Below, in pieces: positions 1 to 32,122 of a stretch of 32,122 nucleotides of DNA. Within the stretch, counting starts at the first letter, position 1. The number at the start of each line of letters is the position of its first letter. Below the pieces are notes generated by a model. It made no database searches. It was not told where the DNA came from and saw only the letters and a program-made list of their open reading frames with translations. Origin of the DNA: Clostridiales bacterium (GTDB lineage: Bacteria > Bacillota > Clostridia > Oscillospirales > Oscillospiraceae); contig JAJQCJ010000037.1 in assembly GCA_021202775.1 (NCBI GenBank), forward strand, positions 1-32,122, read 5' to 3'. The translations under genes and the position numbers were made by a program.

Positions 1-91
1 TGAGGGTAATCCTGACGGATTTCAAGATTTTGCAACGCATTTATGGCGCAAATTTGCCGCAAGGCGCCGAAGTCCATTTGTTCAGAGGTTC
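1..91. repeat. Partial copy of a dispersed inverted-repeat element, cut by window edge
   Basis: The right end, CATTTGTTCAGAGGTTC at 75-91, matches the terminal inverted repeat of the 105-bp element at 30170-30274. The inner stretch at about 50-68 (AAATTTGCCGCAAGGCGCC) matches that element's core with one change. The repeat ends exactly at the stop codon of the neighbouring Smr gene. The left part (1-49) is less alike, so this copy is diverged as well as cut by the edge. Confidence 0.6.
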
Positions 92-439
92 CTAAAGTAT
101 CACAAAGGTAACGCCGTTGTTGTACCGCTCCAGATCCCGGTCACTGCGGAGGGCGTCGCAGCACCGGAGGGCCTGCCGGGTCTCCTCCTCGAAGATGGAG
201 AACTTCTCTCCGGGGACGAAGCCGGTGATCTGTCCCCTGGCCTTCCGGGCGGACAGCTCCCGCCGGACGGCCACCCGAATTTTCCCGCCCGTTCCGGAGG
301 AGCCGTAACCGTGAATCACCTTCACCGCGGCGTATCCCAGCCGTTTGCTGGTGATCAGCTCGCTGTCCAGCCGCCGGAGGGCCTGCTCCACCGTGGGCAG
401 ACCCTGTTCCAGATTCACCTGACGGAGCTGTCCTGCCAC
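92..439 (-). CDS. Smr-domain protein (MutS2 C-terminal-like)
   Basis: A 115-residue protein that is almost entirely one Smr domain. The core reads KVIHGYGSSGTGGKIR, the HGxGxG signature of the small MutS-related fold. Stand-alone Smr proteins are linked to nicking or cleavage of branched DNA or of RNA on stalled ribosomes; which applies here cannot be told. The start is GTG at 439, preceded by AAGGAAGGG with 7 nt spacing; an ATG 10 nt upstream is in another frame. It has its own promoter at 469-497, divergent from the tRNA gene. The stop codon abuts a dispersed repeat. Confidence 0.85.
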   Translation of the reverse strand: MAGQLRQVNLEQGLPTVEQALRRLDSELITSKRLGYAAVKVIHGYGSSGTGGKIRVAVRRELSARKARGQITGFVPGEKFSIFEEETRQALRCCDALRSDRDLERYNNGVTFVIL

Positions 440-468
440 AGGGCATCCCTTCCTTCCGTTTTTCTGCT

Positions 469-497
469 ATGATAGCACAGATTCTGTGTTCTTGCAA
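469..497 (-). promoter_or_regulatory. Promoter of the Smr gene
   Basis: On the minus strand, -35 TTGCAA (492-497) and -10 TATCAT (469-474) are separated by 17 bp. They lie 30 bp upstream of the GTG start. Confidence 0.6.
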
Positions 498-505
498 GAA
501 AATGC

Positions 506-534
506 TTGCCAACCGCCCGGAATTGTGGCATAAT
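506..534 (+). promoter_or_regulatory. Promoter of tRNA-Ser
   Basis: -35 TTGCCA (506-511) and -10 CATAAT (529-534) have a 17-bp spacer and end 17 bp before the mature tRNA 5' end. Confidence 0.65.
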
Positions 535-551
535 AGGAGGGCGATGAACGT

Positions 552-640
552 GGAGATGTATCGAAGTGGTCATAACGAGCCTGACTCGAAATCAGGTTAC
601 CCGTAAGGGTACGTGGGTTCGAATCCCACCGTCTCCGCCA
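552..640 (+). tRNA. tRNA-Ser (anticodon CGA)
   Basis: A complete class II tRNA of 89 nt including an encoded CCA. The acceptor stem is GGAGATG/CGTCTCC with one G-U pair. The anticodon arm is CCTGA-CTCGAAA-TCAGG, giving anticodon CGA, which reads UCG serine codons. A long variable arm built on TACCCGTAAGGGTA and a GGGTTCGAATCCC T-arm are typical of tRNA-Ser. A strong hairpin follows directly. The 3' end resembles a sequence at 1496-1510, so it may have served as an integration site. Confidence 0.95.
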
Positions 641-641
641 G

Positions 642-680
642 ACAAACAGCTCCCAGTGGTACTGCTGGGGGCTGTTTGTT
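642..680 (+). terminator. Terminator-like hairpin after tRNA-Ser
   Basis: The arms ACAAACAGCTCCCAG (642-656) and CTGGGGGCTGTTTGT (665-679) pair over about 15 bp with an 8-nt loop. The 3' arm is T-rich but no long T-run follows. Confidence 0.65.
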
Positions 681-711
681 CATGTTTCGCGTATCGTATA
701 CTGCGATGCTG

Positions 712-745
712 AAATTTATTTATACAAACAAATAAATTTTTCTTC
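712..745. terminator. AT-rich inverted repeat with T-run
   Basis: AAATTTATTT (712-721) and AAATAAATTT (730-739) form a perfect 10-bp stem followed by further T residues. It separates the tRNA from the next promoter and may act as a terminator in either direction. It is far more AT-rich than its surroundings. Confidence 0.4.
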
Positions 746-753
746 TGGCGGTG

Positions 754-782
754 TTTACAAAGGCCTGCAATGCTGTTACAAT
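754..782 (+). promoter_or_regulatory. Strong promoter of the putative type III antitoxin RNA
   Basis: -35 TTTACA (754-759) and -10 TACAAT (777-782) have a 17-bp spacer. The predicted transcript would begin close to a perfect hairpin, GTGCGGA-GAAG-TCCGCAC (787-804). No ORF with a ribosome binding site starts in the next 200 bp, which suits a non-coding transcript. Confidence 0.7.
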
Positions 783-786
783 ATAA

Positions 787-968
787 GTGCGGAGAAGTCC
801 GCACAAGATATAAACTACCGTTACGTGTAGTTCTGTATCGTCCCCCTCATGCCGCTTGCTTTCGGGCGACTTACAAATGCGAAAGCCTGCTTGTGATTGC
901 CCCCTGCCGTTCGGGGACTTAGAAATAGGCGGCTTGCAAGTCCCTCTGCTTCGGCAGGGGGATTGCCC
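787..968 (+). ncRNA. Putative type III antitoxin RNA (repeat region plus terminator hairpin)
   Basis: Two imperfect tandem units can be seen. TTCGGGCGACTTACAAATG (861-879) and TTCGGGGACTTAGAAATAG (910-928) lie 49 bp apart, each followed by a GCTTG block (889-893 and 932-936). They are followed by the hairpin CCCTCTGC-TTCG-GCAGGGGG (943-962). In known type III systems an RNA of tandem repeats, ended by a leaky terminator, precedes and neutralises the toxin gene; this layout is the same. The repeats are few and degenerate, and no T-run follows the hairpin, so the RNA boundaries are approximate. Confidence 0.5.
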
Positions 969-997
969 TTATGATACACAGACAGAAGGGTTCCACC

Positions 998-1472
998 ATG
1001 GAAGAAACGAGTATCCGAGAATGTGGGCTGTACATTCTCAGTGAACCAGTATTTTCTGGATTTTCCCAGCGACCGCCATATGTGGAATAAACAGGAACGA
1101 CGTCCGTATTTTTTCGCGGTAAAGGGGTCTAATGGCATCTATTGGCTTGTCCCCCTCAGCTCACAGGTACAAAAGTACCGCAAAAAGATGCAAAAGCATC
1201 AGAAAAGCGTTTATTGTCACATCGCAAAAGTGAAGGGCGAAGAGAAGGCCTTCCTGACCGGCAATGTCATTCCGGTGACGGAAGGATACATCATACGCCC
1301 GTTTACCGTAAATGCCTATCCCTACATCGTAGAAAACCAGGCTGATACCAGGCAAATCATCTCCAAAGTGCGCCGGTATCTGGCATTGGTACGAACAGGA
1401 AAATTAACACCGGTTGTTGATATTTTGCAAATTGAACAGGAACTTCTCGCGAGTTGTGTGGCGGGCGTTTAG
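998..1472 (+). pseudogene. ToxN/CptN-like type III toxin (endoribonuclease), apparently frameshifted
   Basis: The readable body (from 1047) is QYFLDFPSD...ERRPYFFAVKG...IYWLVPLSSQ...DILQIEQELL, with the layout of ToxN/CptN-type endoribonucleases; PLSS matches the catalytic PLTS region of ToxN. The best start is ATG 998, preceded by AGAAGGG with 7 nt spacing, and gives MEETSIRECGLYILSE, whose LYILSE is what should precede QYFLDF. The two pieces lie in different frames, and skipping one base near 1046 joins them into about 157 residues. The only in-frame start for the body is GTG 1023, which replaces the first strand with unrelated residues. Either the gene is broken, or it shifts +1, or the base is a sequencing error. 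The toxin family assignment is firmer than the exact subfamily. Confidence 0.6.
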
Positions 1473-1495
1473 CAGCCTGTGGGATAAACAAAATA

Positions 1496-1510
1496 CCACC
1501 GTCGCCGCCA
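1496..1510 (+). repeat. att-like imperfect copy of the tRNA-Ser 3' end
   Basis: CCACCGTCGCCGCCA matches the last 15 bases of tRNA-Ser (626-640) at 14 of 15 positions, in the same orientation. It lies just beyond the toxin gene, so the pair brackets the type III locus. The match does not extend upstream, so chance or a decayed tRNA remains possible. Confidence 0.35.
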
Positions 1511-1566
1511 AATCACGCGGCGAACTGGCCATACGGCCTGTGCGCCTTTTCTTTGCCGGTGCAGCC

Positions 1567-2130
1567 TCAGGTTCCGGTGAGATACCGCCCCATCAGCTTC
1601 TCATAGACCCGCGCCAGCATCCACGGCTCGCGGACCTGTTCCCGCACTTGGGCCGGGGTCAGCCAGCGGACGCCGGTGTTCTCCCCGGGGCAGGGGCGCA
1701 GGGGCGTCCCCTCCTCTGCCTCCACCAGCCAGGTGAGGTTCAGGTGCAGGTGACAGGGGACGTACTGCCCCCGCTTCTCGTGGCCCGCCACAAAGAGCTG
1801 CTCCAGGGAGCAGGGCCGGAGGGACACCAGCCGCCCGCCGGTGACACCGGTTTCCTCCCCCAGCTCCCGCAGGGCCACGGCGGCCAGATCCGCCTCCCCG
1901 TCGGCGTGGCCCCCGATCCAGGACCAGGACTGATACAGGCTGTGGTAGACCATCAGGGTTTTCGTCCGCCGGGGGTTCACCACCCACACCGAGGCGGTGA
2001 AGTGGCCCGCCAGATTCTCCCGCAGCAGGCAGTCCGGGTTCCGGGCAGCGAAGGCCAGCATGGAGGCCCTGTCCCGTTCCTCCTGCTCATTCCAGGGGCG
2101 ATAGGCTTGCAGCTGTTCCAAAAATTCCAC
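1567..2130 (-). CDS. Nudix hydrolase
   Basis: A 187-residue Nudix-fold protein that would hydrolyse a nucleoside diphosphate linked to another moiety; the substrate cannot be told. The Nudix box is GHADGEADLAAVALRELGEE followed by TGV. The REL-GEE metal-binding part is intact, while the Glu expected in the Gx5E part is Ala. W56-IGG-like spacing (SWSWIGGHADG) resembles members acting on isoprenoid-type or NADH-like substrates, but this is weak. It starts with GTG at 2130, with GGGAGG 10 nt upstream inside the last codons of the preceding GTPase gene. The stop-to-start gap is 6 bp, so the two are probably translationally coupled. Confidence 0.88.
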   Translation of the reverse strand: MEFLEQLQAYRPWNEQEERDRASMLAFAARNPDCLLRENLAGHFTASVWVVNPRRTKTLMVYHSLYQSWSWIGGHADGEADLAAVALRELGEETGVTGGRLVSLRPCSLEQLFVAGHEKRGQYVPCHLHLNLTWLVEAEEGTPLRPCPGENTGVRWLTPAQVREQVREPWMLARVYEKLMGRYLTGT

Positions 2131-2136
2131 CGTTCG

Positions 2137-4764
2137 TCAGCCTCCCAGCGCCTGGGCGATCTCCCGCTCCACCTCCTGCACCTCGTCCCACAGGGTACGG
2201 GCGGAGATGCGGAGGGAGCCGTGGCCCAGAATGATGACCTGCTCCAGCCCGTCCGACGTGGCCACCCGCACCCGATGGTGTTTACTCAGGTCTAAGGTGG
2301 CCTTTTCAATGTACATATCCGCCGTCTCTGCCTCTTTCGTGTAGACCACGTGGATATTCCGGTACCGCTCCACCGAGCCGACGCCCCCCTTCACCTTGTA
2401 GGCGTCAAAGACCACGATGACCTCGCACCGGCGCATCCCCCGATAGTTGCAGAGGATGTCCAGCAGCCTGTCCCTTGCGGCGGACAGGTTCTCCCGCGCC
2501 AGAGCCTTTAGCTCGTCCCAGGCGAAGATGATGTTGTAGCCGTCCACCAGCAGGTACTCCGTCTGGATGGGCTGCTCCTTCAGCTTCACCGGCTTGTTTT
2601 GGCGCTCCTCCGTGTGGATGCGGGCCTGGGATTCAAAGGCCCGCCGCTGTTTCACCGGGCCGTAGGTCTGGGCGAAGATGGCCTCCAGCTCTTTATCCAT
2701 CACCTGTGCGGCCCGGAACCGTCTGGCCCGCTCCTCTATGGGGGCGGCCTCCTCCTCCGGCTCCGGCTGCTCCGGCTGCCAGGGGGGCAGGTGCATATAC
2801 TCCGGCACCTGCCGCCAGTTCACCACGAAGCCCGCGCCGTGGGCGCAGAACACGGAGTCCGGCGTGTTGGCAAGGTCGGCCTCCGGCTGGTATCCCAACC
2901 CCGCGATGACCTCCTCCGGGTTGTGACAGGGCTGATACCCCGACACGGTGGCGCTCAGCCGTCCCCGGCCCCCGGTGTAGGCGGCCAACTCCGTCTGATA
3001 CCCCCGCAGGGTGGACACCGGCCCGCTGCCGGTGAGCACCGCCGTTTCCTGCCCCGTCTCCTGAATCTGGCAGGAACCGAAGCGCTGCTCCAGGTCGGTC
3101 ATGGCCCGGCCCACCTGCTCCAACGGCAGCTCCAGCCGGAGGTCATACCAGGGCTCCAGCAGCAGGCTCTCCGCCTGCATCAGCCCTTGGCGGACGGCCC
3201 GATAGGTGGCCTGGCGGAAGTCCCCGCCCTCGGTGTGCTTCTCATGGGCCCGGCCGGTGAGCAGGGTGATTCTCATGTCTGTGATGGGGGAGCCGGTCAG
3301 CACCCCCAAATGCTCCTTCTCCTCCAGATGGGTCAAAATCAGCCGCTGCCAGTTCCTGTCCAGCACGTCGCCGCTGCAGGCGGTGCCGAACACCAGACCG
3401 CTGCCCCGGGCTCCCGGCTCCAGCAGGAGATGCACCTCCGCATAGTGCCGCAAAGGCTCAAAGTGGCCCACCCCTTCCACCGGGGCGGTGATGGTCTCCC
3501 GGTAGAGGATGCTCCCCTCGCTGAACTGCACCGCCAGCCCGAACCGGTCTGCAATCAGCCGCTGCAGGACCTCCAGCTGCACCTCGCCCATGAGCTGCAT
3601 ATGGATCTCCTGAATCTGCTCCTTCCAGACGATGTGGAGTTGGGGGTCCTCCTCCTCCAGCTCCCGGAGCTTTTGAAGGGCCTCCGGGACGTTGCACCCC
3701 TGGGGCAGCTCCACCCGGTAGGTCAGCACCGGGGTCAGGGCGGGGGGCAGACTGCGGGCCCCGCTGCCCAGCCCCTGGCCGATGAAGGTGTGGGTCAGGC
3801 CGGTGACGGCGCAGACCGTCCCCGCCGGGGCAGCCTCCGCCTGCCGGAACTTCTGGCCGGAGTAGCGGCGAATCTGGTCAACCTTCTCCGTCCAGACCTC
3901 CTCCTCCGGCACCGGGCGGCCGTTCCGGCCCAGGGTGCCCCGGTTGGTCAGGAGCTGTTTGGGCCGCAGGCACCCGCCGGTGACCTTCAGCCAGGTCAGC
4001 CGGTTCCCCCGGCCGTCCCGGGAGATTTTGTAAACCTCCGCCCCAAATTCCGGGGGCCAGGCGGCTGGCCGGGTGTACCGGGTCAGCCCCTCCAGCAGCT
4101 CCGCCACCCCGTCCAGCCGCAGCGCCGCGCCGAAGTAGCAGGGGAACACCGTCCGCTGGGCCACAGCCTGGGCGACAGCCTCATCCGTCAGGCCCCCCGT
4201 CTCCAGATACTGCTCCAAAAGGGCCTCGTCCGCCGTGGCGACGTCCTCCTCCCACTCCTGAGCGGGGGCGGAGCAGTCACAGCAGCCGTCGTCCAGCCGG
4301 CGTTTCAGCTCCGCCAGCAGCGTCTGCCTGTCGCTGCCCGGCAGGTCCATCTTGTTGACAAAGAGGAAGGTGGGGATGCCCCGCTGTTTCAGCAGCCGCC
4401 ACAGGGTCTCCGTATGGCTCTGCACCCCGTCGGTGCCGCTGATGACCAGAATGGCGTAGTCCAGCACCTGGAGGGTGCGCTCCATCTCGGCGGAGAAGTC
4501 CACATGCCCCGGCGTGTCCAGCAGCGTCACCTCCAGCCCCTCCAGGGGCAAAATCGCCTGCTTGGAGAAGATGGTGATGCCCCGCTCCCGCTCCTGGGCG
4601 TCGGTGTCCAGAAAGGCGTCGCCGTGGTCCACCCGGCCCAGCTTTTTCAGGGCCCCGCCCACATACAGCATAGCTTCGGTCAGGGTGGTCTTGCCCGCGT
4701 CCACATGGGCCAGCAGGCCGACGCACAGGGGAGTTGTTCTGTTTTCTGTTGTCTGCCCGCCCAT
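2137..4764 (-). CDS. EF-G/TetM-like translation GTPase fused to a YacP/Rae1-type NYN nuclease
   Basis: An 875-residue, two-part protein. The N-terminal ~640 residues follow the ribosomal-protection GTPases. G-motifs visible are AHVDAGKTT (19-27), RGIT (61-64), DTPGH (83-87) and NKMD (137-140), followed by EF-G-like domains. The TetM loop SPVSTPADF is replaced by KHTEGGDF, so drug protection is doubtful. After a charged linker, residues 735-875 match YacP/Rae1, a PIN-like endoribonuclease that cuts mRNA in the ribosomal A site. Acidic residues sit in DGYN (D741), VFDAY (D787), ETAD (D816) and ATSD (D838). I infer a factor that binds ribosomes with GTP and delivers a nuclease. The start is ATG 4764, with GAGGGAGG 7 nt upstream; an upstream GTG at 4797 has no such site. 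Confidence 0.88.
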   Translation of the reverse strand: MGGQTTENRTTPLCVGLLAHVDAGKTTLTEAMLYVGGALKKLGRVDHGDAFLDTDAQERERGITIFSKQAILPLEGLEVTLLDTPGHVDFSAEMERTLQVLDYAILVISGTDGVQSHTETLWRLLKQRGIPTFLFVNKMDLPGSDRQTLLAELKRRLDDGCCDCSAPAQEWEEDVATADEALLEQYLETGGLTDEAVAQAVAQRTVFPCYFGAALRLDGVAELLEGLTRYTRPAAWPPEFGAEVYKISRDGRGNRLTWLKVTGGCLRPKQLLTNRGTLGRNGRPVPEEEVWTEKVDQIRRYSGQKFRQAEAAPAGTVCAVTGLTHTFIGQGLGSGARSLPPALTPVLTYRVELPQGCNVPEALQKLRELEEEDPQLHIVWKEQIQEIHMQLMGEVQLEVLQRLIADRFGLAVQFSEGSILYRETITAPVEGVGHFEPLRHYAEVHLLLEPGARGSGLVFGTACSGDVLDRNWQRLILTHLEEKEHLGVLTGSPITDMRITLLTGRAHEKHTEGGDFRQATYRAVRQGLMQAESLLLEPWYDLRLELPLEQVGRAMTDLEQRFGSCQIQETGQETAVLTGSGPVSTLRGYQTELAAYTGGRGRLSATVSGYQPCHNPEEVIAGLGYQPEADLANTPDSVFCAHGAGFVVNWRQVPEYMHLPPWQPEQPEPEEEAAPIEERARRFRAAQVMDKELEAIFAQTYGPVKQRRAFESQARIHTEERQNKPVKLKEQPIQTEYLLVDGYNIIFAWDELKALARENLSAARDRLLDILCNYRGMRRCEVIVVFDAYKVKGGVGSVERYRNIHVVYTKEAETADMYIEKATLDLSKHHRVRVATSDGLEQVIILGHGSLRISARTLWDEVQEVEREIAQALGG

Positions 4765-4793
4765 GAAACGGCCTCCCTCATTCGGCGCTATCT

Positions 4794-6107
4794 TCACCCG
4801 TTATGCAAGTTGTTTTTTGAGATCAGATTTTCGCTGTCAAAGAACAGCTCCACCGGTTGATGATAAAGCTCGTCAATCGCCTCGATGCCCTTCACAAAAG
4901 GCTGCACGTTGCTGCTTTTCATGCTGGTAAACTGGCGGACCATCTCATCCGTCCCTTTTTCCTTCCTGCTGTTCAGACGTTTGCCAGACTGAATGAGTGA
5001 TTCATCAAGGGAAGATTTGCTGATAATCGGAATTTTTTCGACTGTTTTCCCAATCGTATCGCTGACAGATGCCAGACCGCCGAGAAACCGCGACTGCACA
5101 GCGGTTTGCATATCCGCCTCCAGCCGGTTGTAGCACTCTGTATAAAGCTCCCGATACTGATGAGAGTGATCTTCTATGCTGCTGGAAACGCTGCGTAAGT
5201 AGTCGGAGCTGAAATTTCCCAGAAGCATTACCTCAAAAAAGGACGCAAATCCATAGAGATAAACTGACAACTGATAATTTCCAAATTCATCCCGCAGCTT
5301 TTGAATCTTTTCCTGCACATTTTGAGTTCCATGAAGCGGGCTCTTTTTCGCCGTCAATCGCTGAATCTCGCCCCTGTAAAAATCAATGTCTTGAGATGCC
5401 TGCTGCCGGATGTCCTGCACCTTGCCATATGTACCGTTGATGTATGTTTTATTTTCCAGGTTGTATTTGAATTTTGCAAATTCCTCTGTCAGGTGTGCCA
5501 AACTGCCCTTTAAATCTGATTTTTTCTCTTCCTTTAGAAACGAAAGAATCTCCATCTGGTTCTCCTGAATGGCGGCCAGGTCTCGTTCCACCGACAGCAT
5601 TGCCGCCGCCATGAGAAGCCCCATTGGGTTAAAGGAAGCCGACACCGCCGCTGTGCTACCATCGACCTGAACAAAACGTGCCCTTGCGGAAAACGTGTAA
5701 CCGTCAGGCCCAACCAGGTTGCCCAATGTAATGCCGTTCTTCTGAACCAGCGTTCCAACCGCAGAATCAGGAATTACAATGCGATACAGTCCTCCCACGC
5801 TGCCTCCGGCTGTCTGGGCCGCTGTTTTGAGGGCAACCGGCAATGACGCAATCCCTGCGCCCAAAGTTGCCATTTCTACGATGGGTAATTTCATATAGCT
5901 GTTTAATCTGCCCTGTTCTTCCGGGGGAACGGGGCAGAGTTCCATGTTGGCCAACGTTCTGATAACATCTTCCTTTTTTACAATTTCATCCACAGCGCAT
6001 ATCTCCTTTGTTTTTTTGCTTATTGTCACAAGGGTGGCCGCTTGGTCTTGCAGCCCATAAAAGGCTTTGCAAATTTCGCGAAGTTCAGTTCTGTCCTTCT
6101 GCGTCAA
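4794..6107 (-). CDS. Unrecognised protein, predicted partly helical with two hydrophobic stretches
   Basis: I do not recognise this 437-residue protein. Residues ~75-100 (ATLGAGIASLPVALKTAAQT and on) and ~160-175 (GLLMAAAMLSV) are hydrophobic and Gly/Ala-rich. Residues ~180-300 are charged and probably coiled coil (ERDLAAIQENQMEILSFLKE). The C-terminal half is polar. There are no enzyme motifs or signal peptide. The DNA is clearly more AT-rich than the flanking genes, suggesting it was acquired between the HAD and GTPase genes. The stop overlaps the region just before the GTPase start. The N-terminus is uncertain: TTG at 6107 is the first usable start, has no clear ribosome binding site, and the frame stays open upstream. 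Confidence 0.65.
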   Translation of the reverse strand: MTQKDRTELREICKAFYGLQDQAATLVTISKKTKEICAVDEIVKKEDVIRTLANMELCPVPPEEQGRLNSYMKLPIVEMATLGAGIASLPVALKTAAQTAGGSVGGLYRIVIPDSAVGTLVQKNGITLGNLVGPDGYTFSARARFVQVDGSTAAVSASFNPMGLLMAAAMLSVERDLAAIQENQMEILSFLKEEKKSDLKGSLAHLTEEFAKFKYNLENKTYINGTYGKVQDIRQQASQDIDFYRGEIQRLTAKKSPLHGTQNVQEKIQKLRDEFGNYQLSVYLYGFASFFEVMLLGNFSSDYLRSVSSSIEDHSHQYRELYTECYNRLEADMQTAVQSRFLGGLASVSDTIGKTVEKIPIISKSSLDESLIQSGKRLNSRKEKGTDEMVRQFTSMKSSNVQPFVKGIEAIDELYHQPVELFFDSENLISKNNLHNG

Positions 6108-6166
6108 AGGAATTCTGAAAAAACAAATGTCATGTTGCTGCTGCGGCAGGTGCCGGCAAAGAGGCT

Positions 6167-6790
6167 CTACAAAAGCTCCAACAGCTCCTCAAACCTGTCC
6201 ACCTCCGCCGCAGGCCGCTCCGCCTTCCCCAGGCCGTAGCTCACGGCGATCATATCAATGCCCGCCTCCCGGCAGGCGTCCGCGTCCCCCTGGGTGTCCC
6301 CCACGTAGACCGGATGGCGGAGGTCATGCTCCTCCATCAGCTGGCGGAGGGTGGCCCACTTGGGCTTGCCCGTCTCCCCCCAGCACAGCCAGCCGGAGAA
6401 CAGCCCCTCCAGATGGGCCCCGTACACCAGGCACTCGATATATCCCTTCTGACAGTTAGAGACGATGTAGAGGGGATACCGCTTCGCCAGCTCCGGCAGC
6501 GTCTCCCGGACGCCGGGGTACAGCCTGCCGGGATGCTCCATGACATAGGCGTTCTCCAGCTCGAAGCACAGGTCGGAGAAGGCCCTGATCTCCTCCTCCG
6601 GAATCTCCGGCAGCACCGCCCGCACGATGTCCGGCATGGTCTTGCCGAAATGCCGGCCAAGGCCCTCCGCCGTCAGGACGTTGGGGCGGCCCGTCCACCG
6701 CTCTACGGCCAGGTTCCACCCCACCGTCACCGGCTCCCGGGCGTCCCAGAGGGTGCCGTCCACGTCAAAAATCAGGGCGTCATAGTTCAT
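6167..6790 (-). CDS. HAD-superfamily phosphatase, phosphoglycolate-phosphatase-like
   Basis: A 207-residue haloacid dehalogenase-type hydrolase with a helical C1 cap, expected to remove phosphate from a small metabolite. Motif I is DVDGT with the nucleophile Asp near the N-terminus. Motif II is IVSN, motif III is the Lys in GKPKW, and motif IV is GDTQGDAD. The substrate cannot be assigned. I chose the second ATG (6790) because GGGAGAC lies 7 nt upstream; the first ATG (6805) sits inside that ribosome binding site. It is separated from purL by a GC-rich hairpin. Confidence 0.85.
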   Translation of the reverse strand: MNYDALIFDVDGTLWDAREPVTVGWNLAVERWTGRPNVLTAEGLGRHFGKTMPDIVRAVLPEIPEEEIRAFSDLCFELENAYVMEHPGRLYPGVRETLPELAKRYPLYIVSNCQKGYIECLVYGAHLEGLFSGWLCWGETGKPKWATLRQLMEEHDLRHPVYVGDTQGDADACREAGIDMIAVSYGLGKAERPAAEVDRFEELLELL

Positions 6791-6814
6791 CGTATTGTCT
6801 CCCATTCATGGAAA

Positions 6815-6841
6815 GGGCAGGGCGGCGGAAGCCGCCCTGCC
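6815..6841 (-). terminator. Terminator-like hairpin after purL
   Basis: On the minus strand, GGCAGGGCGGC-TTCC-GCCGCCCTGCC is a perfect 11-bp stem followed by a short CTTTCC tract. With so few T residues it may be leaky and allow read-through into the HAD gene. Confidence 0.6.
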
Positions 6842-6859
6842 GGTCTGTTGTCTGTTTTC

Positions 6860-9800
6860 TTACTTGAAATATTCCGCGCCGGACTCGAAGATGGGCATCA
6901 GCTTCTCGCCGGGGATGTTCAGGCCCACGCCGGGGTTCCACCGCTCCGTGTGGCCCATCTTGCCGAAGACCCGCCCGTCCGGGGAGAAGATGCCCTCGAT
7001 GGAGTATACCGAGCCGTTGGGGTTGGCGGAGATGTCCAGAGAGGGGACGCCGCTGCCGTCCACATACTGGGTGGCGATTTGTCCGTTTTTCACCATCTGC
7101 TCCAGAATGGGAGCCGGGGCCACGAAGCGGCCCTCGCCGTGGGAGACGGGTACGCTGTAGACCTGGCCCACCTGGCTTTTCAGCATCCAGGGGGAGTGTA
7201 CCGAGGCCACACGGGTGTCGCAGTAGCGGCTCTGGTGGCGGCCGATCAGGTTAAAGGTCAGGGTGGGGCAGGTGTCGTCCATGTCCCGAATCTCGCCGTA
7301 GGGCACCAGGCCCAGCTTCACCAGGGCCTGGAAGCCGTTGCAGATGCCCAGCATCAGGCCGTCCCGGTTCTTCAGCAGGTCATGGACCGCATCCTTGATG
7401 CGCCCGTTGCGGAAGAAGGAGGCGATGAACTTGCCGGAGCCCTCCGGCTCGTCGCCGCCGGAGAAGCCGCCGGGGAGGACGATCATCTGGGCGTTCCGGA
7501 TGGCCTGCTCCAGAGCGTTGGCGGAGTCCAGCAGCAGGTCGGTGGTCAGGTTCCGCACCACCACGATCTCCGGCTGGATGCCCGCCCGGAGGCAGGCGTT
7601 GGCGGTGTCATACTCGCAGTTGGTGCCGGGGAACACCGGGATCACTGCCCGGGGCCGGGCGACTTTGGCAGCGGGGGCCCTGTTGGGCCGCATGTTGCAG
7701 TCCACGTTGGGGATGGTGTAGGGCTCTACCTTGGCATCGGTGGGATAGACGCCCTCCAGCGTCCCCTCCCAGGCCCTGTCCAGCTCGTCAATGGACAGGG
7801 TCACACCGGCCACGGAGATGCAGCCGTCCGCCGTGGTGACGCCGATTTTCCGGGCGCAGTCCACATCCTCCGTCAGCTCAGCCACGATAGAGCCGCAGCG
7901 GCGGCCAAAGAGCAGCTCGCCCGCCACATCCGCTTCACCGGCGAAGCCAACGCCGTTGCCGAAGCTCATCTTCATCAGCGCCTCGGCTACGCCGCCGGAG
8001 GTCAGGGCGAAGGAGGATTTCACCTTCCCCGCCAGCAGCAGCTGACGGTAGGCGTTCCACACGGCCTTGGTGCCCGCATAATCTCCCTCCGGGGCCTCAA
8101 ACAGGTACACCGGGTGCCCGGCGGCCTTGAACTCGTTGGAGACGATTTCCCCCACCTTGCCCGGGGCGATGGCGAAGGAAACCAGCGTCGGCGGCACGTC
8201 CAGATCCATGAAGGAGCCGGACATGGAGTCCTTGCCGCCGATGGCGGCGCAGCCCAGGCCGATCTGGGCCTGATAGGCCCCCAGCAGGGCGGCGAAGGGC
8301 TTGCCCCAGCGCTCCGGCTCCTGACGGAGCCGCTCAAAATACTCCTGGAAGGTCAGATAGACCTCCTCCACATCGCCGCCTGCGGCCACGACTTTCGCCA
8401 CAGACTCCACCACGCTGCACTGTGCGCCGTAGAAGGGGTCCGCCGCCATCTGCATGGGGTCGAAGCCGCTGGCCATAATGGAGCAGGTGTCGGTGGTGCA
8501 GCCGGGGCCCACGGGCAGCAGGCCCACCATGGCCTGGGCCGGGGTCAGCTGCCGCTTGCCGCCGTAGGGGAACAGGACGGAGCCCGCGCCGATGGAGGCG
8601 TCGAACCGCTCCCCCAGCCCCCGCTGGGAGGCAGTGTTGGGGTCCTTCGCGATGGCGAGGAACCGGGCCTTCACGTCGCCGGTGTCACCGGTGGGCAGCT
8701 TGCCCGCCCCCTGGGGGACGGAGACGGCGGCGTGCTTCACGGCGCCGTTGGAGTTCAGGAAGGCCCGGGACAGGTTGACAATCTCCTTCCCGTTCCAGTG
8801 CAGCACCATCCGGGGGCTCTCCGTCACCACGGCCACCTGATAGGCCTCCAGGTTCTCCGCTGTGGCGGCGGCGATGAATTTTTCTGCGTCCTCCTGGGCC
8901 ACCACCACGGCCATCCGCTCCTGAGACTCGGAGATGGCCAGCTCGGTGCCGTCCAGGCCCTCATACTTTTTGCGGACGGCGTTCAGGTCGATGGAGAGGC
9001 CGTCCGCCAGCTCGCCGATGGCCACGGACACGCCGCCTGCGCCGAAGTCGTTGCAGCGTTTAATCATCCGGGTAACATCGGGGTCCCGGAAGAGCCGCTG
9101 AATCTTCCGCTCCTCCGGGGCGTTGCCCTTCTGCACCTCGGAGCCCATGGTGGCCAGGGAGTCCAGCTTGTGGCTCTTGGAGGAGCCGGTGGCCCCGCCG
9201 ATGCCGTCCCGTCCGGTGCGGCCCCCCAGCAGGATGACCACGTCCCCGGGCTGGGGCTCGGTGCGCACCACGGCGTCGGCCCGGACGGCCCCCACCACGG
9301 CCCCCAGCTCCATGTGCTTGGCCACATAGCCAGGGTGATAGTATTCGTTGACGATGCCGGTGGCCAGGCCAATCTGGTTGCCGTAGGAGGAGTAGCCCGC
9401 GGCGGCGGTGGTGGCCAGCTTACGCTGGGGCAGGCGTCCGGGGATGGTCTCCTCCAGCGGGGTGCGGGGGTCGCCGCAGCCGGTGATGCGCATGGCCTGA
9501 TAGATATAGGCCCGGCCGGAGAGGGGGTCCCGGATGGCGCCGCCGATGCAGGTGGCCGCCCCGCCGAAGGGCTCAATTTCTGTGGGATGGTTGTGCGTCT
9601 CGTTCTTGAACTGGAGGAGCCAGTCCTCCTCTTTGCCGTCCACCGCCACGGGGATGTGGATGGAGCAGGCGTTGATCTCCTCGCTCTCGTCCAGGTTGTC
9701 CAGGCAGCCCCGCTTTTTCAGCACCTTGGCCCCCAGGGTGCCCAGGTCCATCAGGGTCTGGGGGCGCTGGGCCGCCTTCTCCTCACCGTAGACCTCCACC

Positions 9801-10573
9801 CGGCCCGCCAGGTACCGCTCATAGGCGGCCTGCACGTCGGGGTCGGCGATCTCGGCGCTGTCGATATGGGTGCCGAAGGTGGTGTGGCGGCAGTGGTCGG
9901 ACCAGTAGGTGTCGATGACCCGAATCTCCGTGATGGTGGGGTCCCGATGCTCCTCTTTCCGGAAGTAGTCCTGGAGGAAGGCCAGGTCGTCCACGTCCAT
10001 GGCCAGGCCCAGCTGCCCCAGCAGGTCGGCAAGGCCCTCCCGGTCCAGATTCAGGAAGCCTTCCTCCACCGCAACCTCGGTGGGGATGGCGTACTGCTGC
10101 ACCAGGGTGGCGGGCTTGTCCATGGCGGCCTCCCGGCGCTCCACCGGGTTGATGAGGTAGCCCGCCGCCTTCTGCCGCTCCTCCGGGGAGATCTCCCCCT
10201 GGAGGACGTAGAGGGTGGCCGCCTTCACCAGCGGCCGGTCGCACCCCGCCAGAAGCTGGATGCACTGGGCGCAGGAATCCGCCCGCTGGTCGAACTGACC
10301 GGGCAGGGCCTCCACCGCCAGAATGGTGTGGGGGCCGTCGATGACCGGCGGCTCCTCCTCATAGAAGCTGTCCACCATGGGTTCGGAGAACACGGTCCCC
10401 TCCGCCTGGCGGTACACGCTCTCGCTGATGTGCTCCACATCGTAGCGGTAGAGGATGCGCACCCCGGTGAGGCTCTGCATCCCCAGCTGCTCCTTCAGCT
10501 CGCTGTAGATCTGTCGGGCCTCCACGTCAAAGCCGGGCCGCTTCTCCGCATAGCAACGATACACTCGGTTCAT
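6860..10573 (-). CDS. purL: Phosphoribosylformylglycinamidine synthase, single-chain
   Basis: A 1237-residue enzyme that makes FGAM from FGAR, glutamine and ATP in purine synthesis. The length shows the fused form, with synthetase halves and a C-terminal class I glutaminase in one chain, rather than separate PurS/PurL/PurQ. The synthetase region has SDHCRHTTF and NETHNHPTEIEPFGGAATCIGG. The glutaminase has PVFPGTNCEYD, the nucleophile elbow GICNGFQ (C1078) and HGEGR. The start is ATG 10573 with GGAGGAG just upstream; an earlier in-frame start would extend without reason. It follows the lipoprotein gene by 28 bp and is probably last in the flavodoxin-pgeF-lipoprotein-purL string. Confidence 0.97.
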   Translation of the reverse strand: MNRVYRCYAEKRPGFDVEARQIYSELKEQLGMQSLTGVRILYRYDVEHISESVYRQAEGTVFSEPMVDSFYEEEPPVIDGPHTILAVEALPGQFDQRADSCAQCIQLLAGCDRPLVKAATLYVLQGEISPEERQKAAGYLINPVERREAAMDKPATLVQQYAIPTEVAVEEGFLNLDREGLADLLGQLGLAMDVDDLAFLQDYFRKEEHRDPTITEIRVIDTYWSDHCRHTTFGTHIDSAEIADPDVQAAYERYLAGRVEVYGEEKAAQRPQTLMDLGTLGAKVLKKRGCLDNLDESEEINACSIHIPVAVDGKEEDWLLQFKNETHNHPTEIEPFGGAATCIGGAIRDPLSGRAYIYQAMRITGCGDPRTPLEETIPGRLPQRKLATTAAAGYSSYGNQIGLATGIVNEYYHPGYVAKHMELGAVVGAVRADAVVRTEPQPGDVVILLGGRTGRDGIGGATGSSKSHKLDSLATMGSEVQKGNAPEERKIQRLFRDPDVTRMIKRCNDFGAGGVSVAIGELADGLSIDLNAVRKKYEGLDGTELAISESQERMAVVVAQEDAEKFIAAATAENLEAYQVAVVTESPRMVLHWNGKEIVNLSRAFLNSNGAVKHAAVSVPQGAGKLPTGDTGDVKARFLAIAKDPNTASQRGLGERFDASIGAGSVLFPYGGKRQLTPAQAMVGLLPVGPGCTTDTCSIMASGFDPMQMAADPFYGAQCSVVESVAKVVAAGGDVEEVYLTFQEYFERLRQEPERWGKPFAALLGAYQAQIGLGCAAIGGKDSMSGSFMDLDVPPTLVSFAIAPGKVGEIVSNEFKAAGHPVYLFEAPEGDYAGTKAVWNAYRQLLLAGKVKSSFALTSGGVAEALMKMSFGNGVGFAGEADVAGELLFGRRCGSIVAELTEDVDCARKIGVTTADGCISVAGVTLSIDELDRAWEGTLEGVYPTDAKVEPYTIPNVDCNMRPNRAPAAKVARPRAVIPVFPGTNCEYDTANACLRAGIQPEIVVVRNLTTDLLLDSANALEQAIRNAQMIVLPGGFSGGDEPEGSGKFIASFFRNGRIKDAVHDLLKNRDGLMLGICNGFQALVKLGLVPYGEIRDMDDTCPTLTFNLIGRHQSRYCDTRVASVHSPWMLKSQVGQVYSVPVSHGEGRFVAPAPILEQMVKNGQIATQYVDGSGVPSLDISANPNGSVYSIEGIFSPDGRVFGKMGHTERWNPGVGLNIPGEKLMPIFESGAEYFK

Positions 10574-10601
10574 AACTGGTCTCCTCCTACTGTTGTCTCT
10601 T

Positions 10602-12335
10602 TTATGACGCCTGTTCCGCAGTTTCTTCGGTCTGGCCGGCAAAGGTCCAGCCGGAGAACTGATAGAACAGATTGTGCTGGGTGGGGGTCAGGCTGGTCAG
10701 TGTGTTCCACTGATACAGGACGGAATAACATTTAAAACAAATGGGGATAAAGGGGGCCTGTTCGGCCAGCGCCTCATACAGCGCCGCCGCTGCGTCCAGC
10801 CGGGCCGTTCCGCCGGATTTTTGGAAGGCGGTGTAAAGGGCGGTCAGGTCGGCGTCGGCGTAGCCCCGGGGATTCTGGGCGCCGTCCTCCTCCAGAAAGG
10901 CGTCCAGGCCGAAGTCGGCGGTGAGCTGCACCTCGCCCAGATACAGGTCATAGTCGCCGTCGGCCACGGCGGCCTTGAAGTCGCTCCAGGACAGGGTCTC
11001 CACCGTCACGCTCATGCCCAGGGCCTCCAGCTCCGCCGCGATCTCCTGGGCGATGGATACCTTAAAGGTGGAGTCGGAGTTGACGATCAGGGTCAGCGTC
11101 CCCCCGGAATAGCTGCCGTCCAGCAGCTCCGCCGCCTGCTCCGTGTCCTGGGACAGGGCCTCCGCCAGTCCTGCGTCGTAGTCCGCCGCGCTGGGGCTGA
11201 TGGGCAGGCTGGTGGCCTCCCCGTGGCCGGACAGCATCTTGCTCACCAGGGTATCCCGGTCCAGGGCGTAGTAGATGGCGCTGCGCACCTTCCGGGTGGC
11301 GCAGGCCCCTTTCTCCGTATTGCAGCCCAGGAAGAGCATCACCGTGGTGGCGTAGTCCGCCACCTGGAAGTTGCCGTTGTAGCTCAGGGTGCTGGTGCCG
11401 GTCAGGTCGGTGGTGACCAGGCTGATGGCCCCGCTGCCGAAGCCGTAGAGGAGGTAGTCGCTGTCCTCCGCCCCATAGAGGGGGATGGTCTCCAGCGGCA
11501 GGGTCTCCCCCCGCCACCAGTCGGCGTTGGCCTCCAGACAGGAGGGATCGTCCCCGTCATAGCACAGGCGATAAGCCCTGGTGCCGGTGGGCAGGTCGTC
11601 CTGACCGGTGCCCTCCCTGACGATGGGGATGTCCAGCAGCCGGTCAAAGCCGGCGTTGGCCCCGTTCACTTTGATGACCACGGTGCTGCTGTTCTCCGCC
11701 CTGACGGACTTCACCTTGCTGAGCCGAGAACAGTAAATGCTGTCCTCGCTGCGGGCCTGGTTCAGGGAGTAGACCACATCGTCTGCGTCCATGGCGGTGC
11801 CGTCGGTAAAGGTCACGTCGGTGCGCAGGGTGACGGTGACGGTGGTGACCAGGTCGTAGGTCTTTGTCTCCGTTTTCTCTGCCTCCGCCTCGCTCTCGCT
11901 GCCTTCGCCCTCGGTGTCGGAGGTGTCCTCCCCGCCCTCCTCGTCCTCCTCACCGGAGGCAGAGGACACCTGGCAGGTGACGCCGGTGGCCAGGCAGGGC
12001 TGCACCGTGAAGCCCTCGTCCAGTTCGACCAGCGTGTCGAACAGCAGGCTGATGATGGTCTGGTTGGCGGTGTTCTCGCAGTAATAGGGGTTGAAGCTGA
12101 CGTCGGTGTAATAGCCCAGGGTGAAGGGCTGCGTCTCCGCTTCGTCCTCCTCGTCGGACAGCACTGCGTCCGGGTCGGCGGGCAGGTCGCCGCCGGAGGA
12201 GCCGGAGGCCGACTCCGAGGCGGATGAGGATGCGGTTGCGGCCAGACTGGCGCTGACGCTGCCCACGCAGGCCGTCAGAGCGCAGAGCATGGCCGCCGCC
12301 AGCAGCAGGGATATCAAGTTTCGTAGCTTCCTCAT
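10602..12335 (-). CDS. Extracellular solute-binding lipoprotein, family 5 (peptide/nickel type)
   Basis: A 577-residue surface lipoprotein. Residues 1-23 form a lipoprotein signal (KLRNLISLLLAAAMLCALTAC; lipid-bearing Cys at 23), then a Ser/Ala/Gly-rich linker. The body has the family 5 look: a start such as FTLGYYTDVSFNPY, LLFDTLVELDEG, and TDVTFTDGTAMDADDVVYSL. An acidic insert (EEDEEGGEDTSDTEGEGSES) lies around residue 135. Such proteins deliver oligopeptides or nickel to an ABC importer, but no permease or ATPase gene is in the window, so it is an orphan here. It lies 17 bp after pgeF and 28 bp before purL. Confidence 0.85.
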   Translation of the reverse strand: MRKLRNLISLLLAAAMLCALTACVGSVSASLAATASSSASESASGSSGGDLPADPDAVLSDEEDEAETQPFTLGYYTDVSFNPYYCENTANQTIISLLFDTLVELDEGFTVQPCLATGVTCQVSSASGEEDEEGGEDTSDTEGEGSESEAEAEKTETKTYDLVTTVTVTLRTDVTFTDGTAMDADDVVYSLNQARSEDSIYCSRLSKVKSVRAENSSTVVIKVNGANAGFDRLLDIPIVREGTGQDDLPTGTRAYRLCYDGDDPSCLEANADWWRGETLPLETIPLYGAEDSDYLLYGFGSGAISLVTTDLTGTSTLSYNGNFQVADYATTVMLFLGCNTEKGACATRKVRSAIYYALDRDTLVSKMLSGHGEATSLPISPSAADYDAGLAEALSQDTEQAAELLDGSYSGGTLTLIVNSDSTFKVSIAQEIAAELEALGMSVTVETLSWSDFKAAVADGDYDLYLGEVQLTADFGLDAFLEEDGAQNPRGYADADLTALYTAFQKSGGTARLDAAAALYEALAEQAPFIPICFKCYSVLYQWNTLTSLTPTQHNLFYQFSGWTFAGQTEETAEQAS

Positions 12336-12351
12336 AATCAGTAACCTTGCC

Positions 12352-13170
12352 TCAGGGGTTGAGCTGGATCACGGCGGCCATGGACCCTCTGGCGGGGCCG
12401 GTGTGCCGGTGAGACCAGTATATATCACGTTTACAGCTGGTGCAATCGTCAGAAATCACGATATTTTCCGGGGGAACGCCCCCCTTTTCCGCCCAGCGGC
12501 GGTTGATTCCCTTCAAATCCACCCGAAACCTTCCGTTGGGAAGGGTGTCGATGAAGTCCTCCGCCTCCCGGCCCAATGCCTCCCGCATGGCCTGGGGCAC
12601 GTCGCCTCTGGTCTCAAAGCAGCAGCGGGAGATGCCGGGGCCGATGGCGCAGCGGATGTCCGCCGGGCGGCAGCCGTAGACCTCCCCCATCCGCTCCAGC
12701 GTCACCGCCACGATGCCCAGGGCGGTGCCCCGCCAGCCGGCGTGGCTGGCGGCAGCCACCCGCCGCACCGGGTCGTAAAACAGCACCGGGATGCAGTCCG
12801 CGGAGAAGATCATCAGCGGCAGGCCGGGCACGTCGGTCATCAGGCCGTCCGCCTCATAGTCCCGTTCCCGGCGAAGGCCCTTTCCCCCGTCCGCCAGGGT
12901 GCAGACCCGGACCTCGGCCCGATGCACCTGATGGGAGAATACCAGTTTTTCCGCATTCGCCCCGCCGATGGCGGCACAGAAGCGGCGGCAGTTCTCCCGC
13001 ACCCGTTCCGGGTCGTCCCCCCGGCCGATGCCCAGGTTCAGGCTGTCCCAGGGGGCGGGGCTGACGCCGCCCAGCCGGGTGGAGAAGCCGTGGCAGGCCC
13101 CGCCGTCGGTGAAGCCTGCGGCCTCCAGCCAGTCCAGCCCGCCGGCCGTCACATGATGGACAAACTCCAT
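12352..13170 (-). CDS. pgeF: PgeF/YfiH/LACC1-family purine nucleoside phosphorylase-like enzyme
   Basis: A 272-residue protein of the former multicopper-oxidase-like YfiH family. Members bind zinc through two His and one Cys. They act as purine nucleoside phosphorylase/adenosine deaminase-type enzymes, and in E. coli PgeF edits peptidoglycan precursors. Visible sites are SHQVHRA, SADCIPVLFYDP, ASHAGWRGT and CAIGPGISRCCFE. The position upstream of purL suits a role in purine handling, though this is inference. The start ATG 13170 follows GAGG by 5 nt and lies 7 bp after the flavodoxin stop codon. Confidence 0.88.
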   Translation of the reverse strand: MEFVHHVTAGGLDWLEAAGFTDGGACHGFSTRLGGVSPAPWDSLNLGIGRGDDPERVRENCRRFCAAIGGANAEKLVFSHQVHRAEVRVCTLADGGKGLRRERDYEADGLMTDVPGLPLMIFSADCIPVLFYDPVRRVAAASHAGWRGTALGIVAVTLERMGEVYGCRPADIRCAIGPGISRCCFETRGDVPQAMREALGREAEDFIDTLPNGRFRVDLKGINRRWAEKGGVPPENIVISDDCTSCKRDIYWSHRHTGPARGSMAAVIQLNP

Positions 13171-13177
13171 AGCTCCC

Positions 13178-13807
13178 TCAGCGGACGAAGTTGGTATGGA
13201 AGGTTTTCTCCGTCTCCGGCACGGGGACGCCGTTCTCCCGTCCCAGGGCGATGCACTTCAGCAGCCAGGCCATGTTGCGGCCAATGTTCCGCATGGTCTG
13301 GAGCCCTTCCTCGTCCTGGAGGACCTCCTCCGGCTGGTTGCCGTGTACCTCGTTCCAGTAGGTGGAGGCCACAACGGGCATTTCCTTGATGGTGAAGTAT
13401 TTGTTCAGCACGTCAAAGGAGGTCACCGTCCCCGCCCGCCGGGCGGAGGCCACCGCCGCCGCAGGCTTGTGGGCGAAGGCGTCTCCCCCCGCGTAGAAGC
13501 ACCGGTCCAGCACGGACAAAATCCGCCCGGAGGGATGGGCGTAGTACACCGGGGTGCCGAACACAAAGCCGTCACATTCCCTGGCCTTGGCGATGAGCTC
13601 ATTGACGCAGTCGTCCGTAAAGACGCAGCCCTGACCGCCGTTCCGGCGGCAGCCGCCGCAGCCGATACAGTCCCGCACCGGGGTGGTGGGGATGGTGTAC
13701 AGCTCCCAGTCGATGCCCTCCTGCTCCAGAACTTTGCCGATCTCCATTAGGCCGGTGGCGGTGCAGCCTGCCGCTTTGGGGCTGCCGTTGATCATCAATA
13801 CTTTCAT
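13178..13807 (-). CDS. Flavodoxin-like FMN-dependent NAD(P)H reductase
   Basis: A 209-residue flavoprotein of the iron-sulfur flavoprotein/NADPH-dependent FMN reductase group. The FMN phosphate loop is NGSPKAAGCTATG near the N-terminus. CIGCGGCRRN and GCVFTDDC give a Cys-rich stretch near residue 50, which can hold an Fe-S cluster in some relatives. GTPVYYAHPSG is the flavin-ring contact loop. The start is ATG 13807, with AAGGAGG 8 nt upstream; the open frame extends 43 codons further but across the promoter. It is the first gene of the leftward string that leads to purL. Confidence 0.88.
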   Translation of the reverse strand: MKVLMINGSPKAAGCTATGLMEIGKVLEQEGIDWELYTIPTTPVRDCIGCGGCRRNGGQGCVFTDDCVNELIAKARECDGFVFGTPVYYAHPSGRILSVLDRCFYAGGDAFAHKPAAAVASARRAGTVTSFDVLNKYFTIKEMPVVASTYWNEVHGNQPEEVLQDEEGLQTMRNIGRNMAWLLKCIALGRENGVPVPETEKTFHTNFVR

Positions 13808-13853
13808 GGGAAAAACCTCCTTCGCCCCGGCGGGGCGCCTTTTCACGCCTCCC

Positions 13854-13883
13854 ATTATACCATAGGTGTGGTTTTCTTGACAA
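13854..13883 (-). promoter_or_regulatory. Promoter of the flavodoxin-pgeF-lipoprotein-purL string
   Basis: On the minus strand, -35 TTGTCA (13878-13883) and a perfect -10 TATAAT (13854-13859) have an 18-bp spacer, 46 bp upstream of the ATG. No other good promoter was seen between the four genes. Confidence 0.7.
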
Positions 13884-13926
13884 CCCAAAAGGGGGAAAAT
13901 TGAGGACGCCGAACCCCCCAGGGGGC

Positions 13927-13955
13927 TTGCGCCCAATTTCTATAGTATTTATAAT
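13927..13955 (+). promoter_or_regulatory. Promoter of the two small membrane-protein genes
   Basis: -35 TTGCGC (13927-13932) and perfect -10 TATAAT (13950-13955) have a 17-bp spacer, followed by AGGAGG at 13971-13976. Confidence 0.6.
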
Positions 13956-13984
13956 AGTATCACCAATTTCAGGAGGTTTTTACT

Positions 13985-14386
13985 ATGGCTTGTTTTTTAG
14001 TTCCCGCCGCTGAGGCAATCGTGGTCACCGCCGCCACCAAGTATCTGGAGAAGAAGAACGGCGTCGCTGAGGCGCAGATGCAGGATGAATCCGGCGTGCT
14101 GCCCGCCAGGGTTTCCTTCACCCGCAAGCTGCACTGGCTCATCAACCTGCTGTGGGGCGGCGTGGCCCTGCTGGCCTTTGAGCACGTCTGGCACGGTGAG
14201 GTGACCCCCTGGTTCCCCTTCCTGACGGCCACCGGCAACGCCGCGGACACCGCCACCATGCTCCACGAAATGGCCACCGCCGGGGTGGGGATGGCCCTGC
14301 TGGTCACCGCCGTCTGGGGCATCCTCGCCGCTGTCTCCACCGTCATCGTGAACCGGGCCCCGGCAGCGGAAGGCTCCGCCCGGTAA
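13985..14386 (+). CDS. Small membrane protein of unknown function
   Basis: A 133-residue protein I do not recognise. Hydrophobic helices appear at about residues 48-66 (LHWLINLLWGGVALLAF) and 97-121 (AGVGMALLVTAVWGILAAVS and on). The N-terminal part (residues 1-45) is amphipathic, with EKKNG and a DESG stretch. AGGAGG lies 8 nt upstream of the ATG. The next gene, also a small membrane protein, starts 14 bp after the stop, so the two are probably made together and may form a complex. A hairpin terminator follows the pair. Confidence 0.8.
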   Translation: MACFLVPAAEAIVVTAATKYLEKKNGVAEAQMQDESGVLPARVSFTRKLHWLINLLWGGVALLAFEHVWHGEVTPWFPFLTATGNAADTATMLHEMATAGVGMALLVTAVWGILAAVSTVIVNRAPAAEGSAR

Positions 14387-14399
14387 AGGGACAGGCGCC

Positions 14400-14714
14400 A
14401 TGACGCTGCTGACAACGGTTTTCGCCGCAGTCATTGCCACCGTGGTGTGGTACAACATGGCCCCGAAGGACGAGATGAAGGTCAGCGTCCTGTGTTTCCT
14501 CTACTGGGGCGCGTCCCTGATGTGGCTGGTGGACGCCGTCTTTGAGTACGTTGAGCTGGGGGCGGAGTACTTCACCCCGGCGGCGGAGGATATGCTGAAC
14601 GACCTGTTCCTGGGCCTCTCCGTTGTGGCCCTGGGGCTGGTGATCTGGCTGGTGATCCTGCTGGTCAAAGACCCCAAGGGCGTGGTAAGGGAGACGCTGC
14701 TGAAAAAGCGGTGA
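14400..14714 (+). CDS. Small membrane protein of unknown function, partner of the preceding gene
   Basis: A 104-residue protein with three likely membrane helices at about residues 2-18, 28-46 and 68-90 (LGLSVVALGLVIWLVILLV), ending in a basic KDPKG...LLKKR tail that suits the inner face of the membrane. An acidic loop (EYVELGAEYFTPAAEDM) lies between helices two and three. I do not recognise the family. The ATG follows GGGACAGG. Together with the upstream gene it forms a two-gene unit closed by the terminator at 14751-14806. Confidence 0.8.
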   Translation: MTLLTTVFAAVIATVVWYNMAPKDEMKVSVLCFLYWGASLMWLVDAVFEYVELGAEYFTPAAEDMLNDLFLGLSVVALGLVIWLVILLVKDPKGVVRETLLKKR

Positions 14715-14750
14715 GGCTGGCCGATGGGGCTGTGAAAAAGCCTCCCGCAA

Positions 14751-14806
14751 AACCGGTTCCTGTTTCAGCGGATGCTGAAGCGGGAACCGGTTCTCTTTTT
14801 CTTTCC
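14751..14806 (+). terminator. Terminator of the small membrane-protein pair
   Basis: AACCGGTTCC...TTTCAGC (14751-14769) pairs with GCTGAAGCGGGAACCGGTT (14774-14792) over about 18 bp with slight mispairing, followed by CTCTTTTTCTTT. Confidence 0.85.
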
Positions 14807-14914
14807 CTGTCTAAGGAAAACAGCCCCATAAGTTGCCGGCATTGCCTGAGCGCCTCCCCCGGCCGCCGGCGCCGTCCGTAAAGGAAAACTCCAGTTCTTC
14901 CCCGCGAAAGTGTG

Positions 14915-14951
14915 AAAAGACAGCAAAAAGAGGATAAATCTGTCTTTTTTT
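14915..14951 (+). terminator. Second terminator-like hairpin in the 14715-15038 gap
   Basis: AAAAGACAG (14915-14923) pairs with CTGTCTTTT (14940-14948) across a 16-nt loop and runs into a T-tract. The gap between the two terminators (about 14807-14914) holds no ORF with a ribosome binding site. It is GC-rich and could belong to a short RNA, but nothing recognisable was seen. Confidence 0.45.
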
Positions 14952-14976
14952 TGTGAAAAATGACAAGAAAAACCCT

Positions 14977-15006
14977 CTTACAAAAAAGTGGAAAAAGGTG
15001 TATAAT
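14977..15006 (+). promoter_or_regulatory. Promoter of the CarD-family gene
   Basis: A perfect -10 TATAAT (15001-15006) lies 18 bp after CTTACA (14977-14982). The leader to the ATG at 15039 is about 25 nt and carries GGAGATG. Confidence 0.55.
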
Positions 15007-15038
15007 AAATACACTAAGCAGAATGGAGATGAAGCGTC

Positions 15039-15530
15039 ATGCTGGAGAGCGGAAGTTTGATTATGCACGGTACCGCCGGCGTCTGCCGGGTGGAAGGCTA
15101 TAAGAAGCTGGACGGAATGCCCGGAGATTACGTCGTCCTCAGCCCGGTGTATCTGAAGGATGCCACCTTTTACACCCCGGTCAGCGGCGGCAAGGTGAAG
15201 ATGCGCCCCGTGATGACAAAGGAAGAGGCGAAAGACCTGATCGCCCAGATGCCGGATGCGGAGCTGATTCAGTTTTCCGGCATGGCGGATCAGAAACAGC
15301 GCAGCGCCGCCATTATGAAGTCCGGCGACAGCTTTGAGCTGGCCCGGCTGGCCAAAACGGTGTACCAGTACCAGAGCCGCCGAACCAAGGCGGGGAAGAA
15401 GCTGTCCAGCACGGACACCGGCATTTTGAAGCAGACGGAGCGGCTCCTCTTTGGCGAGCTGGCCACGGCGCTGGAGGTCCCCTATGACAGTGTGGAGCGG
15501 TACATCGTTCAGGTGTTCCAGGGGAGCTGA
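15039..15530 (+). CDS. CarD/CdnL-family transcription regulator
   Basis: A 163-residue protein. The N-terminal ~60 residues (LIMHGTAGVCRVEGYKKLDG...YVVLSPVYLKDATFYTPV) form the Tudor-like RNA-polymerase-interacting domain of the CarD/CdnL/TRCF family. The rest is helical and basic (RRTKAGKKLSSTDTGILKQTERLL), as in the DNA-binding C-terminal domain. Such proteins bind the RNA polymerase beta subunit and help promoters open; this role is taken from the family. It is monocistronic, between a strong promoter and a perfect-stem terminator, and lies just upstream of secA. Confidence 0.85.
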   Translation: MLESGSLIMHGTAGVCRVEGYKKLDGMPGDYVVLSPVYLKDATFYTPVSGGKVKMRPVMTKEEAKDLIAQMPDAELIQFSGMADQKQRSAAIMKSGDSFELARLAKTVYQYQSRRTKAGKKLSSTDTGILKQTERLLFGELATALEVPYDSVERYIVQVFQGS

Positions 15531-15546
15531 CGCATTTGCAGCGGTA

Positions 15547-15584
15547 CGCCTTCCGGAAGGACAGCCTTCCGGAAGGCGTTTTTT
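15547..15584 (+). terminator. Terminator of the CarD-family gene
   Basis: CGCCTTCCGGAAGG (15547-15560), loop ACAG, CCTTCCGGAAGGCG (15565-15578): a perfect 14-bp stem followed by TTTTTT. Confidence 0.92.
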
Positions 15585-15739
15585 GCCGCTCTTTTGCCGC
15601 TCCGGGGACACAAACGGAATTGCGGGCGGTTTTTACCATAAAAATGTGAAAAAACCTCTTCCTTTACTCCGAAATTTGTGCTACAATGGATACCGCATGA
15701 ATGCCCCTTTTGCGGGCTAGAAGAAAGGAACCTGAATCT

Positions 15740-18700
15740 ATGGGTATTATGAGAAAGCTTCTCGGGACGAACTCCAAGCGAGAAGTGAAAAAAATCACCC
15801 CCATCGTGGATAAAATTGAATCTCTGGCCGACGAGTACAAGGCGATGACCGATGAGGAGCTGCGCGCCAAGACGGATGAATTTAAAGAGCGCCTGGCCCA
15901 GGGGGAGACCACGGACGAGATCCTGCCGGAGGCCTTTGCCACCTGCCGGGAGGCGGCGGACCGGGTGCTGGGTCTGCGCCCCTACCGGGTGCAGCTCATC
16001 GGCGGCATCATCCTCCATCAGGGCCGCATTGCCGAGATGAAGACCGGTGAAGGCAAGACCCTGGTGGCCACCCTCCCCGCCTACCTGAACGCCCTGACCG
16101 GGAATGGCGTCCATATCGTCACCGTCAATGACTACCTGGCCAAGCGTGACTCCGAGTGGATGGGCAAGGTCTACCGGTTCCTGGGCCTCACCGTGGGTCT
16201 GATCGTCCACGGCCTGACCAAGGCCGAGCGGAAGGCCGCCTATGACGCCGACATCACCTACGGCACCAACAATGAGATCGGCTTCGATTACCTGCGGGAC
16301 AACATGGCCGTCTATGACCGGGACGTGGTGCAGCGGCAGCTGTCCTTCGCCATCGTGGACGAAGTGGACTCCATCCTCATCGACGAGGCCCGTACCCCCC
16401 TGATCATCTCCGGCCGGGGCGAGGAATCCACCAAGCTGTACCAGATGGCCAACCAGTTCGCCGAGGGCCTGCGCTGCTACGTCATCGCCGAGACCGACAA
16501 TAAGGAGATCGACGGCGAGGACGACGACGGCAACCTGATCAGCCAGACCTACGACTACGTGGTGGAGGAGAAGCGCAAGAGCGCCACCCTCACCGAGGCC
16601 GGCATCGCCAAGGCGGAGAAGTTCTTCCAGGTGGAGAACCTGGCCGATGAGGAGAACACCACCCTGAACCATCACATCAACCAGGCCATCCGGGCCCACG
16701 GCGTGATGAAGAAGGACATCGACTATATCGTCAAGGACAACCAGGTCATCATCGTGGATGAGTTCACCGGCCGTCTGATGTATGGCCGCCGGTTCAACGA
16801 GGGCCTGCACCAGGCCATCGAGGCCAAGGAAGGGGTCAAGGTCGCCAACGAGTCCAAGACCCTGGCCACCATCACCTTCCAGAACTTCTTCCGCCTCTAC
16901 AACAAGCTGTCCGGCATGACCGGCACCGCCATGACCGAGGAGGACGAGTTCAACTCCATCTACAACCTGGACATCGTGGAGATCCCCACCAACAAGCCGG
17001 TGATTCGGATCGACCAGCCCGACGTGGTCTACACCACCGAGCAGGGCAAGTACAACGCCATTGTGGAGGAGATCGCCGCCCGCTACGAGAAGGGCCAGCC
17101 CGTGCTGGTGGGCACCGTCTCCATCGAGAAGTCGGAGCGGCTGTCCAGAATGCTGCGCAAGCGCAAGATCCCCCACAACGTGCTGAACGCCAAGAACCAC
17201 GAGAAGGAAGCCGAGATCATCGCCCAGGCCGGCAAGCTGGGCACCGTCACCGTGGCCACCAACATGGCCGGCCGTGGTACCGACATCATGCTGGGCGGCA
17301 ATGCGGAGTACCTGGCCAAGGCCGACCTGCGGAAGGCCGGATTCAGCAGCGACGTCATCAACGAGGCCACCGGCTATGCCGAGACCAACAATGAGGACGT
17401 GCTGGAGGCCCGCCGCCAGTTCGCCGAGAGCCAGAAGAAGTACAAGGAAGAGATCGCCGTGGAGGCGGAGAAGGTCAAGGCTGTGGGCGGCCTGTTCATC
17501 CTGGGCACCGAGCGCCACGAGTCCCGCCGGATCGACAACCAGCTCCGCGGCCGTTCCGGACGTCAGGGCGACCCCGGCGAGAGCCGCTTCTACCTCTCCC
17601 TGGAGGACGACGTGCTGCGCCTCTTCGGCTCTGAGCGCCTCCAGAAGATGATGACCACCCTGAAGGTGGAGGAGGACACCCCCATCGACGCCAAGATGCT
17701 GACCAAGGCCATTGAGAACGCCCAGATGAAGGTGGAGTCCCGCAACTTCCAGATTCGGAAGAACGTGCTGGATTACGACGACGTCATGAACACCCAGCGT
17801 GAGGTCATCTATGCCGACCGCCGGAAGGTGCTGAACGGCGAAAACCTGAAGCCGGACATCCTCCAGATGATCACCGACAGCATCACCCGCAGCATCATGG
17901 GCAAGGTGGGCGAGAATGACACCATCTCCGCCGCCGACTTCGCCGACGCCACCGCCCCCTACCGGATGGTGTTCCTGACCAATGAGGAACTGGTCTACAC
18001 CGATGAGGAGATTGCCGCCAAGAAGCCTGCCGAGCTCATCGAGGAGGTCAAGGCCCGGGCCTTCGACATCTACGAGCAGAAGGAAAAGGTGCTGGGCGAG
18101 CCCCTGATGCGGGAGCTGGAACGGGTCATGCTGCTCCGCGTGGTGGACGAGTACTGGATGGAGCATCTGGACATCATGGACGATTTGAAGCAGTCCATCC
18201 GCCTGAAGAGCTACGGCCAGGAGGACCCGGTGGTGGCCTACAAGCGGGAAGGCTTCGATATGTTTGAGCAGATGATGCTGGCCATCCAGGAGGAGACGGT
18301 GCGCCGCATCTTCGTGGCCCGTGTCCGTCACCGCCAGGTGGAGCGCCGGGCTGTGGCCAGAGTCACCCGGGAGTCCCACGGCTCCTCCTCCGGCTACACC
18401 AACGCCGCCACCGACGCCCGCACCGCCGGCATCACCACCGGCGACGTCAACCCCGGCCTGAAGGGGACCGAGACCCACGGCAAGGTGGACCATGTGGCCG
18501 AGAACGAGGCCGAGAAGCCCAAGCGTGTGCCCATCGTCAAGAAGAACCGCATTGGCCGCAACGACCCCTGCCCCTGCGGCTCCGGCAAGAAGTGGAAGAA
18601 CTGCCACGGCAAGGACGGCTCCACCACCTACGACCCGGCGGACTTCGCCCCCGCTGAGGAGGCTAAGGAAGAGGCCCCCGCGGAGGAGCCGGTGCAGGAG

Positions 18701-18805
18701 ACCCCGGCCCCTGTGGCCGAGGCCGTTCCGGAGACCGCCCCTGTGGCGGAAGCCGCTCCGGAGGCCGCCCCTGAGGAAGTCCCCGCTGAGAAGCCTGAGG
18801 AATAA
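15740..18805 (+). CDS. secA: Protein translocase ATPase SecA, with an extra acidic tail
   Basis: A 1021-residue motor that drives secretory proteins through SecYEG. Seen: [20 protein letters not shown] (Walker A), [19 protein letters not shown] (Walker B/DEAD), the preprotein-binding region, [14 protein letters not shown], and [11 protein letters not shown] (second RecA domain). The SEC-C zinc motif [16 protein letters not shown] lies near residues 944-959. In most SecA proteins SEC-C ends the chain; here about 60 more residues rich in Ala, Glu and Pro follow (repeats such as PVAEA and AAPEEVPAE). The start chosen is ATG 15740 with GAAAGGA upstream; ATG 15749 is an alternative. A TACAAT -10 lies at 15682-15687 but its -35 is weak. 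A terminator follows. Confidence 0.97.
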
Positions 18806-18818
18806 CACAACACGCAGT

Positions 18819-18851
18819 GCAGCCGTCTGCAAACGCAGGCGGCTGCCTTTT
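18819..18851 (+). terminator. Terminator of secA
   Basis: GCAGCCGTCTGC (18819-18830), loop AAAC, GCAGGCGGCTGC (18835-18846), then CTTTTT. The 12-bp stem has one G-U pair. Confidence 0.9.
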
Positions 18852-18872
18852 TGAGAGAAAGGAGCGGGAAAG

Positions 18873-19916
18873 ATGCTGCAATTCAGCTGTGACTATAGCG
18901 AGGGCGCCCATCCCAGGGTGCTGGAGAAGCTGGTGTCCACCAATCTGGAGCAGACGGTGGGCTACGGGGAGGACCCCTACTGCCGGGCGGCGGCGGAGCT
19001 GCTGCGCAGACGCTGCGACGCGCCGGAGGCCGCCGTGCACTTCCTGGTGGGCGGCACCCAGGCCAATCTGACGGTGATCGCCGCGGCGCTGCGCACCCAT
19101 CAGGGGGTGCTGGCGGCGGAGAGCGCCCACATCCACGTCCACGAGACAGGCTCCATCGAAGCCTGCGGCCACAAGGTGCTGGCCCTGCCCGGCAGGGACG
19201 GGAAGCTCACCGCCGGACAGATCGCCGACGCCTGCCGGGCCCATGTGGAGAACGAGAGCTTTGAGCACACCGTCCAGCCGGGGATGGTGTACCTCTCCCA
19301 CCCCACGGAGCTGGGGACGCTGTACACCCTGGCGGAGCTGGAGGCCATCTCCGCCGCCTGCCGGGAATGGGGGCTATACCTCTATGTGGACGGGGCAAGG
19401 CTGGGCTACGGCCTCACCGCCCAGGGCAATGACGTGACCATGGCCGACCTGGCCCGGCTCACCGACGCCTTCTACATCGGCGGCACCAAGGTGGGGGCCA
19501 TGTTCGGGGAGGCGGTGGTGCTGACCAACTCCGCCCTGAAGAAGGATTTCCGCTACGTCATCAAGCAGCGGGGCGGGATGCTGGCCAAGGGCCGCCTGCT
19601 GGGGCTGCAGTTCCTGGCCCTCTTTGAGGACGGCACCTATGAGGAGATCGCCGCCCACGCAAACCGCCTGGCCCAGCGGCTGCGGGAGACCTTCCAGGAG
19701 GCGGGGGTGCCCTTCCTGGTGGAGAACACCACCAACCAGCTCTTCCCCATCCTGCCGGACAGCGTCCTGGCGGAGCTGGCCAGGTCCTATAGCTTCTCCT
19801 ATCAGCAGCGGATGGATGAGACACACAGCGCCGTCCGGTTCTGCACCTCCTGGGGCACCGACCCGGCGGCGGTGGAGCAGCTGTGCGGGGACATCCGGCG
19901 GCTCTGTGATTCATAA
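18873..19916 (+). CDS. Threonine aldolase-like PLP enzyme (beta-eliminating lyase family)
   Basis: A 347-residue fold-type I PLP enzyme of the low-specificity L-threonine aldolase group, which splits threonine or allo-threonine into glycine and acetaldehyde. Seen: FSCDYSEGAHPRVLE at the N-terminus, VGGTQANL for PLP phosphate contact, HETGSIE, YVDGARLGYGL with the Asp that holds the pyridine nitrogen, and YIGGTKVGAMFGE with the Schiff-base Lys. The length fits the family. AAAGGAGCGG precedes the ATG. The gene converges with the SNF2 helicase gene across a shared hairpin. Substrate preference cannot be read from the sequence. Confidence 0.9.
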   Translation: MLQFSCDYSEGAHPRVLEKLVSTNLEQTVGYGEDPYCRAAAELLRRRCDAPEAAVHFLVGGTQANLTVIAAALRTHQGVLAAESAHIHVHETGSIEACGHKVLALPGRDGKLTAGQIADACRAHVENESFEHTVQPGMVYLSHPTELGTLYTLAELEAISAACREWGLYLYVDGARLGYGLTAQGNDVTMADLARLTDAFYIGGTKVGAMFGEAVVLTNSALKKDFRYVIKQRGGMLAKGRLLGLQFLALFEDGTYEEIAAHANRLAQRLRETFQEAGVPFLVENTTNQLFPILPDSVLAELARSYSFSYQQRMDETHSAVRFCTSWGTDPAAVEQLCGDIRRLCDS

Positions 19917-19920
19917 ACAG

Positions 19921-19961
19921 CCACCCCCGGCCGCAGGCGGAAACGCCTGGGCCGGGGGTGG
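19921..19961. terminator. Shared hairpin between convergent genes
   Basis: CCACCCCCGGCCGCAGGCG (19921-19939) pairs with CGCCTGGGCCGGGGGTGG (19944-19961) with one bulged position. It is very GC-rich and lies between the aldolase and helicase stop codons, so it can serve both strands, though T-runs are poor. Confidence 0.7.
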
Positions 19962-20003
19962 TGTGGTTTGGGAAGGGAATCGGGCCCGCCGCTCCTTTCC
20001 CCG

Positions 20004-23000
20004 TTATTCCAGCAGCTCCAGCAGCTCCTGGCTGGACAGGGCCAGAATCCCCTCCTCCGTTCCGGCCACGGTGTCCGCCAGCTCCTGTTTCCGCTGCTGC
20101 AAATCCAGGATTTTTTCCTCAATGGTGTCCTTGCTGATGAGCTTGTACACCTGCACCGCGCTGCGCTGGCCGATGCGGTGGGCCCGGTCGGTGGCCTGGT
20201 TCTGGGCCGCCTGGTTCCACCAGGGGCCGTAGTGAATTACCGTGTCCGCCCCGGTCAGGTTCAGGCCGGTGCCCCCCGCTTTCAGGGAGATCAGGAACAC
20301 CTCTCCCTCCCCCTGGTTGAACCGCTCCACCAGCTCGGCCCGCTGGCGCTTGGGGGTGCTGCCCTCCAGCACGAAGCAGGAGATGCCCTCCCCCTCCAGC
20401 CGCTGGCGAATCAGCTCCAGCATGGAGGTGAACTGAGAGAACAGCAGAATCCGGTGCCCGCCGGACAGGGCCTCCGACACCAGCTCCATACAGCTCTCCA
20501 GCTTGGCGCTCTCCCCCTGGTAGTCGTCCAGGCACAGCCGGGGGTCGCAGCAGATCTGCCGCAGCCGCATCAGCAACACCAGCACCTTCAGCTTCTCCTG
20601 GCCTCCGGCCCCGGCCTGCTGCAGCTCGTTTTTGCCGTCCAGGGCCACGGCGGTGTACAGCTTCCGCTGCTCCTGGGACAGGGCCACATAGCGCACGCTC
20701 TCCGTCTTGGGGGGCAGCTCCTTCAGCACGTCCCCCTTCATGCGGCGGAGAATGAAGGGGTTGGTCAGGGCGGCGAGCCGCTTTGCCGCCCCCTGGTCCC
20801 GCTCTTTGGTGATGGGCTTCTCCAGCCGGGCCTGGAACTCGCTGTAGCGGTACAGGTAGCCCGGCATCAGGAAGTCAAAGATGCTCCACAGCTCGCTGAG
20901 GCGGTTCTCCACCGGGGTGCCGGTCATGGCGAAGCGGAGCTTGCTGCGCACCCGCTTCACCGCCTTAACGCTCTGGGTGTTGTGGTTTTTGATATACTGG
21001 GCCTCGTCCAGAATGCAGGTGTAGAAGCTGTGCTCCTCCAGCCGGTCCGCGTCCCGGCGGAGGGAGTCGTAGGAGATCACCGCCAGGTCGCAGCCCTCCA
21101 CCTGGTCCCACTGGGCCCGGCGCTCGGCGGCGGTGCCGCTGAGGAGGGAGACGTTCAGCTCCGGGGCGAACTTCCGGCACTCGTCCCCCCAGTTCAGCAC
21201 CAGGGAGGCGGGGCAGACCACCAGGGAGGGCAGGGTGTTCCCCTCCTCCTTGGCGGAGGACAGGAAGGACAGGGCCTGCACCGTCTTGCCCAGGCCCATG
21301 TCGTCGGCCAGAATCCCGCCGAAGCCGTACTGGGCCAGGGTTTTCAGCCACCGGAACCCCGTCTTTTGATAGGGCCGCAGAATGTCCTGATACTGTTGGG
21401 GGAGGGTGTAGTCGCTGTCCGCCACGGTGCGGAAGCTGCGCACCAGGCTGCGGAAGCCGTCGTCCCGGCTGTACCGCAGGGACTCGCTGCCCTGCAGCGT
21501 CTGCTCCAGATAGGGGGCCCGGTACAGGGGCAGCTCCACCGTCCCCGACGCCAGCTCCCGGTCCTTCAGGCCCAGACCGTCTTTCAGCTCCGCCAGACGG
21601 GTCAGGGAGCCGCTCTCGTCCAAAGACAGGAAGGCCCCGTTTTTCAGCCGGTAATAGGGCCGGTTGTCCCGCACCGCCCGGGCCAGGGCTGCCAGCTCCT
21701 CCAGGGGGAACTCCCCGGTGTCGATGTTCAGATCCAGCAGACCCTCCGACACGGAGACCCCCACCCGCACCCTGGGCTGGGGGGCGTGGAGGCGCTGGAC
21801 GGCGGAGGTGGTGTACACCTCGCCCTGCTCCTGCAGCTCCGCGATGCCGCTGCCCAGGAAGGCATAGAGCCGGTCCTCGTCCTCCATGCGGTAGACTCCG
21901 GCGTCGTCCTCATCCTGCCCGAACCATTTTTCCAGCAGGGACAGCCCCCGGCGCTCTGCCAGACGGTTCCGGCGGACGCCCTCCGGCTCTCCGTCCGCCT
22001 CCACGGGGACGGACTTGCTCCCATACAGGGCCTTGAGCCGGGCGGTCAGGGCCTCCCCCGTCCAGTCCAGATAGTATTGCAGCACCGGCGTGTCCGGTAT
22101 GTAGTCCTCCAGCAGGGCCTCGTCCCCCACCACGGTGAAGCAGCGTTTCAGCCGAGGCAGCACCCCCGCCGCAAAGACGGGCAGATCCTTCCCGGCGAAA
22201 AAGAGGGACGGAGAGCCGACAAAGTAATAGCTCTGCTTCCCGTCGAGGACCGTGGCCGCCAGCTCCCCCAGCTCCGGGGTGCAGGGGAACAGGACGGAAT
22301 TGACGATCAGATAGTCCCGCTGCACACCGTGGAGCAGCAGGGCGTCCTCCAGCAGCCCCACCTCCATGCCGCCGTCCCTGCCCTGCAGGGTGGCCACCAG
22401 CTCCGGCTGCGCCTCCTGAAAGTGGAGGCTGCCCTGGCTGCCTGCGTCCAGAGTTTCCCCCTGGTACAGGTCGAACAGCCCGTCCAGGCCGGAGGGGGAC
22501 AGGACAATGCTCCGGGCAGGAGCCCCCGTCCAGTCCCGAAAGGGGCTTACCTTCATCTGGCTGTACTCCGCCGCCGTCCGCCGGAGCAGGCCGATCAGGG
22601 CCTGGGAGGGCTTGTCAAAGGCACTGAGGCTGTGGCGGAAGGACAGCTGCTTGCCGTAGGGCACCTCGGCCTCCTCATCCACCGCGTTGAGGAAGCTGCG
22701 GATATTCCGAACCACGTACTGCCGGGTGATGCCCACGGTGAGATTCAGCCCGATCTCGCCGCGCCAGTCGTCTGTCCAGACGATCGGGGTCAGGTGTACG
22801 GCGCCCACTGGGTCCGCCCCTCCGGTGGGCGGCAGGCTCTGCTGCTCAGCCTCCTGAATCAGCTTCCGGGCGGACATGTTGCTGACCAGATTCCGCCCGC
22901 TCCGCTGCTCGGACTGGGCTGCGGCGGCGGGATGCTCCGCCTCCTCCTGGCCGATATACTCCAGCAGGGCCGCCACGATGTGCTTGCACTGGCCCGTGAT

Positions 23001-23216
23001 GTCACACTGGGGGCAGCTGCACCAGTAGGAGAGGCTGCGGTCCTCAATGGTGACGCCCACATCGTAGAGCATATGACCCAGCACCTGGGCCTGGAGATCC
23101 ACGCCCAGCCTGCTTTTCAGCACCTTCAGCCGCTTGACCTTCCGCTGGTTCACATATTGAAGGCCCTTGTAATAGTCCTCACTGCCGAATTCCATGATAA
23201 TATCGTTGCGGTCCAT
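20004..23216 (-). CDS. SWIM zinc-finger SNF2-family helicase/ATPase
   Basis: A 1070-residue protein. A SWIM zinc finger lies near the N-terminus (CSCPQCDITGQCKH; C66, C68, C77, H79), then a long middle region, then a C-terminal SNF2 motor. Motor motifs are DDMGLGKTVQALSFL (Walker A), ILDEAQYIKN (DEAQ box), MTGTPVENRLSELWSIFDF, LFSQFTSMLELI, and KAGGTGLNLTGADTVIHYGP...DRAHRIGQ. Such proteins use ATP to move along DNA or remodel protein-DNA complexes; the bacterial role of this SWIM-SNF2 type is not settled. The start is ATG 23216 behind GGGGGTG; it has its own promoter (23311-23339). No methylase or nuclease gene lies beside it, so a phage-defence island is not supported. Confidence 0.92.
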   Translation of the reverse strand: MDRNDIIMEFGSEDYYKGLQYVNQRKVKRLKVLKSRLGVDLQAQVLGHMLYDVGVTIEDRSLSYWCSCPQCDITGQCKHIVAALLEYIGQEEAEHPAAAAQSEQRSGRNLVSNMSARKLIQEAEQQSLPPTGGADPVGAVHLTPIVWTDDWRGEIGLNLTVGITRQYVVRNIRSFLNAVDEEAEVPYGKQLSFRHSLSAFDKPSQALIGLLRRTAAEYSQMKVSPFRDWTGAPARSIVLSPSGLDGLFDLYQGETLDAGSQGSLHFQEAQPELVATLQGRDGGMEVGLLEDALLLHGVQRDYLIVNSVLFPCTPELGELAATVLDGKQSYYFVGSPSLFFAGKDLPVFAAGVLPRLKRCFTVVGDEALLEDYIPDTPVLQYYLDWTGEALTARLKALYGSKSVPVEADGEPEGVRRNRLAERRGLSLLEKWFGQDEDDAGVYRMEDEDRLYAFLGSGIAELQEQGEVYTTSAVQRLHAPQPRVRVGVSVSEGLLDLNIDTGEFPLEELAALARAVRDNRPYYRLKNGAFLSLDESGSLTRLAELKDGLGLKDRELASGTVELPLYRAPYLEQTLQGSESLRYSRDDGFRSLVRSFRTVADSDYTLPQQYQDILRPYQKTGFRWLKTLAQYGFGGILADDMGLGKTVQALSFLSSAKEEGNTLPSLVVCPASLVLNWGDECRKFAPELNVSLLSGTAAERRAQWDQVEGCDLAVISYDSLRRDADRLEEHSFYTCILDEAQYIKNHNTQSVKAVKRVRSKLRFAMTGTPVENRLSELWSIFDFLMPGYLYRYSEFQARLEKPITKERDQGAAKRLAALTNPFILRRMKGDVLKELPPKTESVRYVALSQEQRKLYTAVALDGKNELQQAGAGGQEKLKVLVLLMRLRQICCDPRLCLDDYQGESAKLESCMELVSEALSGGHRILLFSQFTSMLELIRQRLEGEGISCFVLEGSTPKRQRAELVERFNQGEGEVFLISLKAGGTGLNLTGADTVIHYGPWWNQAAQNQATDRAHRIGQRSAVQVYKLISKDTIEEKILDLQQRKQELADTVAGTEEGILALSSQELLELLE

Positions 23217-23310
23217 GGGCGCACCCCCTGTGTAAACTGCCCACCGTACCGTCCCGCGGCCTGGGCAAAGGCGCGCTGCCCCTCTGCGCGGGAAACGGTG
23301 TGAACATACT

Positions 23311-23339
23311 ATTATAGCACAGAGTTTACGTTTGCGCAA
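23311..23339 (-). promoter_or_regulatory. Promoter of the SNF2 helicase gene
   Basis: On the minus strand, -35 TTGCGC (23334-23339) and perfect -10 TATAAT (23311-23316) have a 17-bp spacer. Confidence 0.75.
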
Positions 23340-23345
23340 CGGTGT

Positions 23346-23371
23346 AAAAAAAGGGCGCACAGTGTGCGCCC
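23346..23371 (-). terminator. Terminator downstream of queH (repeated palindrome)
   Basis: On the minus strand GGGCGCACACTGTGCGCCC (23371-23353) is a nearly perfect palindrome followed by TTTTTTT. The same 19-mer occurs again at 27740-27758 on the other strand, so this terminator is built from a repeated sequence. Confidence 0.8.
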
Positions 23372-23456
23372 GGACGGTTGCTTCCTTCCTCTTTCCTTGC
23401 CGAAGGAACCCAGCCCCGCCGGCAGCGCAAAACGCAGTTCCTTTCGCCATCCTTGC

Positions 23457-24110
23457 CTAAGGATGGCGTTCCCCCTCGGCGGATGCCCTCACCCTCCGGT
23501 CCCGCTCCTGTTTGGAGTAGACGCAGCCGCAGTAGTCCTGCCGGTACAGATCGTATTCTCTGGAAAGCTCCGTGGAGCGGCGGTAGCCGTTCCGCTTCTT
23601 GAAGTCCGAGGGCAGCCAGGGCACCCCCAGCTCCTCCCCCAGCCGCTGGCCGATCTCGTTGAGCTTGGCGGCGTTTTTCAGGGGGCTGATGGTGAGGGTG
23701 GTGGTGAAGCAGTCAAAGCCCCCCTCCTTGGCGCAGCGGGCTGCCTCCCGCAGCCGCAGCTCGTAGCAGCGGAAGCAGCGCTCGCCCCCCTCCGGCACCT
23801 GCTCCAGCCCCTTCGCCATGGCGTAGAACTTTTCACTGTCGTAGGGCCCGGCCAGGAAGGAGACGGGATGGGTCAGGGGCATGGCTGTGATGAGGCGCTC
23901 CTGCTCCCGGATGCGGGTGTCAAACTCCTCTTTGGGGAAAATATTGGGGTTGTAGTACAGCACCGTGATGGAGAAATATTGGGACAGATATTCCAGCACA
24001 TAGCTGCTGCACGGGGCGCAGCAGCTGTGGAGCAGCAGCCGGGGCACCCGCCCCTCCCGCTGGAGGGTATCCAGAACCCTGTCCAGCTCCTTCTGGTAGT
24101 TTCGGTTCAT
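23457..24110 (-). CDS. queH: Epoxyqueuosine reductase QueH
   Basis: A 217-residue protein of the QueH (DUF208) family, which performs the last step of queuosine tRNA modification by reducing epoxyqueuosine. Cysteine motifs that hold its metals are visible: HSCCAPCSSY (C30, C31, C34), ERCFRCYELR, and YCGCVYS near the C-terminus. Other family marks are YYNPNIFPKEEF and TTTLTISPLKN. No other queuosine genes are in the window. A hairpin (CGCCATCCTT and its complement) covers the stop codon. The YbjN-like gene ends 71 bp upstream on the same strand. Confidence 0.93.
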   Translation of the reverse strand: MNRNYQKELDRVLDTLQREGRVPRLLLHSCCAPCSSYVLEYLSQYFSITVLYYNPNIFPKEEFDTRIREQERLITAMPLTHPVSFLAGPYDSEKFYAMAKGLEQVPEGGERCFRCYELRLREAARCAKEGGFDCFTTTLTISPLKNAAKLNEIGQRLGEELGVPWLPSDFKKRNGYRRSTELSREYDLYRQDYCGCVYSKQERDRRVRASAEGERHP

Positions 24111-24181
24111 CGGTTCCGCCTCTTTCTGGGGGAAAGCAATGTGGGCCGATGGGGCAGCCCCTTTCCCGTTCCGGTAAGCCG

Positions 24182-24601
24182 TCAGGCGTAGATCGCCTTC
24201 ATCAGCTTGGAATACGCATCGTCAACGATTTTCGTCATACGGATCATAAGCTCAAAGCACACCGCCCCGCAGGTGGCGGCGTCGAGGATCGCGTCAATCT
24301 CGCCTGTCACGGTGTCGTCGTCATCCAGATAAAATTTAACCCATTTATAGTACTTATTCAAATCGTTGCAGGTGAGGAGCACCTGCCCGAGGCGGGCCTC
24401 CGGCGCCCTGGCGATCCGAAAGCAGCGCAGCGCGGCATACTTGCAGTTATCCTCAAAAGCCACCAGCACGTCAATGGTGGTATTGGCTAAATTCCAGCCA
24501 CATTTCACCACGGTCTGCCCGTCGCTGGTCTCAAAGGTTTCCTTTACCTTTAAGCCGTTCTCTTTCAATACATTGATATAGCTTTGTGCGGCCCGATTCA
24601 T
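24182..24601 (-). CDS. YbjN-like protein
   Basis: A 139-residue protein resembling the YbjN family: an N-terminal SYINVLKENGLKVKE, then a strand-rich core (VVKCGWNLANTTIDVLVAFE, YAALRCFRI), LLTCNDLNKYYKWVKFYLDD and a C-terminal helix. Family members fold like type III secretion chaperones and have been linked to stress responses, but no activity is established for this type. The start is ATG 24601 with GGAGGG about 7 nt upstream; the longer open frame crosses the promoter. It is moderately more AT-rich than its neighbours. Confidence 0.72.
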   Translation of the reverse strand: MNRAAQSYINVLKENGLKVKETFETSDGQTVVKCGWNLANTTIDVLVAFEDNCKYAALRCFRIARAPEARLGQVLLTCNDLNKYYKWVKFYLDDDDTVTGEIDAILDAATCGAVCFELMIRMTKIVDDAYSKLMKAIYA

Positions 24602-24659
24602 AGTGACGCCCTCCTGAATGCAAAATTTACCTGCGCCGGGCGCAGGATTGGTAAGATTT

Positions 24660-24688
24660 ATTTTACAGTATCGCAGCAGGAAAGTCAA
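24660..24688 (-). promoter_or_regulatory. Promoter of the YbjN-like gene
   Basis: On the minus strand, -35 TTGACT (24683-24688) and -10 TAAAAT (24660-24665) have a 17-bp spacer. Confidence 0.75.
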
Positions 24689-24703
24689 ACTTTTTGCAAA
24701 ATG

Positions 24704-24737
24704 ATGACCGGCAAGAGCGTTCACTCTTACCGGTCAT
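24704..24737 (-). terminator. Terminator of the ECF S-component gene
   Basis: ATGACCGG.AAGAG arms at 24704-24717 and 24724-24737 pair across a 6-nt loop. The single mismatch becomes a G-U pair only on the minus-strand RNA, so it belongs to the leftward gene. Confidence 0.7.
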
Positions 24738-24774
24738 TTTATCGCAGAAAATCGCCTGACGCAGGCCCCGCGGC

Positions 24775-25323
24775 TTACCGTTTCAGCGCCTTGCGCAGCA
24801 CCGGGGCCAGGTACATGGACAGGGTGCCGCCGATCAGGGCGGTGACCAGCTGAGGCCAGGAGAACATCAGGGAGAAGGTGGCCACCTGGGCGTCCGCCAG
24901 GGACAGCACCCGGCACAGCACCTGCACCACCACAAGGTACAGCGTCAGCGCCTTGGCCGCCGCGCCGACCACCACGGCGATCACCCGCCAGGAGATGGCG
25001 CACTCCGGCAGCTTCTTTCCGGCCAAAAGCCACAGCAACAGCACCAGCACCACGTTGCCCAGGGCCACCGCCGGGACGATGGGCAGCAGCTGGGGGCCGA
25101 TGCCCAGCAGGTAGGCGAAGAAGGGGGAGACCAGCGCCACCACGACGCCGCTCCACAGCCCGGCCACCAGCGCTGCCACACCCAGCACCGTGTTGACGCA
25201 GGAGCCGGTGATGAACTGGTTGGTGGAGGCGGTGGCGCCCTGGAGCACCACCAGGAGCGCGATGAGCACTGCCGTTTCCGCGATCCAGCGGGCCCGCTGT
25301 CCCGCCTGAGTTGTCTGTTTCAT
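24775..25323 (-). CDS. ECF transporter S component, substrate unknown
   Basis: A 182-residue integral membrane protein with about five or six hydrophobic helices (e.g. TAVLIALLVVLQGAT, VALGNVVLVLLLWLLAG, VIAVVVGAAAKALTLYLVVV) and a basic C-terminal end (LRKALKR). The ALLVVLQ...TNQFITGSCVNTVLG stretch after helix 1 is characteristic of S components, which bind a vitamin or metal-related substrate and dock onto a shared EcfT/EcfA module. That module is not in the window. GAGGA lies 7 nt before the ATG. The promoter carries a Fur-type box, which points to iron-linked control and perhaps to an iron-related substrate; this last step is inference. Confidence 0.82.
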   Translation of the reverse strand: MKQTTQAGQRARWIAETAVLIALLVVLQGATASTNQFITGSCVNTVLGVAALVAGLWSGVVVALVSPFFAYLLGIGPQLLPIVPAVALGNVVLVLLLWLLAGKKLPECAISWRVIAVVVGAAAKALTLYLVVVQVLCRVLSLADAQVATFSLMFSWPQLVTALIGGTLSMYLAPVLRKALKR

Positions 25324-25342
25324 GAATCCGTCCTCGTTTCCT

Positions 25343-25357
25343 TAAGAATGATTCTCA
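25343..25357 (-). promoter_or_regulatory. Fur-type box over the ECF S-component promoter
   Basis: On the minus strand TGAGAATCATTCTTA closely resembles the Fur 7-1-7 box (TGATAATnATTATCA). Aligned in the 19-mer form, 14 of 19 positions match GATAATGATAATCATTATC. It begins at the end of the -10 element, so a bound repressor would block RNA polymerase. Confidence 0.65.
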
Positions 25358-25385
25358 TTATACCGGATTCCTTCCGCTATTGCAA
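25357..25385 (-). promoter_or_regulatory. Promoter of the ECF S-component gene
   Basis: On the minus strand, -35 TTGCAA (25380-25385) and perfect -10 TATAAT (25357-25362) have a 17-bp spacer. Confidence 0.75.
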
Positions 25386-25521
25386 TTAGAGGGACAGCCA
25401 TATTGTTTTATGTTATCCATGGAAAGTTTGTCAATTTTTAACGAAAATCCCACAAAAGGCTGTGGAAAAATGAGGACAAGTATGATAATATGAATATAAC
25501 TACTCTAAGGAGGTTGTGTCC

Positions 25522-27027
25522 ATGCGCGGAGTACCATCCCTTATCACGGACATCCGTAAGAAAGTCTTTACCGAAGTAGCCAGAATGGCCTATGACGGCG
25601 GGGATTATACCAAAGCCGAAGACCTGCCCTATGTCATCGTCCCCGGCGACAGCCCCCTCCACCGGGAATCGATCTTTCTGGAGCGGGCCATCGCCGGCGA
25701 GCGGGTGCGTCTGGCCATGGGCCTGTCCATCCGCCCCGTTCAAACCCGCAGCCTGATGACGGAGGGCATGGATCACGCGGCCATTGCGGAGCAGTACTAT
25801 GAGCCGCCGCTGATCAACATCATCCCCTACGCCTGCCACCGCTGCCCCACCAACCAGTATAAGGTGACGGAGAACTGCCAGAACTGCCTGGCCCAGTCCT
25901 GCCAGCAGGTGTGCCCCCGGAAGGCCATCTCCTTCGTCAACGGCAAGAGCCAGATCGACCCGGACCGCTGCGTCAAGTGCGGCCGGTGCGCCACCGCCTG
26001 CCCCTATCACGCCATCATCCACCTGGAGCGGCCCTGTATGGCCGCCTGCGGCATGGACGCCATCGGCTCCGACGACCAGGGCCGGGCCTACATCAAACAG
26101 GACAAGTGCGTGGCCTGCGGCCAGTGCCTGGTCAGCTGCCCCTTCGGCGCCATTGTGGACAAAGGCCAGATCTTCCAGGCCATCCGCTCCATCCTCCAGG
26201 GGGACCAAGTCATTGCCATCGTCGCCCCCGCCTTCATCGGCCAGTTCGGCAAGGAGGCCACGGTGGAGAAGTTCGTCACCGCCATGAAGACCCTGGGCTT
26301 CAGCCAGGTGGTGGAGGTGGCCGTGGGCGCGGATATGTGTACCATCGAGGAGGCCAAGGACTTTTTGGAGAAGGTGCCGGAGCAGCAGAAGTTCATGGCC
26401 ACCTCCTGCTGCCCCGCCTGGCACTCCATGGTGCATAAGCTGTTCCCCGCCCAGGCGGGCAACATCTCCATGACCCTGACCCCCATGGTCTTTACCGCCC
26501 GGCTGATGAAAAAGCAGTATCCGGGGTGCAAGGTGGTCTTTGTGGGCCCCTGCGCCGCCAAGAAGCTGGAGGCCATCCGGGAGAATATCCGCTCCGATGT
26601 GGACTTCGTCCTGACCTTTGAGGAACTGCAGGGGATGTTCGAGGCCAAGGAGATCGACTTCGCCACCATCCCCGCCGCGGAGATCAACAACGAAGGCACC
26701 GCCGCAGGCCGTGGTTTCGCCGTCTCCGGCGGCGTGGCCCAGGCGGTCACCGACCTGATCCACGAGACCCACCCGGAGGTGGAGGTGAAAACTGCCCGGG
26801 CCGAGGGCCTCCGGGAGTGCCGGAAGCTGATGATGATGGCCAAGGCCGGGAAGTACAACGGCTACCTGCTGGAGGGCATGGCCTGCCCCGGCGGCTGCGT
26901 GGCCGGTGCGGGCACCCTGCTGTCCATCGACCAGGCTGCCAACGCCGTCAACCGCTACAAGAAGGAGGCCGACTTCACCAGCCCCCTGAACAGCAAGTAC
27001 CGGGACACCGGCGAGGAGCTGGACTGA
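25522..27027 (+). CDS. Monomeric [FeFe] hydrogenase, group B type
   Basis: A 501-residue iron-sulfur protein. An N-terminal unit (residues ~100-220) carries Cys-rich motifs for [4Fe-4S] clusters: CHRC...CQNCLAQSCQQVCP, CVKCGRCATACP and CVACGQCLVSCP. The H-cluster domain has TSCCPAW (294-300, keeping the proton-relay Cys), GPCAAKKLE (C344) and EGMACPGGCVAGAG (C455, C459). PCAAK in place of MPC.KK.E is what suggests group B. It would interconvert protons and H2 with ferredoxin; some group B members may instead sense or oxidise H2. No maturation genes (HydE/F/G) are nearby. The start is ATG 25522 with AAGGAGG 8 nt upstream. A terminator follows. Confidence 0.9.
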   Translation: MRGVPSLITDIRKKVFTEVARMAYDGGDYTKAEDLPYVIVPGDSPLHRESIFLERAIAGERVRLAMGLSIRPVQTRSLMTEGMDHAAIAEQYYEPPLINIIPYACHRCPTNQYKVTENCQNCLAQSCQQVCPRKAISFVNGKSQIDPDRCVKCGRCATACPYHAIIHLERPCMAACGMDAIGSDDQGRAYIKQDKCVACGQCLVSCPFGAIVDKGQIFQAIRSILQGDQVIAIVAPAFIGQFGKEATVEKFVTAMKTLGFSQVVEVAVGADMCTIEEAKDFLEKVPEQQKFMATSCCPAWHSMVHKLFPAQAGNISMTLTPMVFTARLMKKQYPGCKVVFVGPCAAKKLEAIRENIRSDVDFVLTFEELQGMFEAKEIDFATIPAAEINNEGTAAGRGFAVSGGVAQAVTDLIHETHPEVEVKTARAEGLRECRKLMMMAKAGKYNGYLLEGMACPGGCVAGAGTLLSIDQAANAVNRYKKEADFTSPLNSKYRDTGEELD

Positions 27028-27054
27028 GGGCCGGCGCCGCCGAACGATAACACC

Positions 27055-27093
27055 AGCGCCGCTTCATCGTCTCACGATGAAGCGGCGCTTTTT
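27055..27093 (+). terminator. Terminator of the hydrogenase gene
   Basis: AGCGCCGCTTCATCG (27055-27069), 5-nt loop, CGATGAAGCGGCGCT (27075-27089), then TTTT: a perfect 15-bp stem. Confidence 0.92.
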
Positions 27094-27344
27094 ACGGGGA
27101 AGGAAAAAACAGTGTTTTTGGTGGACACAGTTCTCTCCTGAAAGGCAATGTCATCAACTTAAGGTACAATCTATCCTGAGTTGAGGAGAAAAACGTAGCC
27201 TTACAATCAGATGTCCACGACCAAGGGGCAACAAAATTGCCGTCCGTTCCGCCGTAAGGCAGGAACGTGGGCGGCAATCCCGACCAGCCGCCATCGGCGG
27301 CAGCTTTGGTGCGTAACAGGTTACTTCGTCTGTTGCCTGACAGA

Positions 27345-27676
27345 CCACCTGATTGAGGAACAAGGCGAAGCCGCCAGTTGGATACGGGGAGATTCTTAAG
27401 AGGGGGTTCGCAGAACTCCCTCTTGAGCCGCCTTCTTTTGCTACTTTTCTTGGCGGAGTAATTTACGGCGTCCAAAAATGTGCCAGTGGCACATTTTTAG
27501 CCGGAAACCGATGCCAGCTATGCTGGCGAGGGTCACTGACCGAGGAGGATACCGTAAATGGTCAGCAGGCGGTAGTCAAGGCCCCGCTTCCCGGCAAGGG
27601 TAGGGAGCGCAGCGGAAATGCCGCTTCCCGGCAGGGAAGGCCGGGCAAAGTCTCGATAGCGAACGTTATCTAAGGA
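27345..27676. repeat. Dispersed non-coding module, copy 1 (inside the MITE-like element)
   Basis: Its two ends recur in reverse orientation at 31932-32122. One is GACCACCTGATTGAGG... with GATACGGGGAGATTCTTAAG. The other is GCAAAGTCTCGATAGCGAAC followed by GTTATCTAAGGAG. Between them this copy is longer and differs, carrying a perfect hairpin AAAAATGTGCC-AGT-GGCACATTTTT at 27474-27498. The stem starting CTTAAGAGGG is kept in both. Confidence 0.75.
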
Positions 27677-27739
27677 GCCCACCGTGAGGGAAAAAACTCT
27701 TTCCTTTCAACCACCTTTTCCAAGGAGGAAAGGTGGGCC

Positions 27740-27758
27740 GGGCGCACACTGTGCGCCC
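27740..27758. repeat. Repeated palindrome GGGCGCACACTGTGCGCCC
   Basis: A 19-nt near-palindrome identical, on the opposite strand, to the queH terminator at 23353-23371. The following CGG/CCGG bases also match. Confidence 0.7.
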
Positions 27759-27877
27759 CTACGGAGAGACAGGTAACGGAGTGCAAAACCATTCAGTTGA
27801 TGACATTGCCCTGAAAGGGCGTAAGTGCCACAAAGCGCCGGAGGGGCAGCTAACAGCTAATAGCTAACAGCAACAAC

Positions 27878-28048
27878 GATACTTCTTCCCGGCGAACAGA
27901 GGGCAACCCGGCTGTCAGCCGCTTTGCGGCCCCGCGCACAAAGCTTTGGAGGGTACAAAGCCAGAGAGAGGGCAGAGAGGGTGGTGCCGCAGGGCCGCGC
28001 CGCGGCGTTCAGACCCGCGTTGTCCCCTGTTCGCCGGGAGGAAGTATC
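27878..28048. repeat. 171-bp inverted-repeat structure
   Basis: The 30-bp arms 27878-27907 (GATACTTCTTCCCGGCGAAC and on) and 28019-28048 are reverse complements with three mismatches. No target duplication was found beside them and no ORF lies inside. It may be a decayed mobile element. Just left, at 27850-27870, short direct repeats AGCTAACAG/AGCTAATAG occur. Confidence 0.7.
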
Positions 28049-28081
28049 CTTATCGTACCCGGATCTGTACGATTGTTCAAT

Positions 28082-28102
28082 GGACAAATTTGGTTCCTGT
28101 CC
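28082..28102. promoter_or_regulatory. Candidate operator A (GGACA-N11-TGTCC), upstream of the TetR gene
   Basis: GGACA at 28082-28086 and TGTCC at 28098-28102. The second site starts exactly 57 bp later. The left half also belongs to an overlapping palindrome TTGTTCA-A-TGGACAA. Confidence 0.5.
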
Positions 28103-28138
28103 GAATTTTCCCCGAACATCACTTTTTATTACATTTTT

Positions 28139-28160
28139 GGACAAAAACGGCCCTTTGTCC
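28139..28160. promoter_or_regulatory. Candidate operator B (GGACA-N12-TGTCC), upstream of the TetR gene
   Basis: The palindrome extends to TTTTGGACAAA (28135-28145) and TTTGTCCAAAA (28154-28164). It ends about 23 bp before the -35 element of the TetR promoter. CATTTTT precedes it, as it also precedes site D. Confidence 0.6.
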
Positions 28161-28182
28161 AAAAAGTTCCCCGGCCCGCACC

Positions 28183-28211
28183 TTGAGGACGCTGTCATTT
28201 TGTGCTAAAAT
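28183..28211 (+). promoter_or_regulatory. Promoter of the riboswitch-TetR transcript
   Basis: -35 TTGAGG (28183-28188) and -10 TAAAAT (28206-28211) have a 17-bp spacer. The predicted start is near 28218, a few bases before the conserved riboswitch core. Confidence 0.65.
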
Positions 28212-28220
28212 ACTGTAAAT

Positions 28221-28336
28221 AAGGGAGTAGTCGGCACCCCGTGCGATGATGTCAACATACTGGAACCCCTTCCTGGCTTCATCTGAAACGACGAGACTTA
28301 TCTACCGCCGTAGGTGAGCCCCGCCTTTTTCTTTTT
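28221..28336 (+). promoter_or_regulatory. yybP-ykoY (manganese) riboswitch
   Basis: The conserved blocks of this riboswitch class occur in order: AAGGGAGTAG at the 5' side, ATGTCAACATACTGG in the middle, GAGACTTATCTACC, a small CTAC-CGCC-GTAG hairpin, and GGTGAGCCCCGCC at the 3' side, then TTTTTCTTTTT. GGG near the 5' end can pair with CCC near the 3' end as P1. Known members bind Mn2+ and usually switch on manganese exporters. The T-tract right after P1 suggests transcriptional control. Here the first downstream gene is a TetR regulator 53 bp further on. Confidence 0.85.
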
Positions 28337-28388
28337 GTGAAGCCCTGCGGCATCCTGATTGCAGTCCCAGAGAGGAGGAGTGTGCGCC

Positions 28389-28991
28389 ATGGCGGATTCC
28401 AATATCACAAAACGGGCCCTGGCAGGGGCGCTGAAAGAGCTGATGGAGGAAATGCCCTTCGCAAAAATCAACATCAGCGACATCTGCGGCAAGTGCAACA
28501 TGAACCGCAAGAGCTTTTACTACCACTTCCGGGACAAGTACGACCTGGTGAACTGGATTTTCGACACCGAGTTCATCGCCATGGCCAGCCAAAAGAACTT
28601 TGACAACGGCTGGTCGTTTTTCGCGGAGCTGTGCCGTTTCCTGGACGCGGACCGGGACTTCTATCGCCGGGCCATGCAGATCAAGGGGCAGAACTCCTTT
28701 TCCGACCACTTCCGGGAGTTCCTCCTTCCCATCATTGCGGAGTACATGAAGCCCTACACGTCCGGCCAGGAGCCGCAGCCCTTTCACGTCACCTTTTTCG
28801 CCGACGCGCTGCTCTGCGCCATCGAGCGCTGGTTGCTGAGCAAAAACGCCATGCCTGCGGACGAATTTTCAAAGGAGGTCCGCGCCTGCTTCCGGGGTCT
28901 GGCCCTGGGGGTCTATCAGGAGATGAGCGAGGAGGAGCGGCAGGATTACCGGGCCTCCCTGGACCGGAGCCTGAACAATTCCAATCCATAA
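28389..28991 (+). CDS. TetR/AcrR-family transcription regulator (DhaS-like)
   Basis: A 200-residue regulator. The N-terminal helix-turn-helix is ITKRALAGALKELMEEMPFA followed by KINISDICGKCNMNRKSFYYHFRDKYDLV, the classic TetR pattern ending in FYYHF. The C-terminal ligand/dimer domain is of the kind found in DhaS-like TetR proteins. GGAGGAG lies about 9 nt before the ATG. Its leader carries a yybP-ykoY riboswitch and its upstream region two GGACA/TGTCC palindromes. The same pair of sites occurs upstream of the radical SAM gene, so I infer that it controls both. It converges with the radical SAM-like gene across a bidirectional terminator. Confidence 0.9.
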   Translation: MADSNITKRALAGALKELMEEMPFAKINISDICGKCNMNRKSFYYHFRDKYDLVNWIFDTEFIAMASQKNFDNGWSFFAELCRFLDADRDFYRRAMQIKGQNSFSDHFREFLLPIIAEYMKPYTSGQEPQPFHVTFFADALLCAIERWLLSKNAMPADEFSKEVRACFRGLALGVYQEMSEEERQDYRASLDRSLNNSNP

Positions 28992-28996
28992 ACGCC

Positions 28997-29044
28997 AAAA
29001 CAGCAGAGAACCGGAGCGTTTCCGGTGCTCTGCTGTTTTTTTTC
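28997..29044. terminator. Bidirectional terminator between TetR and the radical SAM-like gene
   Basis: AACAGCAGAG-AA-CCGGA pairs with TCCGG-TG-CTCTGCTGTT around a short loop, followed by T8 on the plus strand and by TTTT on the minus strand. Confidence 0.88.
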
Positions 29045-29060
29045 TGTCCGGAAGGGCGAT

Positions 29061-30137
29061 TCACACGGCCTCGTCCCCCAGCTGGAGCAGATTCTTTTTA
29101 TAGGTTTCATAGTTAGGCGCCCCGTCCTGCTTGGCCTGCGTCTCCAGCAGAATCCGGTACAGGCTGCTCCGGAAGATATTATACCCCTCCAGCCGCTTTG
29201 CCTCCGGCAGCCGGATCAGCGTCCCGTCCGTGTCAAAGGCCACGGCGCAGGCGTCGTCGGAGATGATGCTGTCGATGAACATATTGTCGCACAGCAGGTC
29301 CATCACTGCGGTGGGCTGCTGCTGGGCCTTCCGGGTGGTGCAGACGTAGCTGTATACCGCCTTCCTCTGGGCCGGGGTACACTGGGTGTTTCCATAGAAG
29401 AAGGTGAACGCGGCGCGGCACTCCTCCGCCCGGCCCAGCAGGGTGCCGTCCAGTACCTGCTCCAGTTCCTCCGGGCAATAGCCCACATGGACGGCATAGA
29501 GCAGCTTGGCCTTCCGCAGGGCGGTGCAGACCGTTTTCGTCCCCTCCTCCAGCGCGACGGAGAGCAGAAGGTTGTGATACTGCCGGGCCTGCCGGATGGC
29601 GTCCTCCGTCAGCGCCTCACCCTGACAGAACACCAGGAAGGCGCAGTCCGGGTGGGCCTCCACCAGGGCGAAGCAGTCCCTCAGGTCCCCCTGGGGGTAG
29701 AGCATATAGGTGTAAATGCCCAGCTCCGTCCCCTGCTGAATGATGCAGCGGTATTGCTCCGTCCGGCCCGGCGCACCATCCTCCGCCAGGAGCAGGGACA
29801 GGGACCAGGGGATGTTGAACTGCTTCTCCGACTCACACTGCCGGATGGTCTTTGCCCCCCGGGTGAAGCTGTTGTAGCCCAGATTGATGCCGCAGGTGAC
29901 CAGGGTATCCTCGTCCACGTTGTCGATGACATCCTGGGCCAGATGGTAATAGGCGCTGTCCTCATCGGCCAGCATCGTCTGGGCGATCCGGAAAAACTCC
30001 TGCTGGAACCGCCCTCCGGCAACGTTCAGCGCCAGGTCGATCAGATTGCGCATCGTCCGCTTGGGAGAACGCCGCAGATCCTTCAGGGCGCGCCGCACCG
30101 TTGTTTCAATGATCACCCGCGTAATATCCTTTCCCAT
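29061..30137 (-). CDS. Radical SAM-like pseudoenzyme (paralogue of the divergent radical SAM gene, cluster cysteines lost)
   Basis: A 358-residue protein that aligns end to end with the radical SAM protein at 30525-31913. Residues 16-80 (RALKDLRRSPKRTMRNLIDL) match RALRYL-type residues 19-85 of that protein. NIPWSLSLLLAEDGAPGRTE (108-127) replaces NAPWAILLDPTSACNLHC. IIQQGTELGIYTYMLYPQGD (132-151) replaces IVTQGKAIGTYMYIFTGGEP. AHPDCAFLVFCQGEALTED matches KHADCEFLSFTNGTLIDEQ. So the CX3CX2C site, the SAM-contacting GGE and the C-terminal cluster cysteines are all missing while the fold appears kept. It probably cannot carry out radical chemistry and may bind or regulate its partner. Start ATG 30137 behind AAAGGTG. 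Confidence 0.8.
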   Translation of the reverse strand: MGKDITRVIIETTVRRALKDLRRSPKRTMRNLIDLALNVAGGRFQQEFFRIAQTMLADEDSAYYHLAQDVIDNVDEDTLVTCGINLGYNSFTRGAKTIRQCESEKQFNIPWSLSLLLAEDGAPGRTEQYRCIIQQGTELGIYTYMLYPQGDLRDCFALVEAHPDCAFLVFCQGEALTEDAIRQARQYHNLLLSVALEEGTKTVCTALRKAKLLYAVHVGYCPEELEQVLDGTLLGRAEECRAAFTFFYGNTQCTPAQRKAVYSYVCTTRKAQQQPTAVMDLLCDNMFIDSIISDDACAVAFDTDGTLIRLPEAKRLEGYNIFRSSLYRILLETQAKQDGAPNYETYKKNLLQLGDEAV

Positions 30138-30169
30138 GATGGCACACCTTTCATCTCCGTTGAATTAGA

Positions 30170-30274
30170 GAACCTCTGAATAAATGAACAAGAGCGAGTT
30201 GCGAGGAAATTTACCGCAAGGCGCCGTCCCCTCCGGGGATTTCCTCTGGTCACAGCACATTTATTCAGAGTTTC
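30170..30274. mobile_element. 105-bp MITE-like element with 17-bp inverted ends
   Basis: GAACCTCTGAATAAATG (30170-30186) and CATTTATTCAGAGTTTC (30258-30274) are reverse complements with one mismatch. The core AAATTTACCGCAAGGCGCCG also occurs near the left window edge (50-69). It sits between the two divergent radical SAM-type genes and may have displaced or become part of the pseudoenzyme's promoter region. No target duplication was confirmed. Confidence 0.7.
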
Positions 30275-30342
30275 TTTACGCTCTGCGCCCATTCTATTCA
30301 AATACCGTATTCAGTTTACGGTGTCCGGGCGGAAAGCACAAG

Positions 30343-30364
30343 GGACATTGTGGCGGATTTGTCC
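30343..30364. promoter_or_regulatory. Candidate operator C (GGACA-N12-TGTCC), upstream of the radical SAM gene
   Basis: GGACA at 30343-30347 and TGTCC at 30360-30364, within a wider GGGACA/TGTCCC palindrome. Site D starts exactly 57 bp further on. Confidence 0.55.
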
Positions 30365-30399
30365 CAAAAGGTAACAGTTCCCGCCCATGTCCCATTTTT

Positions 30400-30421
30400 C
30401 GACACACTTTTCTCAGTGTCC
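30400..30421. promoter_or_regulatory. Candidate operator D (CGACA-N12-TGTCC), upstream of the radical SAM gene
   Basis: CGACA at 30400-30404 and TGTCC at 30417-30421, preceded by CATTTTT as is site B. It ends 25 bp before the -10 element, so it borders or overlaps the -35 region. A further TGTCC half-site lies at 30388-30392. Confidence 0.5.
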
Positions 30422-30446
30422 CGTGCTTTTTTCCGGGGGTATCGCT

Positions 30447-30452
30447 TATAAT
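30447..30452 (+). promoter_or_regulatory. -10 element of the radical SAM gene
   Basis: A perfect TATAAT about 72 bp before the ATG. No good -35 lies at the usual distance (TGCTTT at 17 bp), which is typical of promoters that need an activator bound next to the -35 region. Confidence 0.5.
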
Positions 30453-30524
30453 CCAATACATACAGGCGGTATACCGGCCCCGCAGAGCGTACGGTGAACC
30501 GAACCGGAAAGGATTTGTTTTATT

Positions 30525-31913
30525 ATGAGTGAAAAGACCAGAGCTGTCAAGAATAATATGCAGGAATTTGCCATCAAGCAGGCCCTCAGGTATCTGGACG
30601 GCAACCCCAGAGAGAATCTGCCCAAGCTGATGAACATGGTGGACCGTTTTCTCCCGGACACCTGGTACGCCAACCAGCGGCGCACCTTCCGCAAGGTGCT
30701 GGAGGAGGACGACAACAACTGGTACCGCCTCATCATGCGGGTGTACGATGAGATCGACCGGGACGTATTCAAGACCTTCTTCCAGAACTTCATGCTCAAC
30801 GCCAGCCTGAAGGGCAGCGCCCTCCAGGATGAGACCGTTGAGAAGTACGGCTGCAACGCCCCCTGGGCCATTCTTCTGGACCCCACCTCCGCCTGCAACC
30901 TCCACTGCACCGGCTGCTGGGCCGCCGAGTACGGCAACCGGCTGAACCTGACCTTTGACGACCTGGATTCCATCGTCACCCAGGGCAAGGCCATCGGCAC
31001 CTATATGTACATCTTCACCGGCGGCGAGCCCCTGGTGCGGAAGAAGGACATCATCGCCCTGTGTGAGAAGCACGCCGACTGTGAGTTCCTGTCCTTCACC
31101 AACGGCACCCTGATTGACGAGCAGTTCTGCCAGGATATGCTCCGGGTGAAGAATTTCGTCCCCGCCATCAGCGTGGAGGGCTTCGAGACTGCCACCGACG
31201 GCCGCCGGGGCAGCGGCACTTTCCAGAAGGTGGTAAAGGCTATGGAGCTGCTGCGTGCCCACAAGCTGCCCTTCGGCATCTCCACCTGCTACACCAGCGT
31301 CAACTATGAGGACGTCACCAGCGAAGCCTACTATGACCAGATGATCGACTGGGGCGCCCTGTTCGTGTGGTACTTCCACTATATGCCCGTGGGGGCCGGG
31401 GCTGTGCCCGAACTGCTGCCCAACCCGGAGCAGCGGACGGTGGTGCATGACCGCATCCGGGGCTATCGGAATACCAAGGCCATTTTCAGCATGGACTTCC
31501 AGAACGACGCCCAGTATGTGGGCGGCTGCATCGCCGGCGGCCGCCGATACCTCCACATCAACGCCGCCGGAGACGTGGAGCCCTGCGTCTTTATCCACTA
31601 CTCCAACGCCAACATTCACGACTGTACCCTGCTGGAGGCCCTGCAAAGCCCCATCTTCATGGCCTACCACAACGGGCAGCCCTTTAACGACAATATGCTC
31701 CGGCCCTGCCCCATGCTGGAGAACCCGGAGCTGCTGCGGAAGATGGTGAAGGACACCAACGCCAGGCCCACCGACTACGAGTCCCCGGAGGATGTGGACA
31801 CCCTCTGTGACCGCACCACCCCCTATGCCCAGCGCTGGGCCCCCGTGGCGGAAGAGCTGTGGGAGAAGGATGCGGCGATCTACAAGAAGGAACACAGTCA
31901 GGGGAACCAGTGA
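30525..31913 (+). CDS. Radical SAM enzyme with N-terminal helical domain and Cys-rich C-terminal region
   Basis: A 462-residue radical SAM protein. Residues ~1-105 are a helical extension. The [4Fe-4S]-SAM site is CNLHCTGC (C124, C128, C131), and FTGGEPL holds the SAM amino group. Later cysteines (VGGC, VEPC, IHDC, RPC) suggest an auxiliary cluster of the SPASM/twitch type. The reaction and substrate are unknown to me; SPASM-type enzymes often modify peptides or proteins, but no small precursor ORF was seen nearby. AAAGGA lies 12 nt before the ATG, a slightly long spacing. It is divergent from its cluster-less paralogue, and two candidate operators lie upstream. A dispersed repeat begins 18 bp after the stop codon. 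Confidence 0.9.
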   Translation: MSEKTRAVKNNMQEFAIKQALRYLDGNPRENLPKLMNMVDRFLPDTWYANQRRTFRKVLEEDDNNWYRLIMRVYDEIDRDVFKTFFQNFMLNASLKGSALQDETVEKYGCNAPWAILLDPTSACNLHCTGCWAAEYGNRLNLTFDDLDSIVTQGKAIGTYMYIFTGGEPLVRKKDIIALCEKHADCEFLSFTNGTLIDEQFCQDMLRVKNFVPAISVEGFETATDGRRGSGTFQKVVKAMELLRAHKLPFGISTCYTSVNYEDVTSEAYYDQMIDWGALFVWYFHYMPVGAGAVPELLPNPEQRTVVHDRIRGYRNTKAIFSMDFQNDAQYVGGCIAGGRRYLHINAAGDVEPCVFIHYSNANIHDCTLLEALQSPIFMAYHNGQPFNDNMLRPCPMLENPELLRKMVKDTNARPTDYESPEDVDTLCDRTTPYAQRWAPVAEELWEKDAAIYKKEHSQGNQ

Positions 31914-31931
31914 GATTTGGTTCCGGTTTTC

Positions 31932-32122
31932 TCCTTAGATAACGTTCGCTATTGAGACTTTGTCCGGCCTTCCCTTGCCAGGGAAGCGGGGGCCTGCTTT
32001 TCTCGATTCGTCGAGAAAAGCAGCAAAAGAGGACGACTTAAGAGGGGGACCTGTGGTCCCCCTCTTAAGAATCTCCCCGTATCAGGCAACCGGCTTGCGC
32101 CTTGTCTCTCAATCAGGTGGTC
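31932..32122. repeat. Dispersed non-coding module, copy 2 (cut by window edge)
   Basis: An inverted copy of the module at 27345-27676 with a shorter, different middle. It contains two perfect hairpins: CTGCTTTTCTCGA-TTCG-TCGAGAAAAGCAG (31994-32023) and CTTAAGAGGGGGACC-TGT-GGTCCCCCTCTTAAG (about 32036-32068). The first may also end transcription of the radical SAM gene. It runs past the window end. Confidence 0.8.

Follow-up and report, generated by a model that had tools for sequence, protein, structure and literature searches.

The closest described counterpart of the locus analysed here is the dha operon of Lactococcus lactis. There, the TetR-family protein DhaS reportedly activates transcription from an operator near-identical to the palindromes described below, and does so jointly with DhaQ, an inactive paralogue of the enzyme under control. 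The DhaS operator reportedly spans 22 bp, GGACACAT-N6-ATTTGTCC, and touches the −35 element. The window (the whole stretch of 32,122 nt from a Clostridiales bacterium of the gut) resembles this system in four respects: a TetR protein matching the DhaS model, a near-identical 22-bp operator, the contact of the operator with the −35 element, and, encoded alongside, a paralogue of the putatively controlled enzyme that is catalytically dead. It differs in its enzyme, a radical SAM protein rather than a dihydroxyacetone kinase, in the arrangement of the operators in an array phased at ∼29 bp, and in a riboswitch-like leader before the regulator gene in some species. With a probability of about 0.6, we take this locus for a switch of the DhaS/DhaQ type built anew around a radical SAM enzyme, with the TetR protein mainly an activator and the paralogue its co-activator.

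Another described counterpart is SPV_0647 of Streptococcus pneumoniae, a TetR protein linked to membrane homeostasis. Both DhaS and a Dha-kinase regulator of Listeria are among its structural matches; it lies in a different locus, and the term "radical SAM" is absent from the main text of that paper (PMC12647141). In the open library searched, with most subscription journals outside it, no paper was found that joins radical SAM, DegV, TetR, and fatty acid. Within the same scope, a radical SAM pseudoenzyme appeared only in the wording "radical SAM-like," and DhaQ with DhaS led to papers titled on other subjects.

Operator sites and predicted promoters

Two palindromes lie upstream of the TetR gene, the distal site A (28082–28102, GGACA-N11-TGTCC) and site B (28139–28160, GGACA-N12-TGTCC), and two upstream of the radical SAM gene, site C (30343–30364, GGACA-N12-TGTCC) and site D (30400–30421, CGACA-N12-TGTCC). 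All four starts agree with the preliminary description, as do the 57 bp from start to start within each pair and the CATTTTT that precedes B and D. The arrays had been called identical, which is true of their spacing but not of the cores of the sites, which differ in sequence. The two-site pair is likewise real but incomplete: it spans two steps of a ∼29-bp array, whose middle site is degenerate. Between C, the first site of this array, and D lies a weak site (30371–30392, GTAACA-N11-TGTCC); measured between centres, C is 28 bp and D 29 bp away from it. It scores −3.2 in the window with an N12 matrix; a consensus and the offset peaks described below are further evidence for it. The matrix scan of the window gave no evident middle site between A and B. 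Site C also stands before the divergent gene at 29061–30137.

The N12 matrix was trained on other species, some of them close relatives. In the window it gives its three highest scores to sites B, C, and D (30.4, 28.2, and 13.4; the next position scores 2.1); site A falls outside this scoring because of its 11-nt spacer. The exact GGACA/TGTCC pattern (N10–13) has three matches in 32 kb, where 0.15 would be expected, and none of 100 shuffled sequences reached three matches, as anticipated by the earlier claim that chance is improbable. The organism's own genome holds GGACA-N11/12-TGTCC at 26 places, against 9 for the reversed pattern; 19 of these, the three window sites included, were viewed with their flanks and 7 by core only. 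Beyond the window, N12 sites scored with flanks reach at most 14.5, compared with 30.4 for B and 28.2 for C (N11 sites were left unscored), and the 7 core-only sites score 11.7–18.5, compared with 23.6 and 22.9 for B and C. The flanked sites beyond the window lie within open frames of at least 135 codons, which proves little because site C itself lies in an open frame of 522 codons.

Promoters were predicted by reading the sequence. That of the TetR gene (28183–28211, + strand) has a −35 element TTGAGG (28183–28188), a 17-nt spacer, and a −10 element TAAAAT (28206–28211); the −35 is a good one, and site B ends 22 nt upstream of it, so that autoregulation of the TetR gene may be of either sign. 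The predicted promoter of the divergent gene (30313–30341, − strand; −35 TTGTGC, 30341–30336; −10 TAAACT, 30318–30313) has its −10 at 24 nt from site C, and that of the radical SAM gene (30424–30452, + strand; weak −35 TGCTTT, 30424–30429; −10 TATAAT, 30447–30452) at 25 nt from site D. Site C thus has the same geometry toward the divergent gene as site D has toward the radical SAM gene. This spacing recurs in many species. A distance of 24–25 nt from the site end to the predicted −10 is by far the commonest at radical SAM genes (22/51 half-sites) and at the paralogous divergent genes (24 nt in 23 and 25 nt in 2 of 66 half-sites). A −35-like hexamer at +1 from the site end was found at 12 radical SAM and 22 paralogue half-sites, and TGTCC-N24/25-(−10) fits 33 of 48 radical SAM promoters. 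At the TetR genes, a −35-like hexamer 22 nt from the site recurs in 12 of 25 half-sites. The weak −35 beside site D had been taken as a hint of activation, and the fixed distance to the predicted −10 strengthens that hint: on these predictions, the spacing fits an activator.

The regulator (28389–28991, + strand; 200 residues) is a DhaS-like member of the TetR family, and its gene is followed by a hairpin and T run (28997–29050, + strand), a likely terminator. It matches TIGR02366, the model of the DhaS activator, at 117.6 bits (E 5.8e-34), below the curated cut-off of 129; weaker matches include repressor models. Its nearest structures are PDB 4mk6 and 2iu5, the latter that of DhaS. Among the features of DhaS, the 22-bp GGACA…TGTCC inverted repeat is present as a sequence, and its placement at or next to the −35 is found on the predicted promoters. 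Control of a dihydroxyacetone kinase is not found: the linked genes are the radical SAM gene and its paralogue, and none of the annotated genes that recur beside the loci is a kinase gene.

Could the TetR protein be an ordinary repressor that blocks −35 regions and is released by its own small ligand, the paralogue being only another target? TetR proteins are mostly repressors, repressor models are among the weaker matches, and sites C and D adjoin predicted −35 elements, so steric repression at D is possible. The sites are, however, placed just upstream of the −35 and not over the −35/−10 spacer or the start, at a fixed 24–25 nt; the radical SAM gene in the window has the weak −35 that a promoter under activation would be expected to have; and the DhaS activator model is matched by all 43 TetR members scanned at E ≤ 1e-10. 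We consider repression the less likely reading on this evidence.

The paralogue and the radical SAM enzyme

The divergent gene between the TetR and radical SAM genes (29061–30137, − strand; 358 residues) was overlooked in the preliminary description. It encodes a pseudo-radical-SAM paralogue, the proposed sensor and co-activator. The CX3CX2C cluster motif is found in none of 81 paralogues and in all of 48 radical SAM enzymes (the window included). Alignment of the paralogue with the enzyme by hhalign gave 99.9% over 327 columns, and the two share the N-terminal domain and the barrel. The AlphaFold2 model of the paralogue (pLDDT 89) is radical-SAM-like in its predicted fold, with SuiB, SkfB, and viperin nearest. 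By sequence, no Pfam family was matched at E ≤ 0.1, the radical SAM family PF04055 among them, and the paralogue profile matched no public structure at E ≤ 1. Two marks of a DhaQ-type protein are present in it, paralogy to the putatively controlled enzyme and loss of the catalytic motif.

The enzyme itself (30525–31913, + strand; 462 residues) matches PF04055 at 64.2 bits (gathering score 29.5) and carries CX3CX2C; its SPASM-like C terminus scores 20.0 bits with PF13186, for which the gathering score is 21.5. The fold search placed SuiB, anSME, SkfB, and viperin nearest. It has CX3CX2C, the barrel, and a possibly SPASM-like C terminus in common with the radical SAM/SPASM enzymes anSME, SkfB, SuiB, and PqqE, to which it is closest in sequence and in fold. 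Unlike these, it has a helical N-terminal domain of ∼110 residues and several recurrent lipid-gene neighbours. A DegV/FakB-like gene directly follows the enzyme in 12 of 86 loci (some genomes are included twice), a patatin-like gene lies beside the paralogue in 9 of 81 (profile-checked in L190 only), a PlsY-like gene is a neighbour in 2 loci, and a phosphatidyltransferase gene in 1. These recurrent neighbours point to membrane lipids.

Because of DegV and the other lipid neighbours, the enzyme was considered as a possible synthase of tetraether or membrane-spanning lipids (Mss; background in PMC11868695 and PMC13274423). The fold search did not favour this assignment, and the profile match to the archaeal GDGT-MAS 7tol was marginal (74 columns, E 0.0044); it was set aside and is kept as a lead. 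A gene for a Ca2+/Mn2+-type P-type ATPase occurs together with the locus in some species; in the genome of the present organism, the best matches to the P-type ATPase of these neighbourhoods are 32%–33% identical.

Co-occurrence and conservation

Gene content was compared across genomes taken as they stand, kinship within genera included. Among 34 genomes with the enzyme, the TetR gene was found in 20 of the 22 that have the paralogue and in 4 of the 12 that lack it. Judged by these counts, the paralogue follows the regulator better than the enzyme. Five of 27 TetR genomes are without the paralogue, and it is therefore not always needed.

These distributions bear on whether the paralogue is instead a subunit or substrate-presenting partner of the enzyme, co-regulated with it and devoid of a regulatory role. 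Inactive paralogues often act as partner subunits, and the shared N-terminal domain and barrel, together with divergent transcription in 40 of the 47 loci that hold both genes, would suit such a role. The enzyme nevertheless does without the paralogue in 12 of 34 genomes, in 8 of which TetR is missing as well. Four genomes (G006, G007, G015, and G023) have the paralogue on a contig other than that of the full-length enzyme, with its own operator kept, and two (G004, 67% complete, and G031, 93% complete) have the paralogue and TetR with no full-length match to the enzyme. A role purely as partner subunit is less likely. In G033, an intact paralogue frame lies on a 5.4-kb contig that has neither TetR nor enzyme, nor a site within one mismatch.

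The sites accompany the regulator and the paralogue. In genomes with both, 18 of 21 radical SAM copies have a site (16 of 21 at a stricter cut), compared with 1 of 9 in genomes with neither; G048, one of those nine, has a near-miss palindrome, AGACA…TGTCT, with a score of 3.6. Binding of the palindromes by a protein other than the neighbouring TetR is improbable. In one genome, G023, enzyme and paralogue are accompanied by a strong site but TetR has no match, though the assembly may miss the gene; set against this, TetR and paralogue occur together in 7 of 61 genera, with only 1 genus for each alone, the sites follow both, and the half-sites and 22-bp length are those of the DhaS operator.

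GGACA-N12-TGTCC recurs upstream of orthologues across Clostridia. With a matrix built leaving out one locus at a time, matches were found in 44 of 48 radical SAM, 73 of 80 paralogue, and 27 of 53 TetR regions (the window included), 26 of the TetR regions being without a clear site. The exact N12 pattern was present in 42 of 90 paralogue, 30 of 80 radical SAM, and 24 of 75 TetR regions; loci overlap between these collections, in which only identical regions were merged. Other spacers occurred in at most 3 regions each, except N11 at TetR genes, in 8. Across the named loci, the matrix gave 117 matches in 65,231 bp of target regions and 6 in 981,907 bp outside them; the training sites came from target regions, with the tested locus left out, and target matches are therefore favoured to that extent. 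The proposed link between the TetR and radical SAM genes is borne out at the level of sequence: sites are kept at orthologues of both and are rare elsewhere in the loci. Mean scores around the best site in other species peak at offsets of 29 and 57/58, and an arrangement of two sites only is rejected. The mean scores at both offsets nevertheless stay negative, so the extra sites of the array are degenerate. That the match is due to chance, or is kept only by recent common ancestry, can be dismissed: the enzyme is 95%–98% identical in six relatives and part of the conservation is therefore recent descent, but 0 of 50 resamplings reproduced the motif match, the sites persist where paralogue identity is only 31%–45% and the surrounding DNA has diverged, and the shuffles, cross-species counts, and target specificity likewise reject chance or a wide scatter of the motif.

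As to the alignments used, A3 was made without L206, L130, L133, L134, L142, L190, and L191; A6 without L133, L175, and L171 (too short); A7 holds 42 of 54 listed TetR copies; and A5 holds 16 of 18 leaders (without L179 and L181) plus L172 and L159.

Leader RNA and the proposed switch

The mRNA leader of the TetR gene (28216–28342, + strand), which had no place in the earlier account, appears structured and resembles the yybP-ykoY (Mn2+) riboswitch at sub-threshold scores: RF00080 gives 21.7 bits in the window and 24.4 bits in L105 and L047, against a gathering score of 45. The likeness lies in the GGGAGUAG and GAGAC strands, the helix junction, and a switch helix overlapped by a terminator-like hairpin (compared with PMC6754395); the leader differs in its low score and in preceding a regulator gene. 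At Rfam thresholds, no riboswitch was found before any TetR gene in 14 loci; the one FMN riboswitch, that of L179, is at another position. With the limit relaxed to E ≤ 0.5 in 7 loci, RF00080 was confined to L105 and L047. For L147 and L172, the leader gave the Streptococcus sRNA SSRC10 in its place (29.7 bits against a cut-off of 56), and L103, L119, and L188 had no Rfam match.

In the DhaS/DhaQ-type switch that we favour, the four palindromes would be operators of the TetR protein encoded at 28389, acting mainly as an activator. Bound at D, upstream of the weak −35, it would recruit RNA polymerase rightwards to the radical SAM gene; bound at C, likewise upstream of a weak −35, it would recruit it leftwards to the paralogue. 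Site C, the weak middle site, and D would form a ∼29-bp-phased array for co-operative dimers. The paralogue, having lost the cluster motif and kept the barrel and N-terminal domain, may bind the substrate of the enzyme or a related ligand and, once loaded, join TetR as co-activator, in the way that DhaQ joins DhaS. Expression of the TetR gene would be further gated by the riboswitch-like terminator leader, which may sense Mn2+.

We suggest more tentatively a general principle, in which TetR activators of the DhaS type have as their partner and substrate sensor a dead paralogue of the enzyme that they control. Here the sensor would be a pseudo-radical-SAM protein that reads the substrate of the working enzyme, which is probably a fatty acid or membrane lipid, and acts through a three-dimer, 29-bp-phased array. 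This would take place under an Mn2+-riboswitch-like leader and, in some species, together with a gene for a P-type ATPase of the Ca2+/Mn2+ type. If so, DhaS-DhaQ would exemplify a transferable design that turns the dead copy of an enzyme into a sensor for its substrate, and the radical SAM fold would be used for regulation rather than catalysis. The ligand that loads the paralogue should then be the substrate of the enzyme or a close relative, which would provide direct access to an as yet uncharacterised radical SAM enzyme of Clostridia from the gut and elsewhere.

Predicted operator palindromes and their conservation

The four GGACA...TGTCC palindromes, predicted operators, start at 28082 (A) and 28139 (B) upstream of the TetR gene and at 30343 (C) and 30400 (D, with CGACA as its left half) upstream of the radical SAM gene. 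The start-to-start distance is 57 bp in A-B and likewise in C-D, and CATTTTT precedes both B and D in the window sequence, exactly as the preliminary description had it. A chance origin, which had been called very unlikely, is indeed so: the exact pattern occurs three times in the window against 0.15 expected, a 20-fold excess, and 0 of 100 shuffled windows equalled this count. With an N12 score matrix trained on sites of other species, the top three positions in the 32 kb are B, C and D; A has a spacer of 11 and hence lies outside the scope of this matrix.

Homologous loci come from a collection of 84,980 species genomes, searched for the paralogue (encoded between the two genes) via a single peptide pattern; 80 of the 106 confirmed places were used. 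These are mostly from Clostridia, including Acetobacterium and Fusibacter; other labels are Amedibacillus and bins called Bacilli, Anaerolineaceae and Chloroflexi. All three genes are present in 38 of the 80 stretches, TetR and paralogue in 16, enzyme and paralogue in 9 and the paralogue alone in 17, many of the stretches ending at contig ends. Divergent orientation is seen for 40 of 47 enzyme–paralogue pairs, and convergent orientation for 51 of 54 pairs of paralogue and TetR.

Exact GGACA-N12-TGTCC was found in 24 of 75 distinct upstream regions of TetR, 42 of 90 of the paralogue and 30 of 80 of radical SAM genes; 50 first-order resamplings of these regions did not produce it once. Spacers of any other length between 0 and 30 were seen in at most three regions each, except N11 at TetR (eight regions). 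A leave-one-locus-out matrix gave a site above 99% of the null in 27/53 TetR, 73/80 paralogue and 44/48 radical SAM regions. The palindrome is kept across species upstream of all three genes. Wide scatter was not observed: matrix matches above 10 in the 80 loci number 117 in 65,231 bp of target regions (upstream regions of locus genes, including those of the P-type ATPase cluster) versus 6 in the remaining 981,907 bp. At L164:5183-5204, beyond the 400-bp target regions, there is a strong operator (score 33.3) that precedes the frame of the TetR gene by ∼740 bp.

The three genes and the TetR leader

The 200-residue product of the TetR gene (28389-28991) carries the Pfam domains TetR_N and TetR_C_8. 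Among curated models, that of the activator DhaS (TIGR02366) fits it best, at 117.6 bits (below the cut-off of 129); 43/43 TetR members scanned match this model. The closest solved structures are 4mk6 (probable Dha-kinase regulator) and 2iu5 (Lactococcus lactis DhaS). The radical SAM gene (30525-31913) encodes a SPASM-type enzyme on the basis of fold and sequence; its SPASM Pfam score is slightly under the cut-off. Between the two, on the minus strand, lies the paralogue gene (29061-30137), in which no match to Pfam families was found. As judged from sequence and model, the paralogue is a diverged copy of the enzyme. BLASTP aligns the two with an E value of 2e-14 and a gap that spans the cluster motif, and profile-profile comparison gives a probability of 99.9% over 327 columns. 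The AF2 model of the paralogue is confident (pLDDT 89), with SuiB, SkfB and viperin as nearest folds. The radical SAM cluster motif, CX3CX2C, is present in 48/48 enzymes and 0/81 paralogues. In two close relatives (L046/L133 and L050/L134), the paralogue is spread over two frames; it may be decaying there while the enzyme remains, or be misassembled. The three-gene locus is flanked by a dispersed repeat in inverted orientation (27343-27684 and 31924-32122), which has at least 50 matches in the source genome.

Upstream of the TetR coding sequence, the leader (28216-28342) forms a conserved structured RNA in which a terminator-like hairpin overlaps the switch helix. Of this leader, 18 distinct copies, under several taxon labels, were found in front of 91 TetR genes examined, and an alignment of 18 sequences shows double changes in 10 of 28 predicted pairs. 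The match to the yybP-ykoY Mn2+ riboswitch (RF00080) is below threshold; leaders of two relatives match another RNA family, likewise below threshold. The leader carries GGGAGUAG and GAGAC strands, the latter resembling the 3′ strand GAGACC that is given, along with an antiterminator mechanism, for the Mn2+ riboswitch in PMC6754395.

Geometry of predicted promoters and the putative operator array

At radical SAM genes, a -10-like hexamer follows the end of the site at 24 nt in 16 and at 25 nt in 6 of 51 half-sites; at the paralogue, 23 of 66 show the 24-nt distance. In 12/51 and 22/66 half-sites, respectively, a -35-like hexamer begins 1 nt past the site. Many half-sites are distal array members, so not all are expected to face a promoter. 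At TetR, the -35-like hexamer starts 22 nt past the site in 12/25 half-sites. In the window, 25 nt separate D from the predicted -10, 24 nt separate C from the predicted minus-strand -10 and 22 nt separate B from the predicted -35. At the predicted radical SAM and paralogue promoters, the sites are in activator positions. The earlier hint of activation at D is thereby strengthened, since the 24–25 nt to the predicted -10 recurs across species. A ∼110-bp element with terminal inverted repeats (30166-30278), parts of which have at least 50 matches in the source genome, lies between the paralogue's predicted promoter and start; in the related L049 and L051, the paralogue site-to-start distance is 110 bp shorter.

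In the TetR, paralogue and radical SAM groups alike, matrix scores averaged around the best site have maxima at offsets 29 and 57/58; these lie on the gene side of the best site at radical SAM and on the opposite side at TetR and the paralogue. The averages at these maxima are far over background yet negative, indicating that the additional array sites are degenerate. An alignment of radical SAM promoters gives the consensus GGGACA-N12-TGTCC(C)-AAAAGGTAACA-N11-TGTC-N-C-AAATTTGGGAC-N-TGTCC-AATGAC, followed by the -10; 33 of 48 promoters fit TGTCC-N24/25-(-10). Together, these results resolve the 57-bp spacing into two ∼29-bp steps. In the window, the middle site of C-D (30371-30392) is weak (score -3.2), and no third site between A and B is evident by the matrix.

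Neighbour genes, co-occurrence and proposed mechanism

A P-type ATPase gene is near the TetR gene in 17 loci (18 copies; PMR1/PMCA type by profile check of L146). Upstream of 9/18 copies (L139, L140, L143, L146, L150, L177, L189, L201 and L202), in a region largely shared with the TetR gene, lies an operator that has no more than one mismatch and is followed by a GTAACA-like element in 9/9 (GTAATA in L150). In L150 and L202, 24 nt separate the second site from a -10-like hexamer. Directly 3′ of the enzyme, a DegV/FakB-like gene occurs in 12/86 loci (including L145, L159, L164, L166, L178, L190, L198 and L208; profile check, L178). In nine loci, the paralogue has a patatin-like neighbour with which it shares the strand (L158, L167, L169, L170, L175, L178, L179, L190 and L198; profile check, L190). 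From these last two neighbours, a lipid is at most a fair guess for the enzyme's substrate.

Presence in 98 genomes was called at 115 (TetR), 200 (paralogue) and 500 bits (enzyme), values placed where the score lists show gaps. Of these genomes, 22 have both TetR and the paralogue, 3 the paralogue without TetR (G023, G029 and G033) and 5 TetR without the paralogue; by genus (61), the counts are 7, 1 and 1. Enzyme and paralogue occur together in 22, the paralogue without the enzyme in 3 and the enzyme without the paralogue in 12. Of the 34 genomes with the enzyme, 22 have the paralogue, 20 of them together with TetR, and 12 lack the paralogue, 4 of them with TetR (p = 0.0009, ignoring relatedness). 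For 38 radical SAM copies in relatives' loci, a site scoring above 4.3 was present in 18/21 from genomes that have both TetR and paralogue, 2/2 from those with the paralogue only, 4/6 from those with TetR only and 1/9 from those with neither; above 10, the counts were 16/21, 2/2, 3/6 and 1/9. Together, these counts indicate that the paralogue tracks the regulator more than the enzyme, as expected of a co-activator. G033 has a more distant paralogue with an intact frame (L221 2396-3415) and no TetR or enzyme matches in the genome; no operator within one mismatch was found on its 5.4-kb contig.

The core of the preliminary reading, an operator link from TetR to the radical SAM gene, holds, but it was incomplete in its most interesting part. 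In L. lactis, the TetR-family activator DhaS has the operator GGACACAT-N6-ATTTGTCC next to the -35; its partner DhaQ is a dead paralogue of the kinase subunit that binds dihydroxyacetone. The present locus has the same three elements, here on a radical SAM enzyme. TetR would bind the operators and mainly activate, a reading of the sequence to which we assign a probability of roughly three in four. By analogy with DhaQ, the cluster-less paralogue could, with about even chances, sense a ligand and act as co-activator.
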